Assembly (NCBI GenBank): GCA_022820665.1
Contig: JAJEFB010000052.1
Span: 62,001 to 126,000, forward strand
DNA length: 64,000 nucleotides
Direction of reading: 5' to 3'
Origin: Anaerolineae bacterium
GTDB lineage: Bacteria > Chloroflexota > Anaerolineae > Aggregatilineales > Phototrophicaceae
Part shown: in pieces, positions 1 through 64,000 of the stretch
How positions within the stretch are numbered: position 1 is the stretch's first letter
Layout: the number at the start of each line of letters is the position of its first letter
The notes under the pieces: generated by a model
What the model saw: the letters and a program-made list of their open reading frames with translations, nothing else
Databases searched by the model: none
What the model was told of the DNA's origin: nothing
Position numbers and translations under genes: made by a program

Positions 1-1
1 T

Positions 2-1732
2 GAAGCCGATATAGCGACTGTCAATTCGCTGGCGGGAGCCTTTCAGGAAAGCTATCGCGGCAAGCTCGATAAGATGAGCGCCGATGATTTTGTCGAAGCC
101 TACGAAGCCATGGAAGCCATTTATGACTTGAGCGGACGGCTGGAGTCATACGCCTTTTTGAACTTTTCCACCGATACCGGCGACACAGTCTATCAGGCAT
201 TCGTGGCGAGGATGCAAGACCTGGGCGCCGCCCTCAGTCAGACCTTGATCTTTTTTGAGTTGGAATGGAACGCGCTGGACGACGATCACGCTAAAACGAT
301 TCTAGACGATCCCAAACTGGCGAAGTATCGCTACTTTCTGGAAGCGGAACGGCGCTACAAGCCTTATCGACTGACCGAGCCGGAAGAGCAGATTATCATT
401 GAAAAGGGGGTGACGGGCAGCAGCGCCTGGGCGCGCTTTTTCACGCAATTGACCAGCGGATTCAGCTTCGACTGGATGGGCGACGAGGTCAATATGTCCT
501 TCATCCTGAACAAACTATATGACGCGGACCGCGACATCCGCGAGATGGCTTGGCGCAAGGTGACCGACAAGCTCGACGAGCGCTCAATGGAGCTGACCTT
601 CATCTTCAATACGCTGGCGCTGGACAAGGCGAACAGTGACAAGCGTCGCGGCTATGCGAGTTGGGTTTCCTCACGGAACTTGAGCAACAAAGCGGAGGAC
701 TCGGTTGTCGAGGCGCTGATCCAAAGCGTGACCGGCAACTACGCGCTGGTGGCGCGGCACTACGAACTCAAACGGGCTTTGCTCGGCTATGAAGAACTCT
801 ATGATTACGATCGCTACGCGCCGCTCAATCTGAAGGAAAGCGAAGCCTTCTACCAGTGGGCAGAGGCGGAAGCGATCGTTTTAAGGGCTTTTGAGAAATT
901 CAGCTTTCAGATGAAAGCGATTGCCCAGGAGTTCTTCGACGAGAATCGGATCCACGCGCCGGTCAGCGCGGGCAAACGGGGCGGCGCCTTTGCCGCCCCG
1001 ACAGTCGCCAGCGCCGATCCCTATGTCTTTCTCAACTATCTGGGCAGCACGCGCGATGTCACGACTTTGGCGCACGAATTGGGTCACGGCATCCACATGG
1101 CGCTGTCGGGGAGGAAGCACGGTCTCTTCGCCTTGTACACGCCGCTGACTACTGCCGAGATGGCCTCCACCTTCGCCGAGATGCTGGTCTTCCAGGATCT
1201 CATGGCGGCGGAAAAGGATAGAGAGGTACGGCTTTCGATGCTGGTGGGCAAAATTGAAGATACCTTCGCTACGGTGTTCCGTCAAATATCAATGAATCGA
1301 TTCGAGGACAAGATGCACACAGCCCGCCGCGCTGAAGGCGAGTTGACCACCGAGCGGCTGAGCGAATTGTGGCTGGAAACGCAGCGCGATATGTTCGGCG
1401 ATAGCGTCACCATCACCGAGGAATACGGGCTGTGGTGGAGCTATGTGCCGCACTTCTTGCATACGCCCGGTTACGTTTACGCTTATTCCTTCGGCGAATT
1501 GCTGGTATTGGCGCTGTATCGGATGTACCAGGACGAGGGCGAATCCTTCGTGCCGAAGTACCTCGATTTGCTAGCCGCGGGCGATTCCGATTATCCGGAC
1601 AAACTGCTGGCCAAAATCGGCGTCGATATCAATGACCCCGGCTTTTGGCAAAAAGGCATTGATGTGATTGAAGGCTGGATTGATCGGGCCGGAGCGCTGG
1701 CGCGCGAATTGTATCCCGACAGATTCGCTTGA
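2..1732 (+). CDS. pepF: M3 family oligoendopeptidase (PepF-like), 5' end cut by window edge
   Basis: Zinc metallopeptidase of family M3 that cleaves short peptides, probably in the cytoplasm. The reading frame is open back to base 2 and already encodes family-like sequence (a YRGKL stretch just before the first in-window ATG at 74), so the true start lies upstream and 74 is an internal Met. The visible part is 576 residues. The zinc motif HELGH lies at visible residues 358-362, and an Ala-Glu-Met-Ala-Ser-Thr-Phe-Ala-Glu stretch about 25 residues later supplies the third ligand, as is usual in M3. The C-terminal half (WSYVPHF, then a tyrosine-rich stretch) also fits oligopeptidase F. No signal peptide can be judged. 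The next gene follows after 42 bases on the same strand. Confidence 0.9.
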   Translation, partial: EADIATVNSLAGAFQESYRGKLDKMSADDFVEAYEAMEAIYDLSGRLESYAFLNFSTDTGDTVYQAFVARMQDLGAALSQTLIFFELEWNALDDDHAKTILDDPKLAKYRYFLEAERRYKPYRLTEPEEQIIIEKGVTGSSAWARFFTQLTSGFSFDWMGDEVNMSFILNKLYDADRDIREMAWRKVTDKLDERSMELTFIFNTLALDKANSDKRRGYASWVSSRNLSNKAEDSVVEALIQSVTGNYALVARHYELKRALLGYEELYDYDRYAPLNLKESEAFYQWAEAEAIVLRAFEKFSFQMKAIAQEFFDENRIHAPVSAGKRGGAFAAPTVASADPYVFLNYLGSTRDVTTLAHELGHGIHMALSGRKHGLFALYTPLTTAEMASTFAEMLVFQDLMAAEKDREVRLSMLVGKIEDTFATVFRQISMNRFEDKMHTARRAEGELTTERLSELWLETQRDMFGDSVTITEEYGLWWSYVPHFLHTPGYVYAYSFGELLVLALYRMYQDEGESFVPKYLDLLAAGDSDYPDKLLAKIGVDINDPGFWQKGIDVIEGWIDRAGALARELYPDRFA

Positions 1733-1774
1733 GAGCCTGACTGTGACATTCTTGAACTGTTGGCAGGTCGAGCG

Positions 1775-2185
1775 ATGACAGCGGGTTATTCCGGTACGCC
1801 ATTGCAAGAGAAGCTGGGTATCAAAGGCGGCTATCGGATGGCGCTGCTCGGGACGCCCGCGCATTACCTCGATATGCTGGGCGATTTGCCCCCCGGCATT
1901 GTCGTCGACGAGGCTATTTGTGGCTCGGATTATGATTTTCTGCACGCGTTTTATATCGAACGCGCCGATTATGAAGCGGCTTTTCCCGCGCTGAAATCGG
2001 CGATACACAAAGACGGCATGATCTGGATCTCCTGGTACAAGAAAGCCGCCAGGATGCCCACCGACATCACGGAAGACGTCGTTCGCGAGGTTGCCCTGGC
2101 GGGCGGACTGGTCGATGTCAAAGTCGCCGCGATCGATGCGCAGTGGTCGGGACTGAAACTGGTGTATCGGCGGCGGGATCGCTGA
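1775..2185 (+). CDS. DUF3052-family protein
   Basis: A 136-residue protein that starts MTAGYSGTPLQEKLGIKGG, the typical opening of DUF3052 proteins, which are small cytoplasmic proteins of unknown function found mostly in Actinobacteria and Chloroflexi. The middle (YDFLHAFY, then a conserved WISWYKK segment) also fits. I chose the ATG at 1775; an in-frame TTG at 1760 would add five residues, but homologues begin at the later site. It ends 10 bases before the next gene, so the two are probably co-transcribed. No catalytic residues can be named. Confidence 0.75.
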   Translation: MTAGYSGTPLQEKLGIKGGYRMALLGTPAHYLDMLGDLPPGIVVDEAICGSDYDFLHAFYIERADYEAAFPALKSAIHKDGMIWISWYKKAARMPTDITEDVVREVALAGGLVDVKVAAIDAQWSGLKLVYRRRDR

Positions 2186-2195
2186 TGGCTCCGTG

Positions 2196-2669
2196 ATGCA
2201 GCCTTCAATTTCACTAGAAGAGGCGCGGGCGCAGCGCCAGCAACTTCGGGAAGAGGGCAAAACGCTCGTCTTCACCAACGGGCATTTCGACTTGCTGCAC
2301 CTGGGCCATCTGGATTACCTGGAAAAGGCGCGCAGTCTGGGCGACGCGCTCTTCGTCGGGCTCAACGGAGACGCCTCCTCGACGCGCTTGAAAGGGCAGG
2401 GGCGGCCGATTGTGCCGGCGAGGGAGCGCGCCCGTTTGCTAGCGGCGCTGCATCCGGTCGACGCCGTGATCATTTTCGAAGAAGACCGGGCGGACAGGTT
2501 GCTGCGCGCTTTGCAGCCGGAGATCTACGTCAAAGGCGGCGACTACGCGCGCAAGGATTTGCCGGAGCGGTCCACAGTGGAAGCCTACGGCGGCCGGGTC
2601 GAGCTAATCGATTACCTGCCCGGTCACAGCACCAGCGTACTGATTCAGCGAATCCGCAATTTGCCCTGA
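2196..2669 (+). CDS. rfaE2: RfaE2/HldE-type sugar-phosphate nucleotidyltransferase
   Basis: A 157-residue nucleotidyltransferase of the cytidylyltransferase-like superfamily. Residues 27-40 carry the TNGHFDLLHLGH signature, with the HxGH nucleotide-binding motif at 35-38, and a KGGDY motif lies near residue 110. It matches the stand-alone C-terminal domain of HldE, which adenylylates D-glycero-beta-D-manno-heptose 1-phosphate. No kinase (RfaE1) partner is in the window, so the substrate could be another sugar phosphate. The ATG at 2196 directly follows an in-frame GTG at 2193; either could serve. A hairpin shared with rpsD lies just downstream. Confidence 0.85.
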   Translation: MQPSISLEEARAQRQQLREEGKTLVFTNGHFDLLHLGHLDYLEKARSLGDALFVGLNGDASSTRLKGQGRPIVPARERARLLAALHPVDAVIIFEEDRADRLLRALQPEIYVKGGDYARKDLPERSTVEAYGGRVELIDYLPGHSTSVLIQRIRNLP

Positions 2670-2676
2670 ATCAAAA

Positions 2677-2700
2677 ACGGGACGCCTGGCAGCGTCCCGT
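2677..2700 (-). terminator. Hairpin terminator between rfaE2 and rpsD
   Basis: A perfect 9-bp stem (2677-2685 with 2692-2700) and a 6-base loop. Read on the minus strand it is followed by five T, so it is a good intrinsic terminator for rpsD. On the plus strand it could also end rfaE2 transcripts but has no T run there. Confidence 0.8.
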
Positions 2701-2726
2701 GATGTCTCATGCTGTCTTGAGCCGGT

Positions 2727-3353
2727 CTAGGTCAGGCGGTTGTAGAACTCCACGACTTGCTGGATATCGACGGGCGTCTGCACTTCGCCTTCTTCCGGCA
2801 CGCGGTCCAGGGTGACGCGATAATTGTCCTTGTCCACGACCAAATAGGGCGGGAAGTAGGCCGCTTGCTGCACCCATTCCTGAATGTGCACGTTCTTCTT
2901 CATCTTGTCGCTGACTTCCACGACATCCCCGGGCTTGACCTGGTACGAAGGCAGGTTCACGCGCTGGCCGTTGACCATGATATGACCGTGGCCCACAATT
3001 TGCCGCGCCGCCCATATGGTTGCGCCCAGACCGGACTTGTAAACCACGTTGTCCAGGCGCCGTTCCAGCAAGCTCAAGAGGTTGACGCCGGTCGGACCCG
3101 ACATCAACGCGGCTCGTTTGTAATAGTTGCGCATCTGGCGTTCGCGCACGTTGTAGATGAATGCCAGCTTCTGTTTTTCGTCCAACTGGAGGGCATAGTT
3201 GCTGCGCCGTCCAGAGCGGAAGGATTTTTCGCGTCCGTGCTCGCCAGGCGGATAGGCGCGTTCTTCCAGGATTTTGGAATACTTCGGGCGGGGCACCAGC
3301 AGTTCGCCGAAGCGGCGCTGCGGTTTCGCTTTTGGTCCGTGATATGAAGCCAT
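2727..3353 (-). CDS. rpsD: 30S ribosomal protein S4
   Basis: 208 residues, the usual length for bacterial S4, a primary 16S rRNA-binding protein that nucleates small-subunit assembly. The N-terminal part (residues 1-90) has the RPKYSKILEERAYPPGEHG segment, and the S4 RNA-binding domain occupies about 95-155 (LLERRLDNVVYKSGLG, then the VNG.RVNLPSY turn). It is the cysteine-free form: the N-terminal zinc-binding Cys cluster of many S4 proteins is absent. The start is supported by GAGGAAA upstream on the minus strand. It stands alone here rather than in the rpsM-rpsK-rpsD-rpoA cluster. A hairpin lies in its leader at 3416-3438 and a terminator follows. Confidence 0.97.
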   Translation of the reverse strand: MASYHGPKAKPQRRFGELLVPRPKYSKILEERAYPPGEHGREKSFRSGRRSNYALQLDEKQKLAFIYNVRERQMRNYYKRAALMSGPTGVNLLSLLERRLDNVVYKSGLGATIWAARQIVGHGHIMVNGQRVNLPSYQVKPGDVVEVSDKMKKNVHIQEWVQQAAYFPPYLVVDKDNYRVTLDRVPEEGEVQTPVDIQQVVEFYNRLT

Positions 3354-3415
3354 GCTTGCCAGTTTCCTCGTTTCACAGCGGATGATCTTGCACCCAACTC
3401 AATGCGGCGCTAAAT

Positions 3416-3438
3416 AGCCGATCTTGCAGAAATCGGCT
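3416..3438 (-). promoter_or_regulatory. Hairpin in the rpsD leader
   Basis: A 7-bp perfect inverted repeat (3416-3422 with 3432-3438) about 65-85 bases before the rpsD start. S4 is known to repress its own mRNA in other bacteria, so a leader structure is plausible, but nothing here proves that this hairpin does so. Confidence 0.3.
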
Positions 3439-3600
3439 GCTTATCGTAGCGGATTCTCGCCGAGACGCTAGGGTGAGTTTAGCGAGTTGACGCGATGATG
3501 TATGATCTGCTAAAGGCGGGACGTCGACTGACTCATTGTTCCATATGTTGTATTGATATGCCTTCGACGCATGAGCGCTATGTATATTGTTCTTGTTTTC

Positions 3601-5508
3601 CTAATCCAGGACAATCTCCGTGAGCGGTAGCATGTCTGGAAATTGCTCGGAGTTGTTGAGCCAAGCCTGCTTTTCGCCAGTTTTTGAATGGTAGAGTATT
3701 GTCATGAGTTGGTATCTGCCAGGCGGGACTTCGGCCATGTTAAGCGAGAACTGACGCAGCTCATGCTCGTGGACGAGTGGAAGGTCAAGCTGGGAAACAT
3801 TCTTCCCCTCAGCTGAAATGAGTTGATAAGACAACAAGTAGTCATCGAGCGGCTGATCTGTTCTGCCCGTCCAGCGGTCATTGATTAACAGCGCCGATTG
3901 ATTGGCGTTCAGCCCCCCGCCAATGAAATCATAATTGATGAGATTGCCCCGAAAACGCTGCTGAACTATGGGCGCCAGACACCCCAGGCGCTGCCAATAA
4001 TACTTGATGATCGTCGTTTGCCCGCCTATGGACGTGCGTTGACAGTTTTCGTAATTGAGTTCATGCATGTAGCTGTCGAAATAAGCAAGTCGCTCGGCGG
4101 ACAGGTTGTCCGCGTGTACGACCACCCAGATTGAAGGCGACGTGATAGCGAATTGATCGGCTGCGCGATTCGAGTCCGTGATAATCCCAGTTTGGATACC
4201 ATGTCTGCCAAAAAAGTACTCTGCCGGCGTATGACCGAGTTGCGCCAATAGTTTGTTGAAGCCGGGGCTGGTCAAGAAAGATTCATAAAAGAAATCATCG
4301 GTAGAGAACAGAACGGTTGGCAGTGGATCGGCTCTTTGGGCAAGTCGAGAAATGATCTGGGTTGGAGGCTGAGAATACGTCAGCGAGCGCAGATTTAGCC
4401 GGGACCACCAGGAGCCATGCGTTTGCATATGATGACCTGCCAGCATCCAAAGAATCACAAATACCAGCAAGTATTTGTGAAAACGATACAATCCATAAAA
4501 GCCTGTTGTGAAGAAGAGCACACAAGGCAACCAGTTGGCAAGATGATAGCGCATGGTGAAATCGGCAATGAAGGTCGTGTAATGAGACAGCAGTGCCAGG
4601 CAAAGGACGAAGATGAAGGGCAGAAGGAGCCAGGGTCGTATCATCACTTTCCTGCTGAATGCGCCCGCCGCCAAGCCACCAATCGCGATCACAAGCAGTA
4701 GCGGCTCGCGATTCGTCACCGCGTCCTGCCAGGCTCGGATGGCGCGGGCGACGCCGATCGCGTCCGGTTTCTTCACCTCCACAGTAGAGATCAAGCCATC
4801 TGCGGCGGCCAAGGGATAGGGAATGAATAAAAGCACCGCGACGATTACGGTAAACGATACCAGTGTCCATCGTCGGTTCTTTGGGGCGAAAAGCAGATGG
4901 AAGACCCCAAGCACAGCAAGGAATACGCTATTGAAGAAATGAAGGTTGCAAAGGAGAAAAACTGCCGCGAATAATGCCAGATAATCGCCCGATCGCGTCT
5001 GTCTGCATTGATACATGATGCGTAGATAAATCCATAAGATGATTCCCGAAGCCAATGTAGACATCGGGTACATGCGTATATGCGCGTAGTAGTGGTTGAA
5101 AAAAGCGTTGCTCGCGACGATTATGACCGCGATCAAACCCGCAGGGGCTCCTACAAAATCGTTGCCGAGGCGATAGCTTATTGCGAGTGTGATCAATCCT
5201 GCGAAAATCGTCAACAACCGCGCGATCGCCACATCGAAACTGGTGATTCTGCCCCAGATGTTCAAGATCAAGAAATAGCCGGGCGTGTGGTCTGGCGCGT
5301 AGGTCAGAATGGTATGAACGGTCTGCGCCGGTGAATGAGGATTGAAACTGATTCCGTTTGCAAAAATGAGGGAGTCGAACTCATCGCGGCTCGGCGTTAT
5401 CCGATCCATCTGATGGAAGCTCAATGCCGAGACGATAAGGATTGCGGGTATTACCCAGGCATAATGACCGAAATCCATCGAAATATGGAAAGCATCACGC
5501 CATTTCAC
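3601..5508 (-). CDS. GT-C type membrane glycosyltransferase (PMT/ArnT-like)
   Basis: A 635-residue integral membrane protein with about ten hydrophobic segments in residues 1-370 and a soluble C-terminal domain. The first loop holds RDEFDS followed by APDHTPGYF, resembling the acidic first-loop motif of GT-C enzymes that use polyprenyl-phosphate sugars (GT39/GT83 families), and HIRMYPM resembles the conserved R-YP segment. It probably moves a sugar from a lipid carrier onto a lipid or protein outside the membrane; donor and acceptor cannot be read from sequence. It lies 57 bases downstream of the PhyH-like gene on the same strand and may be transcribed with it. Confidence 0.7.
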   Translation of the reverse strand: MKWRDAFHISMDFGHYAWVIPAILIVSALSFHQMDRITPSRDEFDSLIFANGISFNPHSPAQTVHTILTYAPDHTPGYFLILNIWGRITSFDVAIARLLTIFAGLITLAISYRLGNDFVGAPAGLIAVIIVASNAFFNHYYAHIRMYPMSTLASGIILWIYLRIMYQCRQTRSGDYLALFAAVFLLCNLHFFNSVFLAVLGVFHLLFAPKNRRWTLVSFTVIVAVLLFIPYPLAAADGLISTVEVKKPDAIGVARAIRAWQDAVTNREPLLLVIAIGGLAAGAFSRKVMIRPWLLLPFIFVLCLALLSHYTTFIADFTMRYHLANWLPCVLFFTTGFYGLYRFHKYLLVFVILWMLAGHHMQTHGSWWSRLNLRSLTYSQPPTQIISRLAQRADPLPTVLFSTDDFFYESFLTSPGFNKLLAQLGHTPAEYFFGRHGIQTGIITDSNRAADQFAITSPSIWVVVHADNLSAERLAYFDSYMHELNYENCQRTSIGGQTTIIKYYWQRLGCLAPIVQQRFRGNLINYDFIGGGLNANQSALLINDRWTGRTDQPLDDYLLSYQLISAEGKNVSQLDLPLVHEHELRQFSLNMAEVPPGRYQLMTILYHSKTGEKQAWLNNSEQFPDMLPLTEIVLD

Positions 5509-5565
5509 AGTTTCATTGTCTATCGTTCTTTCTCCATGGGTCGAGGCAGATTGAGGACCTGCGAA

Positions 5566-6411
5566 TTAAGCCGGCATGTTCTCCAGGCGCGTCAGCCAGT
5601 AATGTACATCGAAGGACTCGTCGCCGGTCAAAAAGCGCCAGAGCTTGATGCGATTGACGATCTCCAGCCGTCCTGATGCCTCCTCGAACCAGGGTTCGCG
5701 CTGGCTGAGAATATCCTGGACGTTGCCGCGCCCGCGCGGGCCGGTGAATATCTCCTGGTGGTTGCGGTAGCCCTGGTCAAGATCATCGGTATTCCACAAA
5801 CGCAGTTGGCGCACGGCCGGGTTCAGGCGCAGCTTGAACATGTAGCGGCGGCGATTCGTCTTGTTCTGGCGTCCGCAGTGCCAGATGCCGTGATGCAGCG
5901 CCAGGATGGAACCGGCTTTGCAGACCATGGGAATTTGGCCGCGCATATTCTGATAGGCGGCGATGTCCGCCTCGTTGACTTTGCGGAAATGGCTGCCGGG
6001 CAACAAAAGCGTACCGCCCATTTCTAAAGGCACGTCGTGCGGGAAGTACATGATCTGAATGTCAAAATGGCTGCGCAGGTCGATGATCGAATCGGCATGC
6101 AAGCCTTGCGCCTTGCCCTCGTTCGGCTCGCGCACGTGGATGGCGTCGTGGTCGAAGAGCGGATCTTCGCCCACCAGGCTCTGAATCAAGCCTTGGATCT
6201 GCGGCAGATCCAGCATCTCACGGATAGCTGTGCCTTGATAGCATTGCGATAGCGGGGTTCCGGCAGGCGAACCTTTGATGGCGTCATTGTCGATATCGCG
6301 CATGACTTTGTCGTTGATCTCGTCAGGGACCAGTTCGTCGAAGCGCAGGAAGCCGCGCGCCACAAACTCCGCCATCTGTTTCGAATTGAGCAAATGCGCC
6401 TTGTCGATCAT
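5566..6411 (-). CDS. Phytanoyl-CoA dioxygenase (PhyH) family protein
   Basis: A 281-residue Fe(II)/2-oxoglutarate-dependent oxygenase of the PhyH superfamily. The iron ligands are visible: HxD at H105-A-D107 and the distal His at H178 (HHGIWHCG), with an Arg-rich stretch at 187-189 that can bind the 2-oxoglutarate carboxylate. LLLPGSH (135-141) is the conserved turn before the second half of the barrel. Such enzymes hydroxylate or otherwise oxidise small molecules; the substrate is unknown. No signal peptide. The neighbouring membrane glycosyltransferase suggests a glycan- or lipid-modifying role, but this is weak. Confidence 0.85.
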   Translation of the reverse strand: MIDKAHLLNSKQMAEFVARGFLRFDELVPDEINDKVMRDIDNDAIKGSPAGTPLSQCYQGTAIREMLDLPQIQGLIQSLVGEDPLFDHDAIHVREPNEGKAQGLHADSIIDLRSHFDIQIMYFPHDVPLEMGGTLLLPGSHFRKVNEADIAAYQNMRGQIPMVCKAGSILALHHGIWHCGRQNKTNRRRYMFKLRLNPAVRQLRLWNTDDLDQGYRNHQEIFTGPRGRGNVQDILSQREPWFEEASGRLEIVNRIKLWRFLTGDESFDVHYWLTRLENMPA

Positions 6412-6490
6412 GCTTAAAATCCCTCCATAACTCTAAAAGCCGCCATAGAGCGGACAGCTTCGCTCAAGCTGACTGTCTTCATTATGTTGC

Positions 6491-6772
6491 TTAAGATGCC
6501 TCCAGTTTCTCAAATACGAATCCATATTTCATGAAAGAAGTGCTGTATTCCTCGCCGGGATAAGGCGGGATAAGAATGGGATGCTGGATTAGCCGCCAGC
6601 CATCCAGCAGCGCGTCCAAGCCAGTTTCATAGGGCGCTTCGTTGTTGTCGCCGGTGGTGAAACGGTTTTTGCCAGTGCCGTCATAGATCGCCCAGCCAAC
6701 GACCCGGCTGTCCAAGGCGGAGGTGGAAAGATACAGGGTCAGCACCTGCTGTCGCATCGAGTTGTTCATGGG
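6491..6772 (-). CDS. Small hypothetical protein
   Basis: A 93-residue protein that I do not recognise. I start it at the ATG at 6772, which has GAGG five bases upstream and lies just downstream of a good promoter; an upstream in-frame ATG at 6817 overlaps the -10 box and is unlikely. It has beta-rich stretches (LTLYLST, VVGWAIYDG) and a proline-rich PILIPPYPGEEY segment, with no signal peptide, membrane helix or cysteine. It lies 79 bases upstream of the PhyH-like gene on the same strand. Confidence 0.6.
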   Translation of the reverse strand, partial: PMNNSMRQQVLTLYLSTSALDSRVVGWAIYDGTGKNRFTTGDNNEAPYETGLDALLDGWRLIQHPILIPPYPGEEYSTSFMKYGFVFEKLEAS

Positions 6773-6805
6773 CGCCTCGTCAAATGCGTGAATGAATCGT
6801 TGCGA

Positions 6806-6834
6806 ATCATACCCCATGACCGCTGGCCAGGCAA
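6806..6834 (-). promoter_or_regulatory. Sigma70-type promoter for the small gene at 6491-6772
   Basis: On the minus strand, -35 TTGCCT (6829-6834), a 17-base spacer and -10 TATGAT (6806-6811). This supports the downstream start codon of the following gene. Confidence 0.55.
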
Positions 6835-7019
6835 ACGATTACATGGTCGGTTCAGGGCAGTTGCATCAAATTACTTCCTAGCCCCCGGTACAGCGAGGGT
6901 CGCGTCGGGCGCGTCGCCACTCGCCAAGCCGCCGAGACAAAGTTTTTTATTTGCTAACGAAGTTATCATGCAGTCAGAATGAAGCCACTCCCGGAGATAA
7001 TTTGTTTTCGGTTTGTTTT

Positions 7020-7097
7020 TTGTCCGACTTTGTCCGTTTCGGACAATGAAATATATTTTTTGGACAATAGACGCGGTTTTGCAGCCGAAACGGACAA
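7020..7097. promoter_or_regulatory. Phased cluster of TTGTCC motifs
   Basis: TTGTCCG occurs at 7020-7026 and 7030-7036 on the plus strand; its complement occurs at 7040-7046, 7061-7067 (one mismatch) and 7091-7097. The second and third form a perfect inverted repeat with a 3-base centre. Distances between motif starts are 10, 10, 21 and 30 bases, close to whole helical turns, as expected for protein binding on one DNA face. The regulated gene is unknown; the nearest promoter is 190 bases away at 6806-6834. Confidence 0.45.
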
Positions 7098-7436
7098 AAG
7101 GCAGGCGGCTGACAGTATGAATTTGGTTTGCCGGCGCGCCCGCCGCCATAAAGTCGGCTTCTGCCCCTGACATGCCTCTGAACCGTCCCTAGCTGCCCCG
7201 CTAAATTCGGCAAGTGTATCGACACCGTATAGATACAGTCTGTTTTTTCGGGAGGTATTTTTTAGAGTCCGGGAGTGAAAGGAGAAATAGGCGGAGGGCA
7301 TCGGCTGGGGACCGAGATTGAGCGCTTGCGGTAGTTGATCCATAGGGAGAGCGTATCATCATTTTGAGTAGAAAGGAAGAACGAATGTTCGCAGTTTTCG
7401 AGATTGCCGAAAAGCGATTTGGGGAGAGCCGCGCAG

Positions 7437-7590
7437 TGTCGCGTAGGGCGCGTAGACACAGCCCGTCGACACTGACCGACGACACAACTCGCCTAGATCC
7501 ACCAAGCCTTCGACACTGAGCGCCGATACTGAGTGGCGGGGGAAGATTCAGGGTGGGGATGGAAAGGCAATTGTGTTTAATGCGATTTCC
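7437..7590 (+). repeat. Right-half copy of the 23.9-kb MITE-like element
   Basis: Bases 7437-7478 match 23975-24016 over 42 bases with one mismatch, and 7576-7590 matches the right terminal repeat at 24090-24104 with two mismatches. The order and orientation are the same, so this is a partial, decayed copy. Confidence 0.65.
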
Positions 7591-7765
7591 CTGAGGATCG
7601 GTTTCCGCCTCTTTGGCATCCAGGATCTCAACTTCAGCGCAGTCGCCGCTTTCTTGTTTAGCAAACCCCTTGCTGAATGCAAGGAGAAGGCTCGTTATTT
7701 TCTGTGAGCGCGGAGATCCTTTTCGCTGGTTACGCGCCGAGCGGCTGGTTTAGGAAAGGTCTCAT

Positions 7766-8164
7766 CTAGTTGTCGTCGATTTCTACATCAATGACGACTT
7801 TGGTATCGGGCAGGTTGGACCGTTCACGAAAATAGCGGATCACTTCGTCGCCGATCACTTTGGCTTTGGCGGCCATCGCCGCGCTCTTCACCGCCCAGCC
7901 CACTATCGGGATAATGCCGACAACTTCGGTGATGACGCCCCCGGCGACCGCGCTGGCGACCGCGCCACCTAACACGGACAACAGGTTGTTCATATCGAAA
8001 GCGCTGATTCCGTAGGCGCTGGCGACCTGGTGAATCATGGCGGTGTCCGCAGCGGTGAGGAAAAACGCGCTGCCGGGTATCCATCCGGTTAGCGCTGCGC
8101 CCGTCGTCCAATTGGCGACCAGCTTGCGCGCTTCGCGGTCGGCGTCTTGCAGTGTTTTTGACAT
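7766..8164 (-). CDS. Small protein with a hydrophobic core, DUF697-like
   Basis: 132 residues. Residues 20-60 (TGWIPGSAFFLTAADTAMIHQVASAYGI) resemble DUF697 regions, in which a GxxP..D turn precedes a hydrophobic helix; a glycine- and alanine-rich hydrophobic segment follows at about 60-100, and the tail is charged (ERSNLPDTKVVIDVEIDDN). It is probably membrane-associated. The ATG at 8164 has AAGGAGA upstream and a TATAAT box at 8194-8199. Function unknown; the DUF697 link is by appearance only. Confidence 0.6.
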   Translation of the reverse strand: MSKTLQDADREARKLVANWTTGAALTGWIPGSAFFLTAADTAMIHQVASAYGISAFDMNNLLSVLGGAVASAVAGGVITEVVGIIPIVGWAVKSAAMAAKAKVIGDEVIRYFRERSNLPDTKVVIDVEIDDN

Positions 8165-8193
8165 GCATACTCTCCTTGGCTCGTGATAAGCTC

Positions 8194-8199
8194 ATTATA
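8194..8199 (-). promoter_or_regulatory. -10 box for the gene at 7766-8164
   Basis: Consensus TATAAT on the minus strand, 30 bases before the start codon. No convincing -35 box is seen 17 bases further upstream. Confidence 0.4.
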
Positions 8200-8285
8200 C
8201 ACTTCTACGCAAGTCGGGCGGACTCGTTGCTGCGCGAGCCTATCGCAGGGCTATCGCCTTAATCTTGACCTTCGTGTATCCTAAG

Positions 8286-9548
8286 ATGTTTCGAGTAGCG
8301 GGTATAGAAAGGCAAAGGACGGTGGACGGCAAAGCGAATCAAATTATGGTCGTTGCCGCGCGTCGAGATGACAGAAGCCGAACCAGGCAACTACTTGGCG
8401 CGGAATACGCCCTTTCGATTTCCACCAATGCCGTGTCCGCGCTGGATATGGCGCGACGATCGCCGGATATTGATCTCATGTTAGTTGTCGGTCCCTTGAA
8501 CGATATGACCGAATCGGAGTTGCTGGGGGCGATACAACAGTCACCCGCCATTTTCCCCTTGCCGGTCATATTTGTCGCTGAAGCCGCGGCGCCCGAGGAA
8601 GTCGCGTCAGCGCTGCGGTTGGGCGCGGCCGACTACATTGCGGGAGCCTGTACTGACGAAGTCTTGCTGGCGCGGATCCGCTCCTGTCTCGCCGCCAAGG
8701 CGTTGATAGATTCGCTGGAAACCTGCATCGCCGAATTGACCGAGACGGAAGAACTGCACATGCGTTTGTTCCGCATGGCTTCGCACGATCTGAAGGCTCC
8801 GCTCAACAATATACGAATCGCGGAAGGCATCCTGCGCCTGGCTGCCACAGACAGGGGCGAGGTTGCGCATGCCTTGGATACGATTGGACTGATGGTAGAC
8901 AATATGAGCGACATCATCAGCAACTTTCTCGACATGATGGAAGTGCAGACGGGGAAACTGGAGCTGACGATAAAGCCGGTCAATTTGCGCGATGTACAGA
9001 CAAACGTCGTCAACCAATATCGCTTTGCGGCGAAGAAAAAGAACATTCGCTTGGAACTTGGCGCAACGGACGGTTGGGTGCTCGCGGATCCACAGCGTCT
9101 GGTGCAAGCGCTGGGAAATCTGGTCAGCAACGCTATCAAATTCAGCCTCAATGACAGTAAAGTGACGATAAGCTCCGCGCGGCAACAGGGATGCGGCGTC
9201 ATCATCGTGGCGGACGAAGGTCCTGGTATCCCGTCATTTGAACGCGACAATCTCTTTAAGGAATACGGCAGGTTGAGCACTCGGCCGACCGGGGGCGAGT
9301 CGAGCAGCGGTTTGGGCTTGTGGATCGTCAAGCAATTGATGTATGCCCAGAACGGTTCGGTCGGCGCGGAATTCCCCGAAAATGGCGGATCGCGTTTCTG
9401 GATATCCTTGCCGGAGTGTTCGCCGGATACATATCCCGCGGTCGACAATGTCCGGGCAGAGAAGGCGTGCCTGTTCCCCGCCAGCAAAGAGGAAGCAGTT
9501 TCCGCGCGCGCTCGCGGGTTGAGCGATGACAGCGCAGGCGACGGATGA
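8286..9548 (+). CDS. Histidine kinase with an N-terminal pseudo-receiver domain
   Basis: About 420 residues. Residues 21-138 have the outline of a response-regulator receiver domain, but the phosphoacceptor Asp is replaced (DLMLVVGPL) and the conserved Lys near the end is Ala (IAGAC instead of the usual KP), so it cannot be phosphorylated normally. The HisKA domain follows with SHDLKAPLNN (His167), then HATPase_c boxes NLVSNAIKFS, DEGPGIP and GLGLWIV, all intact. It has no membrane helix, so it senses something in the cytoplasm. No response regulator is adjacent. The start is uncertain: TTG 8265, ATG 8286 and ATG 8346 are all possible. It overlaps the next gene by ATGA. Confidence 0.85.
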   Translation: MFRVAGIERQRTVDGKANQIMVVAARRDDRSRTRQLLGAEYALSISTNAVSALDMARRSPDIDLMLVVGPLNDMTESELLGAIQQSPAIFPLPVIFVAEAAAPEEVASALRLGAADYIAGACTDEVLLARIRSCLAAKALIDSLETCIAELTETEELHMRLFRMASHDLKAPLNNIRIAEGILRLAATDRGEVAHALDTIGLMVDNMSDIISNFLDMMEVQTGKLELTIKPVNLRDVQTNVVNQYRFAAKKKNIRLELGATDGWVLADPQRLVQALGNLVSNAIKFSLNDSKVTISSARQQGCGVIIVADEGPGIPSFERDNLFKEYGRLSTRPTGGESSSGLGLWIVKQLMYAQNGSVGAEFPENGGSRFWISLPECSPDTYPAVDNVRAEKACLFPASKEEAVSARARGLSDDSAGDG

Positions 9549-10801
9549 GACTCGCTCTGCTCAGCGATCAGATACCCCCTGAAGGCGCCGGCGGAGCGGA
9601 GGCGGTCGTCTGGCGACTGGCGCGGGGCTTGGCGGACAAGGGGCAGGAAGTTCACGTTGTCGCCACGACCAGGGGCGCATCGTTTGAAGAAATCCGCGAA
9701 GGCGTCCCAACGTATCATATCCACAGTAAATATCCGGAGCGATTCCGAGCCTGGCTGTCATTGCGGAATCCGGGAACAGTCGGCCAATTGCGGTCTCTGC
9801 TGCGGCGCTTGCAGCCCCAGGTCGTCAACGCGCACAATATTCACTTTTACATCAGCTACCACGCTCTGAAAATCGCGCGCGAGGCTGGCGCCGCCACAGT
9901 CTTTAGCGCCCACGATGTCATGCCCTTCGCTTATTCCAAACTCCGCCACTTTGCGCGAGGGGATCCGCGACAGATAAACTTGCCCGACAGCTATCGTCTG
10001 CCGCGCTTTTACAACCTGAAAAGTAATCGCTTCCGTTACAATCCCTGGCGCAATCGAGTCATCCGTCATTATCTCAGCCGTTATGCCGATCGGCGCACCG
10101 TACCAAGCCAGGCATTGGCGGATGCCTTCATGGTTAACAGCCTGCCGCCTGCCGAAGTGGTTCACAATGGCATCGATCTGCGGGAATGGTCAGAGCCCGA
10201 TCGCGCCCTGGTCACGGAACTGCGGCGCCGCTTCGACTTGGGTGGCAAACAGGTGGTTCTGATCGCGGGCCGCTTGACGCCTGACAAAGGCACGGTACCA
10301 TTGCTGAAGGCGATGGACAGGCTTAAGGAGAGGCTGCCAGGGATGCGCGTCTTGGCATTGACCGCTCGAGACATCGACGAGCAGATACCGGCGGCGTATT
10401 CTCATCTGCGCTCGTTGATCCGCGCAGGCGGCTGGCTCAGCGGCGCGGAATTGCGCGCGGCCTATGATTTGGCGGACGTGGTCGCCGTCCCTTCGGTGAT
10501 TTTCGATACCTTTCCTACGGTCAATCTGGAAGCGATGGCAGCTGGCAAACCGGTCATTGCAACTTGTTTCGGCGGCTCTCCCGAGATCGTAATTGATGGT
10601 GAAACCGGCTTCATCGTCAATCCATTTGAAACAAGGACCCTGGCCGAGCGATTGGGGCGCTTGCTTGAAGACCGCGACTTGAGCCGCGAAATGGGACGCC
10701 GTGGACGGGCGCGCGTCCGCGAGCAGTTCGCCCTGGACAAGCAGGTAGAGCGAATGCTGGCCATTTACGCGTCCGCGCGCGGCGATCGCGGATCAAGTTG
10801 A
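9545..10801 (+). CDS. GT4-family glycosyltransferase
   Basis: A 418-residue GT-B fold glycosyltransferase that moves a sugar from a nucleotide-sugar donor. The N-terminal domain starts MRLALLSDQIPPEGAGGAE, the usual glycine-rich acceptor loop; the C-terminal domain has the AGRLTPDKGTVPLLKA start and the donor-binding PSVIFDTFPTVNLEAMAAGKPV stretch with the E-x7-E type motif (family PF00534). Its ATG overlaps the kinase stop codon (ATGA), so the two are translationally coupled. Cytoplasmic. The acceptor is unknown; envelope polysaccharide or glycolipid is likely. Confidence 0.9.
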   Translation: MRLALLSDQIPPEGAGGAEAVVWRLARGLADKGQEVHVVATTRGASFEEIREGVPTYHIHSKYPERFRAWLSLRNPGTVGQLRSLLRRLQPQVVNAHNIHFYISYHALKIAREAGAATVFSAHDVMPFAYSKLRHFARGDPRQINLPDSYRLPRFYNLKSNRFRYNPWRNRVIRHYLSRYADRRTVPSQALADAFMVNSLPPAEVVHNGIDLREWSEPDRALVTELRRRFDLGGKQVVLIAGRLTPDKGTVPLLKAMDRLKERLPGMRVLALTARDIDEQIPAAYSHLRSLIRAGGWLSGAELRAAYDLADVVAVPSVIFDTFPTVNLEAMAAGKPVIATCFGGSPEIVIDGETGFIVNPFETRTLAERLGRLLEDRDLSREMGRRGRARVREQFALDKQVERMLAIYASARGDRGSS

Positions 10802-10811
10802 GGTGACTTCG

Positions 10812-11735
10812 ATGAGCGTCAACCCCTTGCGTCCGCTTGCCTATCGAAACGCAAGCGACCTAAAGCGCGCTCAAGCGGCTTTAATGAGATGGGTAAGCTG
10901 TGTTGGCCATTGCTATTATTTGCACAAGGGCGATATCGGGCATCGCTTGTTCAACGGCTGCTATGGATACGATAAAACCGATGTGTTCCGCTATTGGATG
11001 GATGACGCGGGCCAGGTAGGCGCTTTCGCCCTCCTTTACCCGCATTGGGAATCTTTTGACCTTCAAGTCGCGCCGAGCCTCTTCTGCAGCGACAGCCATG
11101 CTGACCTGATCAGGTATTGTGAAGACCAGACGCTCCGCCTCGGGGGAAAATATCGCAAGACGATTAAAAAGTGGGTGATTGAAGTATGCGACTGCGACCA
11201 GGCGCGTCAGGACTTCCTGGCGGCCTGTGGTTACTCGCAAAGTAAGCATTGGTTCACCTTGACGCGGCGCCAACTCGACAGTTTTCCCGATGCCGCGCTG
11301 CCCCCCGGCTTCCACTTTCACGCCGCGTCCGCCGCTGATGTTGAAGCGCTGGCGGATGTGCACAATCACAGCTTCACCAACAAATGGAATGCCGAATCCT
11401 ATGGCGAGGTTTTTCGCTCGCCGCACCTGGAATACGAGATTGTGGTTGTGGCGCCGGACGGGCGCTTCGCGGCTTTCACCAATGTTTGGGTCGACGCCGT
11501 GAATCGCTCGCTGCTTTTTGAACCTGTCGGCACGCACTCGGATTATCGCCGTCGCGGGCTCGGCAAAGCCCTGATGACTTATGCGCTCAAGCGCATGAAG
11601 GCAGAGCATGACCTGGTATGCGCCTACGTCTGCCACGAGCCGGCGGATAAAAACCCGGCTTCCGGCGCCTTGTACGCTTCGGTCGGTTTTCAGGAGCTTC
11701 ACAAGATTTACGAATATGTCAAGCCCTTGACCTAG
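10812..11735 (+). CDS. GNAT acetyltransferase, probably two GNAT domains
   Basis: 307 residues from the ATG at 10812, which has AGGTG seven bases upstream; an in-frame GTG lies at 10803. The C-terminal half (about 155-305) is a clear GNAT domain with the acetyl-CoA motif A (VGTHSDYRRRGLGKALM) and the YASVGF motif near the end. The N-terminal half is GNAT-like in layout but degenerate, as in tandem GNAT proteins such as mycothiol synthase. The substrate is not predictable. It follows the GT4 gene by 10 bases and probably belongs to the same transcript. Confidence 0.8.
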   Translation: MSVNPLRPLAYRNASDLKRAQAALMRWVSCVGHCYYLHKGDIGHRLFNGCYGYDKTDVFRYWMDDAGQVGAFALLYPHWESFDLQVAPSLFCSDSHADLIRYCEDQTLRLGGKYRKTIKKWVIEVCDCDQARQDFLAACGYSQSKHWFTLTRRQLDSFPDAALPPGFHFHAASAADVEALADVHNHSFTNKWNAESYGEVFRSPHLEYEIVVVAPDGRFAAFTNVWVDAVNRSLLFEPVGTHSDYRRRGLGKALMTYALKRMKAEHDLVCAYVCHEPADKNPASGALYASVGFQELHKIYEYVKPLT

Positions 11736-11799
11736 GACGCTGAGCGGCGCGCGGGGGGAGCGCTGCAGCGATTTCGACGACTTGGCGCAAGCGCCCTCG

Positions 11800-11827
11800 T
11801 TCACATCGCGCCACAATCTGTTACAAT
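11800..11827 (+). promoter_or_regulatory. Sigma70-type promoter of cysS
   Basis: -35 TTCACA (11800-11805), a 16-base spacer and -10 TACAAT (11822-11827), each five of six to consensus. The predicted start of transcription is about 40 bases before the cysS ATG. Confidence 0.65.
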
Positions 11828-11872
11828 ACGATTCGCAAAGTTTGACGCAAAATCAAGAGGATAGCGGAGAAT

Positions 11873-13336
11873 ATGCCTTTGCAGATCTTCAACGTGTTAG
11901 GGCGCGAGAAACAAGCCTTCATTCCGATTCAAGACGGGCGCGTCGGCCTGTATGTCTGTGGGCCCACGGTCTACGAGCATTCGCATTTGGGACATGCCAA
12001 GACATACGTATCTTTTGACGTGGTGGCGCGTTACCTGCGTTATCGCGGCTTCGACCTGCTCTACGTGCAGAACATCACCGATGTCGGTCACTTGCGCGCC
12101 AACGAAGAAGACAGAATCCTTGTGCGGGCGGCGCAGCTCAATGCCAAGCCCATGCAAATTGTCGAGACCTATACGCGCAGCTATTTTGAAGATATGGACG
12201 CGCTGGGTGTGCAACGTCCGGATATTTCGCCACGCGCCAGCGGTCATGTGCCGGAACAGATTGAGATGATAGAAACGCTGATCGCCAACGGCAATGCTTA
12301 TGTCGCGGATGGCAACGTCTATTTCGATGTGCTCAGCGATGAGGACTATGGCAAATTGTCGAACCGGCGCGTACAAGAACAACAAGACGAATCTCGCGAC
12401 CTGGTCGGTGGAGACAAGCGGCATCCGGCTGATTTCGCGCTATGGAAGAAAGCCGAGCCGGAACACATCCTGCGCTGGAACAGTCCTTGGGGCGTCGGCT
12501 TTCCCGGTTGGCACATCGAGTGTTCCGCCATGGCGCAGAAGTATTTGGGGGCTAACTTCGATATTCACGGCGGCGGCATCGACAATATCTACCCGCATAA
12601 TGAGAACGAAATTGCCCAAAGCGAATGCGCCAATTGCCAGCCATTTGCCAATTACTGGATGCTAACCGGTAGCCTGAACGTGCTTGACCCCGACGAAGGA
12701 ATTCCGGTCAAGATGAGCAAATCGCTGGGCAATTATGTGACGATCAAAGATGCGCTGAACGCCTACCGCCCCCAAGAACTGCGCTATTTTATTCTGACCT
12801 CGCATTACAGCAATCCGGTTGTCTATAGCGAAGATGCGCTTGCTTCTGCCAAGTCCGGTTGGGAGCGCCTGATGAACGCGGTTAGGCTGGTGCGGCAACG
12901 CATGAACAGCGCAGGCGACGGTGATGCCGGCAGCGCTTTCTGCCAGCGGGTTGATCGCGCCAAAGAAGAATTCGCAAAAGTCATGGATGACGATCTTAAC
13001 TCGCCGCGCGGCATCGCCGTTTTGCAGGATTTGACGCGCGAAGTGAATACCTTGCTGAACAGTGATACTGAAGTGGGTCTGTATACGCTGGCGGCTATCG
13101 ACGAGGCCTACGCTTCCCTTGGCGGCGGGGTACTCGGTCTGGTGCCGGCGATTGAAGCGGGTGACAGCGGCGATGGACAGCGGGAGGCGGCTTTGATTGA
13201 AATGCTAATTGATATGCGAGCGCGGGCGCGGGCCGAGCGCGACTTCGCGCGCAGCGATCAGATTCGCGATCAGTTGGCCGGCTTGGGCGTCGTCTTGGAA
13301 GATCGCGCCGATGGGACGATTTGGAAGCTGACGTAA
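11873..13336 (+). CDS. cysS: Cysteinyl-tRNA synthetase
   Basis: 487 residues, the normal length for CysRS, a class I aminoacyl-tRNA synthetase that charges tRNA-Cys. The zinc-binding Cys lies in YVCGPTVYEHSHLGHAK, which also holds the HIGH-type motif; HIECSAM and HNENEIAQ give further zinc ligands, and KMSKSLGNY is the KMSKS loop. The C-terminal DALR-type helical domain is present. The start has GAGGAT upstream. In many bacteria cysS lies beside rlmB; here a restriction-modification pair separates them. Confidence 0.97.
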   Translation: MPLQIFNVLGREKQAFIPIQDGRVGLYVCGPTVYEHSHLGHAKTYVSFDVVARYLRYRGFDLLYVQNITDVGHLRANEEDRILVRAAQLNAKPMQIVETYTRSYFEDMDALGVQRPDISPRASGHVPEQIEMIETLIANGNAYVADGNVYFDVLSDEDYGKLSNRRVQEQQDESRDLVGGDKRHPADFALWKKAEPEHILRWNSPWGVGFPGWHIECSAMAQKYLGANFDIHGGGIDNIYPHNENEIAQSECANCQPFANYWMLTGSLNVLDPDEGIPVKMSKSLGNYVTIKDALNAYRPQELRYFILTSHYSNPVVYSEDALASAKSGWERLMNAVRLVRQRMNSAGDGDAGSAFCQRVDRAKEEFAKVMDDDLNSPRGIAVLQDLTREVNTLLNSDTEVGLYTLAAIDEAYASLGGGVLGLVPAIEAGDSGDGQREAALIEMLIDMRARARAERDFARSDQIRDQLAGLGVVLEDRADGTIWKLT

Positions 13337-13409
13337 TCATTTTTTCCAAGAGCCGGGCGCGTAGTGCTCCCTTCTCTTCTCTGCTCCCAGATCTGTTGAG
13401 GTAATTTCA

Positions 13410-14060
13410 TTGAAGAATCTCACCGTAACTGACATCAAACATGAAGCGAGTATATTTCTGCGCATCCTAAGTCAGCGCGGTGTCGACTCGTTGTTTGGCA
13501 AAAATGATGGCAAAGCCGTGGGAACTTTCGTTGAACACGAATTCCATGCATATTTGGGACGAGACTACAACTATGTCATAGGTAGTTCCGCAAGCGGTAT
13601 TGATTTTCCAGCACTTGGCGTTGACTTAAAGGTCACATCAACTCGCCAACCTCAGTCTTCTTGCCCGTATAGTTCCGCAGAACAAAAGGTATATGGTTTG
13701 GGCTACCATCTCATGGTGTTCGTGTATGATAAACGGGACGACATGGAGAGTGAACTCGCATACCTGAACTTTATCAACGCAGTTTTTGTTGAGGACAAGC
13801 GAACGGCTGACTTTCAGACGACAAGAGGTATCATTAGTATTCTTAACAACGGCGCTAACTTAGATGATATAGATGCCTTTCTAGAAGAGAGAAACCTTCC
13901 GCTTGACGATATTGGGCGTAGAATGTTGGCAGGGAGAATCGTAGAGGACCCGCCAATACAAGGTTACATTACCATTTCTAACGCGCTTCAATGGCGGCTT
14001 CAATACGCTCGAACCATTTCAGTTGCAGGTCAGGTAGATGGTGTGGACAGCATATTGTGA
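13410..14060 (+). CDS. Type II restriction endonuclease (PD-(D/E)XK type)
   Basis: A 216-residue protein read as a restriction enzyme from its fold motif and its partner. The candidate nuclease core is D65-x6-D72-L-K74 within GIDFPALGVDLKVTS, preceded by a helix with E42/E44; this arrangement (D...DxK) is the PD-(D/E)XK active site. It starts at TTG 13410 with TTGAGG upstream and overlaps the methyltransferase start by four bases (GTGA). Base composition is visibly AT-richer than the flanking genes. The recognition site is unknown, and I cannot match it to a named enzyme. Confidence 0.7.
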   Translation: MKNLTVTDIKHEASIFLRILSQRGVDSLFGKNDGKAVGTFVEHEFHAYLGRDYNYVIGSSASGIDFPALGVDLKVTSTRQPQSSCPYSSAEQKVYGLGYHLMVFVYDKRDDMESELAYLNFINAVFVEDKRTADFQTTRGIISILNNGANLDDIDAFLEERNLPLDDIGRRMLAGRIVEDPPIQGYITISNALQWRLQYARTISVAGQVDGVDSIL

Positions 14061-15586
14061 GCAAAAAAAAGATCCTTGGCGATTTCCAGACCCCCGTCCA
14101 ACTTGCGCGAAATGTTATTTCCAGGCTTTTTGCTGATGGGATTCACTGGGAACGTATTCTTGAACCAACATGTGGGCAAGGTAATTTCATTCGCGTATGC
14201 ATCGAACAGGGGGCTAGTGTTCGCGAGATAATTGGGCTGGAACTACAGCAAAGCTATGTAGAGAAGTCCAAAAGAATCAGCTCAGAAACGGTACAAGTGT
14301 CGATATACCAACAGGACATTTTCGACCTCAATTTAGCCACGTCGCTGCAATGGAATACCTTGTCGCCACTTCTTGTCGTTGGCAACCCTCCTTGGATAAC
14401 CAATGCAGAACAAGGGCGCTTAAACGGTAAGAATCTTCCAAGAAAATCAAATTTTCAAAAATTGTCCGGTCTTGATGCGATAACTGGCAAGTCGAATTTT
14501 GACATCGCTGAGGCTGTCTGGCTAAAACTCATTCGCGAATTTGTTAATGATCCCGTAACTATTGCTTTATTGTGTAAAACATCAGTTGCGCGCAAAGTTG
14601 CGCAATTCGTTTTAGACAACGAGTTGCATGTAAACAGTATGTCCCTATATCGCATTGAGGCGCAGAGATGGTTTAACGTTGCCGTTGATGCCGGTCTATT
14701 TGCTCTTGAACTCAACCAAGGTGATATTTCTTATGATGTTGCCGAATTCGATAATTTGCTGGATGCGCGTCATACAAGAACATTCGGATTTCATGGAAGG
14801 AAGATCGTCGCAGACTTAGATTCTTATCGCCAAGTTGAGAGTTTGGAGGGCACTAGTCAGCTTATATGGCGCCAAGGCGTGAAACATGACGCGGCAAAAG
14901 TTATGGAATTAACGTATCGAGATGGAATTTTAAGAAATGGATATGGAGATCTTGTCGAAATTGAAACGGACTATCTCTATCCACTCCTAAAGAGTTCAGA
15001 TTTGCAATCAATTTGCTTAGGTTTTGTACCCAGAAAATACGTAATAGTGACGCAAAAAAAAGTGGGTCAGCAGACTGTACATTTGCGTGATCATGCTCCA
15101 AAACTCTGGCGTTACTTGAACTCGCACACAGATCAACTAGACTCTCGAAAATCGAGTATCTATAAGAATGCTCCACAGTTTTCGATGTTTGGTATAGGAG
15201 AATACTCCTTTCAACCTTACAAAATTGTGGTTGCGGGCTTCTACTTGCCAGCACGATTCGTCGTGGTTTCTGGATATCAAGGCAAACAGATTCTTGTAGA
15301 TGACACATGCTATTCTTTGTCTTTTGATGAAGAGTGGGAGGCTCGCTTAATTTGTGCTCTATTGAATCACCCGGCGGTGAGTAAATTCCTAACGAGCATT
15401 ACTTTTGCGGATTCCAAAAGACCCATTACAAAGGGTGTGTTGGAACGCATAAACTTAAAAGCAGTCTATGATCAAGTGAACATTGATAAATTGACGAATT
15501 CTACCACCGACTCTTACGGCAAATCTGTTAATTGTGATCGGAGAAATGTTGAAATCCAATTGCGATTGTTTGAGGGCGATGAGTAG
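14057..15586 (+). CDS. N6-adenine DNA methyltransferase of a type II R-M system
   Basis: 509 residues from GTG 14057, which overlaps the nuclease stop codon. It has the gamma-class (TaqI-like) order: motif X FQTP (10-13), the AdoMet motif EPTCGQGNF (36-44) and the catalytic NPPW (110-113), followed by a long target-recognition region. It methylates adenine to protect host DNA from the adjacent nuclease. Codon use and base composition are AT-rich like its partner and unlike cysS and rlmB, which suggests the pair was acquired together. A longer frame begins at 13991 inside the nuclease gene but lacks family sequence there. Confidence 0.9.
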   Translation: MSKKKILGDFQTPVQLARNVISRLFADGIHWERILEPTCGQGNFIRVCIEQGASVREIIGLELQQSYVEKSKRISSETVQVSIYQQDIFDLNLATSLQWNTLSPLLVVGNPPWITNAEQGRLNGKNLPRKSNFQKLSGLDAITGKSNFDIAEAVWLKLIREFVNDPVTIALLCKTSVARKVAQFVLDNELHVNSMSLYRIEAQRWFNVAVDAGLFALELNQGDISYDVAEFDNLLDARHTRTFGFHGRKIVADLDSYRQVESLEGTSQLIWRQGVKHDAAKVMELTYRDGILRNGYGDLVEIETDYLYPLLKSSDLQSICLGFVPRKYVIVTQKKVGQQTVHLRDHAPKLWRYLNSHTDQLDSRKSSIYKNAPQFSMFGIGEYSFQPYKIVVAGFYLPARFVVVSGYQGKQILVDDTCYSLSFDEEWEARLICALLNHPAVSKFLTSITFADSKRPITKGVLERINLKAVYDQVNIDKLTNSTTDSYGKSVNCDRRNVEIQLRLFEGDE

Positions 15587-15615
15587 TTCTTCTCCAAGTC
15601 GGAGAGCGTTGAGCT

Positions 15616-16377
15616 ATGCCTGAATTTCTCTACGGGCATTGGGCGGTAATCGAGGCGATGCGCGCGGATCGGCGCAAGCTGGATGCGCTGATGATTCATG
15701 AACGCGCCGAAAAACGCGGTCCTGTCGGCGACGCCATGAGTATGGCGGAAGAGCTACAACTGCCGATTCAACGCGTGCAGCGGCGCATTCTTGATGACTT
15801 GGCAAGAAACGGCAATCACCAGGGCTTGGTCTTGCGCGTGGGACCTTATCCCTATTGCGACGTGGAAGAGATCTTGGGTACAGCCGCCCGCCGCAAGGAA
15901 AAACCCTTCATCCTTTTGCTTGACCTGCTCAAGGATCCGCAGAATGTCGGCGCCCTGATTCGCGTCAGCGATGCTGTCGGCGCGCATGGCATCGTGATCC
16001 AGGAGCGCCGCAGCGTGGCGGTGACGCCGGCCGTGGTAAACGCTTCATCAGGCGCGGTGGAGCATATCAACGTGGCGCAGGTGACCAACCTCGTCTCCGC
16101 CATGAAGGAACTGAAAGATCAAGACGTCTGGATGGTCGGGCTGGACGTGGGACATAACATCCCCCCGCTGGACAAAACCGACCTGAACATGGCGCTGGGA
16201 CTGGTGATGGGCAGTGAAGGCGAGGGCTTGCGCCGCCTGGTGCGCGATACCTGCGACCTCTTGTTGACGCTGCCGATGCGCGGCCAGGTAGGTAGCTTGA
16301 ATGTCGCGACCGCCGGCGCTATCGCGCTCTATTCCGCCTGGAGCGCCCGCGGCTGGAACGGCTGGGTCCACGCCTGA
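15616..16377 (+). CDS. rlmB: 23S rRNA/tRNA 2'-O-ribose methyltransferase, RlmB/TrmH family
   Basis: 253 residues of the SPOUT (SpoU) class. The N-terminal substrate-binding domain covers about 1-75 (FLYGHWAVIEAM). The trefoil-knot motifs follow: DLLKDPQNVGALIRVSDAVGA, then LVMGSEGEGL, then a conserved LPMRG..GSLNVATAGAIAL at the end. Such enzymes 2'-O-methylate a guanosine in 23S rRNA (RlmB) or related RNA targets. It sits 29 bases after the inserted methyltransferase. The placement next to cysS supports the RlmB reading. Confidence 0.9.
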   Translation: MPEFLYGHWAVIEAMRADRRKLDALMIHERAEKRGPVGDAMSMAEELQLPIQRVQRRILDDLARNGNHQGLVLRVGPYPYCDVEEILGTAARRKEKPFILLLDLLKDPQNVGALIRVSDAVGAHGIVIQERRSVAVTPAVVNASSGAVEHINVAQVTNLVSAMKELKDQDVWMVGLDVGHNIPPLDKTDLNMALGLVMGSEGEGLRRLVRDTCDLLLTLPMRGQVGSLNVATAGAIALYSAWSARGWNGWVHA

Positions 16378-16459
16378 GTGCCCGGCGGGATGCACTGGCA
16401 CGGCAGGAAAACTAATGCTTTTGATCTTCAAGCGCGAGGCGCTGATTCGGTCTTGTGAG

Positions 16460-17815
16460 TCATTCAGAATCAAGAGCGTTTGACCGTCGCAAGAACCCTG
16501 CGCTCAAGATGCAAAGAACTCCCATTAATAGACCACCGCTGATAAATGGCATGCCTGCCCCGAAGACTTGAAATGCTAGTCCAGCCAAGATAGGCGCGCC
16601 AGCGTTCGCCGCGCTGACCAGCGCCGAACTAAGGCCGAGCGCGCTGCCATATTCGCTTTCGCCGACCGATTGGGTGATCAAGCTATTCAGCGCTGGACGG
16701 ATTAGCGCCGCGCCGACAGAAATAGGAACCAAAGCCAGCGCCAGCCAGAGCAGGCCGGCGGAGCCATTGTTTCCGTTGGCCGGCAACTGAACGCGCAGAT
16801 CGCCGATCAAGGCTTGAGTTCGCGTCGGCGCCTGGGCCACCAGATCGCGCGCGACCAGTTCTCGCACGTAAAACGGATGCGGCTGCTCCGGCGTCGCGCC
16901 GGCAAGCAGCAGCCCAAGCGCCAGCAGGAAAAGCGCGGCCATCACCAGGCGCCCTTCGCCGAATCTGCTGCTCCAGGGTCCGATGGCGCGCATCTGGACG
17001 ATCACCAGAATGATGCCGACAAATAGAAACAGGGCGGCGTTGCCAGCCCCGAGGAAGCCCAGGCGCGTTAATGTGAAGAGGCCGAGCAAGCTCTCAAATC
17101 CGAAGAAAATGAACTGCTGCGCGAACATCAGCAAGAGCAGAAAACCCACGAAGGGTCGCGCCAGATAGCGAAAGAGCGTCACAGGATTTATGCCGCTGCT
17201 GGCTGCGCCTCGGCGTCGCTCCGGCGGATGGGTTTCCTTGAACATATAGGTTGTGATCAGAATCGACAGGAAGGAATAGAGCGCGGCGGTAAAAGCGGGC
17301 GCGGCGAGCGAGTCGCTCAGCTCAAAGCTGAGTATCGCGATGGCGGGACCAAAGATGAAACCCAAACCAAATGCAGCGCCGGTAATGCCTAATCCACGCG
17401 CTCGATTGGAAGCGTCGGTGATATCGGACAGGGCGGCTTGAGCCGTGGCGATATTGGCGCCGAACAAACCGTCAAATAGCCGTGAAACGATGATCAAAGC
17501 CAATGAATTTGCCAAGCCCAGCATGATGAAACTGATGCAGGTTGTTACCTGGCTGATCAGCAGCAAAGGACGTCTGCCGTAGCGATCGGAAAGGGCGCCC
17601 ATCATGGGAACGCCAATCAATTGCGCCAGCGGGAAAGCCGCCAACACGAGCCCCACTTCGAGCGGTCCCGCGCCGTGAACTGCCGCATAGAGGTGCAAAA
17701 GCGGCAAGACAACGGTCAAGCCGAGCATGTCGACGAATACCATCAAGAAGATGGGAATGACCCGCCGCATATCAAGCTCGGTTGGCTCTCGGTTCACTGG
17801 TTCTGGCACTGGCAA
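16460..17815 (-). CDS. MFS transporter (DHA1/TetA-like)
   Basis: 451 residues with about twelve hydrophobic segments. The cytoplasmic loop between helices 2 and 3 has the MFS motif GALSDRYGRRPLLL, and the first helix region (FVDMLGLTVVLPLLHLY) is typical of drug:proton antiporters. A polar loop of about 55 residues (FYVRELVARDLVAQ to ANGNNGSAG) sits in the second half, longer than usual in TetA-type proteins. It is probably an efflux pump of the inner membrane; the substrate is unknown. It converges with rlmB. Confidence 0.85.
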   Translation of the reverse strand: MPVPEPVNREPTELDMRRVIPIFLMVFVDMLGLTVVLPLLHLYAAVHGAGPLEVGLVLAAFPLAQLIGVPMMGALSDRYGRRPLLLISQVTTCISFIMLGLANSLALIIVSRLFDGLFGANIATAQAALSDITDASNRARGLGITGAAFGLGFIFGPAIAILSFELSDSLAAPAFTAALYSFLSILITTYMFKETHPPERRRGAASSGINPVTLFRYLARPFVGFLLLLMFAQQFIFFGFESLLGLFTLTRLGFLGAGNAALFLFVGIILVIVQMRAIGPWSSRFGEGRLVMAALFLLALGLLLAGATPEQPHPFYVRELVARDLVAQAPTRTQALIGDLRVQLPANGNNGSAGLLWLALALVPISVGAALIRPALNSLITQSVGESEYGSALGLSSALVSAANAGAPILAGLAFQVFGAGMPFISGGLLMGVLCILSAGFLRRSNALDSE

Positions 17816-18024
17816 GGGATAGTCACAAACCGACAGGTTAACGCATACTCTAGCAGACCTGCGCTATGCGGCTAGCCTGATTCGGGCTGGAGTCCGCGCT
17901 TTTCCGGCGCGGATGTCGCTCTTTAGCCGTTGCTTAACATTTCTAGGGTTACAAGTGAGTTGCCCGCAATTTACCTCTATGTTAGCTTTAAGTTGATTGC
18001 GAATTCGGGCGGACGGATGTCTTC

Positions 18025-18708
18025 ATGCCAACTTCACGAGAGTATGCGCGTATGCGGTCCCGCATGGTGGACGAGCAACTGGTGAAGCGAGGAATAAATG
18101 ACCGTCGTGTGCTGGATGCCATGCGCGCCATGCCGCGCCATCATTTTCTCACCGAGGAATTCAAAGCAAAGGCATATGAGGATCGGCCCCTGCCCATCGG
18201 GGAAGGGCAAACGATCTCCCAACCCTACATCGTGGCTTTTATGTCAGAGCGGCTGCGTCTGAAGCCTGAACACACGGTACTGGAGATCGGCACCGGTTCC
18301 GGTTATCAGACAGCCATCTTGTGCCATCTTACAAAATACGTCTACAGCATCGAGCGCCACAGTCGCCTGGCCGGGCTGGCGGGGCAACGTCTTGGCGAGT
18401 TGGGGTACAACAACATTGACATTCACGTCGGCGATGGCAGCCAGGGCTTGCCCGACCAGGCGAGTTTCGACCGCATCATTGTCACGGCGGCCGTTCCCAA
18501 GTTGCCTTCCGTGCTCTGCACACAGCTTTCCTACCACGACGGACGCATGATAATGCCAGTGGGCGATCAGCAGTTACAGGAACTTAAGTTGATCTCGCGG
18601 CAAGGCGAGCGCTTCACAACACGAACGCTGCTGCGCTGCCGCTTTGTGCCTTTGATCGGTCGCTATGGCTTCAGCGACAGCCTTGATGAGGATGTCGACC
18701 TGCTCTAG
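18025..18708 (+). CDS. pcm: Protein-L-isoaspartate O-methyltransferase
   Basis: 227 residues, the usual size for PCMT, which methylates isoaspartyl residues of damaged proteins using S-adenosylmethionine and so starts their repair. MVDEQLVKRGI near residue 14, GQTISQPYIVA at 61-71 and the AdoMet motif VLEIGTGSGYQTA at 85-97 are diagnostic. The end (FVPLIGRYGF) matches the family, which often reads FVPL.G..GW. It overlaps the convergent sugar dehydrogenase gene by four bases at their stops. Confidence 0.93.
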   Translation: MPTSREYARMRSRMVDEQLVKRGINDRRVLDAMRAMPRHHFLTEEFKAKAYEDRPLPIGEGQTISQPYIVAFMSERLRLKPEHTVLEIGTGSGYQTAILCHLTKYVYSIERHSRLAGLAGQRLGELGYNNIDIHVGDGSQGLPDQASFDRIIVTAAVPKLPSVLCTQLSYHDGRMIMPVGDQQLQELKLISRQGERFTTRTLLRCRFVPLIGRYGFSDSLDEDVDLL

Positions 18709-19841
18709 TCTGCGGCTGGAACCAGCCGGTAGATGGCGCCGCCCTCGTCATCAATGGTGCCAAAGTAGATTGCGCCATCGGGACTGACTGTGATGTCGAT
18801 GCGGCAATTGACCGCTCCCAATTCCAACGGTCGATCAAACAGGATGCGGTTGCGGCCCTCGCTCAAGCGCAAATGATGCAGTTGGCCATCGTTCCAACTG
18901 CAGAAGAACAGGTCGTTGCGCCAGCGCGGAAACGCGTCGCCTTCATAGAAAACGATGCCAACCGGCGCGATTGTCGGCGTGTAGCTCGCAAGCGGCGGCA
19001 AATACTTGCCCAAGCCAGCGATATATTGTCTGCCCACACATTTGTATTCTTGGCGATAACCGTAATTGTAGCCCGGCAAGATGAGATTGATTTCGTCATC
19101 GCAATTGTCGCCGTTTTCGGTGGCGAAGAGGCGCCCGCTCAACGGATCAAAGGCGTAGTCGAAAGGGTTGCGCAATCCGTAAGCGAAGATGCTGCTGTCC
19201 GCGATGGGATTGTCGTCGGGCACTGTCAGACGGTCGCCGCTGACGGCAAAGCGATGGATCTTGCCATGTGGAATAGTCAAATCCTGTGGACGGCTGGCGT
19301 CGCCATAGTCGCCGATGCCGATGTATAGAAAACCGTCCTTATCAAATTGCAGTCCGCCGCCATTATGCACCAGAAAACCGCTGTCAATTGGCGCGGCGTA
19401 CATCTCGGTCTGGTCGTATGCCCGGCCGTCTTCCAGACGGAATCGCAGAACCTTGTTGGCCGGGTATGCCTTGGCGGTGCCGGCGGCTGTGTAGAAGACC
19501 CAAACATATCCATTGTTCTCGAAATCGGGATCAAGCGTGATATTCTGCATGCCCCGTTCTTGCAGGGCATTAACCGCCAGACTCAATACCGGCGCGCGCT
19601 GCCGCAGCCCATCGGCATCGACAAGCCGGACATTGCCGGTCGATTTTTCTGTGTAGAGCAATTCTCCCTCGGGTGTGAACACCAAGCCAACTGGGAAATC
19701 CGCCAGCAGGAAGCGCTCGACGCGATAGCGAAAGCCGTCGGAACTGACAAAGCTGTCATCTGCGACAGTCGTGTTGTAAGCGCAGAATAGCAGAACAAGC
19801 AGGAGCGCGCTGAGCAAGAGTCGACGGTTGTCAGGGGGCAT
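18705..19841 (-). CDS. PQQ-dependent glucose/sorbosone dehydrogenase-like protein, secreted
   Basis: 378 residues from the ATG at 19841, which opens with an N-terminal signal (LLLSALLLVLLFCAY); a longer frame to 19931 exists but would bury the signal. It is a six-bladed beta-propeller of the GSDH family: HNGGGLQFDKDGFLYIGIGD carries the catalytic His, YGLRNPFDYAFDP the conserved Arg region, and TENGDNCDDEINLI the calcium-site segment. Family members oxidise aldose sugars at the C1 position with pyrroloquinoline quinone. It is probably exported and perhaps lipid-free (no clear lipobox). The actual substrate is unproven. Confidence 0.85.
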   Translation of the reverse strand: MPPDNRRLLLSALLLVLLFCAYNTTVADDSFVSSDGFRYRVERFLLADFPVGLVFTPEGELLYTEKSTGNVRLVDADGLRQRAPVLSLAVNALQERGMQNITLDPDFENNGYVWVFYTAAGTAKAYPANKVLRFRLEDGRAYDQTEMYAAPIDSGFLVHNGGGLQFDKDGFLYIGIGDYGDASRPQDLTIPHGKIHRFAVSGDRLTVPDDNPIADSSIFAYGLRNPFDYAFDPLSGRLFATENGDNCDDEINLILPGYNYGYRQEYKCVGRQYIAGLGKYLPPLASYTPTIAPVGIVFYEGDAFPRWRNDLFFCSWNDGQLHHLRLSEGRNRILFDRPLELGAVNCRIDITVSPDGAIYFGTIDDEGGAIYRLVPAAD

Positions 19842-20255
19842 GGCAATGTGTTTCCGACAATCCAAAAACGCTATCAGCATACCAAGAATCGCTAGCGGAA
19901 TATAGCCTGTAGATAGCGTCCTGCAAAGCATTCGCGCTAGAGCTTTCTTTACCAGCGAGGAAACCCAGTCTAGGATAATTTGACGACCAATCCTCTAAAT
20001 CGGCCGCCTGAATACAGCAAAGTCGCCAGCAAAACTCCCTCAGTCGGTCAAGAGCGTGCCTATAATAGGATAAGAGAGTTTATTTCGTCGCTTTTCTCGA
20101 TGCTTTCGGTGTCATCGGTGGTTAGTATTATGTCCGATTCGCATCATCCAACTGCCATCCGTTTGAAGCGATTGCTCTGTTGGCGGTTTGTGATTTATAG
20201 AAATGGTCGCGCCCTTCTGCTACGCTAGTAACTGGATCTCGAGGAGGCAAAGGCG
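19842..20255. other. Gene-free stretch
   Basis: About 410 bases between two genes that point away from each other. The frames present look random. It must hold the promoters of both neighbours, but no clear consensus pair was found. GAGGAGG at its right end is the ribosome binding site of the next gene. Confidence 0.5.
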
Positions 20256-20696
20256 ATGGCAGAGGAAAATCAGCCGGGGAAAGCGAATCTTGACTTGATC
20301 GAAATGGTCCAGCGCGCTCGCATGATGCACGACAAAGATGCGCGCCCTTCCGATTATGCGGCGGTTTACTGGATCGAGGCAAAACGCGGGACGGGTGATT
20401 ATCCGGCGCCGACGGCCAATGCCGGCGAATGGCGCGCCCGGCTGACTGTCGCGACGGTCGACCAGGTATGGGAAAAGGTGAAACGAGCCACAGTCGCGGG
20501 TAAGCTGGGTTACAAATCAAAGGTGTCGACGCGCCCGGCAGCCGGGCAAGCCGATCTTGATGAGCGCTTGATATGCCTGCGTACATACGACGCGCATGAT
20601 GCGGATGATGTGGAGCGGGTGCGGGTAGCTCTACAGGCGCTTGGATTGGAGACCTTGGAATACGTGGCGGACAAGCGGAATGTCACGAAAGCCTGA
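20256..20696 (+). CDS. DUF1917/UPF0696 (Bles03-like) small protein
   Basis: 146 residues. The pattern YWIEAKRG, GEWRARLTVATVDQVWEKVKRAT, GKLGYKSKVST and ICLRTYDAHDADDVERVRVALQALG resembles the DUF1917 family (human C11orf68/Bles03 relatives), small cytoplasmic proteins of unsettled function that are sometimes labelled phosphothreonine-lyase-like. The start is firm: GAGGAGG lies eight bases before the ATG. It is a single gene whose end faces metY, with a shared hairpin between them. The family call rests on memory of its pattern, not a search. Confidence 0.6.
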   Translation: MAEENQPGKANLDLIEMVQRARMMHDKDARPSDYAAVYWIEAKRGTGDYPAPTANAGEWRARLTVATVDQVWEKVKRATVAGKLGYKSKVSTRPAAGQADLDERLICLRTYDAHDADDVERVRVALQALGLETLEYVADKRNVTKA

Positions 20697-20708
20697 GAAA
20701 TAAAAGAA

Positions 20709-20727
20709 GGCGACTCAGGGAGTCGCC
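20709..20727 (-). terminator. Hairpin between the DUF1917-like gene and metY
   Basis: An 8-bp perfect stem (20709-20716 with 20720-20727) with a 3-base loop. On the minus strand a T-rich stretch follows, so it can end metY transcripts. Its sequence (GCGACTC/GAGTCGCCCGAA) also belongs to the GTCGCCCGAA repeat family seen at 35886, 56485 and 60917. Confidence 0.65.
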
Positions 20728-20768
20728 CGAATATATCACACAAATGCTTGATGTTCGCGGCGACGGAT

Positions 20769-22043
20769 TTACCTCGCTGCCGCCAGCGCTTGCTCAATGT
20801 CCTCGATGATGTCGTCGATATGCTCGATGCCGATGCAGAGGCGGATCGTTTCCGGCGTGACGCCGGCCGCTTCCTGTTCTTCCGGCGTGAGTTGGCGATG
20901 GGTTGTCGAGGCCGGGTGCGCAGCGAGTGACTTGGCATCGCCGATGTTGACCAAGCGCGTGAAGACTTGCAGCGCGTCGTAGAACTTGACGCCGGCGTCG
21001 AAGCCGCCCTTAATGCCAAATGTCAGCAGGGCGGAGGGACGGCCGCCGGTATATTTCTGCGCCAGGTCATAATAGGGCGAGCTTTCCAAGCCCGCGTAAG
21101 TAACCCACTCCACTTGACTGTGGTTCTCTAGGTGTTTCGCCACAGCCATGGCGTTGTCGACATGGCGCTCCATGCGCAGCGACAGTGTCTGCAAGCCTTG
21201 CAGGACCAGGAACGCGTTGAAGGGGCTGAGGGCGGAACCGGTATTGCGGAGGGCGACGACGCGGGCGCGAGCGATGTATGCCGCCGGTCCCATGGCATCG
21301 GTGAAGACGACGCCGTGATAACTCGGCTCTGGACTACTGAACATGTAGAAACGCTCCGCGTGCTTCGCCCAGTCGAAGATGCCGCCGTCGACCAGGATGC
21401 CGGCAATGCTGTTGCCATGCCCGCCCATGTACTTCGTCATCGAATGCAAAATGATATCGCAGCCGTACTCAACAGGACGGCAAAGCGCCGGCGTGGGCAC
21501 GGTATTGTCCACGATCACCGGTACGCCGTGCGCGTGCGCCATATCCGCGATGGCTTCCATATCCGGGATATTGCCTGCGGGATTGCCGATTGACTCGCAG
21601 AAGACGGCGGAAGTCTTGTCGTCGATCAGCGCCGCCAGATCGTCGGGACTGTCGCCTGCGGCGAAGCGCACATCAATGCCGAGCTTGGGCAGCATGTGTC
21701 GGAAGAGCGTCCAGGTGCCCCCATAGAGCTGCGGCACAGTCACGATATTGTTACCGGCTTCCGCCAGATTGACGATCGAGTAGTTGATGGCCGCCTGCCC
21801 CGAAGCTAGCGCCAGAGAGGCGACGCCGCCTTCCATCGCCGCCACGCGCTGTTCCAGCACATCGTTGGTCGGGTTCATGATGCGCGTGTAGATATTGCCT
21901 GGCACCGCCAGGTTGAAGAGGTCGGCGCCATGCTGCGCGTTGTCAAATTCGTAGGCGACGGTCTGGTAAATCGGCACCGCTACCGCGTGCGTAGTCGGTT
22001 CAGGTTCATACCCGGCGTGGATGGCTTGCGTCTCTAGCTTCAT
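20769..22043 (-). CDS. metY: O-acetylhomoserine sulfhydrylase
   Basis: 424 residues, a PLP enzyme of the Cys/Met metabolism family. It makes homocysteine from O-acetylhomoserine and sulfide. The start (TQAIHAGYEPEPTTHAVAVPIYQTVAY) and NPTNDVLEQRVAAMEGG are typical of this long subfamily; the PLP lysine is K204 in HSMTKYMGGHG. Length, about 425 rather than 390, favours MetY over cystathionine gamma-synthase. AAGGAGA precedes the ATG. The genes upstream on this strand (EamA, esterase) do not look functionally linked. Confidence 0.93.
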   Translation of the reverse strand: MKLETQAIHAGYEPEPTTHAVAVPIYQTVAYEFDNAQHGADLFNLAVPGNIYTRIMNPTNDVLEQRVAAMEGGVASLALASGQAAINYSIVNLAEAGNNIVTVPQLYGGTWTLFRHMLPKLGIDVRFAAGDSPDDLAALIDDKTSAVFCESIGNPAGNIPDMEAIADMAHAHGVPVIVDNTVPTPALCRPVEYGCDIILHSMTKYMGGHGNSIAGILVDGGIFDWAKHAERFYMFSSPEPSYHGVVFTDAMGPAAYIARARVVALRNTGSALSPFNAFLVLQGLQTLSLRMERHVDNAMAVAKHLENHSQVEWVTYAGLESSPYYDLAQKYTGGRPSALLTFGIKGGFDAGVKFYDALQVFTRLVNIGDAKSLAAHPASTTHRQLTPEEQEAAGVTPETIRLCIGIEHIDDIIEDIEQALAAAR

Positions 22044-22137
22044 TCGCTCTCTCCTTATCTAAGCGTAATACTTAAATTTTCGCGTAACACTTTACCGCAT
22101 TTCGTACCCAGTTAAAGAGGCAATCTATCAACTTTTG

Positions 22138-23046
22138 TCATGCCTGTACCTTGTGTTTCCAATGCGCCTGCGTCTGTTCGATAGTTGCGATAACGACGCC
22201 ATAAACGACCAGCGCGCTGCCGAAAATCTGCGCCAGGGAGGGAATCTCGCCGAACATGAACACGGCGATTAGCGCGCTGAGGACTACGGCAATCTGCAAG
22301 ACGATAGCCATTGCGGTTGCCGTATAGTTTTGCAGCCCCAGGTTCATGGCGATATGTCCGAAGACCTGCGCCAGGATCGTTACCACGATCGCCCAAAGAT
22401 AACTGCTGGCGGGATAACCGGTGACGAGTGTGCCGGTGGCGCCGACGAAAACGGAGGTGACGATAGCGGCGCTGAAGAAGACCATAAAGCTGTAGAGCAA
22501 GGGCGGGATCACATTGTTCAATTGCCGCCCGATCAAGAGGTAAATGCCGAAGCAAATCGAGCCAAAAAGCGCCATGCCTCCGCCGAGCAGGGGATCGGCG
22601 CCCGCTTCAATCGCGCTCAACCCGCCCAAGCCGACCAGAGCCACGCCGATGATCGTCGCGACCAAACTCAACCAGAAACGCCGCGAGAATACGACGCCGA
22701 ATATCATAATCTCCGGCAGCACGATCCACATCGGCGACGTGCGGCGCAAGACGCTGGTCATCAAGACGCTGGTGTATTCCAGCGACAAGAACAGCAGCAG
22801 CAGATTCAGCGAGAGCCAAAAACCGGCAATGCCGGAAAGCAGCCACTGACGCGGCGTAACCCGCAGCAAGTCCTCGCGGTAGCGCGTCCAAATCAGCGGG
22901 GCGAGCGCTAGCGAAATCAGCCAGAGGCGGATCAAGACGATCACCAGCGACGGCATGCCTTCGCTCTGCGTGACGCGAATGGCGATAGGCGTAACGCCGG
23001 CCGAGAAGATGATCGAGAGCAGGATCAGTCCGCGCCTGTTCAGCAT
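22138..23046 (-). CDS. EamA-family (DMT) transporter
   Basis: About 302 residues with ten hydrophobic helices in two similar halves, typical of drug/metabolite transporters. A longer frame reaches 23220, but it overlaps the esterase gene that ends at 23108 and its extra residues are not hydrophobic, so I start at the ATG at 23046 (MLNRRGLILLSI). The substrate is unknown; relatives export amino acids or other metabolites. It lies 94 bases upstream of metY on the same strand, which might hint at a role with sulfur amino acids, but that is weak. Confidence 0.75.
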   Translation of the reverse strand: MLNRRGLILLSIIFSAGVTPIAIRVTQSEGMPSLVIVLIRLWLISLALAPLIWTRYREDLLRVTPRQWLLSGIAGFWLSLNLLLLFLSLEYTSVLMTSVLRRTSPMWIVLPEIMIFGVVFSRRFWLSLVATIIGVALVGLGGLSAIEAGADPLLGGGMALFGSICFGIYLLIGRQLNNVIPPLLYSFMVFFSAAIVTSVFVGATGTLVTGYPASSYLWAIVVTILAQVFGHIAMNLGLQNYTATAMAIVLQIAVVLSALIAVFMFGEIPSLAQIFGSALVVYGVVIATIEQTQAHWKHKVQA

Positions 23047-23107
23047 ATCCAAGTGCAGCCCGCGAATCGAATAATCGCGCCATGCTAACACAGGGGCTAA
23101 AGGCTGG

Positions 23108-23824
23108 CTAGTCTCCCGCTTGTCCAGCAGCCTTGTCGCGGAGTTTGATGGAAAGCTGATGAGCGAAACGCCCTCCCAATTCGAGTTGTCCGGCGCTATC
23201 GTAATGGAGTTCATCTTCATGCTTGGTCAAGCCGTCGGTATCGACGAGCGAAACACTTGGCACTGTAGCGGCAACCAGCCTTTGCGCCCCGCGCACTGTA
23301 GACAGGAAGGCGAATCTGGCCGGCGTTGGATTGACCAAGCCCAGGACAAAATGAAGCTCTGGCTGGCCAAGGTCCTGACGTATATCGGCAATCAAGCGCG
23401 TCAAGTTTGCCTGATAATCTGCTGCCGCCTCTTGGTATCGACCGTCGCTCTCGGCTTGCATCCAAAGACAGGCGAGCAGATTGACTTCTTCGCCCTGTAT
23501 CACCTGCTGGACATGGCTGATGAGGCGCGGGTACAGGGCGCCTTTATCGGCGTCATCAGTGATTGCAGCCCGTTTGGCGGACCAGTCGCGCTCCCAAGCC
23601 AGCAGCGAGGAACCCCCAACGGCGTATTTGACCAGCCAGAGTTCATCAAGCGCCATCAGTTCAAGGAAGCGCTGCGCGAAGCCGATCTCAGGACCGAAGC
23701 AGCCTTCACGCGGATTGAGATCGAAAACTTGCGCGCCTGCGGGCAAGTCTGTTCCATCAAGCTCGCTCAGCTGGCCGTGACCAACCATATTCGATTGACC
23801 CGCCAAAATCACTACTGCTTTCAT
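23108..23824 (-). CDS. SGNH carbohydrate esterase (sialate O-acetylesterase-like)
   Basis: 238 residues from the ATG at 23824; an upstream in-frame ATG at 23887 adds residues outside the family. AGQSNMVGHG at 8-17 carries the nucleophile Ser11, VGGSSLLAW the Gly block, WMQAESDG the third block, and DELHYDSAGQLELG the Asp-His pair, the full SASA (PF03629) set. Such enzymes remove acetyl groups from sugars. No signal peptide, so it acts in the cytoplasm, perhaps on imported acetylated sugars handled by the divergent sugar operon at 24206. Confidence 0.82.
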   Translation of the reverse strand: MKAVVILAGQSNMVGHGQLSELDGTDLPAGAQVFDLNPREGCFGPEIGFAQRFLELMALDELWLVKYAVGGSSLLAWERDWSAKRAAITDDADKGALYPRLISHVQQVIQGEEVNLLACLWMQAESDGRYQEAAADYQANLTRLIADIRQDLGQPELHFVLGLVNPTPARFAFLSTVRGAQRLVAATVPSVSLVDTDGLTKHEDELHYDSAGQLELGGRFAHQLSIKLRDKAAGQAGD

Positions 23825-23867
23825 CGCTGACTTTGCCTCGCTGTTTTTGCCCACGAGTGTACTCCAG

Positions 23868-24104
23868 GGCAATCGCATCAAAACCATTATTTGTCGAATG
23901 CAACGTAAATCTGGAAAGGGGCGTCTTGTGAGACGCCCTTGTAAAATGACTTTCTAGTTGCGGGTGTTTCGGTCTGTCGCGTAGGGCGCGTAGACACAGC
24001 CCGCCGACACTGACCGCCAAACGTACCTACATCGCCAGGTTTTTGGCAGGCAGGCGCTTAAACCTCGGTGTTCTCGGTGGAAAAAACAATTTGATGCGAT
24101 TGCC
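23868..24104. repeat. MITE-like element with 15-bp terminal inverted repeats
   Basis: Bases 23868-23882 and 24090-24104 are perfect 15-bp inverted repeats that enclose 237 bp in all. Inside are a hairpin (23919-23926 with 23931-23938) and a 42-base block (23975-24016) found again at 7437-7478. It encodes nothing. It resembles a non-autonomous miniature transposable element; no target duplication is obvious. Its right end stops 22 bases before the -35 box of the sugar operon. Confidence 0.6.
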
Positions 24105-24125
24105 TCCTCCATTTGGCACCATTTT

Positions 24126-24154
24126 TTGACAAGGGCGGGCGGCAACAGTACAAT
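24126..24154 (+). promoter_or_regulatory. Promoter of the sugar operon
   Basis: A perfect -35 TTGACA (24126-24131), 17-base spacer and -10 TACAAT (24149-24154, five of six). It is the strongest promoter match in the window and lies 52 bases before the aldolase start codon. Confidence 0.8.
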
Positions 24155-24174
24155 TTCGGGAAATCCAATGAACC

Positions 24175-24186
24175 ATTGTCGACAAT
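24175..24186. promoter_or_regulatory. Palindromic operator candidate
   Basis: The perfect 12-base palindrome ATTGTCGACAAT lies 20 bases after the -10 box and 19 bases before the aldolase ATG. Its place just downstream of the expected transcription start fits a repressor site that responds to the imported sugar. No regulator gene is adjacent. Confidence 0.5.
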
Positions 24187-24205
24187 CAGTGTTCGAGGGG
24201 CAATT

Positions 24206-24850
24206 ATGGCGAAAGCCGTCTATGGCACAGACGCGCTCGTATCATTGAAAGAAGAATTGATCGCCGGCGCGGCGCTGGTGGCGAATATCGGACTGGTGCC
24301 CTTAACGCAAGGCAACCTCAGCCTGCGCGATCCACAGAGCGGAAACATCCTCATCACCCCGCACGACTACCCTTATGATCAACTGACAGTCGACGATGTC
24401 GTCGTCCTCGACCTTGATGGCAAGGTCATCGAGGGCTTCCGCGAACCGTCGCATGAATCCCCGGTGCATCTGGCGGTCTACGAGCGGCGGCCCGAAGCGC
24501 TGGGCATCGTTCATGCCGAGCCGATCTATACCAACGTCTTCGGCGTCTTGCATATGCCAATCGCTCCTTTGCACGTCAACACGCTGATTGATGTCGGCGG
24601 CGAGGTGCCGGTCATGCCATTCGCGCCTAGCGGCTCGCGGCAGTTCGGTTACGACATGTTGGAAGTCATGGGCGACAAGCGGGCGGTTGTCTGGGCGAAT
24701 CACGGTATGCTGGCGCTGGGCGATTCCCTGGGCAAAGCAATCCACTGCACGGTCATGGTCGAGATCTCGGCGCAGCTCTATCACATGGCGCTGCAGCACG
24801 GCCAGCCGCATCTGATACCGCCGGAGTTCAGCGACAGATTGGTTGGATAG
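24206..24850 (+). CDS. Class II aldolase/adducin-family protein (FucA/AraD-like)
   Basis: 214 residues from the ATG at 24206, which has GAGGGG five bases upstream; the frame extends to 24113 without family sequence. It aligns with L-fuculose-1-phosphate aldolase: Glu84 in PSHESPVH matches the catalytic Glu73, His103 and His166 (WANHG) match two zinc ligands. The other ligand, the second His of the usual HxH, is Glu105 here (HAE). It probably splits a ketose 1-phosphate made by the FGGY kinase at the end of this operon, or acts as an epimerase or decarboxylase. Confidence 0.85.
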   Translation: MAKAVYGTDALVSLKEELIAGAALVANIGLVPLTQGNLSLRDPQSGNILITPHDYPYDQLTVDDVVVLDLDGKVIEGFREPSHESPVHLAVYERRPEALGIVHAEPIYTNVFGVLHMPIAPLHVNTLIDVGGEVPVMPFAPSGSRQFGYDMLEVMGDKRAVVWANHGMLALGDSLGKAIHCTVMVEISAQLYHMALQHGQPHLIPPEFSDRLVG

Positions 24851-24956
24851 TCAGTCTGGAAGCAAAACGTTTGAATTCGGAAAGGAGGGCGATTGACGAA
24901 AGATCCGCAATCAACCGCTTTGAATATGCAAGAGACGCTTGATAAGGAGAATTGAG

Positions 24957-26231
24957 ATGTACAAGAAGTTTATGCTCGCCCTGATGGTCCTGCTCATTCT
25001 GGCAGTGAGCTTGCCAGCCATCGCCCAAGACGATGTCGTGGTGCGCTTCCGCTCCTGGAGCCCGGTGATCGCCACCACAGAAGCCATGATCGAAGCCTTC
25101 AACGCCGAGAACCCGGGCATCACAATCGAGCCCGATATCACCAACTATCCTGAATACCTGGTCGATTTGCAGACCATGGCCGCCGGCGGGAGCCTGCCCG
25201 ATTTGATCGGCTTGGAACCGGGCGCATTGACGCAGCAGTATCGCGACCATCTGATGCCGCTGCAGGATTGCGCCGTCGCCACCTGGGGTGAAGATTGGGA
25301 AGATCAATTCTTCCCGGTTGGCATCGAGCAGGCGCGCCTGGGCAATCCCGAAGGCGACGACAATATCTATGGCTTGCCCGTGCTGGTGCAGACGATCAAT
25401 ATGTGGTACACCGTGCCGATCTTCGAAGAAGCTGGCGTCGAGCCGCCGACCACCTACGACGAGCTCAAGGAACTGGCGGATATGTTCAACGCGCAGGGCA
25501 TCGCCCCGGTCATGATCGGCGCGGGCGATGGCTGGATTCGCCGTGATGTCTACATGCAGTTGATCCACAATGTCGCGCCGGGCTTGATCTACGAAGCGGA
25601 AGACGGCATGGCCAGCTTCGCCGACGAGCCCTTCGTCGAGGCGATGACCTGGTGGAAGCGCCTCTTCGACGATGGCATCTTCCAGATGGGCGCCTTGGGC
25701 ATGTCGCACTATCCCGCCGCGGTCGAGCAGATCCAGGGCGGACGCGCCGCCATGTTCCCGATGGGCGCCTGGTGGCAGCAGCAAGCAGCCAACCCGAATC
25801 CGCCGCCGCTGGACCAGAACCTGGCTGGTTACGCGCCCTTCAAGTTCCCCGATGTCACAGGCATGGGCGCGCCGGAAGATCTGCTGGGCGGCATTGACGT
25901 CATGCTGGGCGTGACGCGGGATTCGGCCAATCCCGACGCGGCTTGCAAGGTCATCACCGACTGGATCAGCGGCGCCGGCGCGCAAGCCCTGATCAACACT
26001 TACAACGATCTGCCGGCGTACATCGGCTTGAGACCCGCGTCTTTCGGATCGGAGAATCAGGAAGCGGTCTGGGATCTCTTCACCGAAGAGTGGTTGGCGA
26101 CGGTGAAATACGCTCGTCAACTGAAGAGCCCCGATGTCAAGCAAGCGTTGGAAGATGCGCTGGCTGCCGTCGCCGCGGGCGAAATGACCCCCGCGGAAGG
26201 CATGCAGATGGTGCAAGACGCCAATATGTAG
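24957..26231 (+). CDS. ABC sugar-binding protein (family 1 extracellular solute-binding)
   Basis: 424 residues from the ATG at 24957, preceded by AAGGAGA. A signal peptide covers about 1-23 (LALMVLLILAVSLPAIAQ), without a lipobox Cys. The mature part is a periplasmic-binding fold of the maltose/multiple-sugar group: FRSWSPVIATTEAMIEAFNAENPGI, then LPVLVQTINMWY at the hinge. It captures a sugar or oligosaccharide outside the membrane and hands it to the two permeases that follow. Aromatic residues (WW, YP) near the site fit a carbohydrate. The gap to the first permease is filled by a G-rich repeat. Confidence 0.9.
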   Translation: MYKKFMLALMVLLILAVSLPAIAQDDVVVRFRSWSPVIATTEAMIEAFNAENPGITIEPDITNYPEYLVDLQTMAAGGSLPDLIGLEPGALTQQYRDHLMPLQDCAVATWGEDWEDQFFPVGIEQARLGNPEGDDNIYGLPVLVQTINMWYTVPIFEEAGVEPPTTYDELKELADMFNAQGIAPVMIGAGDGWIRRDVYMQLIHNVAPGLIYEAEDGMASFADEPFVEAMTWWKRLFDDGIFQMGALGMSHYPAAVEQIQGGRAAMFPMGAWWQQQAANPNPPPLDQNLAGYAPFKFPDVTGMGAPEDLLGGIDVMLGVTRDSANPDAACKVITDWISGAGAQALINTYNDLPAYIGLRPASFGSENQEAVWDLFTEEWLATVKYARQLKSPDVKQALEDALAAVAAGEMTPAEGMQMVQDANM

Positions 26232-26249
26232 TCGGAGCGGAAGATGCCC

Positions 26250-26366
26250 CCACCCCCCGGCCCCCGGCCCCCTCCCCCATAAAGAGGGAGGGGGAGAAGC
26301 TACTTTCAGAACACCTTAGTGATTCCCCTTCCCTCATTTTGGGGGAAGGGGTTAGGGGATGGGGGT
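26250..26366. repeat. G-rich dispersed repeat (family A) inside the sugar operon
   Basis: A C-rich arm followed by a G-rich arm, with stems such as CCCTCCCCC with GGGAGGGGG and CCTTCCCTC with GGGGGAAGG. The G-rich right end runs directly into the permease start codon and supplies its only Shine-Dalgarno-like sequence. Related copies lie at 35802, 38591, 46262, 48605 and 57586. Confidence 0.7.
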
Positions 26367-27254
26367 ATGTCACGCAAATGGCTGATCGACAATCAAGGTC
26401 TGTTTTTCATGGCGCCCGCCATGATCTTGTTTGTGGTCTTTGTGCTCTACCCCATTTTCTATATCTTTGGCGCCAGCTTATATGATTGGGACGGCATCAA
26501 CGAAGCCGCATACGTCGGTCTCGGGAACTACATCGAGATGTTCACCGATGACCGCGCATTCAGCGTCGCCATTCGCAATTCCATCTACTGGACATTCCTG
26601 ACGATCTTCCCGCAGATGTTCCTGGGCTTCACCCTCGCCAGCATCTTGACCTCGGGGATCCCGTTTCAGAACATCTTTCGCATCATATTTTTCATGCCGG
26701 CGATTATTTCGCCGGTTGTGCTGGGCATTATCTGGCAGCGAATATACGCGCCCTTCGGCGGCTTGTTGGCCGATATCGGCTTTGAAACGGGCGCGCGCTT
26801 TCTGGTTCAGCCTTATTTGTCCGATCCCAAAATCGCCATTTTTTCCACCATTTTCGTCAACGTTTGGCAGTGGACCGGCTTTTCCATGCTGATGTATGTG
26901 GCGGGTTTGCAGGGCTTGCCCGAAGAAGTGCTCAGCGCCGCCGAAGTCGACGGCGCCAGCGTCCGTCAGCGCGTTCAATACATCATTTGGCCCATGCTGC
27001 GCCACGTACACCTGACCTTGATCTTGCTCGGCGTCATCGGCACTTTGCAGACCTTTGCCCTGGTCTATATGTTGACCAAGGGCGGACCCAACCATGCCAC
27101 AGAAATGCTGCCAACCTATATTTTTCTGAAAGCATTTCCGCTGCAGAGCATGGGTTACGCCTCGGCAGTGGCGGTGGTGCTGCTGGTGATCGCTCTAAGC
27201 GCCAGCATCTTCCAGGTGCGCGTCCTGGGTTCGCGCTTCACGATTGGGGGTTGA
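26367..27254 (+). CDS. Sugar ABC transporter permease (MalF/UgpA type)
   Basis: 295 residues with six hydrophobic helices. The ATG at 26367 follows a GGGGG tract; the frame is open back to 26319 through the repeat, but those residues are not family sequence. The cytoplasmic coupling loop has the EAA motif (EEVLSAAEVDGASVRQRVQYIIWP), and the N-terminal segment (LFFMAPAMILFVVFVLYPIFYIFGASLYDW) is typical. It pairs with the next permease to form the membrane pore for the sugar bound by the upstream protein. No ATPase is encoded in the operon. Confidence 0.92.
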   Translation: MSRKWLIDNQGLFFMAPAMILFVVFVLYPIFYIFGASLYDWDGINEAAYVGLGNYIEMFTDDRAFSVAIRNSIYWTFLTIFPQMFLGFTLASILTSGIPFQNIFRIIFFMPAIISPVVLGIIWQRIYAPFGGLLADIGFETGARFLVQPYLSDPKIAIFSTIFVNVWQWTGFSMLMYVAGLQGLPEEVLSAAEVDGASVRQRVQYIIWPMLRHVHLTLILLGVIGTLQTFALVYMLTKGGPNHATEMLPTYIFLKAFPLQSMGYASAVAVVLLVIALSASIFQVRVLGSRFTIGG

Positions 27255-27295
27255 TTCATGCGCGCCTACGGTTTGTGTTGTGTCAGGGTGTTGAA

Positions 27296-28126
27296 ATGAC
27301 TCGCCGCCACACCGCCAAGGCGCTTGCCTTCGCTTTTGTGACTGTTCTGGCGCTGGTCTGGCTGGTGCCCATCATCATGATGCTGGTGGTCTCATTCATG
27401 CCGCCCGATCAGCGCGCGCCTCGTTTTGGCGGCATGCTCATCAGCGGCGTCAGCCTGAAAAACTACGTGACCGTCTTTGAAGACGCCGAGATTGTGCAGC
27501 ATTTCATCAATAGCATGGCGGTGACCATTCCTTCGGTTTTCCTGGTGGTGGTGATCAGTTCACTGGCGGCCTTCGCGCTGGCGCGCTTGAAGTTCTTCGC
27601 GCGGGATATCTGGTTCTATCTGCTCATCATGACCTTGATGTTGCCGATTCCCACGCTTGTCGTGCCGATCTTTCAGATCAACAAGGCTCTGGGACTCAAT
27701 GATAATTATCTCGGGCTTATCCTGCCTTATACGGCTTTGGGCGTGCCCTTCGCCATCGTCATTTTGCGCAGCTTTTTCGCTGGCTTCCTGAAAGAAATCG
27801 AAGAAGCGGCGGTACTCGACGGCTGTACGCCCTTCGGCATCTATTGGCGCGTCATGATGCCGGTGAGCTGGCCCGCCATCGCCGTCGTTATCATCTGGCA
27901 GTTCATGACGTCCTGGAACGAGTTCATCCTGGCGCTGGTGACCATGAATACCAATCAGGTCAAGCCCTTGACGCTGGTGCCGCTGGTCTACAGCGGGCAA
28001 TTCATGATGCGGCCCGGTCCCATGTTTGCTATCCTCACGCTGATTACGCTGCCGGTCATCCTGGTCTACTATCTGATGCAGCGGTTTATGGTTTCCGGTT
28101 TGACATCTGGCGCTGTCCGGGGATAA
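27296..28126 (+). CDS. Sugar ABC transporter permease (MalG/UgpE type)
   Basis: 276 residues with six hydrophobic helices, from the ATG at 27296 with AGGGTG five bases upstream. The EAA loop reads EIEEAAVLDGCTPFGIYWRVMMP, and TSWNEFILALV is the typical late helix of the second permease. A much longer frame back to 26864 only shadows the first permease gene. It is the partner of the upstream permease. It ends eight bases before the kinase. Confidence 0.92.
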   Translation: MTRRHTAKALAFAFVTVLALVWLVPIIMMLVVSFMPPDQRAPRFGGMLISGVSLKNYVTVFEDAEIVQHFINSMAVTIPSVFLVVVISSLAAFALARLKFFARDIWFYLLIMTLMLPIPTLVVPIFQINKALGLNDNYLGLILPYTALGVPFAIVILRSFFAGFLKEIEEAAVLDGCTPFGIYWRVMMPVSWPAIAVVIIWQFMTSWNEFILALVTMNTNQVKPLTLVPLVYSGQFMMRPGPMFAILTLITLPVILVYYLMQRFMVSGLTSGAVRG

Positions 28127-28134
28127 GGAAAAAT

Positions 28135-29646
28135 ATGAGCTTGATGGGCATTGATGTCGGCACGACCGGATGCAAGGTCGTCGCCTTCAACGAAACGGGC
28201 GCTGTTTTGGCGCAAGCCGGGCGAGAATATCCTCTTCTAAACCCGCATCCGGGCTGGTACGAGCTCGATCCTGAGCAAGTCTGGTCTTTCCTCTGCCAGT
28301 GCCTGCGCGAGGTAAATGCGAGCGTTCGGGATGATCCGGTGACCGCCTTGGCGATCTCGTCCCAGGGCGAGGCGATGATACCCGTCGCGGCCGGTGGCCA
28401 GGTGCTGGCGAACAGCCCGGTCAGCTCCGACCGGCGCAATACCAAACAGACAGCTGAGATGGAAGCGGCGCTGGGGATCGAGCGCATTTTCGCTCTCACC
28501 GGGCAGCCGATGAGCACGATTTATACGCTGCCAAAACTGCTATGGTGGCGGGACAACGCGCCGGAAATCATTGAGCGGACCTGGAAATTCCTCTGCTACG
28601 TTGACTTTGTAGCCTATAAGCTGGGCGTCGAGCCGGTCATTGATCACAGCATGGCGGCGCGCACCTTGGCATTCGATGTCAATACGCTGGATTGGTCGGA
28701 GGAACTGCTGGCCGCCGCTGGACTGCGCCGCGATCAAATGGCGAAGACGCTGCCCAGCGGGGAAATCATTGGCGAGATACCGGCCCGATTGGCCGACGAT
28801 CTGGGATTCACGAGCCGGGTGAGGGTTGTCACAGGCGGACACGATCAGCCGGCCGGGGCGCTGGGCGCCGGCGTACTTCAGCCGGGCACAGCCATGTACG
28901 CTATCGGCACGACCGAGGCGCTGGTGGCGGTAACCGAAAAACCGCGAAGGCAAATGCTGGCATACAACGTGTCCTGCTACCCACATGCGGCGCCGGGTTA
29001 TTTCATCGCGCTCAGCGGCAACCAGACAGGCGGCCGCCTGCTGCGCTGGTATCGCGATGAGCTGGGGGCGGCTGAACGCGCCATCGCCGAAGAAACGGGA
29101 CGCGACGTCTATGATGTCATCGTCGAGCAGATTGATGACGAGCCGGGCGAAATGCTCCTGCTGCCTTACTTCGTCGGCAGCGGCGCGCTGCACAACGATC
29201 CGTCGGCGACGGGCGCGATACTTGGCTTGAGCTTCGACAGCAAGCGCAAGGATATCGTCCGCGCTATCCTCGAGGGCTTGACCTACGAGCAGGCGCTGTG
29301 CATCCGCAGTTTGAACGAAATCGGCGTCGAGATTAATCGGATAACCGCTATCGGGGGTGGTTCGCGCTCCGAACGCTGGATGCAGATCAAGTCCGATATC
29401 ACCGATCTTCCGGTCTCGATCATCCATACATCGGAAGCGGCCAGCTTGGGCGTGGCGATGCTAGCTGGCTGCGCGACCGGCGTCTACAGCAGTCTCGAGG
29501 AAGCGGCTCGCCAACTGATCAAAGTGCGCAAAACCTTCCATCCGCGTCCCGATCGCGCGCGGCGCTATCAACGACAACTGACGATTTTCAAGGATCTGTA
29601 TCGAGCGTTGAAGCCCATTTACGCGGCGATGGCTCAATATGATTAG
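28135..29646 (+). CDS. FGGY-family carbohydrate kinase (xylulokinase-like)
   Basis: 503 residues from the ATG at 28135 with AAGGAA upstream. The phosphate loop GIDVGTTGCKVVAFN lies at 5-19, the central GGHDQPAGALGAGV near 235, and the ATP-binding AIGGGSRSERWMQIKSDI near 400, all typical of FGGY kinases. It phosphorylates the imported sugar, probably after isomerisation to a ketose; the operon's class II aldolase could then cleave the product. No isomerase is in the operon, so the sugar may be taken up as a ketose or the isomerase lies elsewhere. Exact substrate not predictable. Confidence 0.88.
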   Translation: MSLMGIDVGTTGCKVVAFNETGAVLAQAGREYPLLNPHPGWYELDPEQVWSFLCQCLREVNASVRDDPVTALAISSQGEAMIPVAAGGQVLANSPVSSDRRNTKQTAEMEAALGIERIFALTGQPMSTIYTLPKLLWWRDNAPEIIERTWKFLCYVDFVAYKLGVEPVIDHSMAARTLAFDVNTLDWSEELLAAAGLRRDQMAKTLPSGEIIGEIPARLADDLGFTSRVRVVTGGHDQPAGALGAGVLQPGTAMYAIGTTEALVAVTEKPRRQMLAYNVSCYPHAAPGYFIALSGNQTGGRLLRWYRDELGAAERAIAEETGRDVYDVIVEQIDDEPGEMLLLPYFVGSGALHNDPSATGAILGLSFDSKRKDIVRAILEGLTYEQALCIRSLNEIGVEINRITAIGGGSRSERWMQIKSDITDLPVSIIHTSEAASLGVAMLAGCATGVYSSLEEAARQLIKVRKTFHPRPDRARRYQRQLTIFKDLYRALKPIYAAMAQYD

Positions 29647-29666
29647 CTTAAGAAGCGAGGGATTGC

Positions 29667-30293
29667 TTATCCGCCGCCGTGCAAGCGGCGCCGGCGCTCT
29701 TCAATCTGCGCCATGACATTATCGTTGACTTCCGGTTCTTCCTTTTCCTTCTCTTCCAGCCGAGATATATCGGGCTGTACGACATCGTCTTTGTTGATCA
29801 CGACGTCGCGGTCTTTGAATTCGATCGCGCCACCCGGCTCGCTCTTCAGCGCCGCTTTTGCCTGGTGAACTTTCGCGGCTTGTCCCGCTTCCTTCGCTTC
29901 ATCTTGAGCCGCCGCTTCGTCTGCCGGCGCCTTTGCGGCCTGGACTTTCGTCGCTTCGCCAGCCACGACGGCGTCCGCGGTTTTGCGGACTTTGTCGGCT
30001 TTTTCGCCCATCTCTTGCAGCGTCGCGCCGACTTTTACTGTTGTCTCGACAGCTTGTTTGCTCCTGCGGAAACGGTCAAACCAACCGCGCGCCTGTTCTT
30101 GAACTTCATCGGCGGTTGGCGCTTCGGCCTCGCTCAAGGCCCAGCGATAACCAATGTAGATGCCTGTGCCTATGATCAGGAAGGGCAGTACCGTCTGAAT
30201 CAACTGCACCATGGTGCTCATCACCGCCAGAGCAGCCAACGTGCCCAGAATGACGATGAGCAGTTTGAAGGCTTTGTTGCGGTCGATTTCCAT
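29667..30293 (-). CDS. Hypothetical membrane-anchored protein with charged tail
   Basis: 208 residues from the ATG at 30293, which has GGAG upstream; another Met lies eight codons earlier. One long or two close hydrophobic segments span about 10-50 (LLIVILGTLAALAVMSTMV and VLPFLIIGTGIYIGYRWAL), followed by an Ala-, Lys- and Glu-rich helical stretch (about 75-160) and a very acidic-basic end. It is probably an inner-membrane protein with a cytoplasmic coiled tail. I do not recognise a family. Confidence 0.65.
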   Translation of the reverse strand: MEIDRNKAFKLLIVILGTLAALAVMSTMVQLIQTVLPFLIIGTGIYIGYRWALSEAEAPTADEVQEQARGWFDRFRRSKQAVETTVKVGATLQEMGEKADKVRKTADAVVAGEATKVQAAKAPADEAAAQDEAKEAGQAAKVHQAKAALKSEPGGAIEFKDRDVVINKDDVVQPDISRLEEKEKEEPEVNDNVMAQIEERRRRLHGGG

Positions 30294-30503
30294 CGATCTC
30301 GCTCCTGAGTTTGCCAAGCCGGCTGCGCTAGGCTGATCTTGGCGGCATCCGGCTATTATTATACGTCATTTGCGCCGATTCCAGTGCGTCTCTCTCGATA
30401 AGCGCGGCCGGCTGCGCCCGTATAGTCGCTCCTGGGATGCGATATTGTGCTATAAAGGTCTACAGTTAAGACGACAGAGCGCCCCTCAGACCGAGGACAG
30501 GCC

Positions 30504-32435
30504 ATGCCAACTGAGGAAGTCATTTCCCACGCCCTCGTTTTGCCCGACCATAACTTTTATGAATGGCTTGAGGTCGCTCGACCGTATCAGCGGCATTTCG
30601 CGGGAGTTGTCATCGTGCGTTCACCGGCGGGCAACGACCTGAATCGCTTTCGCAATGTGAGCGCGGTGGAAGTTCCCTTAACCTGGATGAGCGACTCGGC
30701 GCTGACCCATATCCGCCGCGTGTATCCCCGGGTTGTTATGGTCGATGTTATTAACGCGGCGACGCCGACGCAGTTGCGTACGATCGTTCATGGCCGCATC
30801 GAGCGAAACGATCGCTACGGCGAGCTGGAAATGGAAGTACCGCATATCTTCAGGCGCTTCGCGCTGGAGTGGCCGACCAGCGCCCGTCCCATGGCGGTCG
30901 CTGCAACCTTCAATAGTGATGCGAGCCGGGGCAGCTTGCGCGAGGGTATCGATATCCGCAGCAAGGCGGATGCGGAGGTGATTTGCGGGGCGCCCGGGGA
31001 AGTCGTCAGCGTTGCCAACCAAAGCAATGATTATGGATACCGCAGTTATTTGCAGGTTGAGTCGCTTGTGGACGAAAAGCGTTTCATCACGACCTACGAG
31101 GGCCTCAAGCTGGTGCGGGTGAAATTGGGCGATGAAGTCAGCCGGGGACAAATCCTGGCAAAGTCTCAGGACGATCGTTTGCGCGTCATCCTGCAAAATC
31201 CGCCGGACGGGGGGCTCAGCTTTTCCCATATCGACAATGTTGTCAATCCGCGTGATCATATCTATATTCCCGAGTTCAAAGTCCGGCCGACCACTGACAA
31301 CTTGCGCGTGCGCAGTGTGCCCAGCAGGCGCGGCAAGGTCCTGGGCAAAGTGCATAGCTGGGATCTACTGGAGCCTTTGGAGCATCAAGGCCGCGCCATC
31401 GAAAAGATCGGCGTCATGGGCAAATGGATCAAGGTCCGTTCCTTCAGCGGCATCCAAGGGTATACCGCGGCTTGGTACCTGGGCGCGACGACCGCAAGCG
31501 AAGGAATGGAGGCTCTGCCCGGTGTGAATCCGGTCGGCGTGAATCTCGATGTCTATCACGATATCGGCAAGCCGGAGGCGTCGCGCCTGGGCGAGCTGGG
31601 TTGGGTGCGCTTCGGTTACAACGTTTCCAACTTTACAGGTTCCGAAGACATCGCTGCCGCTATGGAGCGATACTTGCCCTTGGTCGAATCTTATCGCGAA
31701 GCGGGCTACCGGGTCGTCTTTACCACCAGTCACCAGACCTACGGTGAAGCGCAGAACCAGTTTTGGTCCTGGCCGCAGATGACCGACGCCAAATGGGATC
31801 GCTTGATCAAGCGCTTCGCCGAGATGATGGGCGATATTGCCGCGCAATGGGCGGGGCGCGATTTGGTCGCCGCTTGGCAGATCTGGAACGAACAGGACGC
31901 GCCGATCGGCGCCGTCGCTTCGGTGCCAATGTCGTCCGAGAATTACACCAAGATGTTCACGCAGGCCTATCGCGCAATCCGCAGCGCCGATAGCGACGTG
32001 CATATTGTCACCGGCGGATTCACCGGCGGTCCCCAGCGCGGCAGCGCCTATGCCCGGCGGCTGCTGCGGAACTTGCCCGACGACGTCGAGCCGGATGGCA
32101 TCGCTTTTCATCCCTATGGCCGCGGCTTGAACGACCAGCCCAAATACGCAATCTGGGGCCACATTGACGAGTCTGTCTGGGCATATAGCTCGGTTTTGCC
32201 GAACAAGCCGCTGTGGATGACTGAATGGGGCGTGCTGGATCGTCCGCACGATGACATCAACCACATCACCAAATACGCCACCGATATGGTGCGCCATCTA
32301 AAAGTGAATTACCCCGGCAAATTCGCCGCTATCATTTGGTATGCCTGGGCGGAAGGCATGCACAATGGCTACGGCATTGTGGACCGGCAAGGCAATCCGC
32401 GCCCGCCCCTGACGGAGCGCTTCCTGTCTTCGTGA
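30504..32435 (+). CDS. SH3 and M23-like domains fused to a clan-A glycoside hydrolase
   Basis: 643 residues. Residues 1-130 are unassigned. About 145-245 resembles an M23/LytM or biotinyl-type sandwich (GEVVSV..YGYRSYLQVES..TTYEGL..GDEVSRGQIL) but lacks the metal-binding His residues. About 258-327 is an SH3b domain (DNLRVRSVPSRRGKVLG). From 340 a TIM-barrel hydrolase carries WNEQ (acid/base Glu463) and MTEWG (nucleophile Glu574), the clan GH-A pair. No signal peptide, which is odd for such domains; it may use another export route. It may act on cell-wall or storage polysaccharide, but the substrate is unknown. Confidence 0.75.
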   Translation: MPTEEVISHALVLPDHNFYEWLEVARPYQRHFAGVVIVRSPAGNDLNRFRNVSAVEVPLTWMSDSALTHIRRVYPRVVMVDVINAATPTQLRTIVHGRIERNDRYGELEMEVPHIFRRFALEWPTSARPMAVAATFNSDASRGSLREGIDIRSKADAEVICGAPGEVVSVANQSNDYGYRSYLQVESLVDEKRFITTYEGLKLVRVKLGDEVSRGQILAKSQDDRLRVILQNPPDGGLSFSHIDNVVNPRDHIYIPEFKVRPTTDNLRVRSVPSRRGKVLGKVHSWDLLEPLEHQGRAIEKIGVMGKWIKVRSFSGIQGYTAAWYLGATTASEGMEALPGVNPVGVNLDVYHDIGKPEASRLGELGWVRFGYNVSNFTGSEDIAAAMERYLPLVESYREAGYRVVFTTSHQTYGEAQNQFWSWPQMTDAKWDRLIKRFAEMMGDIAAQWAGRDLVAAWQIWNEQDAPIGAVASVPMSSENYTKMFTQAYRAIRSADSDVHIVTGGFTGGPQRGSAYARRLLRNLPDDVEPDGIAFHPYGRGLNDQPKYAIWGHIDESVWAYSSVLPNKPLWMTEWGVLDRPHDDINHITKYATDMVRHLKVNYPGKFAAIIWYAWAEGMHNGYGIVDRQGNPRPPLTERFLSS

Positions 32436-32559
32436 ATTGAGGGAATCCTCGGGTCGTGTACCGAAATGGATACACTACCGAATCTTGGAGAGAGTTTGCG
32501 TCAGTCGCTGTCAATTGGTTAACATAGGGCAACTGCCAATTAGACAAGGATGGCTTACG

Positions 32560-33600
32560 ATGTGGAAGCGCATTCAAGTGTTTTCGGTGGTAGTTTTCTT
32601 GATCCTCGCCATTTCTCCGCTTGCGCTGGCAAGCTCCGACTGCGACTTCAGCTACTCCAACTACGCCCGCGCCGTTCAACTGCACGATATGGGCGATTAC
32701 GACGCGGCTTTGCGGCACTATGACTGCGCGCTGGAAGAAGATCCCGATGACGCGGTGATTCCGCTGCTCATCGCCAATGTTCACGAGGATATCGCCAATG
32801 CGGGCAGAGCCTGGTCATCCGCTGCTCACCCGACTACGGCGGAAATCCTGGAACTGCCGCCGGTCTCAACTTGGGGCGAGCGCATCCAGACCGGCTTTGA
32901 ACAGGACTTTGAAGATCTCGTTGTCGTTGAATCGGCTGGCAGCGATCCGTCGGCGGGATTGACGGAGCCAGTAGTTACCGGGCGGTCAGTTAGCGTTGGG
33001 CGGAGCGGACTTGCGCTGTGGCATTTCTACAGATCAGGCAATAGCGGCCTTGGGTTGATCCTGATAACAGATCAAGCGGCGCGCGGGAATTCGCCTGTCC
33101 TCGCGGCAGAAAATCTCGATCCCGCCGATGAGCTTATCAGGCAAGCGCGTGCCTTCGCTCGCAACCTGGATTGGACGCGGGCGCGCATCAGGTTCGAGCA
33201 AGCGCTGGCGCTGAATCCTGATCGGGACATCCGCCGCGAATTGGATCTGGCTCGCCAAGCGCTTGGCGATGAGCGCGCCGTTCTCGTGCAGTTTGATATC
33301 GCGCTTACGCAAGACCCGGTTGATGCCCCCGAGAGGTCCGATCGTGATGAGTTTATCAGGCAAGCGCGCATCTTCACGCACAACCTGGATTGGGCGCGGG
33401 CGCGCATCAGGTTCGAGCAAGCTCTGGCCTTGGATCCCAATCGTATAGATATTCGTTGCGAATTGGGCATGGTGTACATTGAGCTTGGCGACGTGCGCGC
33501 CGCGCTGCGGCAGTTTGATATCGTGCTGACGCAGTACCCGGTCGATGCCTGCGCCCGACCCAACCGCGACGCCTTGATGCAAGGCACGCGCGACGGTTAG
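32560..33600 (+). CDS. Secreted TPR-like protein with a recent internal duplication
   Basis: 346 residues from the ATG at 32560 with AAGGA upstream; it starts with a clear signal peptide (about 1-25). One TPR-like unit lies at about 30-70 (YARAVQLHDMGDYDAALRHYDCALEEDPDD). A spacer follows, then two nearly identical 73-residue units, each a TPR pair beginning DE(L/F)IRQAR. The DNA repeats with a period of 219 bases (33127 and 33346). TPR repeats bind other proteins; partner unknown. Probably exported and soluble. Confidence 0.75.
   Translation: MWKRIQVFSVVVFLILAISPLALASSDCDFSYSNYARAVQLHDMGDYDAALRHYDCALEEDPDDAVIPLLIANVHEDIANAGRAWSSAAHPTTAEILELPPVSTWGERIQTGFEQDFEDLVVVESAGSDPSAGLTEPVVTGRSVSVGRSGLALWHFYRSGNSGLGLILITDQAARGNSPVLAAENLDPADELIRQARAFARNLDWTRARIRFEQALALNPDRDIRRELDLARQALGDERAVLVQFDIALTQDPVDAPERSDRDEFIRQARIFTHNLDWARARIRFEQALALDPNRIDIRCELGMVYIELGDVRAALRQFDIVLTQYPVDACARPNRDALMQGTRDG
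33127..33564 (+). repeat. Tandem 219-bp duplication within a coding sequence
   Basis: Two copies starting at 33127 and 33346, in frame (73 codons). The first hundred bases differ at only a few positions, including long identical runs, so the duplication is young or is homogenised. Confidence 0.75.
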
Positions 33601-33687
33601 TATTCGACAAGCGCTCTCGTTATCAAATCGCAAGACATCCGTCACTGTTCGGCTATATATTTGCCATAACGTAAATACAACGACGAT

Positions 33688-33719
33688 AAGAGGAGCGCCT
33701 TAAGATGCTCCTCTTGATT
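33688..33719 (+). terminator. Intrinsic terminator or attenuator hairpin
   Basis: A perfect 9-bp stem (33688-33696 with 33707-33715) with a 10-base loop, followed by GATTATTTT. It can end transcripts of the TPR gene or attenuate the next gene. An in-frame ATG at 33705 lies inside the hairpin and is not a credible start. Confidence 0.6.
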
Positions 33720-33737
33720 ATTTTGGGAGCAATGACT

Positions 33738-35765
33738 ATGCAGAGGCTAACAGTTTTACTCCTGCTGTTGATGCTGGCGGGGGGCGTTGTGGCGCAGAGC
33801 CAGCGCGATCCGAAAGACATCTTTGAAGGCGAGCTCGTCCCGCCGGAGTTTCCCGTCGGCCTTGATTGGATCAACGTGGACAATCCGCTGACCATGCAGG
33901 GCTTGCTGGGCAAGATTGTCATCTTTGACTTTTGGACCTACGGTTGCATCAACTGCCTTCACGTGATCCCGGTTTTGGAGCAGGTGGAGAAGAAATTCGC
34001 GGATGAAGTTGTGGTCATTGGCGTTCATTCGGCCAAATTCGAAAACGAAGGCCAAACAGAAAACCTGCGCCAGATCGTGCAGCGCTACGGCATCCACCAC
34101 CCGGTCATCAACGACAAGGACTTCCAAGTCTGGGGCGATTATGGGGCGCGCGCCTGGCCTACGATCGCGATTGTCAATCCGCGCGGAAACTGGCTGATCC
34201 GGCAGTCTGGCGAGATACCCTTCGAAACCTTTGACGCCTATCTCTCCGGGATGATCAGCTATTTCGACAGCCTGGACGAGGACATTATCGATCGTACGCC
34301 GCTGGAATTGGCGCTGGAAGGCGCGGGCGATCCCGGCACGGCCTTGCTCTATCCTGGCAAGGTCTTGGCGGACGAGGGAGGCAATCGCCTGTTCATCGCC
34401 GATAGCAGCCACAATCGCATCGTCATCGCCGACCTGGGCAGCCGAGAAGTGCTGGACATCATCGGCGCTTCGAGGCGCGGCTTGAACGATGGCGACTTTG
34501 ATAGCGCTACTTTCGACAAACCGCAAGGCATGGCGCTGGAGGGCGATCTGCTGTATATCGCCGATGTCAACAACCACGTTATCCGCGTCGCCGATTTGGC
34601 CGCGAGGACCGTTTCCACGATTGCGGGCAATGGCATCATGGGTCGTCAGCGCATCCCCTTTGGCGTTCCCGTCCCCGATCCGCTGGGTGTATCGCTGCGC
34701 AGCCCTTGGGATCTCGAATTTGATGACGAGGGCAGGCTTCACGTCGCTATGGCGGGGACGCATCAGCTTTACATCTACGAACCCGATAGCAGCCAACTTT
34801 ATCCCTCGGTGGGCAATGGACGGGAAGCCAATCTGAACGACGTCAGCCTTGCCGCAAGCGAATTGGCGCAGCCCAGCGGTTTGTATTACGCCGGCGAGGG
34901 CAAGCTCTATTTTGCCGATAGCGAATCGAGCACGATTCGACTGGCGGATTTCGCCGCGGACTTGGTCACCGTCGTGTCCGGTACGACCGAGAATCATCTG
35001 TTTCGATATGGCGATGTCGATGGCGAACTGGGCGTCAACCTCCTGCAGCACGCGCTTGACGTGCAAGGCACGTCCAATGGCGACCTCTATATCGCCGACA
35101 CTTACAACAGTCGTATCAAAGTGATCCGCGCCGGTGAAACGGCTACGCATACGGCCTTCGGGCTCGGTGGATTGGGCGGCTACGCCGATGGCGACGCATC
35201 GGTCGCGGCATTCGATGAACCAGGCGGCTTGAGTTACGCGGACGGGATTCTCTACGTCGCTGATACCAACAATCACGCTGTCCGGGCCATTGATCTCGAG
35301 GCTGGAATCGTGGATACGCTGGAATTCAGCAACCCCGAAGCCTTGGTCATTGATCCGGAGGCGGTGACGATCCTAGGCGGAAACACCGCCGAGGGCAATA
35401 CCGTGCAACTTGATACCCAGAATGTCGCGACGGGCGAGGGCACAATCAGCTTAAGCTTGAGCCTGCCGGAAGACTTCAAGATCAATCCGCTCATCGACAG
35501 CACGCTGAGCTTCGCGAGCAATCCGCAAGTGCTGTCGGTCGCGAGCAGCGTGACCATCCTTGAGGAGCAAGTGAGCATTCCGGTGACCTTCGCGGCCGGC
35601 GAGGACGAGTTCAATGCGGAGTTGACCTTGTATTACTGTCGAGAGGGCGCGGAAGGACTCTGCTACATTGAAACGGTCGTTTATCTGGTGCCGGTCGTCG
35701 CGGCGGAGGATCACAGGATCACGGAAATCGCGCTGGAGCGCAGGGTCTTCGCGCCGGGAGTTTAG
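33738..35765 (+). CDS. NHLRC2-like thioredoxin/NHL-propeller protein, secreted
   Basis: 675 residues. I use the ATG at 33738, which has GGGAG eight bases upstream; the ATG at 33732 is too close to it. A signal peptide covers about 1-20. A thioredoxin-fold domain follows with the redox motif CINC at 70-73 (FWTYGCINCLHVIP), then an NHL beta-propeller of repeated LYIAD..N..IRV units (about 190-520) and a C-terminal beta domain. This order matches NHLRC2. It probably acts in disulfide exchange outside the membrane; partners unknown. The C-terminal domain has one more Cys pair (YYC, LCY). Confidence 0.85.
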   Translation: MQRLTVLLLLLMLAGGVVAQSQRDPKDIFEGELVPPEFPVGLDWINVDNPLTMQGLLGKIVIFDFWTYGCINCLHVIPVLEQVEKKFADEVVVIGVHSAKFENEGQTENLRQIVQRYGIHHPVINDKDFQVWGDYGARAWPTIAIVNPRGNWLIRQSGEIPFETFDAYLSGMISYFDSLDEDIIDRTPLELALEGAGDPGTALLYPGKVLADEGGNRLFIADSSHNRIVIADLGSREVLDIIGASRRGLNDGDFDSATFDKPQGMALEGDLLYIADVNNHVIRVADLAARTVSTIAGNGIMGRQRIPFGVPVPDPLGVSLRSPWDLEFDDEGRLHVAMAGTHQLYIYEPDSSQLYPSVGNGREANLNDVSLAASELAQPSGLYYAGEGKLYFADSESSTIRLADFAADLVTVVSGTTENHLFRYGDVDGELGVNLLQHALDVQGTSNGDLYIADTYNSRIKVIRAGETATHTAFGLGGLGGYADGDASVAAFDEPGGLSYADGILYVADTNNHAVRAIDLEAGIVDTLEFSNPEALVIDPEAVTILGGNTAEGNTVQLDTQNVATGEGTISLSLSLPEDFKINPLIDSTLSFASNPQVLSVASSVTILEEQVSIPVTFAAGEDEFNAELTLYYCREGAEGLCYIETVVYLVPVVAAEDHRITEIALERRVFAPGV

Positions 35766-36011
35766 CGCTGACTGTTCAATTGACTCCCATCACAAACCAT
35801 GTCCCCCATCCTTATGGGGGACTGAGCTGGGCAATCGCTTCAAAATCATTTGTGTCGATCGCCACATAAACTATCCAAAATGTAGGGGCGACCTATTAGG
35901 TCGCCCGAAAAAGCTTGAAAAAATATAGATTTTGCGCCAGTTTCTTGCTCGATACAAAGCTGTCCGATCCTCAGCCCAGAGCCCAGGGATGGAGTAGAAT
36001 TTCAATGCAAT
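35766..36011. repeat. Repeat-filled intergenic region
   Basis: In order: a family A hairpin (CCCCCAT with ATGGGGG, 35803-35820); a left-end copy of the MITE-like element (35830-35844, one mismatch to 23868-23882); the family B hairpin with a 9-bp stem (35886-35894 with 35898-35906); and the family A tail GGGATGGAGTAGAATTTCAA (35987-36006), also found at 57652. No gene. Confidence 0.65.
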
Positions 36012-36443
36012 CTACCGCTTGGGCTTGCTCTTGCGTCTGATGCCGATGTCGGAAAGTTCTAAATCGTGGTGACTTTGGCTGGTATAACGATGGTGCGGCG
36101 AGCCCATCAATCGCTCGCGCCTTTTAGCTGCTAGGGCGCGCCAGATCTCGCCGCGCCTGTCCCGCAGTAACACCTGCCGCGATGCCGCGCCGCCGGGAGC
36201 AATTCTGCGGCGATGCTCTTGCACATGCCTGTCCTGCGAATGCGTTTCGCTCAAGTCGCGTCGCGCGGCGGCAACAGCCGCCATATCCGCGCTGTAGCGA
36301 AAACCGATCGCCAGCCCAAAAACACCGCCGACAATCAGACCGAGTTCCGCGCCAATTTGTCCTGCCAGCGCGCCTCCCGCCAGCGCGCCGAGGAGCGCCG
36401 CGCCAATCAAGATTGCGACCGTGCTGGCAATTGCGCGTATCAC
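36012..36443 (-). CDS. Glycine-zipper membrane protein (third of three)
   Basis: 143 residues from GTG 36443, which has GAGGGA nine bases upstream. Residues 1-50 form two glycine-zipper hydrophobic segments (GAALLGALAGGALAGQIGAELGLIVGG); the rest is hydrophilic, Arg- and His-rich and ends KSKPKR. It is the last gene of a probable four-gene operon, with gaps of 13, 39 and 12 bases. Glycine-zipper segments pack or oligomerise in membranes. The basic tail could touch nucleic acid; that is inference. Function unknown. Confidence 0.65.
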   Translation of the reverse strand: MIRAIASTVAILIGAALLGALAGGALAGQIGAELGLIVGGVFGLAIGFRYSADMAAVAAARRDLSETHSQDRHVQEHRRRIAPGGAASRQVLLRDRRGEIWRALAAKRRERLMGSPHHRYTSQSHHDLELSDIGIRRKSKPKR

Positions 36444-36456
36444 TTCGTGGAATCCC

Positions 36457-36804
36457 TCAAACCTGGACCTTTTCCGTCACTTCCTGAATGCGCCGCTGCG
36501 CGGCATTCGCCCCGAGCTTGTCCTGCCTGTCGCGCTCTCGCAGATCGTAGTTATCGCGATAGGCCTCTCTGACGAGATCTCGGCGGGCGATGGTGATGAG
36601 GTTGTCGTCTGGTATCCCGGCCGCTTCAAACTCGAAGGAGGCGGCAGCGGAACCCGCGTTGCGCTGAACGCCGATGATGACGCCCATGCTCGTGCCGACG
36701 ACCGCCCCGGCGATCGCGCCTTCGGAAAGCCCTTCCGCCAGCAGGGCGCCGGCGACCGCGCCCAGAGCGGCGCCGGCAAGCGCATAAATCGAAAGCCTGA
36801 TCAC
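36457..36804 (-). CDS. Glycine-zipper membrane protein (second of three)
   Basis: 115 residues from GTG 36804. The hydrophobic part (about 8-48) reads GAALGAVAGALLAEGLSEGAIAGAVVGTSMG, clearly paralogous to the protein at 36844-37074. The tail of about 60 residues is charged and helical (DLVREAYRDNYDLRERDRQDK). Operon position and gaps suggest co-expression with the GIY-YIG gene upstream. Function unknown. Confidence 0.65.
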   Translation of the reverse strand: MIRLSIYALAGAALGAVAGALLAEGLSEGAIAGAVVGTSMGVIIGVQRNAGSAAASFEFEAAGIPDDNLITIARRDLVREAYRDNYDLRERDRQDKLGANAAQRRIQEVTEKVQV

Positions 36805-36843
36805 TGTATTCAGTCCCTAATCCATAAGCCAATTATACCAGGG

Positions 36844-37074
36844 CTAATCATCGCGGATCTTGGAATCCAGGTATTGCAGCCCCGATGGCGCTCCCATGTG
36901 ATCGCGCTCGCGCGCCCGCGCTATCTCGCTACCCTGCGCGCCGACGCTACCGCCGATGATGACTCCGCCAATCAGACCCTCAACCATGCCCTCGGCGAGG
37001 AAGAAGAAAGCCAGAGCGCCGATGACCGCGCCCAGCAGCGCGCCGGAGACTATGTGGCGGATGAAGTTAGGCAT
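36844..37074 (-). CDS. Glycine-zipper membrane protein (first of three)
   Basis: 76 residues. Hydrophobic residues 7-46 (GALLGAVIGALAFFFLAEGMVEGLIGG) match the next gene's product, showing a tandem duplication. The short tail is charged. It starts 12 bases after the GIY-YIG gene. Its ribosome binding site is weak, so it may depend on translation of the upstream gene. Function unknown. Confidence 0.6.
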   Translation of the reverse strand: MPNFIRHIVSGALLGAVIGALAFFFLAEGMVEGLIGGVIIGGSVGAQGSEIARARERDHMGAPSGLQYLDSKIRDD

Positions 37075-37086
37075 GGGTGATCACTT

Positions 37087-37608
37087 TTAGATATTGCATA
37101 TTTCCCGCACATGACTGTCATGCAGCTTGAACCATTCCCCTCTCTGACGTTGCTCGGCATAGCGCTGATGCAATTGCCATTCGAGAGTTGGAGCGTCTTC
37201 TGTCTCTACGACGGCGATGACTTGAATCTCAAATGGCAGCGCCTGCGTGAACTCCTTGAATCGGCGGGAAGGGTTGTTTGTTCTCCCGATCTTGTAAAAT
37301 TTGCTTATGTCGACGTCCTGGATAACATAGACGTAACCGGCGGGATGCTCTGTGGGCGGCATGGCGCCTGGATCGTCAAATTCGCAGCGGGGCGCATTGC
37401 GGCTGCTTGAATGAAATAGGAAAAGGGCGCTGGAGACGACCACGGCGCCAATCAATGCGCCTGTCAACCTATTTTTTCCTGCGACTGCGGTAATCACAGC
37501 GCCAATTGCCGCGCCGACTACCGACCCGATTGCGACTGGCAGACCGAAATGGCTCGCCACCAGCACACCCAAAAGGAAGGATGCGCCCGAGAAAATCATC
37601 ACTTTCAT
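37087..37608 (-). CDS. Membrane-anchored GIY-YIG (T5orf172/MUG113-like) protein
   Basis: 173 residues, start firmly supported by GGAGGG eight bases before the ATG. Residues 1-65 are two hydrophobic, glycine-rich segments; residues 90-165 form a GIY-YIG domain of the T5orf172/MUG113 type. The core residues are all present: YVY (92-94), KIGRT (106-110), Arg115/Arg116, E143-x3-H147 and EWF (158-160). Such domains cut DNA in known members. The domain should face the cytoplasm if the two helices form a hairpin. It leads an operon with three glycine-zipper proteins. A second protein of the same plan lies at 38692. Confidence 0.8.
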   Translation of the reverse strand: MKVMIFSGASFLLGVLVASHFGLPVAIGSVVGAAIGAVITAVAGKNRLTGALIGAVVVSSALFLFHSSSRNAPRCEFDDPGAMPPTEHPAGYVYVIQDVDISKFYKIGRTNNPSRRFKEFTQALPFEIQVIAVVETEDAPTLEWQLHQRYAEQRQRGEWFKLHDSHVREICNI

Positions 37609-37734
37609 TTGTCAAGCCCTCCAATGAGTTCTACGCGAGTCGGGTGTATTCGTTTTATCACGAACCTGTTTCTTCCGACAATCGGGTCTACAGACTTTTG
37701 GGAACAGTTCGGTCTCTATGCGATTCTTCGCGGG

Positions 37735-38472
37735 CTAATTCTTCCCGGAAAAAAACGCCTCCATAATCCCCCGCACTTCGTCGGAAACCAGACGCTCTCC
37801 AATGATTCCCAACTCCGTGTCAATCGTCTCTTGAACCACCTTCTGAGTCCCGCGCCGGAGAAGCATCTTGGTCTGGCGCAGCGCCTCGGGCGGCTTGGCC
37901 GCCAATTGCTCGGCTTTTGACCATGCCAGCCCATCCAGTTCATCCGCCGCGACCACCTCGTTGACAATGCCGCAGTCACGCGCCTTCTCAGCCGAAAAAG
38001 CCCCGCCCAGCAACAGCAACTCCGCAGCGCGCCCATATCCCGCCATGCGCGGCAGCAGATAGGTCGACGCCGCTTCCGGTACCAGTCCCAAATCGATGAA
38101 GGGCAAACGAAAGACCGCGCCTTCCGCCGCGTAAACCAAATCGCAATGCAGCAGCATTGTCACGCCCACGCCCACAGCCACGCCATTGACCGCCGCCACA
38201 ATCGGCGTTCCCGCGGACGCAATCGCCTTGATGAATTGCGCCGGCGCGGCCGATCCGGGATCGCTCAAGAAGCTGTTGAGGTCGTTGCCGGCGCTGAAGC
38301 TGTCCCCGCTGCCCGTGATGAAGATGACGCGGCTCTCGTCGCTTGCGTCCGCGCCTTCGATGGCTTCGCGCAGGGCGTCGTACATGGCTGGCGTCAGCGC
38401 GTTTTTCTTCTCCGGCCGGTTGATTTGCAGGCGCAGGATGTGGTTTTCTTGTGTGGTGTGGATGTTGGTCAT
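37735..38472 (-). CDS. Enoyl-CoA hydratase/isomerase family protein
   Basis: 245 residues from the ATG at 38472, with GGAG eight bases upstream; an upstream frame to 38499 adds nine residues. It has the crotonase fold: FSAGNDLNSF forms one half of the oxyanion hole, and the second is in the VNGVAVGVGVTMLLHCDLVYA stretch. The Glu in DLGLVPEAAST matches one catalytic Glu of hydratases; the other position is Gly/Val-rich, so isomerase or another crotonase reaction is possible. Cytoplasmic, in fatty-acid or related acyl-CoA metabolism. It lies between the two GIY-YIG genes on the same strand. Confidence 0.88.
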   Translation of the reverse strand: MTNIHTTQENHILRLQINRPEKKNALTPAMYDALREAIEGADASDESRVIFITGSGDSFSAGNDLNSFLSDPGSAAPAQFIKAIASAGTPIVAAVNGVAVGVGVTMLLHCDLVYAAEGAVFRLPFIDLGLVPEAASTYLLPRMAGYGRAAELLLLGGAFSAEKARDCGIVNEVVAADELDGLAWSKAEQLAAKPPEALRQTKMLLRRGTQKVVQETIDTELGIIGERLVSDEVRGIMEAFFSGKN

Positions 38473-38590
38473 TCCCATAACTCCAGACAATTTGATCAAT
38501 CACTTATGGATCCTCCAGGCGGGCATAATCTCTCGACGGAAGTAGGTTCACGTTTATCGCGCAAACATCCCATCCGCAAAGACGAGTTAC

Positions 38591-38641
38591 CCTTCCCCCG
38601 TGAGGCGGGGGATCGAGGGGGCCCAGGCCGGGGATGGGGTT
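38591..38641 (+). repeat. G-rich dispersed repeat (family A)
   Basis: A CCCCCGTGAGGCGGGGG hairpin, then ATCGAGGGGG, then a GGGGATGGGGTTGAAAT tail, the same order as the copy at 57586. It lies between the second GIY-YIG gene and the enoyl-CoA hydratase gene. Confidence 0.65.
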
Positions 38642-38691
38642 GAAATGAAGCATGCCCGCTTCCTCAACACATCCTTACCCCTATTTTCAGG

Positions 38692-39528
38692 TCAATGGCC
38701 GCAGGCCGCGGCGACTTGGGCAGCGCTCAAAACGAACCACTCTGTCATGCCTGAATGCGGGGTAGGGTGGTTCGTCCGCTGTCTAGTAAACATGTTATGC
38801 AGAATGCCTTCCAACCCAGAAGTGTTGTCGGTCTTGATAATGCAAACATAGTCCACTTTGCTCTTGACACCATTTGATATCTGATCGAGTCGGATCTTGG
38901 GTTGCTTTGTTGTCATACCGATTTTGTGTAGACCATTCGCTGCATCGTCTATTACATATACATATCTTTCTGTACCCGAAGCGGCTGGCAGTCTATTGAA
39001 GAAACGGGCATTCCACCCATTTCGCACCCGATTGAATGCGGATGCAACCCCATTACTTACTGACTTTGCTCCGTTTCTTACTCTGTTTACTACGGGGCGA
39101 ACAGCGTCGTCTACGACTTGAAGTACCGGCCGAGTAGCATCATCTACGACTTGTACTATGGGCCGAGCTGCGTCGTCAACTGCGCCAATCGCAGGCCGAG
39201 CGGCGTCATCTACCACTTGAATTACAGGTCGAGCCACATCGTCAACTGCGCCTAACGCGGGTGCCAATACGGGAGCAACGACAACTCCAACTCCGCCCAC
39301 TGCTCCACCCACCAAAGCTCCTTCCGCCCCGCTTTTCGCCGCGCAATGAGCAGAGTTTTCAATAACTTCGCGGTTGATCTCGCCATGCTCCTGGATTCCA
39401 GAAACGCCACATCCTACTACGCCCGTTCCCGCACCAATGACACCGCCTACAATTGCCGAGACGGCTATCGCTTCAACTATAGGTGTTAGCGCTGCTACCA
39501 CAACTGGTATCGCTGGTAAAACTATCAT
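38692..39528 (-). CDS. Glycine-zipper/11-residue-repeat protein with a GIY-YIG domain
   Basis: 278 residues, start supported by GGGAGGT just before the ATG. Residues 1-92 hold several hydrophobic, glycine-zipper-like segments. Residues 94-148 are five tandem 11-residue repeats of the form (A/V)VDDxxRPxxQ, then NRVRNG occurs twice. Residues 186-270 are a GIY-YIG domain like that at 37087: YVY (189-191), KIGMT (202-206), Arg213, E240-x3-H244 and EWF (263-265). The 11-residue period suits an amphipathic helix or coiled stalk that would hold the nuclease-like domain off the membrane. Function unknown. Confidence 0.8.
   Translation of the reverse strand: MIVLPAIPVVVAALTPIVEAIAVSAIVGGVIGAGTGVVGCGVSGIQEHGEINREVIENSAHCAAKSGAEGALVGGAVGGVGVVVAPVLAPALGAVDDVARPVIQVVDDAARPAIGAVDDAARPIVQVVDDATRPVLQVVDDAVRPVVNRVRNGAKSVSNGVASAFNRVRNGWNARFFNRLPAASGTERYVYVIDDAANGLHKIGMTTKQPKIRLDQISNGVKSKVDYVCIIKTDNTSGLEGILHNMFTRQRTNHPTPHSGMTEWFVLSAAQVAAACGH
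39085..39249 (-). repeat. Five 33-base coding repeats (11 residues each)
   Basis: In-frame tandem units encoding the VDD..RP..Q repeat. The copies vary at several bases, mostly without breaking the VDD and RP cores, so the protein pattern is conserved by selection. Confidence 0.75.
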
Positions 39529-39612
39529 TTGTACCTCCCTTAAGAAACCGTTAGTAGTTGGTCACAGTGTATGCGCTGTACAAAGGACCGCGCTAACCCA
39601 ATTTATGGGGGG

Positions 39613-40752
39613 TTACAATTCATTTAGCAGCGCCTCAACCCGCGCCAAGCGCTGATCATAACGATGATTTTCCAGCACATACGCCCGCGCATTCTCCGCA
39701 ATCCGCCGACGCTCCTCGTCATGCGCCAAATAATACTGCACCTTCGCTTGCAAGTCCTCCAAATCGCTGTACGTCACCAGATGCTCGCCTGGCTCAAACC
39801 ATTCCCGCACGCCGGGCCGGTCATCGACGATCTGAAACGTGCCGACCGCAGCCGTCTCGAAGAGGCGCATATTGCCGCCGTAGCGCATGAAATCGCCATG
39901 CGCGTTGAGACTGATCTTGACCGATGACAAGACGCGCAGCATCTCCGAGCCCAGCGCGTGTCCGCGGTGAAAGGGTCGCAGCGCTTCCGGCACTTCGTGC
40001 ATGCTCCAGATGCCCAGGTCGAATTCGCGCAGGCTGCCGAGCGCTGCGACGCGCTCGCTGTAGAGCGACTGCGGAACCAGCGTGCCGACAAAGCCAACAT
40101 CGCAGAGATAGCTGTTGGGCGCCTCAGTTTGCGGCTGCGGGTGATGAAACTCAGGGTCGATGGCGACGTATGGCAGGCATTCCATGCGCTTCGCGCCCAA
40201 CTCCAGCCACTGAACGCCATGATAATAATCATTCACCAACACCAGGTCGTAAAGGCGAGCCGCGTCGCGTTCGATGGCATGGGAAAAAACGACCGGCGAA
40301 ACGCCGCTCACATAGATGATCTTGCAGCCGTGTTCCCGCTTCAGTTGGCGCAGCGTTTGCGGAAGGATCTCGCGGTTGTCGCCGGAGAGCCAGATAAGCT
40401 GTGGTCGAAAGCGCCGCGCAGCTTCCAGCAGCAAGTGATTGCGGCGGCGATAGTCGGGATTGAACTGTGGCGGCAAGCGCCTCATCAGCCCGGACGCGAT
40501 CTTGCCCGGACTCAATCCCTCGCGGAAAACGTCGGTGCTCAGTCTGGCAATGTCTCTTGCGCCATATCCGGGAAGATTGCGCCAGAAAACGTCCAACTCG
40601 TAGCCCGCCGCCCGCATGGCCCGTTCCCAGAAATGCTGTCCCATGCTGCTGGGGAACAAGGGCGCGGTTTCGCCGGTGTCGGCGCTGCGAATATCGGCTT
40701 GCAGTTCTTCGGGATGGTGCAGCGCTGCGACGAAAAGGACACGCTTCGACAT
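39613..40752 (-). CDS. CgeB-family glycosyltransferase
   Basis: 379 residues. The C-terminal half matches the Glyco_trans_1_2/CgeB group: LFETAAVGTFQIVDDRPGVREWFEPGEHLVTYSDLEDLQAKVQYYLAHDEERRRIAENA. The N-terminal half is a GT-B Rossmann-like domain (LIWLSGDNREILPQTLRQLK). It should use a nucleotide sugar to modify an envelope or spore-coat-like glycan; acceptor unknown. It begins 21 bases after the E2 gene on the same strand, so it may share that operon's transcript although the functions differ. Confidence 0.85.
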   Translation of the reverse strand: MSKRVLFVAALHHPEELQADIRSADTGETAPLFPSSMGQHFWERAMRAAGYELDVFWRNLPGYGARDIARLSTDVFREGLSPGKIASGLMRRLPPQFNPDYRRRNHLLLEAARRFRPQLIWLSGDNREILPQTLRQLKREHGCKIIYVSGVSPVVFSHAIERDAARLYDLVLVNDYYHGVQWLELGAKRMECLPYVAIDPEFHHPQPQTEAPNSYLCDVGFVGTLVPQSLYSERVAALGSLREFDLGIWSMHEVPEALRPFHRGHALGSEMLRVLSSVKISLNAHGDFMRYGGNMRLFETAAVGTFQIVDDRPGVREWFEPGEHLVTYSDLEDLQAKVQYYLAHDEERRRIAENARAYVLENHRYDQRLARVEALLNEL

Positions 40753-40773
40753 CAGGCTATTGCTCAGCCGGCG

Positions 40774-42003
40774 TTACACCTGTTGCAAATTCAAGAGCCG
40801 CAGCGGATTCTCCACCAGCTCCCGCAGATGATTCATAAACCCCGCGCCCTCCGCGCCGTTGCTGACGCGATGATCGACGCTCAACGTCATGTTCATCCGC
40901 GTGCCCGCGCCCAACGTGCCGTCTTCCCGCACGACCGGCACGCGCTGCGTTGATGAAACCGCCAGGATGCCCGCTTCCGGCGAACTGATGATGGCCGAGA
41001 AATCCTTCACGTTGAAAGGACCCAGGTTGCTAATGGTGAAGGTCGCGGCGCGGATATCGTCCGGCTTGATCTTGCCGGAACGGGCCCGCTCGTACATCGC
41101 CTTGTTATTCACCGCCATCTCGCGCAGCGAAATGCTGTCGGCGTCATGGCAGACCACATTGACCAAACCATTGTCCGGCAGCGCGACCGAAATGCCGATG
41201 TTGACGCGATGGTGCTGGACCAATCGGTCACCGTAATAGTGACTGTTGAGGTTGGGGAATGCCCGCAAACTCAGCGCCAGCGCTTTGATCAACAGATCAT
41301 TGACGCTGATCTTGATGCCCTCTGCCGCTAAAGCGCTGTTGATCTCTTTGCGCAGCGCCAGCAGCGGCTCGACATCGGCTTCAACTGTGACATAAAAATG
41401 CGGCGTATTGCTCTTGCTGCGGATGGTGCCGTCGGCGATAGCCCGCCGCATGCGCGACAGAGGAATGACATCGACGTCCTCTTCGGGCAACTTGCCCCAG
41501 GTCGCTTGGCTCCCCGTTGCCGGGGGCGTCGCCGGCGTCGGCGGCAGCATGGGCTTTTCGGCGAAATTCTCGATATCGGATTTGACGATCCTGCCGCCGG
41601 GTCCCGATCCCTGTACGCGGCGCAGATCAATGCCCTTGTCAGCTGCCATGCGCCGCGCCAGAGGCGATGCCTTGACGCGTCCGTCATCGGTCATAGCTGC
41701 CCCATTGCCATCGGTGGCGGGAGCCTTTGCCGCCGCTTCACCCGCCGCTGGCGCGGCCTCCGCTTCTGACGCGACGACCTCGCCCGAAGCCCCGATCACC
41801 GCGATGACGCTTCCCTCGCCGATCTCGTCCCCGGGTTCCGCGCGCAGTTCCAGCAGTGTGCCGTCGCTGCCAGCCTCGATCTCAACTGTCGCTTTGTCGG
41901 CTTCCACTTCGGCGATAATATCGCTCGCCGAGACAGTCTCGCCGACGTCGCGCAGCCAGTTGATCAGCAGTCCATCGGTTGTGAGTTTGACTTCGTAAGC
42001 CAT
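40774..42003 (-). CDS. pdhC: Dihydrolipoamide acyltransferase (E2) of a 2-oxoacid dehydrogenase
   Basis: 409 residues. The N-terminal lipoyl domain has Lys37 in EVEADKATVEI; a peripheral-subunit-binding domain follows at about 109-146 (VKASPLARRMAADKGIDLRRVQGSGPGGRIVKSDI); the catalytic domain makes up the rest. The catalytic signature DHRxxDG reads DHRVSNG: His is kept, Asp is Asn. It carries acyl groups from E1 to CoA. Its ATG directly abuts the E1 beta stop codon. With E1 alpha and beta it forms a pyruvate or branched-chain complex; no E3 gene is in the window. Confidence 0.93.
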   Translation of the reverse strand: MAYEVKLTTDGLLINWLRDVGETVSASDIIAEVEADKATVEIEAGSDGTLLELRAEPGDEIGEGSVIAVIGASGEVVASEAEAAPAAGEAAAKAPATDGNGAAMTDDGRVKASPLARRMAADKGIDLRRVQGSGPGGRIVKSDIENFAEKPMLPPTPATPPATGSQATWGKLPEEDVDVIPLSRMRRAIADGTIRSKSNTPHFYVTVEADVEPLLALRKEINSALAAEGIKISVNDLLIKALALSLRAFPNLNSHYYGDRLVQHHRVNIGISVALPDNGLVNVVCHDADSISLREMAVNNKAMYERARSGKIKPDDIRAATFTISNLGPFNVKDFSAIISSPEAGILAVSSTQRVPVVREDGTLGAGTRMNMTLSVDHRVSNGAEGAGFMNHLRELVENPLRLLNLQQV

Positions 42004-42990
42004 CTAAACTATCTCCTTGACCGCGTCGACGACCTTCTGCGCGTCCGGCAGCGCCAAAAGCTCAATCTCTTTGGAATAGGGCAGGGGAACGTCTTCCGCC
42101 GCGACCCGCTTGATCGGCGCGTCCATGTAGTCGAACATGTTTTCCTGCAAGAGCGCGGCGATCTCGCTGCCGAAGCTGTACATGGGCAAGGATTCTTCCA
42201 CGATGACACAGCGGTTGGTCTTTTTGAAGCTGCGGTAAACCAGATCCATATCCAGGGGACGCAACCAGCGCAAATCGACGACTTCCGCTTCCACGCCCTC
42301 CCTCGCCAATTGCCGCGCCGCCCCCAATGCCCAGTCGACCCCGCGCGCGTAAGCCACCAGCGTGACGTCGGTCCCCTCGCGCTTGATATCGCCTTTGCCG
42401 ATGGGAATCAGATAGTCGGTATCCTCATCGTCGGGCATCGGACCCGGTTTGGGATAAAGGGCGATGCTCTCGGTGAAGAGCACCGGATTGTCATCGCGAA
42501 TCGACGCTTTTAACATGCCGTAGGCATCCATCGAGTTGGAAGGGCAGCCCACATATACGCCGGGAAAATGCGCGAATATCGGTTCCGGACTATGCGAATG
42601 CGACGCCGTCGCTTGGTTTCCCCAGCCGCTCGCGGCGCGGTAGACCAACGGTACTTTGAACATGCCGTCGAAGAAATAACGCACCTTGCCCGCGTGATTG
42701 GCAATCGCGTCCAGGGCCAGAAAGGCGAAGTTGATGGTCATGAATTCGGCCACCGGCCGCAAGCCAGCCATTGCCGCGCCCACCGCCACGCCGCCTATCG
42801 CCATCTCGCTGATGGGCGTGTCGCGCACCCGCCTCTCGCCAAATTCCTCCAAAAAGCCGCGCGTGACCCGATGCGTGCCTTGCCAGTAAGCCACCTCTTC
42901 GCCCATGACAAAGACGTTTTCATCGCGGCGCATCTCTTCTTGCAACGCCCTGCGGATGGCTTCCCGCATGGCGACGTTTCTTCCTGCCAT
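42004..42990 (-). CDS. pdhB: 2-oxoacid dehydrogenase E1 beta subunit
   Basis: 328 residues from the ATG at 42990, preceded by GAGGGAA; an open frame extends upstream to 43287 but it only overlaps the E1 alpha gene. NVAMREAIRRALQEEMRRDENVFVMGEEVA is the usual start, and RVRDTPISEMAIGGVAVGAAMAGLRPVAEFM and the C-terminal CVIVEES segment are typical of transketolase-type E1 beta. It binds TPP together with E1 alpha and passes the acyl group to the E2 lipoyl arm. It ends one base before the E2 start codon. Confidence 0.95.
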   Translation of the reverse strand: MAGRNVAMREAIRRALQEEMRRDENVFVMGEEVAYWQGTHRVTRGFLEEFGERRVRDTPISEMAIGGVAVGAAMAGLRPVAEFMTINFAFLALDAIANHAGKVRYFFDGMFKVPLVYRAASGWGNQATASHSHSPEPIFAHFPGVYVGCPSNSMDAYGMLKASIRDDNPVLFTESIALYPKPGPMPDDEDTDYLIPIGKGDIKREGTDVTLVAYARGVDWALGAARQLAREGVEAEVVDLRWLRPLDMDLVYRSFKKTNRCVIVEESLPMYSFGSEIAALLQENMFDYMDAPIKRVAAEDVPLPYSKEIELLALPDAQKVVDAVKEIV

Positions 42991-43046
42991 CGCGCTTCCC
43001 TCGTTTGCTGCAAGTCTGCAAAACAACCCCTGCCGGCTTCTTCGCA

Positions 43047-44078
43047 TTAATCGCTGCCGGCGCCCACGCTCATGTCGGTCTTGTGAACCAGATTTGAATT
43101 GACATAAGTATTCTGGAACAGTTCTTGATAGCTCTTTGGCAGCTCGCTGGCTTCGGCAAATTCCACCGCCGCTTTGACGATCCGCCGCGCCTCTTCCTCG
43201 TGCGATGCCAAAGTCGCTTTGACGCCCTTGTGCTTTTTTAAGATCTGATCGCGCAGGATCTTGATCGGCTCGCGACATTCCATCCATTCGCGCAACTCGG
43301 CCGACATATCTTCGCGAGCGTCGTATTGCTTGTCGGAAACGCCATGTCCCCGATAGCGATAGGTCACATGCTCCACCACAACCGGTCCATGGTTACGCGC
43401 ATAATCGACCGCCTGCGTCGCAATATCATAAACCTCCAGCGCATCCTGCCCGTTGACGCGGCCAAAGCTCTTGATGCCGTAAGCTTCCGCCTTGCGATGC
43501 AACTCAATTTGCCCGCTGGCGCGGTCCACCTCGGTGCCCATGCCATAACCGTTGTTTTCAATTATCCAGACCACGGGCAGATCCCAGATCGAACTCATAT
43601 TGAGCGATTCGTGGAAATAGCCATTGTTGGTGGCGCCGTCGCCGACATAGGTCATGGTGACATCATCGCTGCCGCGATAGCGCGCTTCCAGCGCAATACC
43701 CGCCGCCAGCGGCAAATGACCGCCGACAATGGCATAGCCGCCCCAGAAATTGTGCTCGGCCGACGCCAGGTGCATCGAGCCGCCCTTGCCGCCGCTGCTG
43801 CCGGTCTTTTTGCCCATCATTTCCGCCATCACAGCCCCGGGATCCATGCCCAAAATCAGCGCGATGCCATGGTCGCGATAGGCGGTGATGACATGGTCGC
43901 TGGGCCGCAAAGCCGCCATTGAACCCACCCCGCTGGCTTCGTGCCCGCTATAAAGGTGCATGTATACACCGGTGATGCGTTTCTCTTCGTAGAGCCGATG
44001 GCAAGTTTCTTCGAATTCTCGGATCAGCACCATCTGGCGGTACCAGTCCAAGAGCATTTCTTTGCTTGGTGATGCCAT
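43047..44078 (-). CDS. pdhA: 2-oxoacid dehydrogenase E1 alpha subunit
   Basis: 343 residues. The TPP motif starts at VGDGATNNGYFHESLNMSSIWDLPVVWIIENN, where GDG and the later N coordinate the cofactor. YRDHGIALILG and GKGGSMHL are also typical. It decarboxylates the 2-oxoacid; the family (pyruvate vs acetoin vs branched-chain) is not decided by sequence alone, though the E1a-E1b-E2 order fits pyruvate or acetoin types. AAGGGG precedes the ATG. Its promoter region is shared with the divergent methyltransferase gene; a TATACT box lies on this strand near 44130. Confidence 0.95.
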   Translation of the reverse strand: MASPSKEMLLDWYRQMVLIREFEETCHRLYEEKRITGVYMHLYSGHEASGVGSMAALRPSDHVITAYRDHGIALILGMDPGAVMAEMMGKKTGSSGGKGGSMHLASAEHNFWGGYAIVGGHLPLAAGIALEARYRGSDDVTMTYVGDGATNNGYFHESLNMSSIWDLPVVWIIENNGYGMGTEVDRASGQIELHRKAEAYGIKSFGRVNGQDALEVYDIATQAVDYARNHGPVVVEHVTYRYRGHGVSDKQYDAREDMSAELREWMECREPIKILRDQILKKHKGVKATLASHEEEARRIVKAAVEFAEASELPKSYQELFQNTYVNSNLVHKTDMSVGAGSD

Positions 44079-44175
44079 TGCGTCCCCTTCGCGCCACCGC
44101 GAAAAGCCGTTTCCATATAGAGCGGCAAGTATAACATAAAAGTTTTCTTTTTTTGTATTCTGGCTTTGCTGCGAC

Positions 44176-45083
<908 letters not shown>

Positions 45084-45091
45084 GAGGCGGT

Positions 45092-45718
45092 TTGGAACGA
45101 CAAGAAGCGATACGTCGATTACAGTTGTTGAAGGGTGAAGATTTGCACAAGGTAGGAGAACGTCATGGCATCTACGCCACTGTAAACGGCAAGCAAAATA
45201 AGGGATGGGCAGGGCAGGTTTGTGAACGATACTTGGGACTGCCGTTGAACTCAGCAAGGAGCCCTAACTTTGGCTCCTGGGAACTGAAAGTTGTTCCATT
45301 AAAGTACCTCAAGAATGGGGCGCTCGTATTCAAAGAAACCATGGCTATCTGTATGATTGATGCGGTCAATGTTGCCCAGAAGAACTTCTATGAAAGTCAC
45401 CTGCTACAAAAACTGGCTAAGATGGTTGTCGTAGCTAGGACGGTTGGCAAGCACTACTCCGAGTCTTCATATATTGTCAAAGTAGCGGATTATGTGCTTA
45501 GTGAAGAGACATATGAACGTATCGAGAGAGATTATGACGAAGTGCGAAGCGTCATTTGTGATCCGAAGCGCGGTTTTGATTGCCTGGCTGGCAATATGGG
45601 TGTCTTAGTACAGCCAAGAACCAAAGGTCCGGGTCACGGATCCAAGAGCCGAGCATTTTATGCTAGAAAGGAACTGCTGAAAGAGATATTTGGCGACTTA
45701 AATGAAAGACTCAATTAG
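45092..45718 (+). CDS. MutH/Sau3AI-family endonuclease with altered active site
   Basis: 208 residues starting at TTG 45092, with AGGAGG five bases upstream; the SD overlaps the stop codon of the methyltransferase. The whole outline follows MutH: NKGWAGQVCERYLGL (Glu45), then SPNFGSWELKVVPL (Glu64, Lys66), KETMAICMI, the HLLQKLAKMVVV helix and FYARKELL near the end. The position of the first catalytic Asp (Asp70 in E. coli MutH) is Asn59. Family members cut at GATC. With Asn the nuclease may be weak or dead, which would make loss of the methyltransferase tolerable. Confidence 0.8.
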   Translation: MERQEAIRRLQLLKGEDLHKVGERHGIYATVNGKQNKGWAGQVCERYLGLPLNSARSPNFGSWELKVVPLKYLKNGALVFKETMAICMIDAVNVAQKNFYESHLLQKLAKMVVVARTVGKHYSESSYIVKVADYVLSEETYERIERDYDEVRSVICDPKRGFDCLAGNMGVLVQPRTKGPGHGSKSRAFYARKELLKEIFGDLNERLN

Positions 45719-45744
45719 CGATCTGGGTCAACGGCGGTACGCGA

Positions 45745-46089
45745 CTATTCCCCGCTTTCTTTCGGCGCGAAAAACTTGCTCACCATCACCACCACCACCG
45801 CGCCTAAAACGCCGACCAGAATCCCGCCGATGAATGGCACCTTGATCAATCCGGTGATGCCGACAATGGTTACAATCAATGATCCGACGAAACCGCCCAG
45901 GATGCCCAGCACGATATTGCCAATCAGCCCGTAACCTTCGCCCTGTACCAGGTTGCCCGCCAGATAACCGACGAAGCCCCATATCGCCAGCGATATGGCC
46001 AAGCCTATCAGCTTGCCCAACAATCCCGAAAGAAGCAAGGCGCCGATAATCACCGCGATGACGATTCCGATTCCGACTTTGAAGTTCAT
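45745..46089 (-). CDS. GlsB/YeaQ/YmgE-type transglycosylase-associated membrane protein
   Basis: 114 residues, nearly all hydrophobic and rich in glycine. IWGFVGYLAGNLVQGEGYGLIGNIVLGILGGFVGSLI is the Transgly_assoc (PF04226) signature; there are three or four membrane helices and a short charged tail (FFAPKESGE). GGAG precedes the ATG. The family is widespread and stress-linked in enterics; its molecular role is unclear. It stands alone, converging with the MutH-like gene. Confidence 0.85.
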   Translation of the reverse strand: MNFKVGIGIVIAVIIGALLLSGLLGKLIGLAISLAIWGFVGYLAGNLVQGEGYGLIGNIVLGILGGFVGSLIVTIVGITGLIKVPFIGGILVGVLGAVVVVMVSKFFAPKESGE

Positions 46090-46261
46090 CCCGCAACTCC
46101 TGTTTTTGTAGCATTTCTATATTATACGCGAAGATGCGCCATTCGGTTGCGCCAAGTTTTCACCGTGCGATTGCCGGGACTGCTGCATTTGCTGGATATG
46201 CCGCGTACTGCCCCCATACCCCGGCTCACAAGGAAGTCAAGGACCGCTTATCAAGCGAAAA

Positions 46262-46306
46262 GAGTCCCTCCCTCATTTTGGGGGAGGGGTTTGGGGTGGG
46301 GGAAAA
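46262..46306 (+). repeat. G-rich dispersed repeat (family A) upstream of ppk1
   Basis: CCTCCCTCATTTTGGGGGAGG hairpin followed by a GGTTTGGGGTGGGGG tail. Compare 26331-26366, where the same order occurs. It ends about 70 bases before the ppk1 ATG. Confidence 0.65.
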
Positions 46307-46377
46307 CCAACTATTTCGCATTTCCGCTAATCTTACAGTATTATGAAGGCATAAATCGCGCTGAGTCAGGTAATGTT

Positions 46378-48519
46378 ATGAGTGAAGCAGTACAGAATCA
46401 CTCCCCGCGGCTGTCGCCGGAAAACTTCATCAACCGCGAGATCAGTACCCTGGACTTTCAAGAGCGGGTGCTGGCGCTGGCCGAGGACGAATCGACGCCA
46501 TTGCTGGAGCGGGTGAAGTTTATCGCCATTGTCGGCAACAACCTCGACGAATTTTATATGGTCCGCGTGGCTGGTTATTTCCAGAAGCTACACCTCAACA
46601 ATCCCAAGACCCGTCCCGACGGCATCACCCCAACCCAACTGCTGCGCACCATTCACGAAAGGGTCGCCGCTCTGATCGCGCGGCAGCGGCGCGTCCGGCG
46701 CCATGTTTTCGACCTGCTTGCAAAAGAGGGCATTCACTTTCTCAAGACGCGTCAATTGACGGACGACGAGCGCGACGCCGTATCCTACTATTTTCGCTCC
46801 GAGGTATTCCCGGTTCTAACACCGCTGGCGGTTGATCACGCCAGGCCCTTTCCCTTCATTTCCAATTTGAGCCTCAATCTGGGCGTTTATCTTGAACGCG
46901 CGGGCGATGATATGGCTTCGGGCTTCGAATTTGCCCGTATCAAAGTGCCGGTTGATGTGCTGCCGCGCATCGTGCGCTTGGAATCGGTGATGGACAGTTA
47001 TTCCGGCATCGAGCGGGACGGCTACCACTTCCTGTGGATGGAGGACATTATCGCCGATCACTTGTCGGAACTCTTCCCCGGTATGCAAATTGTGGAGGCT
47101 TTTCCCTTTCGCATCTTGCGCAATGCCGATATTGATTATGAGCACGAGCAGGACGAAGACCTGTTGGATGTGAAGTCCATCATCGAGCAGGGTGTGCGTG
47201 AGAGGCGCTTTGGCTCCGTGGTCCGTTTGAGCGTGCCTGCCGAGATTAGCGAGCGCATGCTTAACCGACTGATGAGCTCCCTGGAAGTGCCTTCCAACCG
47301 CGAAGTTTATACCATCGAAGGCGAGTTGGGGTCGGCGGATCTCTTCGAGGTTTTGCAGGTCGACAGGCCTGATCTCAAGGATCCGCCCTATGTGCCGCGG
47401 CTGCCGGAACCCTTCAACAAAGGTTCTGGCTTTTTTGAAGTCATCCGCAAACAGGATGTCATCGTCCACCATCCCTACGATTCTTTTTCGCCGGTCGAGG
47501 ACTTTTTCAAACGCGCCTCGCGCGATCCGGACGTGCTGGCGATCAAGACAACGCTCTATCGCGTCGGTTCCAATTCCCCTGTTGTCAACGCGCTCATGGA
47601 TGCCCGCGACAACGAAAAACAAGTGACCGTCCTGGTAGAGCTCAAAGCGCGCTTTGACGAGGAGAACAACCTGGAGTGGGTGACCGCGCTGGAAGAAAAA
47701 GGCGTCCACGTCGTCTACGGCGTGGAGGAACTTCCCGTCAAGACCCACGCCAAGATATCAATGGTCGTGCGCCGCGAACGAGACGGCTTGCGCCGTTATG
47801 TGCATCTGGGCACGGGCAATTACAACGCCACAACCGCGCGTCTTTATGCCGATATCGGTTTGTTCACCTGCGACGAACAGATCGCCGACGACGCCTCGCG
47901 GCTCTTCAACCGCTTGACAGGCTACGCCCCCGATACCGCCTACAGTCGCTTGCTGGTGGCGCCCGAATACCTGCATGACGCCCTCGTTTCGCTAATCGAC
48001 AATGAAATCGCTGCGGCGGAGCGCGGCGAGCAAGCCCGCCTGATCTTCAAAATGAACCAGCTTGAAGAAGATCACATGATTGAAAAACTTTACGAGGCAT
48101 CACAAGCCGGGGTCAAAATTGACCTGATCGTCAGGGGCCTCTGCTGTTTGCGCGCCGGCATTCCGGGCTTGAGCGAGAATATCACCGTCAAGAGCATCGT
48201 GGGACGCTACCTGGAACATAGCCGCATCTACTATTTCCACAATGCCCCCGAACACCAACAACTCTATTTGGGCAGCGCCGACCTCATGCGTCGCAATCTG
48301 CTCAACCGCGTGGAAGTCGTCTTTCCCATTCTTGATCCGCGTATTCAGTGGCGCGTCCTGCGCATCTTGCAGACCGATATTGAAGACATCAAGAACTCCT
48401 GGCTCCTAAAGAGCGATGGGCAGTATCAGCGTCTTTGGAACACCGAGGACATGAAGGCTTTCAATTCACACGTCCTTTATATGCAGAATAGCTACGGTCT
48501 CTGCGAAACGCCCGACTAG
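46378..48519 (+). CDS. ppk1: Polyphosphate kinase 1
   Basis: 713 residues from the ATG at 46378 (AGG eight bases upstream); the frame is open back to 46147 through a repeat, but that part is not family sequence. NREISTLDFQERVLALAEDESTPLLERVKFIAIVGNNLDEFYMVRVAG is the diagnostic N-terminus. The catalytic HKD-like halves are THAKISMVVRRE..HLGTGNYN and HSRIYYFHN..LYLGSADLMRRN, with the phosphorylated His in the second set. It makes polyphosphate from ATP reversibly and is membrane-associated in other bacteria. No exopolyphosphatase is nearby. Confidence 0.96.
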   Translation: MSEAVQNHSPRLSPENFINREISTLDFQERVLALAEDESTPLLERVKFIAIVGNNLDEFYMVRVAGYFQKLHLNNPKTRPDGITPTQLLRTIHERVAALIARQRRVRRHVFDLLAKEGIHFLKTRQLTDDERDAVSYYFRSEVFPVLTPLAVDHARPFPFISNLSLNLGVYLERAGDDMASGFEFARIKVPVDVLPRIVRLESVMDSYSGIERDGYHFLWMEDIIADHLSELFPGMQIVEAFPFRILRNADIDYEHEQDEDLLDVKSIIEQGVRERRFGSVVRLSVPAEISERMLNRLMSSLEVPSNREVYTIEGELGSADLFEVLQVDRPDLKDPPYVPRLPEPFNKGSGFFEVIRKQDVIVHHPYDSFSPVEDFFKRASRDPDVLAIKTTLYRVGSNSPVVNALMDARDNEKQVTVLVELKARFDEENNLEWVTALEEKGVHVVYGVEELPVKTHAKISMVVRRERDGLRRYVHLGTGNYNATTARLYADIGLFTCDEQIADDASRLFNRLTGYAPDTAYSRLLVAPEYLHDALVSLIDNEIAAAERGEQARLIFKMNQLEEDHMIEKLYEASQAGVKIDLIVRGLCCLRAGIPGLSENITVKSIVGRYLEHSRIYYFHNAPEHQQLYLGSADLMRRNLLNRVEVVFPILDPRIQWRVLRILQTDIEDIKNSWLLKSDGQYQRLWNTEDMKAFNSHVLYMQNSYGLCETPD

Positions 48520-48604
48520 GGCAGTGCATTGAAGTCTCTTGAAACAGCAATTGTCGACACTTTCGTCATCAGAAAACTCGCGTTGATACAACGTCGAAAC
48601 CAGG

Positions 48605-48637
48605 TTCCCCCATTGCAATGGAGGATTGAGGGGGTGT
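48605..48637 (+). repeat. G-rich dispersed repeat (family A, degenerate)
   Basis: CCCCCATTGCAATGGAGGATTGAGGGGG between ppk1 and the D-aminoacylase-like gene; a weaker hairpin but the same GATTGAGGGGG core as at 57628. Confidence 0.55.
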
Positions 48638-48671
48638 TTGAAATGGCAGAATTAACGAGAATACCTAAGCC

Positions 48672-50291
48672 ATGACCCAACCCACAACCCGCCTCCGAAA
48701 CGGCGCCATCTACGACGGGACAGGCAGCCCGCCCACCACCGCCGACATCCTCATCGCCGGCGACCGCGTCGCAGCCATCGGCGATCTATCCGACGCTTCC
48801 GCGTCGCAAACCATCGACCTCGACGGACTGGCCGTCGCCCCGGGCTTCATCAACATGCTCAGCTGGGCTACCGAATCCCTGATCGAAGACGGCCGCTCCA
48901 TGAGCGATATCAAGCAAGGCGTCACCCTCGAAGTCATGGGCGAGGGCACCTCCATGGGACCACTCAGCGACGCCATGAAAGAATCGCGCGATACCATCCT
49001 CTCCACCGCCGATATCCAATACGACATCGAATGGACCACCCTGGGCGAATACCTGGAATTCCTTGAGCGCAAGGGCGTGGCGACCAATGTCGCCTCTTTC
49101 GTCGGCTCGGCCACGTTGCGGGTTCACGCCGCCGGTTATGACGACCGCCCGGTGACCGACGCCGAAATGACCGAGATGAAGCGCCTGCTGCACGGAGCCA
49201 TGCGCGACGGCGCAATGGGCATGTCCGCCGCCCTGATCTATCCTCCCGCGACCTACCAAAGCACCGAAGAACTGATCGAACTCTGCCGCGTGGTCGCGGC
49301 ATACGATGGCATGTATATCACGCACCTGCGCAGCGAACGCGCGCGCTTCATGGAGGCGCTGGACGAACTGATCCAGATCATGCGCCAAACGGGCCTGACC
49401 GGCGAGATTTATCACCTCAAAGCCTCGGGAGAAGCCAACTGGCATCTGATGGACGACGCCATCGCGAAAGTCGAAGCGGCGCGCGCCGACGGTCTGCCGC
49501 TGACCGCTGATATGTATACCTATCCCTATAGCGGCACTGGCTTGGCTTCTTGCATACCAGCCTGGGCGCACGACGGCGGCTTCGCAGCCATGATCGAGCG
49601 TCTGAAAGACCCGGCGACGCGCGAGCGCATTAAAGTCGAAATGAACCAGCCCGGCGAAAATTGGGAGAATATGTTCTACGACAATGGACCCGACCGCATC
49701 ATGTTGGCCGGCCTTGCCAAAAAAGAATTGCGAGCCTACCAGGGCAAGACCCTGCGCCAGGTCATGGAGGAACGCGGGACTGCGGCGACCGATACCGTCA
49801 TCGACTTGCTGATCCAAGACAACAGCCGCATCTTCACGCTCTATTTCAGCATGTCCGAGGACAATCTGCGGGAGCAAGTGCAACTGCCCTGGGTCAGCTT
49901 CTGCTCCGATGCCGGTTCCATCGCCAGCGAGGGCGCCTTTTTGAGCTATCATCCCCATCCGCGCGCTTATGGCAGCTTCGCCCGCGTCATCGGCAAGTAC
50001 GTTCGCGATGAGGGCTTGGTCACATTGCAGGACGCCGTGCGCCGTCTTTCCGGTTTCGCCGCCGACAACCTCAAGCTGGTGGATCGCGGTTATCTCAAAC
50101 CGGGTTATTTTGCCGATCTGGCCGTCTTTGATCCGGCGGAAGTGCGAGACCACTCCGTGCCGGGCGATCCCCATCGCTATAGCGACGGCATGGTACACGT
50201 CTTCGTCAATGGTGTAGGGGTATTGCGCGATGGCGAACACACGGGGCGGATGCCGGGCCGCGTCGTTCGTGGTCCCGGTTGGCGGGGATGA
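48672..50291 (+). CDS. D-aminoacylase-like amidohydrolase with an altered metal site
   Basis: 539 residues of the N-acyl-D-amino-acid deacylase group. After the N-terminal beta domain the sequence reads APGFINMLSW (57-65) where most amidohydrolases have a PGFIDxHxH metal motif. The Cys ligand of the Alcaligenes enzyme is also missing: the region reads LEVMGEGTSMGP. The later His ligands (YITHLRSE, IYHLKASG) and the active-site Asp (SFCSDAG) remain. Related proteins in databases share this FINMLSWATESL form, so it is a subfamily rather than a mutation. Substrate not proven. Cytoplasmic. Confidence 0.82.
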   Translation: MTQPTTRLRNGAIYDGTGSPPTTADILIAGDRVAAIGDLSDASASQTIDLDGLAVAPGFINMLSWATESLIEDGRSMSDIKQGVTLEVMGEGTSMGPLSDAMKESRDTILSTADIQYDIEWTTLGEYLEFLERKGVATNVASFVGSATLRVHAAGYDDRPVTDAEMTEMKRLLHGAMRDGAMGMSAALIYPPATYQSTEELIELCRVVAAYDGMYITHLRSERARFMEALDELIQIMRQTGLTGEIYHLKASGEANWHLMDDAIAKVEAARADGLPLTADMYTYPYSGTGLASCIPAWAHDGGFAAMIERLKDPATRERIKVEMNQPGENWENMFYDNGPDRIMLAGLAKKELRAYQGKTLRQVMEERGTAATDTVIDLLIQDNSRIFTLYFSMSEDNLREQVQLPWVSFCSDAGSIASEGAFLSYHPHPRAYGSFARVIGKYVRDEGLVTLQDAVRRLSGFAADNLKLVDRGYLKPGYFADLAVFDPAEVRDHSVPGDPHRYSDGMVHVFVNGVGVLRDGEHTGRMPGRVVRGPGWRG

Positions 50292-50385
50292 TCAGCCGTA
50301 AGCGCAACCTGAAGTGAGAAAATACGTAGAGATATTGTCCTGTGCAACCCCTAATGATTGGGGGAGCGGGAGAGGCGTCGTGTTA

Positions 50386-50394
50386 TGGTATAAT
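50386..50394 (+). promoter_or_regulatory. Extended -10 promoter of the SPFH gene
   Basis: TGGTATAAT, that is an extended -10 (TGnTATAAT) with the consensus hexamer at 50389-50394. There is no clear -35 box, as usual for this class. A G-rich family A fragment sits just upstream (50349-50364). Confidence 0.65.
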
Positions 50395-50445
50395 CATGCG
50401 AGCAATTGAGAAAAGGAAACGTTAAGGCGTTTAGAAGGAGCAGTC

Positions 50446-51483
50446 ATGAACTTTGGTTCGATCTTACAAGTGGTCGCCATACTTGCCTTTGGCGTTGGCA
50501 TCCTCGGCGTAGCCTTCACCTTCACCCTGGCTTCCCAGGGCAGGTCGGCGCGCGGCGGGGTACTGCTGGCGCTGGTGGGTTTCGTCGGCGGTATCGTGCT
50601 CTTTATCGTCAGTTCGGGTATCTTGATCGTGCCACCGGCGCGGGCGGCGGTCATCGTCAACGTGCTTTCCGGTGAATTGGAGGATCCGGCGCGGGCGCCG
50701 GGCACCTCGATCATTATCCCGGGTTTGCAGGAATTCATCATCTACCCGACAGATCAGCAGGAATACACCATGTCCGGCATCACCACCGAAGGCCGGATAC
50801 AAGGCAACGATGCCGTGGAAGCGCTGACCGTCGACGGTCAGGAAATTCGTCTGGACATCACCGTGCTCTATCGTATCGATCGTGAAGATGTCAATTTTAT
50901 CCATTTGAATTGGCAGAGTCGTTACGAATCCGATTTCATCCGTCCGACCGTCCGCGCTGTAGCCCGTGATGTGGTCTCTCAATTTGAAGCGGAAGCGATA
51001 TACGGCTTGGAGCGGGAAGCGCTGGGCGGGCGCATCTCCCAGTTGGTGGCCGAACGCATGTCGCAACAAGGCTTGACCCTGACTTCGCTGCTGGTCCGCC
51101 AGATCGACTTCAACGACTCCTTCGCGCAATCGATTGAAGAAAAACAGATCGAGGAACAGAAGCTGCAACGCGCCCGCACCGAAGCGGAACGTGTACAAAC
51201 CGAAGCCAGCGGTCGCGCCGATGCGGCCGAGCAAGAAGCGCGCGGTCGCGCCAACGCCCGCTTGATCGAAGCGCAAGCCGAAGCGGAAGCCTTGCGCGTG
51301 ATCAGCGATCAGATCGCCGCCAATCCCAACCTGATCCAGTATCTCTATGTCGCCAACCTGTCGGACAACGTCTCCTTCGCCCTGCTGCCATCGGATTCGC
51401 CCTTCATCTTCAACGTCGACGATTTCGCGGATCTGGGCGCGGACTTCGAGGCGCCGCAGCCCAACCTCAATACCAGCGGCTAG
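50446..51483 (+). CDS. SPFH/Band 7 (prohibitin-like) membrane protein
   Basis: 345 residues, with AAGGAG before the ATG. Two hydrophobic segments (about 5-30 and 40-62) anchor it; the SPFH domain follows (about 62-235, PPARAAVIVN to VLYRIDREDV and FIRPTVRAVARDVV), then a coiled-coil of the EEKQIEEQKLQRARTEAERV type (about 225-290). The end (FALLPSDSPFIFN) resembles prohibitin-like proteins. Such proteins form large rings or scaffolds in membranes. It is a single gene with its own promoter and terminator; no NfeD-like partner is present. Confidence 0.9.
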   Translation: MNFGSILQVVAILAFGVGILGVAFTFTLASQGRSARGGVLLALVGFVGGIVLFIVSSGILIVPPARAAVIVNVLSGELEDPARAPGTSIIIPGLQEFIIYPTDQQEYTMSGITTEGRIQGNDAVEALTVDGQEIRLDITVLYRIDREDVNFIHLNWQSRYESDFIRPTVRAVARDVVSQFEAEAIYGLEREALGGRISQLVAERMSQQGLTLTSLLVRQIDFNDSFAQSIEEKQIEEQKLQRARTEAERVQTEASGRADAAEQEARGRANARLIEAQAEAEALRVISDQIAANPNLIQYLYVANLSDNVSFALLPSDSPFIFNVDDFADLGADFEAPQPNLNTSG

Positions 51484-51510
51484 CCCGGCAAATCACATTC
51501 GCAATGTCGA

Positions 51511-51545
51511 AAGGCGCTCCCATCGGGGAGCGCCTTTTGGTTTTG
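51511..51545 (+). terminator. Intrinsic terminator of the SPFH gene
   Basis: An 11-bp perfect stem (51511-51521 with 51526-51536) and a 4-base loop, followed by TTGGTTTT. Confidence 0.85.
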
Positions 51546-51620
51546 ATCGCGGAAGCCTGTGCGTCTGCATGCCGCGACAGATACAATTGAGGGCAGGCAA
51601 TTCAAAAAGGGGAAAGGTCG

Positions 51621-52847
51621 ATGAAGGTCTATCCAGCCGAAGACGTCGGCATGTCGGGCGAACGCCTGGGGCGCGTCAGCGACTATCTCGAGCGCGAAGT
51701 TGCTGAGAACAAGCTGCCGGGCATGATCGCCCTGGCGCAGCGCCGCGGCAAGGTGGTTCATCACAGCCTGCACAGCCTGATGGATATCGAAGCCGGCCGA
51801 CCGATGGAAGCCGACGCGCTCTTCCGTATCTATAGCATGACCAAGCCAGTCGTCAGCCTGGCGCTGATGATGCTGCACGACGAAGGCCGCTTGCAGTTGC
51901 ATGATCCCGTCGCCAAGTACATACCGAGCATCGGCAAGATGAAAGTCTTCAGCCATGTGACCGATCGCGCGCCGCAATTCGTCGGACAAGATCCGCCCAT
52001 GACCATTTTCCATCTGCTGACGCACATGTCGGGTTTAACTTACGGCGCTGATCCCTGGCATCCGGTTGATCAACTCTTTGTCAAAGCAGCTGAAGAGAAT
52101 GGCTTCTTCCGCCGCGATATGCCGCTTGACGAGCTGATCGCCCATTTCGCCGACCTGCCGCTGAAGTTTCAGCCCGGCTCCGGCTGGAATTATGGCGTCT
52201 CCACCGATGTGCTGGGTTATCTGGTACAGGTCATCGCCGATATGCCCTTGGCTGATTTTCTCAAGCGCAAGATATTCGCGCCCCTGGGCATGGTGGATAC
52301 CGATTTTTATGTGCCGCAGGAGAAAGTCCATCGCCTGGCGCGGATTTATAATACCGACGCCGCCCCCGCTCCCCAATTGATCGCTGATGAAGATGCGGCG
52401 CTGGGCGATGTGCGCGTGCCGACGCTTTGTCCCTCCGGCGGGGGAGGTCTGGTTTCTTCAACGTCGGATTATCTGCGTTTCGCCACGATGTTGATCAACG
52501 GCGGCGAACTCAATGGCGCGCGCATTGTCAGCCCCATGACTATCAAGCGCATGGCGACCAATGCCGTACCGCGGGCATATTTGCCTCTGAAAGCCGGCGT
52601 CGAGCGCTATGGCTACGGATTCGGCTTGGGATTCCGCGTCATGCTTGATGTGGGTCAAGCCAACGGCTATAGCTCGCCCGGCGAATACGGCTGGGCTGGA
52701 GCCGCGGCTACTTATTTCGTTATCGACCCGCGCGAGGAACTGATCGTACTGCTGATGACGCAAAACTGGTCGGCGCAGCAGCCTGCGCCCCGCTCAATAG
52801 TCCCCAATCTCGTCTATCAGGCGATTGACGATCTCAACGACGCTTGA
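51621..52847 (+). CDS. Serine hydrolase of the beta-lactamase (class C/esterase) family
   Basis: 408 residues. The nucleophile motif SxxK is S72-M-T-K75 (YSMTKPVVSLALMML), and the second-box Tyr lies in GWNYGVSTDVLGYLV; TLCPSGGGGLVSSTSDYLRF and GWAGAAATYFVIDP are typical of the esterase EstB/penicillin-binding-like subgroup. No signal peptide, so a cytoplasmic esterase or amidase is more likely than an antibiotic-resistance lactamase. Substrate unknown. GGGGAAAG precedes the ATG. Confidence 0.85.
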   Translation: MKVYPAEDVGMSGERLGRVSDYLEREVAENKLPGMIALAQRRGKVVHHSLHSLMDIEAGRPMEADALFRIYSMTKPVVSLALMMLHDEGRLQLHDPVAKYIPSIGKMKVFSHVTDRAPQFVGQDPPMTIFHLLTHMSGLTYGADPWHPVDQLFVKAAEENGFFRRDMPLDELIAHFADLPLKFQPGSGWNYGVSTDVLGYLVQVIADMPLADFLKRKIFAPLGMVDTDFYVPQEKVHRLARIYNTDAAPAPQLIADEDAALGDVRVPTLCPSGGGGLVSSTSDYLRFATMLINGGELNGARIVSPMTIKRMATNAVPRAYLPLKAGVERYGYGFGLGFRVMLDVGQANGYSSPGEYGWAGAAATYFVIDPREELIVLLMTQNWSAQQPAPRSIVPNLVYQAIDDLNDA

Positions 52848-52853
52848 GCCGAA

Positions 52854-53939
52854 TCAGAGATCGACATCCATCACATCGAGCACGACATCCATCGGCGTGA
52901 AGATGGTCGCGCGGCGCGAACCGGCGAAGAGCAGCCCCACTGCTTGAAGGCTGTCCTCTTCGATGATCAAGGCGCCGGAATCGCCACCTTGGCTCATGGG
53001 AGACGTGATGACCTGGCCGATGAAGCGCGCTTGCTTGTCTTCGCCGTAGGAGACATCGACAGTCGCGTTCATCAGCATAATCTTGCCTTCGGTATAACCG
53101 GTGGTGCGCCCGAACTTCCGTATCTGCATGCCCAGTTGCGGGCGCTTGATGCCATTGGGCCTGCCGATGGTCGCGATGTCTTGTTGGAAGAGCGTGGGAT
53201 TGTTGGGCCGGGCCAGAGCCGCGTCGACCTGGTTGGGGAAGATCGGCGTATCCGAGGTCTGCGCTTTTGGCGCTGGTACGCTTGTCAGCCGTTTTGCCGA
53301 ACCGTTGATCTTCGCCAGGGCATTGCCCACGTTGACAAAGAGCTCGACAATGTCGCAGCCGCCTGCCGGCAAGAGCGGCGGTGTCGTGGTCGGCGGCGTC
53401 GGTCCACCTCCGTAGTCGCCATAAAAGCGCAGCTTTTCGAAACGGTGCAATTTGGCGACAATGTCATCGGGACGGGCGCCGTGGTCGGTGGGACCCGGCT
53501 GCAAGATGGCATCGCCGATGACCGCGTCATTGCTGTTTGCCAGCACATGATTGTTGGAGAGGAGCAAAGGCTCGCCGGTATTGCGATCGAATACGACTGC
53601 GCCGAGCGTACCCGCTGTGACCATATAATGTCCGATGCTGACGCCCGCTGGAATGTTCGGTCGAAAACGGTCCCGGGGATCGACATGCGCTTCCAGACGG
53701 CCGATTTCGACGACGTCCGTTCGCATGCCGTTGACTTGTTGCGGGACCAGATCCTCTTCGCTGAGCGCCTCGACTGGTTTCTTTTGATCGACCAGCACCG
53801 AAACAGCAAGTTGGTCGGTGCTGCGTTCGTTATAGCTGCGGAAGCCGATAGCGACGCCAACCACGCCACGTCGTCGCAAGAGCTCTGCTTGGGAGAGTCG
53901 CTGCGCTTCCAGCAGTTGGCGGAACAGATCCATGGACAT
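52854..53939 (-). CDS. Trypsin-like (S1 fold) serine protease, no signal peptide
   Basis: 361 residues. The catalytic triad can be placed: His131 in LLLSNNHVLAN, Asp239 in NQVDAALARP and Ser321 in MSQGGDSGALI. A proline- and threonine-rich insert lies at about 178-190. The N-terminus lacks a signal peptide, so the protein may be cytoplasmic or released some other way. It could start at 53939 or 53933 (Met-Ser-Met). It converges with the beta-lactamase-fold gene, seven bases apart. Substrates unknown. Confidence 0.75.
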   Translation of the reverse strand: MSMDLFRQLLEAQRLSQAELLRRRGVVGVAIGFRSYNERSTDQLAVSVLVDQKKPVEALSEEDLVPQQVNGMRTDVVEIGRLEAHVDPRDRFRPNIPAGVSIGHYMVTAGTLGAVVFDRNTGEPLLLSNNHVLANSNDAVIGDAILQPGPTDHGARPDDIVAKLHRFEKLRFYGDYGGGPTPPTTTPPLLPAGGCDIVELFVNVGNALAKINGSAKRLTSVPAPKAQTSDTPIFPNQVDAALARPNNPTLFQQDIATIGRPNGIKRPQLGMQIRKFGRTTGYTEGKIMLMNATVDVSYGEDKQARFIGQVITSPMSQGGDSGALIIEEDSLQAVGLLFAGSRRATIFTPMDVVLDVMDVDL

Positions 53940-54025
53940 ATGAGGTCATCTTGTCGTCAGGCTGGCGTACATCGCAGCATTATACAATAGAACGCCCGCG
54001 ACGAGGCTGCTCCAGGGCGGGAGTC

Positions 54026-55102
54026 TTAAGCCAGGTTTTTGAGTCCGTTGCCGGTGAATGCGAGCACGACAGCAGCGTCGTCCCCCGTCCTTCGGCGAAT
54101 CTGAGGCAGGGCGGCGGCAACGACGGCGCTGGTCATTTCAATGATTAGCCCTTTCCTGGCCATGCGCCTTTGCGCTTTCTTGATGGCGTCATTATCAACG
54201 CGCAGGGCGAATCCATCTGTCTCGTACAAGGCGGAGAGAATCTGCGCCCCGCGCGCGGGCGCTTCGACCAGGATGCCATCAGCTACGCTGGGTCGCGCGC
54301 TGACTGTCGGGGGCGACTCCAGTCCCTGTTCCCAACCCTGCACGATGGGGTCCACGCCGCTCGATTGCACGGCGATCATGCGAGGCATCGATTCGATCAA
54401 ACCCGCTTCCCGCAGCGCCCGGAAACCGCGATAGAAGCCGAGGAACAAGCCGCCGTGTCCAACGGGCGTAGCAACAGCATCCGGCGCGTGTCCTCCCATT
54501 TGCTCCCAAGTCTCCCAAGCGACTGTCATCTGGCCCAGCACAAACCAGGGGCTCCAGGCGTGGCTGGCGTAAGTGATAGATTGCGCGGCAGCATAGACAT
54601 CATCGATCGGCTGTTGCGATTCGACGATAGCGCCGCCGAAAAGGTCTATTAGGCGTTTCTTGCTTTCGACGGCTGTGGCGGTCGGCACATAAATCCGAGC
54701 GGCGATGCCCGCCAGGCTGGCATAGGCGGCGATCGACGCGCCCGCGTTGCCCGATGAATTGTCGATGACTTCGCTCACATCAAAGCCGGCAATGTGATTC
54801 ATCAGGGTCGACGCGCCGCGATCCTTGTACGAGCCGGTGGGATTAAGATAGTCAAGTTTGGCGAGAACCGGCTCCCCATCCAGCTCGACCGGCGCCAGGG
54901 GCGTCATGCCTTCACCTAGGCTGAAGCGTTTTTGCACTGGCAACATCGCCGAATAGCGCCACAAGGAATAGTCATCGCGCTTGATCAGCTTGGGGTCGAA
55001 GGGCGGCAGACCGGCGAGATCCAAGGATCCTCCGCAGGTCCCGCAGCGCCAGGCAAGAGCCGCAGCCGGCTCGCTACAGGAATTGCATCGAACGGTCGTC
55101 AT
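54026..55102 (-). CDS. thrC: Threonine synthase-like PLP enzyme with zinc ribbon
   Basis: 358 residues. An N-terminal zinc ribbon has Cys6, Cys9, Cys20 and Cys23. The PLP lysine is Lys93 in NPTGSYKDRGAST; SSGNAGASIAAYA and a late VLAFTGNGLKN are typical of the archaeal-type threonine synthases. It turns O-phospho-L-homoserine into threonine; the same fold also includes other beta-replacement enzymes, so the exact reaction is probable rather than certain. No other threonine genes are adjacent. Confidence 0.85.
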   Translation of the reverse strand: MTTVRCNSCSEPAAALAWRCGTCGGSLDLAGLPPFDPKLIKRDDYSLWRYSAMLPVQKRFSLGEGMTPLAPVELDGEPVLAKLDYLNPTGSYKDRGASTLMNHIAGFDVSEVIDNSSGNAGASIAAYASLAGIAARIYVPTATAVESKKRLIDLFGGAIVESQQPIDDVYAAAQSITYASHAWSPWFVLGQMTVAWETWEQMGGHAPDAVATPVGHGGLFLGFYRGFRALREAGLIESMPRMIAVQSSGVDPIVQGWEQGLESPPTVSARPSVADGILVEAPARGAQILSALYETDGFALRVDNDAIKKAQRRMARKGLIIEMTSAVVAAALPQIRRRTGDDAAVVLAFTGNGLKNLA

Positions 55103-55374
55103 CGCTCATTCCAAATTGGTATAAACAGAATAGCTAGCTTAGCCAGTCATAGCGCCATCGACAATGGTCAGGCGCGCGCCGACTCATGAACACTCCCTGA
55201 AATACCATTCATAGCCAATTCTAAGACAATTCGCCTATACTGACACTACATGCGAGCGTTTGCCGAAGACGGGCATTGCGCCCCAACGTAAGCCAGCGCC
55301 TGAACTCGCAGACTTGCGCAAACGGACGCCTGTTTATACACTATTGAGCCAATTATCAAAAACGATCGCTCCCG

Positions 55375-56394
55375 ATGACCCTGACCGACCAATTCGACCG
55401 CCCGCTGCGCGACCTGCGCATTTCCGTCACCGACCGCTGCAATTTTCGCTGTCCCTACTGTATGCCCGCGGAAATCTTCGGCGAGCGTTATCAGTTCTTG
55501 CCCAAGCCACAGCTTCTGACATTTGAAGAGATCGCTCGATTGACCCGGATCATCGTCAGGTTGGGCGCGGTGAAAATCCGTCTGACCGGCGGCGAGCCCC
55601 TGCTTCGTCAAGACATTGAGCGCCTTGTTTCCATGTTGGACGCGCTGGAGGGCGTCGAAGACCTGGCGATGACGACCAACGCCTACCTGCTACCCCAGAA
55701 GATTGATGTTTTGAAGGCGGCCGGACTAAAGCGCTTGACGATCAGCCTGGATACCCTGGACGACGAGATCTTCCGCAAAATGAATGGCGGCCGTTCCGGG
55801 GTGGACAAGGTGCTCGGGGGCATATATACGGCTGAAGAGGCCGGGTTTAGTCCTCTAAAGATAAACGCCGTCGTTCAACGCGGCCTGAACGATCATACCG
55901 TTGTTGACTTGGCGCGCTTTTTCAAGGAGCGTGGGCATATATTGCGTTTCATCGAGTACATGGATGTCGGCAACAAGAATGGCTGGAAGATGGACGAGGT
56001 CGTGCCGGCGCGCGAGATCGTCGAGACTGTCCATGCCGCCATGCCCCTGGAACCGGTTGCCAGCAATTATTTTGGCGAGGTTGCTCGGCGCTACCGCTAT
56101 GTTGACGGCGGGGGCGAAATTGGCCTGATCTGCTCGGTCACGCAGCCTTTCTGTGGTTCCTGCACACGAATGAGACTCTCGCCAGAGGGACAGATATTCA
56201 CATGCCTGTTCGCGACGGAAGGCGTCAGCCTGCGCGATCCCTTGCGCGCCGGCGCGACGGACGATGAACTGGAAGCAATCCTTCGTCAAACATGGGGCGC
56301 TCGCATTGACCGCTATTCAGAGATCCGCAACTCCCTGACCGACGAGATGCGCGACCGGCGGAAGAAGGTCGAGATGTACCACATCGGCGGCTAG
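55375..56394 (+). CDS. moaA: GTP 3',8-cyclase (molybdenum cofactor step 1)
   Basis: 339 residues of the radical SAM family. The first iron-sulfur cluster motif is Cys22-x3-Cys26-x2-Cys29 (DRCNFRCPYCM); the second uses the Cys residues of TQPFCGSCTRMRLSPEGQIFTCLF; the chain ends in the required Gly-Gly (HIGG). It converts GTP to 3',8-cyclo-GTP for molybdopterin. The other moa genes are not in the window. No clear ribosome binding site precedes the ATG, so a short leader or weak initiation is possible. Confidence 0.96.
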   Translation: MTLTDQFDRPLRDLRISVTDRCNFRCPYCMPAEIFGERYQFLPKPQLLTFEEIARLTRIIVRLGAVKIRLTGGEPLLRQDIERLVSMLDALEGVEDLAMTTNAYLLPQKIDVLKAAGLKRLTISLDTLDDEIFRKMNGGRSGVDKVLGGIYTAEEAGFSPLKINAVVQRGLNDHTVVDLARFFKERGHILRFIEYMDVGNKNGWKMDEVVPAREIVETVHAAMPLEPVASNYFGEVARRYRYVDGGGEIGLICSVTQPFCGSCTRMRLSPEGQIFTCLFATEGVSLRDPLRAGATDDELEAILRQTWGARIDRYSEIRNSLTDEMRDRRKKVEMYHIGG

Positions 56395-56474
56395 GGCGCC
56401 GGTAGAGTATCCTTTTTGATTGAGATGCTTCGTAGCCAGTCCTCGACATGAGATCCTTAACCCAAAATGCGAAC

Positions 56475-56645
56475 GACCTTGGTAGGAGCGCCCTATCAGG
56501 TTGCCCGAAAATCACTTTTTAACTGTCGCCGAGCGGCTGTGGTGAAGCGCCCAAATTGAACTCGCATAGGGAGACATCTGCGATTCTCATGATTTCCCGA
56601 TACTGTCGAAACTTGCAATGGCTTGCGCTCATGTGGTATCGTCGC
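56475..56645 (+). repeat. Family B repeat with a longer conserved tail
   Basis: A decayed hairpin (GGAGCGCCCTATCAGGTTGCCCGAAAAT, 56485-56512) followed by a GAGCGGCTG-x-GGTGAA block. The copy at 60917-61085 has the same order. Both end 30-40 bases before a plus-strand gene. Confidence 0.55.
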
Positions 56646-56685
56646 GCAGATTGCGTCTCAGAAATAAAACAGGAAGAGAATCGAC

Positions 56686-57456
56686 ATGAGTAATCCGGAT
56701 TTCGATCTGAGTGGACAGACGGCGCTGATTACCGGCGCGGGCCGGGGCATTGGCTTGGCGACAGCGCGGGTATTCGCCGGCGCGGGGGCTGACGTCATTA
56801 TCGCAGAATTCATCGCCGAGAACGGCAGAGCCGCCGCGGCCGAGATCGAATCCATGGGGCGCAAGTCGATGTTCATCGAGGTTGATGTGCGGTCGCCGGA
56901 AAGTGTCAATGCCATGGCCTCGTCCGCGCTTGCAGCTTTCCCGCAGATCGACATTCTGGTCTGTAATGCCGGCATTGCCCAAGCCGTTGCCGCGGAAGAA
57001 TGCAGCGACGAAGACTGGCTCAACATGATGAACGTTAATCTCAATGGCGTTTTCTGGTGCTGCCGCGCCCTGGGCCGGCACATGCTGGAACGCGGGAGCG
57101 GCGTTATTGTCAACCTGGCGTCCATGTCGGGCATGATCGTCAACAAGCCGCAGCCGCAATCGCATTACAATGCGGCAAAAGCCGGCGTCATCCTCTTGAC
57201 CAAGTCCCTGGCCGCGGAATGGGCCGATCGCGGCGTTCGCGTGAATTGCGTCTCGCCAGGCTATATCGGCACCGATATGACCGTGCCCGCCCTCAGCAAC
57301 GCGGAGTGGAAAGCGACCTGGCACGAAATGACACCCATGGACCGCATCGGCGAGCCGGAAGATATCGCCAACGCTATCTACTATTTGGCATCGCCAGCCG
57401 CGAAATTCGCCACAGGCACGAATCTGGTGGTCGACGGGGGTTATACGTCCTGGTAG
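56686..57456 (+). CDS. Short-chain dehydrogenase/reductase (classical SDR)
   Basis: 256 residues. The NAD(P)-binding motif TGAGRGIG lies at 16-23, NAG at about 98, and the catalytic Ser..Tyr-x3-Lys (SHYNAAKAG) near 160; the end has the ATGTNLVVDGG form shared by many sugar or acyl reductases. AGGAAGAGAA precedes the ATG. The acidic residue after the second strand (EF) suggests NAD rather than NADP. Substrate unknown. Confidence 0.92.
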   Translation: MSNPDFDLSGQTALITGAGRGIGLATARVFAGAGADVIIAEFIAENGRAAAAEIESMGRKSMFIEVDVRSPESVNAMASSALAAFPQIDILVCNAGIAQAVAAEECSDEDWLNMMNVNLNGVFWCCRALGRHMLERGSGVIVNLASMSGMIVNKPQPQSHYNAAKAGVILLTKSLAAEWADRGVRVNCVSPGYIGTDMTVPALSNAEWKATWHEMTPMDRIGEPEDIANAIYYLASPAAKFATGTNLVVDGGYTSW

Positions 57457-57585
57457 GTTGCGGTCAACAGAACGGCTAGATCGCTTGTATCCACAGTATC
57501 AGTATTTCTAAGTAAATTATGCCGAGCAATTTCATTTGTAGCGGAAGTTTTGCTTCTTATTCAAATCCCGGCGAAAGCGCTCCCC

Positions 57586-57671
57586 TTCCCTGATGCCTCG
57601 GGGTTTCCGCCCCCGTTTAGCGGGGGGATTGAGGGGGGAACAGGGCCGCGGGATGGGGTAGAATTTCAACA
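57586..57671 (+). repeat. G-rich dispersed repeat (family A, most complete copy)
   Basis: In order: a C-rich arm with hairpin CCCCCGTTTAGCGGGGG, then GATTGAGGGGGGAACAGGG, then a GGGATGGGGTAGAATTTCAA tail that recurs at 35987. It serves as the reference copy. No coding. Confidence 0.7.
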
Positions 57672-57720
57672 GGCTCTATTAGATCGTCCGCAACATACCA
57701 GCAATCACGCTAATGTTGAA

Positions 57721-60081
57721 TCAGGGAAGCACCGGACACTCCGAACCAGTAATAGGGGTCACTGTGTCATTGCGGATCCAGCCGGTCAAATCGCTGTCGA
57801 CGATCCGGACCCGCACATAAAACCAAATCGGTCCGTTTACGGTGCCTTCTTCCCGCTGCTGCTGCAGTATAGGCAAGATTGTCGCGGGCGGGATGCGAGC
57901 GACCATCTCGGACGATAGCTTGGGGCGCCAGCGCAAGTTAATTCCGTTCTGACCCAAAACGACGGCGCGGCACAATTCCGGCGGGGTCGGCGTCACCGTC
58001 GGCGTATTGGTGGCGGTTGGCGTATTGGTGGCTGTCGACGTCACAGTCGGGGTGTAGGTGTTTGTTGGCGTATATGAGGGTGTAAATGTATATGTCGGCG
58101 TGAAGGTCTCGGTTGGCGGCGGCGTAGCCGTCGGCGTGGCTGTGGACGTTGGCGTGTGGGTCGGCGTGAACGTATCCGTCGGCGTGGGCGTAATCGTCGG
58201 TGTATGAGTCGCTGTTGGCGTGTGAGTCGCTGTTGGTGTATGAGTCGGCGTCGGGAAGAGTATAGGCTCCCACTGGCCGCGAGCCATGACAGCGGTAATA
58301 CTGCCCATACCCAGGAGAATGATTATCACGATTAGCGTGACGATGCGTCCGCGGTTTCGATGACGGCGTATCACAGTTTCGACGCGAGAAAGATCTGTGC
58401 GCCGGCCCAGAATGCGGAAGGGCTCCTCGCGCATTGCCTCCAGCCAGGTCTTGGCATCGCGCATATTGCCCTCTTGCAGCGCTTCGTCCGCGCGCTCCAG
58501 GTAACGTGTGAACAGGTCGTTCACCGTGCTGCGATAGCGCTCGTCTTGAGCGTATTCGCCCACAAGCTCCGCCAGCATTTGACGCGCCTGCGCCAATTCG
58601 GCGTCGAAATTCTGCGTGACCAGCGCCTGAGCGCGCTTTATTACTTGTTGCGCGCGGCTGCTGTCGGCTTGCAGGTTTCGCGCCCGCATCAATAATTCGG
58701 AGAATGCGCCGTCGGTGGGGTCTAGTTCCAAGCCCAACTCAACCAGCTTGATGGCGGCATTCATGAGTAGAATACGCTCGTCAAGCGTGGTTGCGTTGTT
58801 AGCGTGGTTTATGGTCAGTTGCGCTTGATCGTTGACCTGGCTGCGAATCGCAGCCAACTTTGTATCCAGTTCGTGCTGAATCTGCGCCAAGCGCTGGCTA
58901 TTGGGCAACAACTGCCGCCCGTGCGACAGCAAGGTGCGTACACCGCTAATCTGGGCAACCTGCTCCTCAAGCGTGCCGCCAATCGTGTTCATGTTGACGG
59001 AGATCTGGTCGACGTCTCGTTGGACCCGGCGGACCATTTCCAGACGTTCCTCGGCCTGTGGGTCGTTGGGCACCACGCGCAAGGCGCCTTCGTATTTGCG
59101 CAAGGCTTCGGAAAAACTGTCGTTCGCCATCAAGCGATCGCCATCCGCCAGCAGTTCACGAGCTAGAGCCAGGTCTTGTATATCCAGCAGCGCTTGCTCC
59201 ACGTCCTTCCAGGTCAGGATGCCGTCGCGTTCCGCAAGTTCACGCGCCTCGCGATACAAACCAGAGGCTTGTTCGTAGTTGCCGGCGCGCACTAGCGAGT
59301 TGGCGCGGTTATAGGCGACCCGCGCCTCGAAGGGAATCCGATGATCGGGCACGATGCCGCGGATCAAGTTGTCTTCGGATTTTTCCCGGTATTCCAGGGC
59401 TGTAGGGTTATTTGATTGGATCGCCAGGATGCGGTTAGCGATGTCTATAGTCTGCTGGTAATCGCCCGAATAGTAGTATTCGGTCAAGCGCGACAGTAGA
59501 TCGTTCAGCGAGACGCTTGCTTGCGCGCTCAGTTCTTCGGCAGGCTGGCTTGCCGGTGCGGACGGCTGCGCCGGCGTCATTGGCTGCGCATAGCCGGCAG
59601 CCGTAGAGGGATCACGCGTCGAATCCACATCTGGCGGTCGCGTTGGTCTGATGTCCTGTGACGGCGCGGTGGGGATATTATGACGCGCGAACAACTCCTG
59701 CACGCGCTGTTTTGCCTGCGCGCTATGCCTGCTCGCTTGTCGCAGCAGGTTGATCGCGTCGGGATTGCCGGGATCAACCTGCAAGGCGTCCGCCAAAATA
59801 TCGATAGCTTCATCGACATCGTCATCGTCGCCGGCGATCTCGATTCGGATGCGCGCGCGGCGCACCAGACCGCGGATCGCCGCGATATTGCTTTGTGATC
59901 CGCTTTGGCTGCTGCTGGCGATTTCGGAAAAGAGCGTCTGCGCGATCGCTTCAAGAGGGGTGTTCTTAGCTTCCGTCAGCAGGTCGCGAGCTTCTTGTTC
60001 AAGCTCAGTCAGGGCATGCGGGTCGGTAGTGCGGCGCGCTCGATGACGTAGATCATCAATCGCCCGTTGCAATTCCTGCAT
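57721..60081 (-). CDS. TPR protein with one membrane helix, Thr-Pro linker and SH3-like end
   Basis: 786 residues. Cytoplasmic part 1-575: helical TPR-like repeats, with a Pro-rich break at about 137-182. One membrane helix lies at 579-599, then a Thr-Pro rich linker at about 610-700 (TPT, TPTPT and TATNTPT repeats), and a C-terminal SH3b-like domain (703-786: [36 protein letters not shown]). The helix orientation (Arg-rich side before it) puts the linker and SH3 domain outside. This plan is common in Anaerolineae. It may connect a cytoplasmic scaffold with the cell wall or surface; no enzyme domain is seen. Confidence 0.8.
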
Positions 60082-60338
60082 CTACTGCATCCCTTATTCA
60101 ATAAACCGACGTTGCTCTCGCGTGCAGAATGCTCATTGTTATGCGCGAGCGCAACCGTCCTTCTCGCTGCCGAAGGTCAGTGTCTACGCGACCGCCTTGC
60201 GGCTTCAAAGCAACCTGACAGGATCGATGGCAGATGCCAACCGTGACGGCAAAAGGCTAGGGACCAATCCAATTACCACTTCGAGGAAAACTGTGCTAAA
60301 GTTAAACTATACTTTACTTCAACAACCTTCAACAACTT

Positions 60339-60665
60339 ATGCTATCATCCCAACACATCAGACCCAGGTACAAGCTGATCCTATTCTACAATATCAGACC
60401 CGATAAACAAGACCAATACTACCGCTACATGCTGAGTAGCTTTGTGCCAGCCATTCAGAAACTAGGCGTCTACATGCACATGGCTTGGCACGTTGCCTAT
60501 GGGGATTACCCCATGCGCAAGATTGAATTTGTCACGGAAAACGCGGAGGTGTTGCGGCAGTTGTTCCTCAGCGACGAGTGGGACGAATTGGAAAGCAAAT
60601 TGATGCGCTTTGTCGAAGATTATGAGCGCAAAGTTGTGGATTACCGCAACGGTTTTCAGGTTTAG
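60339..60665 (+). CDS. Small conserved-type hypothetical protein (dimeric alpha-beta barrel-like)
   Basis: 108 residues. It alternates beta strands and helices (KLILFYNIRPDKQDQYYRYMLSSFVPAIQKLG; MRKIEFVTENAEVLRQLFLSDEWDELESKLMRFV) as in ferredoxin-like dimeric barrels. No ribosome binding site is visible; a TATACT box at 60308-60313 suggests a short leader. I do not recognise the family. The coding look is good: the frame is long for its AT-rich setting and ends close to a hairpin region. Confidence 0.6.
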   Translation: MLSSQHIRPRYKLILFYNIRPDKQDQYYRYMLSSFVPAIQKLGVYMHMAWHVAYGDYPMRKIEFVTENAEVLRQLFLSDEWDELESKLMRFVEDYERKVVDYRNGFQV

Positions 60666-61116
60666 CGTTTCCCGCAAATTCGGCTGGCCTCCGCATTGTC
60701 GCTTCGGACGGACGCGGCATGACAGGGTTGCGCCTATAGAAAACCATGCATGCAACCTGGGGCTGCGGACAGAAGGTTTCGGCAACAGGGCTGGGGGGAT
60801 CTTAAGGATCCCCCCAGCCCGTTTGAATTGCCACGCCCTTATGCAGGGGCGGCGATTAACGTGGAACTAAAGCGCCTGCCCAAACTGAGCGATCGATTAC
60901 GGGATTCACCGCATGGCAGGGGCCACCCTGTGAGTCGCCCGAAAATGCGCGCTATGAACTTACGAGCGGCTGCGGTGAATCCCCCGTATTGAACGCACGC
61001 CGGAAAAATCCACGATTTTGACTGTTCCTGAGACCCGCGCAGGCTTGAAACTCCCTCATGACTGCGGCAGAATTAGCGTTGCATGACTGACGAATTTCAT
61101 TTGAATTGAGCAACAG
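60666..61116. other. Repeat-rich intergenic region of about 450 bases
   Basis: It holds a perfect 14-bp inverted repeat with a 5-base loop (60788-60801 with 60807-60820), a smaller ACGCCCTTATGCAGGGGCG hairpin near 60833, and the family B copy with its longer tail (60917-61085). No gene. The long hairpin may end transcripts of the preceding gene but lacks a T run. Confidence 0.6.
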
Positions 61117-62310
61117 ATGGACTTGCTCGCGCAGTTGCCATTTCTTGAGGATCAGCCGCCTCTGGTGAAGGACATCATCCTCAATCTACTGCTGCTTATC
61201 ATTTGCATCTTGATAATCATAATACTGCGCTGGGTCTTGACCGCGATACTGTTCCGTCCTCTGCGTGTGTTTGTACAGCGTACGCAGACCGAAGTCGACG
61301 ATGAATTGCTCAATCAAAGTCTGACGCCGGTACGAATCGCTGTTGTCGGTTTGGGGATCATCTTCACGGTTAATCTGTTTCACTTTGGTCCGGAAGTACA
61401 ACAAATCGCGGAAACAATCGGTCGTTCATTGATCATTGGCTCTGTGTTCTTCGCCTTGATCCGAATGTTTGAGGTTGTCTCCTTGCATCCGGCTTTCTTC
61501 AGGCAAATCACCGGTTTGACCATCCCCGATCGCTTGCTGCCATTTTTGACCACGGTCGTCAAATACGTCATCATTGCCTTGGGCGCCATTTTTATCTTGC
61601 AAGAACTGGATTTCGATGTCGCCGCGCTTATCGCGTCCCTGGGCGTTGTCGGCATTGGCATATCTTTGGCGTCGCAGGACACGGTTGGCAACCTCTTTGG
61701 TTTCGCAGCCATCGTCAGTGATGATCCCTTCAAGGTGGGCGACTTTATCAGAACGCCCGATGTGACCGGCATTGTTGAACAAGTGGGCATGCGCTCGACC
61801 CGGATCCGTCAGTTGGATCAGGTGCTGGTCACCGTTCCCAACAACCTCTTGACAAATGCCGTTGTTATGAATTTGACGCGTCTGGAAAAACGACGCTTCG
61901 ATGTCACCTTGACTTTCACCTACAGCACCACGTCCGAGCAACTGCGAGCAGTTGTCGAAGCCATCCGCGAATTGCTGCTGAAAACCGACGATGTCGATCC
62001 CGAATCGGTGATCGCGCACTTCGTCGATTTCAGTTCCAGCTCGCTCGATGTGCGTATCATTTGCCAGATTCTGCTCGCCGATTGGCGGGAATATACGGCG
62101 CTCAAAGAGAAGCTGCTTCTGGAGATTATGAGCATTGTCGAGGATCTGGGCATTAGCTTTGCCTTCCCAAGCCGCTCGATTTACATCGAAGACATGCCCG
62201 GCGCCGCAAGACCAGAGCAGGAAGCATCTATAGACGAAAGTCAACTGCCCGGGCAATCTCCGCGGCCCGATCACAATAGTGCCGACAGTTCTCCTTCTTC
62301 CGCCCCATGA
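61117..62310 (+). CDS. mscS: MscS-family mechanosensitive channel
   Basis: 397 residues. Four or five hydrophobic helices come first; the pore helix and beta domain are marked by DFDVAALIASLGVVGIGISLASQDTVGNLFGFAAIVSDDPFKVGDFI, then VEQVGMRSTRIRQLDQVLVTVPNNLL, the typical MscS signature. The tail is proline- and serine-rich. It opens under osmotic downshock in other bacteria. Its stop codon overlaps the next gene's ATG by four bases (ATGA). Confidence 0.92.
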   Translation: MDLLAQLPFLEDQPPLVKDIILNLLLLIICILIIIILRWVLTAILFRPLRVFVQRTQTEVDDELLNQSLTPVRIAVVGLGIIFTVNLFHFGPEVQQIAETIGRSLIIGSVFFALIRMFEVVSLHPAFFRQITGLTIPDRLLPFLTTVVKYVIIALGAIFILQELDFDVAALIASLGVVGIGISLASQDTVGNLFGFAAIVSDDPFKVGDFIRTPDVTGIVEQVGMRSTRIRQLDQVLVTVPNNLLTNAVVMNLTRLEKRRFDVTLTFTYSTTSEQLRAVVEAIRELLLKTDDVDPESVIAHFVDFSSSSLDVRIICQILLADWREYTALKEKLLLEIMSIVEDLGISFAFPSRSIYIEDMPGAARPEQEASIDESQLPGQSPRPDHNSADSSPSSAP

Positions 62311-62831
62311 CAACCTCCGCGGACGGCTTGCGCGCCGCTCTCAATTTTACCGAAAGCGACCTGCGAGCCAACAGACAAGGTCAGCTTACGATTGAACAGG
62401 CGCGGCGATTGAGGCGCGGCCAACGCCGGACGGCGCTTATTGGCGCGCTGGTTTTTTCGACCCTCGTGTTTGCTTCAACAGCGCTGATATTTGCTGGCCA
62501 GACTGAAAATAACGCGATCATGTTGCTGGCAGGTCTGGGCTTGACTTTGGTCAACGCCTTGATGATCGGTCATATGGGTCGCGACATCATGCGCATGAAC
62601 AACGATCTGAGATCGAATGGCGTTGAGGCGCTTGGGGGCATGGTGGAGCGCGTGTTACGCCGAGGACGACAACGCGATAGCTACCTGCTACAGGTAGCCG
62701 ATCAAACGCTTCATGTGACAAAAGACGTCTTCTTGCAGTTTGATCATCTCGCGCCGTATCGCATTTATCGCACGCGCCTTACCCGTATTTTATTGTCCGC
62801 GGAGCGCGCTTCCGACGGACAAGAGACGTGA
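62307..62831 (+). CDS. Hypothetical membrane protein
   Basis: 174 residues, translationally coupled to mscS (ATGA). An N-terminal cytoplasmic part (NFTESDLRANRQGQLTIEQARRL), two membrane helices (about 42-62 and 68-88) and a C-terminal cytoplasmic domain (YLLQVADQTLHVTKDVFLQFDHLAPYRIYRTRLTRILLSAE). The N-terminal GQLTxEQ and C-terminal pattern resemble small membrane proteins of Chloroflexi seen in pairs with others. No known family was assigned. Confidence 0.65.
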   Translation: MTTSADGLRAALNFTESDLRANRQGQLTIEQARRLRRGQRRTALIGALVFSTLVFASTALIFAGQTENNAIMLLAGLGLTLVNALMIGHMGRDIMRMNNDLRSNGVEALGGMVERVLRRGRQRDSYLLQVADQTLHVTKDVFLQFDHLAPYRIYRTRLTRILLSAERASDGQET

Positions 62832-62929
62832 TTGCCGGACAGGCATCCACCTCGCCATAGCCGACAAGTTTGGCGAGGCGGTGATAGAATGTGACAGTGA
62901 ATTGTTGAGCCAACGCTGAAGGATTGACC

Positions 62930-64000
62930 GTGTTGCGACAGTTGCGAAGCCATCATACATTGGCGCTCTGCGGTTATCTGCTTGTTACCCTGTATCTGGT
63001 CTCATCCGTACTAAGCTCCTTCTCCACGCGTTTCCTGGGCGGTGGGACGGGCGACGTCTACGAAATGGCGCGTCACGTCTGGTGGTACAAGACTGCGTTG
63101 GAAAACGGCGACGATGTCTTTTATCAGTCGCTGCTGGCTTACCCGGACGGTTTTCCCGGCACAGTTTTGTGGGCCAACCCATTGCAGTTCTTTCCAATGT
63201 GGCTCTTCGCCTTCGTTATGCCCTTGGCAACGGCATACAACCTGGGGCTTCTGATAGCCCTGACCTTGAACGGTTGGGCGATGTACATCTTCGCCCGCCA
63301 GCGCATTTCCCATCGTCATCTTGTGCCTGCCTGGATAGCGGGACTGATCTATATGGTCTTCCCGGCAATGCAGGGACACCTATTTGACGGGCATGCCGGC
63401 TTAATGGTGCAATGGCCCGTACCGATTCTGCTTTTGAGCCTGTTCAAGTACGTCGATGCCGGGCGCAAGCGCTGGTTTGCGCTGTCGGTGATCTTTTTCC
63501 TCCTGTCCGCGATGGGGCACAGTTTGCAATTCTTGTATTTGCACGTGCCGCTGGTTGCGCTCTTTACCCTGGCGCGTCTTTACCGGAGGGACTACGTCGG
63601 CGCGACTCGTACAGTATCAGTCGCGCTTGTCGGGACTATACTATTGATCGGATTTCTCTGGCCAGTTGTTGAAAGGACGCTTCAAGCGCCTCATTATGGG
63701 GGAGCGGGCGGCTACGTGCGTTACAGTATCGATCTCTTGGGTTTGATTACGCCTTCTTTCGAGAATCCATTCTGGCGCGATATCGCGCCCCACTCCAGTC
63801 GCGTACTCGGTACAAACCTTGGTGAAGGCGCCAGCTACATTGGCGCCATCGGCGGGATACTGACGCTTGTCGGCTTGCTTTTCCGTCGCCAGACGCACTG
63901 GTGGTTGCTGGTGGCGGTCGCCGCCTGGTTATTGGCTCTGGGTCCGGTGCTCAAAGTGCTTGATGAAGCGGTCTCTGTGTCGGTTGCCGGCTATAGCACC
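62930..64000 (+). CDS. Polytopic membrane protein, cut by the window end
   Basis: Starts at GTG 62930 with GAAGGA six bases upstream and stays open to the last base, so at least 357 residues with no stop. It opens MLRQLRSHHTLALCGYLLVTLYLV and has at least seven hydrophobic segments. The first outer loop (GGTGDVYEMARHVWWYK, then AYPDGFPGTVLWANPLQ) resembles YfhO/GT-C-type membrane glycosyltransferases, which have an acidic residue there. The full function cannot be judged from a partial sequence. Confidence 0.75.
   Translation, partial: MLRQLRSHHTLALCGYLLVTLYLVSSVLSSFSTRFLGGGTGDVYEMARHVWWYKTALENGDDVFYQSLLAYPDGFPGTVLWANPLQFFPMWLFAFVMPLATAYNLGLLIALTLNGWAMYIFARQRISHRHLVPAWIAGLIYMVFPAMQGHLFDGHAGLMVQWPVPILLLSLFKYVDAGRKRWFALSVIFFLLSAMGHSLQFLYLHVPLVALFTLARLYRRDYVGATRTVSVALVGTILLIGFLWPVVERTLQAPHYGGAGGYVRYSIDLLGLITPSFENPFWRDIAPHSSRVLGTNLGEGASYIGAIGGILTLVGLLFRRQTHWWLLVAVAAWLLALGPVLKVLDEAVSVSVAGYST

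Follow-up and report, generated by a model that had tools for sequence, protein, structure and literature searches.

How does a type II restriction-modification (R-M) pair come to lie between the housekeeping genes cysS and rlmB, and how recently did it arrive there? The locus was found in the 4.56-Mb draft genome of an uncultured bacterium (G000), on contig C32, of which a 64-kb stretch, hereafter the window, was analysed. An earlier note had described a nuclease/methyltransferase pair at this place and had considered it a likely recent acquisition. We examined the two genes, the state of the same site in related genomes, and the divergence of the alleles found there.

The cysS-rlmB insert and its two genes

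The insert between cysS and rlmB measured 2,279 bp (13337-15615) and was filled by the genes of a restriction endonuclease (RE) and a DNA methyltransferase (MT) alone (Table 1). Both were uninterrupted ORFs in G000, and this was the single full-length MT copy of that genome. The earlier identification as a type II R-M pair between cysS and rlmB was borne out, with RE and MT matching curated families and the flanking genes matching TIGR00435 and TIGR00186; the GTGA overlap of the two genes was also found as described, with RE ending at 14060 and the GTG of MT located at 14057. No mobility gene was found inside 13337-15615 (no transposase or integrase; the ORFs were RE and MT), in agreement with the earlier reading, and no tRNA gene that could have served as an integration site was found within the window.

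Table 1. Coordinates of the features of the cysS-rlmB locus in the 64-kb window of G000.
Feature	Position	Strand	Evidence
cysS, upstream flanking housekeeping gene	11873..13336	+	TIGR00435, 492 bits (cut-off 340)
Leader spacer, cysS stop to RE start	13337..13409	+	Homologous in on-site carriers; absent in sister species and in the two off-site copies
RE, restriction endonuclease, 216 aa, TTG start	13410..14060	+	NCBIfam NF052465; PADLOC REase_II
MT, DNA methyltransferase, 509 aa from GTG	14057..15586	+	PADLOC MTase_II PDLC03310; motifs EPTCGQGNF and NPPW
Tail spacer, MT stop to rlmB start	15587..15615	+	Homologous among on-site carriers
rlmB, downstream flanking housekeeping gene	15616..16377	+	TIGR00186, 203.6 bits (cut-off 160)

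The GC content of the gap was 0.436, versus 0.565 for the window. This value was the minimum of 618 sliding windows of the same size taken within the 64 kb, and was 4.5 SD under the mean of 28 non-overlapping windows. The shift in composition started and stopped at the outer genes, cysS and rlmB, which confirmed that the pair is AT-richer and that the change is located near its ends. The hexamer TCCAAG, which had been pointed out near both outer ends, was indeed present at 15593, but the first copy was at 13345 rather than 13348. As a candidate flanking repeat it was rejected: 15 copies were counted on the + strand of the window, one of them at 14437, and the hexamer was not conserved among carriers. 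Its presence near both ends is best taken as chance.

RE matched the NCBIfam model NF052465 with 305.4 bits (cut-off 290) and PADLOC REase_II with 277 bits, while no Pfam match was obtained and a PDB sequence search with RE returned no match. In the alignment of seven homologs, the GIDFP and DLKVT segments were invariant, as were residues D65, D72, and K74, which may be the catalytic residues of a possible PD-(D/E)XK nuclease fold; the predicted RE model, built on this shallow 7-sequence alignment, had a pLDDT of 49. Relatives of RE were detected in 35 of the 396 genomes of the class, in 9 of 72,556 plasmid records, and in 1 of 50,697 phage records, and NF052465 matches were obtained in 18 of the 400 genomes of the phylum (12 above the cut-off). 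The relatives recovered by the nuclease search were uncultured Chloroflexota/Anaerolineae MAGs. A scan of viral contigs gave no relative, and our searches identified neither a characterised prototype enzyme nor a recognition site for the pair.

MT matched PADLOC MTase_II PDLC03310 with 455.7 bits, and none of the Pfam or NCBIfam models reached its cut-off. Its EPTCGQGNF (EPTCG.GNF) and NPPW segments, taken as the SAM-binding and catalytic motifs, were invariant or nearly so in the seven homologs. The predicted MT model had a mean pLDDT of 59.9, residues 9-250 being mostly confident except for 111-148. When this model was used in a Foldseek search, the type IIL enzyme MmeI ranked first and M.TaqI was within the best ten, the top matches being interspersed with rRNA adenine methyltransferases; sequence identity to the matches 5hr4, 2np6, and 2adm was low (12-14%), and a PDB sequence search gave weak TaqI matches only. 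The NPPW motif is presumably an amino-methyltransferase signature. Based on this motif and on the Foldseek matches, MT is most likely an amino-methyltransferase, the methylated base probably being adenine (N6). The nuclease would be expected to cut an unmethylated short DNA site, which the methyltransferase would protect in the host by adenine methylation, and translation of the two proteins may be coupled through the GTGA overlap.

Occupied and empty sites in the genus

Of the 34 genus genomes, all but G019 gave a strong full-length match to rlmB (33 genomes), and cysS adjoined rlmB in 32 of them; in G033, cysS was not found in the 11 kb fetched. The pair was present in the cysS-rlmB gap of five of these 32 genomes (G000, G008, G023, G009, and G017, the last of which was counted from two contigs that abut within MT). 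In the 27 others the gap was empty, with a length of 2-279 bp, and the sister species G016, G032, G021, and G020 exhibited empty gaps of 36-47 bp. Twenty further genomes of the order were also searched: cysS and rlmB were adjacent in 12 of the fetched stretches, separated by 5-166 bp and never by the pair, and the other eight had no cysS in the fetched stretch, some of these stretches ending at contig ends. The two genes had been said to be commonly adjacent, which holds in both the genus and the order; since the adjacency is common in the order, the R-M pair is an insertion. The earlier note had proposed that relatives be compared for a clean empty site, with a pair carried here by all of them as the contrary outcome, and the occupancy found corresponds to the former. 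The pair at cysS-rlmB is a clean presence/absence polymorphism in the genus.

MT was detected in seven of the 34 genus genomes. Two of these, G012 and G026, carried it at other sites, between unrelated genes, and their own cysS-rlmB gaps were empty (135 and 57 bp, respectively). These off-site copies (L082 on C6 and L083 on C8, respectively) belonged to the same R-M family and looked full-length.

Several other features were observed in these genomes. An imperfect inverted repeat, short and rich in GC, lay in the empty gaps of loci L089, L092, L095, L099, and L101, its ends resembling GTAGGGG and CCCCTACA; this repeat was common to many empty gaps of the genus and looked like a dispersed MITE/REP-like family. 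The gap of G006 (L100) exhibited an apparent tandem second copy of the cysS 3' end, with this repeat element behind it. G033 (L105, G033:C60:80000-91000) is filed in the same genus, and its genome was much larger, at 8.5 Mb, with a lower GC in rpoB (0.457) and rlmB (0.498).

Alleles, divergence, and a proposed route of transfer

In the on-site carriers, the pair was preceded by a leader of about 70-81 bp and followed by a tail of about 30 bp. Leaders were alike in eight of the ten carrier pairs (p = 0.0005, the floor with 2,000 shuffles), the likeness not being significant for G008-G009 and G008-G017; tails were alike in eight of ten as well (p < 0.05), with no significant likeness for G000-G023 and G000-G017. 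By inspection, no on-site leader was seen in the off-site copies of G012 and G026. In the RE+MT tree (seven sequences, midpoint rooting), the five on-site alleles formed one clade, with G012 next and G026 farthest, and G000 was joined with G008 as in the species tree. Shared spacers together with a single on-site clade make one insertion followed by spread simpler than repeated insertions. Moreover, homologous alleles and spacers occupy this gap in four further species of the genus, so that the insertion here predates the species of G000.

One of the five copies appeared to be degraded. In G017, MT was divided between the ends of two contigs (L081:8159-8294 and the terminal side of L080), and the break exhibited inverted, IS-like ends, with CTTATAAG repeated on either side. 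MT thus looks to be interrupted by an insertion sequence, the contig ends resembling the start and end of a transposase. The nuclease gene of the same genome (L073) carried an in-frame stop codon towards its 3' end, and by its sequence the G017 pair is a decaying copy. A live nuclease without its methylase is expected to be harmful to the cell, and the joint loss of both functions fits this expectation.

Synonymous differences were computed by a simple Nei-Gojobori method, with the reservation that the base composition of the pair differs from that of the comparison genes. The latter were taken from 113 ORFs of at least 200 aa, located in the window and on one 116-kb contig of G000, and were kept when their match reached 55% identity or more across at least 80% of their length; RE was removed from this set by an overlap filter and its values were computed separately. 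Between G000 and G008, MT differed by 0.34, versus a median of 0.22 and a maximum of 0.336 for 36 other genes. Between G000 and the more distant G023, it differed by 0.407, versus a median of 0.672 for 55 other genes, the lowest of which was at 0.331, so that the pair's value was not under every comparison gene. For RE, pS was 0.377 against G008, likewise higher than in any of the 36 genes, and 0.409 against G023. The ratio of the near to the far difference was therefore 0.84 for MT, versus 0.21-0.48 in the 30 genes measurable in both comparisons. Saturation is not the cause of this pattern, since the pS of RE reached 0.80 against G026. An excess of divergence from the near carrier together with a deficit from the far one excludes a single gene-specific rate and fits an exchange of RE/MT alleles between species. 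The species relationships used here rest on rpoB as proxy, in a tree of 32 genomes from which G024 (no usable rpoB) and G033 were left out.

The flanks and junctions were examined for traces of the route. Homology of the unit between carriers was sharply bounded by the stop of cysS on one side and the start of rlmB on the other. The cysS and rlmB sequences themselves followed species, and neither gene showed a clear tract of donor origin in the carriers. The only hint of one was that seven of the 27 sites private to G000 fell together in a single 100-nt bin of cysS, located 100-199 nt away from the junction (nominal p 0.028, corrected for 15 bins only), and six of these seven were common to an outside carrier. 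A mosaic test in RE+MT was significant in one of four quartets (p 0.005); it was of no help, as the rpoB control was significant too (p 0.01; cysS control, p 0.12). When leaders were compared with their own tails, one of the five carriers gave a significant result (p = 0.016 in G000), and no consistent terminal repeat was found. A target-site duplication derived from the native gap was not supported either: at the 0.05 level none of the 20 tail-gap tests was significant, and of the 20 leader-gap tests only three were, those of the G008 leader against the G016 gap (p 0.008) and the G032 gap (p 0.0015), and of the G017 leader against the G016 gap (p 0.012). The earlier statement that no flanking repeat could be made out therefore stands.

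Taken together, we favour, with a probability of about 0.7, an ordinary two-gene type II R-M system that was inserted once, long ago, between cysS and rlmB, in an ancestor or donor of the genus, and whose alleles the species would later have acquired, swapped with one another, or lost at this single site. The vehicle would likely be homologous recombination in the conserved genes on either side, as suggested by analogy with cases in the available parts of PMC4615327 and PMC5635113, and this is the most likely route given that the unit has no mobility gene. Post-segregational killing may have stabilised the pair. A purely vertical history, in which the pair was already at this site in the genus ancestor and disappeared repeatedly without ever being exchanged, would also account for the common site, the homologous spacers, the monophyly of the on-site alleles, the sister position of those of G000 and G008, and the visible decay in G017. 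We nevertheless consider it unlikely: the empty sites require many losses, and no single rate can yield both deviations that set the MT ratio apart from the 30 genes, saturation having been excluded by the RE comparison with G026. A single recent insertion into the G000 lineage from a distant donor agrees with the empty site in the four sister species and with the AT-rich composition; it is highly improbable in view of the homologous alleles and spacers that the four other carrier species have at the same site. Of the recent acquisition proposed earlier, the horizontal part is thus retained, on the basis of both divergence and composition, while the insertion at the site is older than the species; what is recent may be the arrival or replacement of an allele in the G000 lineage.

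Insertions could also have occurred independently at one preferred target, by a mechanism acting on the ends of the unit and mobilised in trans. The sharp junctions at the coding ends and the lack of a donor tract in the flanks are in line with this, as is the divergence of the flanks of distant carriers, which were about 78-82% identical at the DNA level; at such identity, homologous recombination would be expected to work poorly. We hold this explanation to be decidedly unlikely, as it is opposed by the lack of a transposase or integrase and of any supported terminal repeat or target duplication, by the missing leader in the off-site copies, and by the single clade of on-site alleles. It is very doubtful that the unit is an exact gap-to-gap cassette, running from the cysS stop to the rlmB start and moved between species by something other than ordinary flank recombination, a mechanism that would recognise the gap or the pair's own conserved spacers and would be driven by restriction-dependent selection with no mobility gene. 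An old insertion followed by exchange between species thus remains our preferred reading.

Comparison with known systems

Among known enzymes, MT resembles the N6-adenine methyltransferases of the M.TaqI/MmeI class in its fold matches and NPPW motif, a likeness to be read with the low sequence identity and with a model whose confident regions lie mostly in the N-terminal, catalytic half. The nuclease belongs to the same family as those of the NF052465 plasmid pairs of Aeromonas, Klebsiella, Nostoc, and Lacticaseibacillus, which also have the RE gene directly followed by the methyltransferase gene. In the four of nine plasmid records that were opened, the two genes overlapped by 4 bp (three records) or 11 bp (one record), and IS transposase genes were present nearby in two. 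In contrast, the pair described here is chromosomal and lies between housekeeping genes, and its RE is only 44-53% identical to the plasmid copies. Movement of an R-M system linked to an IS has been obtained in the laboratory, according to the portion available of PMC3031569.

Hotspots of gene transfer that lack mobile elements, and that owe their activity to recombination in the core genes beside them, are described in PMC5635113, in the sections available. As at cysS-rlmB, accessory genes are turned over there between two core genes with no mobility gene; these hotspots, as presented, gather many transferred genes, whereas a single cargo was found here, in a minority of the genomes.

A literature search returned no paper on the cysS-rlmB locus with an R-M system, which is weak evidence of its absence from print. 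The locus provides a clear natural case, in an uncultured Chloroflexota lineage, of an R-M system with two genes that is locked to one site yet horizontally exchanged. With 34 genomes of one genus, and with occupied as well as empty sites among sister species, it could be of help in examining how such systems are disseminated when no mobility gene is present. The nuclease family, the gene order, insertion between housekeeping genes, occurrence at the same locus, and exchange by recombination are all previously described, and the overall pattern has been published for R-M systems of other families.

The closest parallel is given by the PabI-family R-M systems of Helicobacter and Campylobacter. 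In the available text of PMC4615327, these occupy orthologous loci between housekeeping genes in several species, with alignable spacers, clean empty sites in relatives, insertions that replaced 4 or 62 bp, and decayed copies, and homologous recombination is proposed for their exchange. PabI is a DNA glycosylase and would be a different nuclease from RE. The pattern at cysS-rlmB matches that of its family in the use of the same gap by several species, the homologous spacers, the empty sites, the discordant divergence, and the decay.

Follow-up and report, generated by a model that had tools for sequence, protein, structure and literature searches.

Gene content of the locus

The window (the whole stretch of 64,000 nucleotides that was analysed) comes from contig C32 of G000, a Chloroflexota genome of 4.56 Mb. 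It contains two GIY-YIG genes, referred to as type I and type II, and three small glycine-zipper genes. The features of the locus are as follows.

35886..35906, minus strand: hairpin resembling a terminator, where the same-strand run ends (consensus scan; the count of hairpins is not above that in shuffled sequences)
36012..36443, minus strand: small glycine-zipper protein C, 143 aa, with a basic C-terminal tail (ORF, homologues)
36457..36804, minus strand: small glycine-zipper protein B, 115 aa (conserved motif; in 29 of 61 relatives, all within the genus)
36844..37074, minus strand: small glycine-zipper protein A, 76 aa (ORF; homologues in L087, L089 and L090)
37087..37608, minus strand: type I GIY-YIG protein, 173 aa, with three hydrophobic helices, a short linker and a MUG113 domain (8 homologues)
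37087..37338, minus strand: type I GIY-YIG domain (Pfam, alignment, AF2, structural matches)
37399..37608, minus strand: type I membrane segment, residues 1-70 (hydropathy and AF2 helices)
37735..38472, minus strand: enoyl-CoA hydratase/isomerase family gene between the two GIY-YIG genes (Pfam ECH_1, 1.1e-46)
38692..39528, minus strand: type II GIY-YIG protein, 278 aa (Pfam MUG113, 1.4e-12; 19 homologues)
38692..38967, minus strand: type II GIY-YIG (MUG113/T5orf172) domain (Pfam, alignment, AF2)
39088..39246, minus strand: five 11-residue repeats VDDxARPxxxx of type II (sequence, alignment)

A sequence-only reading of this DNA had described the two ORFs as several glycine-zipper membrane segments joined to a C-terminal GIY-YIG domain. 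This is confirmed at the coordinates above: both combine a hydrophobic, glycine-rich N-terminal part with a C-terminal domain of the MUG113/T5orf172 type. The type I C-terminal domain matches MUG113 (E 7e-19) and T5orf172 (9.4e-14) in Pfam. Profile matches of the locus to the MUG113/T5orf172 superfamily score 68.6 and 48.5 bits against a curated cut-off of 22.3. In the AF2 model, N-terminal helices at residues 2-21, 23-42 and 47-70 precede the domain. Residues 26-57 match glycine-zipper families weakly and below the Pfam cut-offs (at best 21 bits against 25). The linker motif RC[ED]F-DP is invariant among the eight aligned homologues. The core residues Y92/Y94, Y105-K-I-G108, R116 and E143 are present, and the catalytic residues are invariant in all eight proteins. 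The domain (residues 78-173) matches HIGLE (Z 5.9), Slx1 (5.5) and UvrC (5.0) with modest Z scores, which indicates that its fold is that of GIY-YIG nucleases. A Foldseek search of type I against the PDB returned nothing at E < 0.001, and a sequence search of the PDB found no relative. A homologue 90% identical to type I is present in the Chloroflexi MAG COS2_bin_19.

The type II protein consists of a glycine-rich hydrophobic N-terminus (residues ~1-95), the V-D-D-x-A-R-P repeats, a basic linker and a C-terminal MUG113 domain. The domain is modelled by AF2 with a pLDDT of ~95 and matches Slx1 (Z 5.9); the N-terminus is modelled poorly. Y191, G204, R213 and E240 are kept and are invariant or nearly so among the 19 homologues. 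The tyrosine of the YIG motif is replaced by histidine in the window (HKIG) and is variable among homologues. The statement that both genes have intact core residues is thus correct for type I and needs a qualifier for type II. Among the GIY-YIG proteins, the N-termini diverge to 33-50% identity while the catalytic residues hold.

MUG113 (PF13455) and T5orf172 (PF10544) proteins of phages and bacteria share the domain, above curated cut-offs. The phage matches reach the domain alone, cover no more than 57% of the query and are less than 60% identical, and a pattern scan of IMG/VR with the type I profile found no viral relative. A viral origin is rejected on these grounds. No plasmid relatives of type II were found. 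The type II N-termini match tape-measure families in PHROGs (best 6e-7). Reversed type II sequences match as well (a tail protein at 2e-5 and a tape-measure family at 6.5e-5 at best), so the signal reflects composition and periodicity rather than homology, and mimicry of tape-measure proteins is rejected.

The three small genes are co-oriented with type I and lie downstream of it, separated by 12, 39 and 13 bp. The same-strand run begins at pdhA (44057), includes type I and ends before the hairpin at 35886-35906. Type I, which had been described as heading an operon, is therefore internal to a longer run. Pfam glycine-zipper matches of all three small ORFs fall below cut-offs (17.4 bits against 24.2 for protein B), and similarity to the Rick_17kDa_Anti, YMGG and Omp glycine-zipper families is limited to weak helix similarity, all below Pfam cut-offs. 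Protein B is the most constant gene of the group, and a search of 250 genomes from other genera of the phylum did not find it. In several relatives, a basic tail homologous to protein C is fused onto the C-terminus of protein B. A nearly invariant, putatively cytoplasmic motif of protein B, FE[FY]EAAG[IL]xDDNLIT-AR-L-REAYR, occurs in the genus only.

Conservation, gain and loss within the genus

The loci of 24 members of the genus were compared, with genes called by a hexamer model. The GIY-YIG ORFs were forced in gene calling because their codon use scores poorly. About 20 species of the genus share the order pdhA-pdhB-E2-glycosyltransferase-[type II]-enoyl-CoA hydratase-[type I]-zippers. The lack of a conserved neighbourhood in relatives had been named as evidence against the sequence-only reading; the neighbourhood is conserved. 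On the far side of the locus, most species have a convergent run of other genes, from which the window differs. The locus is a stable chromosomal site beside the pyruvate dehydrogenase genes and not a classic mobile defence island.

Type II is present in 18 of the 24 genomes, type I in 8, protein B or its relatives in 20 and the hydratase in 19. The zipper genes form the constant part of the locus and the GIY-YIG genes come and go. L089, which is closely related to the window species, has no type II, and L087 and L090 have no type I, which indicates that the two types are gained and lost independently. In L109 and L110, type II occurs in another context. L090, L095 and L098 keep the zipper genes and lack both GIY-YIG genes. 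The zipper genes and nucleases had been read as one system; the persistence of the zipper genes apart from the GIY-YIG genes shows that such a system is not obligatory, and as an obligatory one it is rejected. The small zipper proteins are neighbours that may share the membrane with the nucleases and are not required partners. The enoyl-CoA hydratase gene is probably a neighbour unrelated in function to the GIY-YIG genes.

The variable slot has other occupants. The type II position in L101 (5572-7173) encodes a 533-aa protein with a TM segment, a coiled coil and a GIY-YIG domain, and without DUF4041. L098 has a TM and coiled-coil protein. DndB-like (DGQHR) genes occupy the slot in L088 (8633-9844) and L098 (4847-6058), and other dnd genes were not seen near them.

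The dN/dS of type I is 0.15 between the window and L089 and 0.10-0.22 in other pairs, and that of type II is 0.13-0.24. By these ratios, both types are under purifying selection. Homologues at the same place in other species, together with dN/dS of 0.10-0.24, indicate that the genes are real and more than chance ORFs. The dS of type I equals that of neighbouring genes, which fits vertical descent. In two pairs the dS of type II is 2.0 and 2.7, compared with 0.3-1.1 for flanking genes, although these estimates are saturated and rough. This excess and the gain and loss of GIY-YIG genes between sister species suggest that alleles have been replaced.

Relation to SNIPE and to a second GIY-YIG locus

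SNIPE (PD-Lambda-1), a GIY-YIG nuclease tethered to the membrane, cuts the DNA of phages while it is being injected (Saxton et al. 2026, Nature; PMC13190303). It consists of a TM segment, DUF4041 and a GIY-YIG domain, and defence requires both the catalytic Glu and DUF4041 (PMC13190303). SNIPE without the TM segment is toxic, the N-termini of its homologues are diverse, and the logic of a membrane nuclease with an anchor has been demonstrated experimentally (PMC13190303). The plan of the window proteins, for which the sequence-only reading knew of no described system, thus has a counterpart in a known membrane-anchored GIY-YIG protein.

The window proteins resemble SNIPE in having an N-terminal membrane anchor (here by hydropathy and model), a C-terminal MUG113-type GIY-YIG domain with the catalytic Glu, and diverse N-termini beside a conserved nuclease domain. 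They differ in lacking DUF4041, in having two to three glycine-rich helices where SNIPE has one TM segment, and in size (173-320 aa compared with about 460-540). Their locus is fixed in the chromosome, and their GIY-YIG domains lie outside the SNIPE clade. In PADLOC, the best match of type I is PD-Lambda-1 (1.9e-11), and type I also matches PDC-S57 (1.1e-9); type II matches PDC-S57 at 6e-8 and PD-Lambda-1 at 6e-5. PDC-S57, a candidate defence protein of PADLOC, has a similar GIY-YIG domain. Within its 212-residue profile, the match falls in the first 90 residues, whereas the window domains are C-terminal and membrane-anchored.

DUF4041 has no Pfam match in type I or type II and none in 34 genomes of the genus; applied to the phylum, this search detects it in 4 of 301 genomes (E ~1e-21). 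Since DUF4041 defines SNIPE, the window proteins are not SNIPE. Five proteins outside the genus match the type I profile among 400 genomes of the phylum. Four of these carry DUF4041 in the same ORF and are SNIPE-like, and the fifth is another protein, with no predicted TM segment. The L101 protein also has a SNIPE-like plan, with DUF4041 missing. By analogy, the window proteins plausibly work like SNIPE.

A domain search of the genus identifies many further GIY-YIG ORFs. They occupy a second locus, bounded by an Exo_endo_phos gene and conserved flanks. This array locus (L113-L126; G000:C7:28254-28910 in the window genome) encodes up to four membrane-tethered GIY-YIG proteins per genome. In these proteins the GIY-YIG domain comes first and is followed by the TM segment; some also have low-complexity sequence and end in an SH3_3 domain, and these SH3b domains are of the extracellular type. 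In most array copies the active site has lost its Gly, Arg or Glu, and some genomes retain one intact copy. In the domain tree, the array domains are nested in the type I lineage and type II forms its own group. Four SNIPE-like domains from the phylum branch apart from the GIY-YIG domains of the genus, in an alignment of 87 columns with uncertain deep forks.

The conservation of array paralogues despite the loss of G, R or E indicates that the GIY-YIG fold is useful without catalysis. It is in line with a different role for the window proteins, as membrane tethers or structural proteins whose GIY-YIG fold binds nucleic acid or another partner and is not a phage-directed nuclease. Vertical, syntenic inheritance agrees with such a role, but both types in the window retain their catalytic residues, and this explanation is considered unlikely. 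Similarly doubtful is a membrane defence network restricted to the genus and distinct from SNIPE, in which active zipper-anchored nucleases would act with the tail-anchored or SH3b-bearing, mostly dead GIY-YIG arrays, the latter sensing or scaffolding DNA entry at the envelope.

Membrane side and proposed function

The side of the membrane on which the nuclease domain lies decides between a mode of action like that of SNIPE and an outward-facing surface nuclease. In the latter explanation, the three-helix type I protein holds its domain outside the cell, where it trims extracellular DNA for nutrition or uptake or cuts phage DNA before entry. The three AF2 helices place the ends of type I on opposite sides of the membrane. 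Its N-terminus and loop 2 have 2-3 K/R and no acidic residues, and loop 1 has no K/R; under the positive-inside rule, such a distribution predicts an external C-terminal domain. All eight type I proteins share C75 and C171. C227 and C276 occur together in 17 of the 19 type II proteins and are both lost in the other two, which form one clade and so indicate a single loss. These cysteine pairs could be disulphides of an extracytoplasmic domain.

Other charges point the opposite way. The segment after helix 3 of type I also has 1-3 K/R. In type II, the loop between the helices is acidic and the stretch ahead of the domain is strongly basic, which suggests that its domain is inside. Across 46 array proteins, 195 K/R precede the TM segment and 74 follow it, an excess consistent with a cytoplasmic GIY-YIG domain in these paralogues. 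In addition, no competence genes were seen beside the locus. An outward-facing nuclease is rated as rather improbable.

The glycine-rich N-terminus and amphipathic 11-residue repeats of type II are of a kind found in polymorphic toxins. This resemblance, along with the high allelic divergence of type II, would fit a toxin or self-killing effector in which the membrane part is like a polymorphic-toxin linker and the GIY-YIG domain is a nuclease for delivery or for abortive infection. Pfam recognises neither a signal peptide nor a secretion domain, however, and there is no variable immunity-like partner gene, the next gene being the conserved enoyl-CoA hydratase. No evidence was found in favour of the abortive-infection effector that the sequence-only reading had offered as one option, and a toxin of either kind is judged very unlikely.

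The locus shows conserved membrane-type GIY-YIG genes with catalytic residues kept and genus-wide synteny, and the genus has mostly inactive relatives of these genes in the arrays. The preferred reading, held tentatively at a probability of roughly 0.45, is that both products are GIY-YIG endonucleases anchored in the membrane, which cut foreign DNA on its way through, as SNIPE does but with another anchor. The glycine-rich N-terminal helices would place the protein in the membrane and probably oligomerise it, as judged from sequence and model. By analogy with SNIPE, where this is demonstrated, a nuclease held at the membrane would be kept off the nucleoid. The GIY-YIG domain, with its conserved catalytic residues, would then cleave DNA of phages or other sources where it enters, and the variable N-terminal part (repeats or coiled coil) may set which entry machinery is met.

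This mechanism is favoured by the conserved catalytic residues against diverging N-termini and by purifying selection. It is also favoured by the PADLOC matches to PD-Lambda-1, by the SNIPE-like plan of four of the five profile matches outside the genus and of the L101 protein, and by the gain and loss of GIY-YIG genes, the dS excess of type II and the presence of other defence-type genes at the locus, namely the Dam-type methyltransferase with its restriction nuclease and the DndB-like genes of L088 and L098. Counted against it are the missing DUF4041, the stable, non-island locus, the separation from SNIPE in the domain tree, and the charge pattern and C75/C171 of type I, which fit an outward domain. 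The earlier suggestion of a nuclease defence at the membrane gains support by analogy, with SNIPE as a direct precedent (PMC13190303).

If cutting at the membrane is confirmed, membrane-held GIY-YIG nucleases acting at DNA entry have arisen in at least two forms, and such a nuclease can cut at the entry point without DUF4041. The genus also holds both active and inactive paralogues, carried by different anchors, a natural series in which the roles of anchor, adaptor and catalysis would be experimentally separable.

A further pair of genes lies beside pdhA. A Dam-family adenine methyltransferase gene (~44250-45083, plus strand) contains a run of 13 G at 44421-44433 within its coding sequence. 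Most of the 13 relatives inspected have a run of 10-15 G at the corresponding site. L089, L093, L102 and L114 have an intact frame, and in the window, L090, L091 and L100 the frame is interrupted at the run or close to it. Directly behind the methyltransferase gene, 45110-45718 (plus strand) encodes a Sau3AI/MutH-like nuclease (Sau3AI family E 1e-15, below cut-off); relatives have a PDDEXK_11 nuclease at this position instead. From the sequences, the methyltransferase and nuclease look like a phase-variable restriction-modification system, although homopolymer assembly error is also possible. Runs of at least 9 G/C in 732 kb of loci appear nearly all in or beside the methyltransferase gene.
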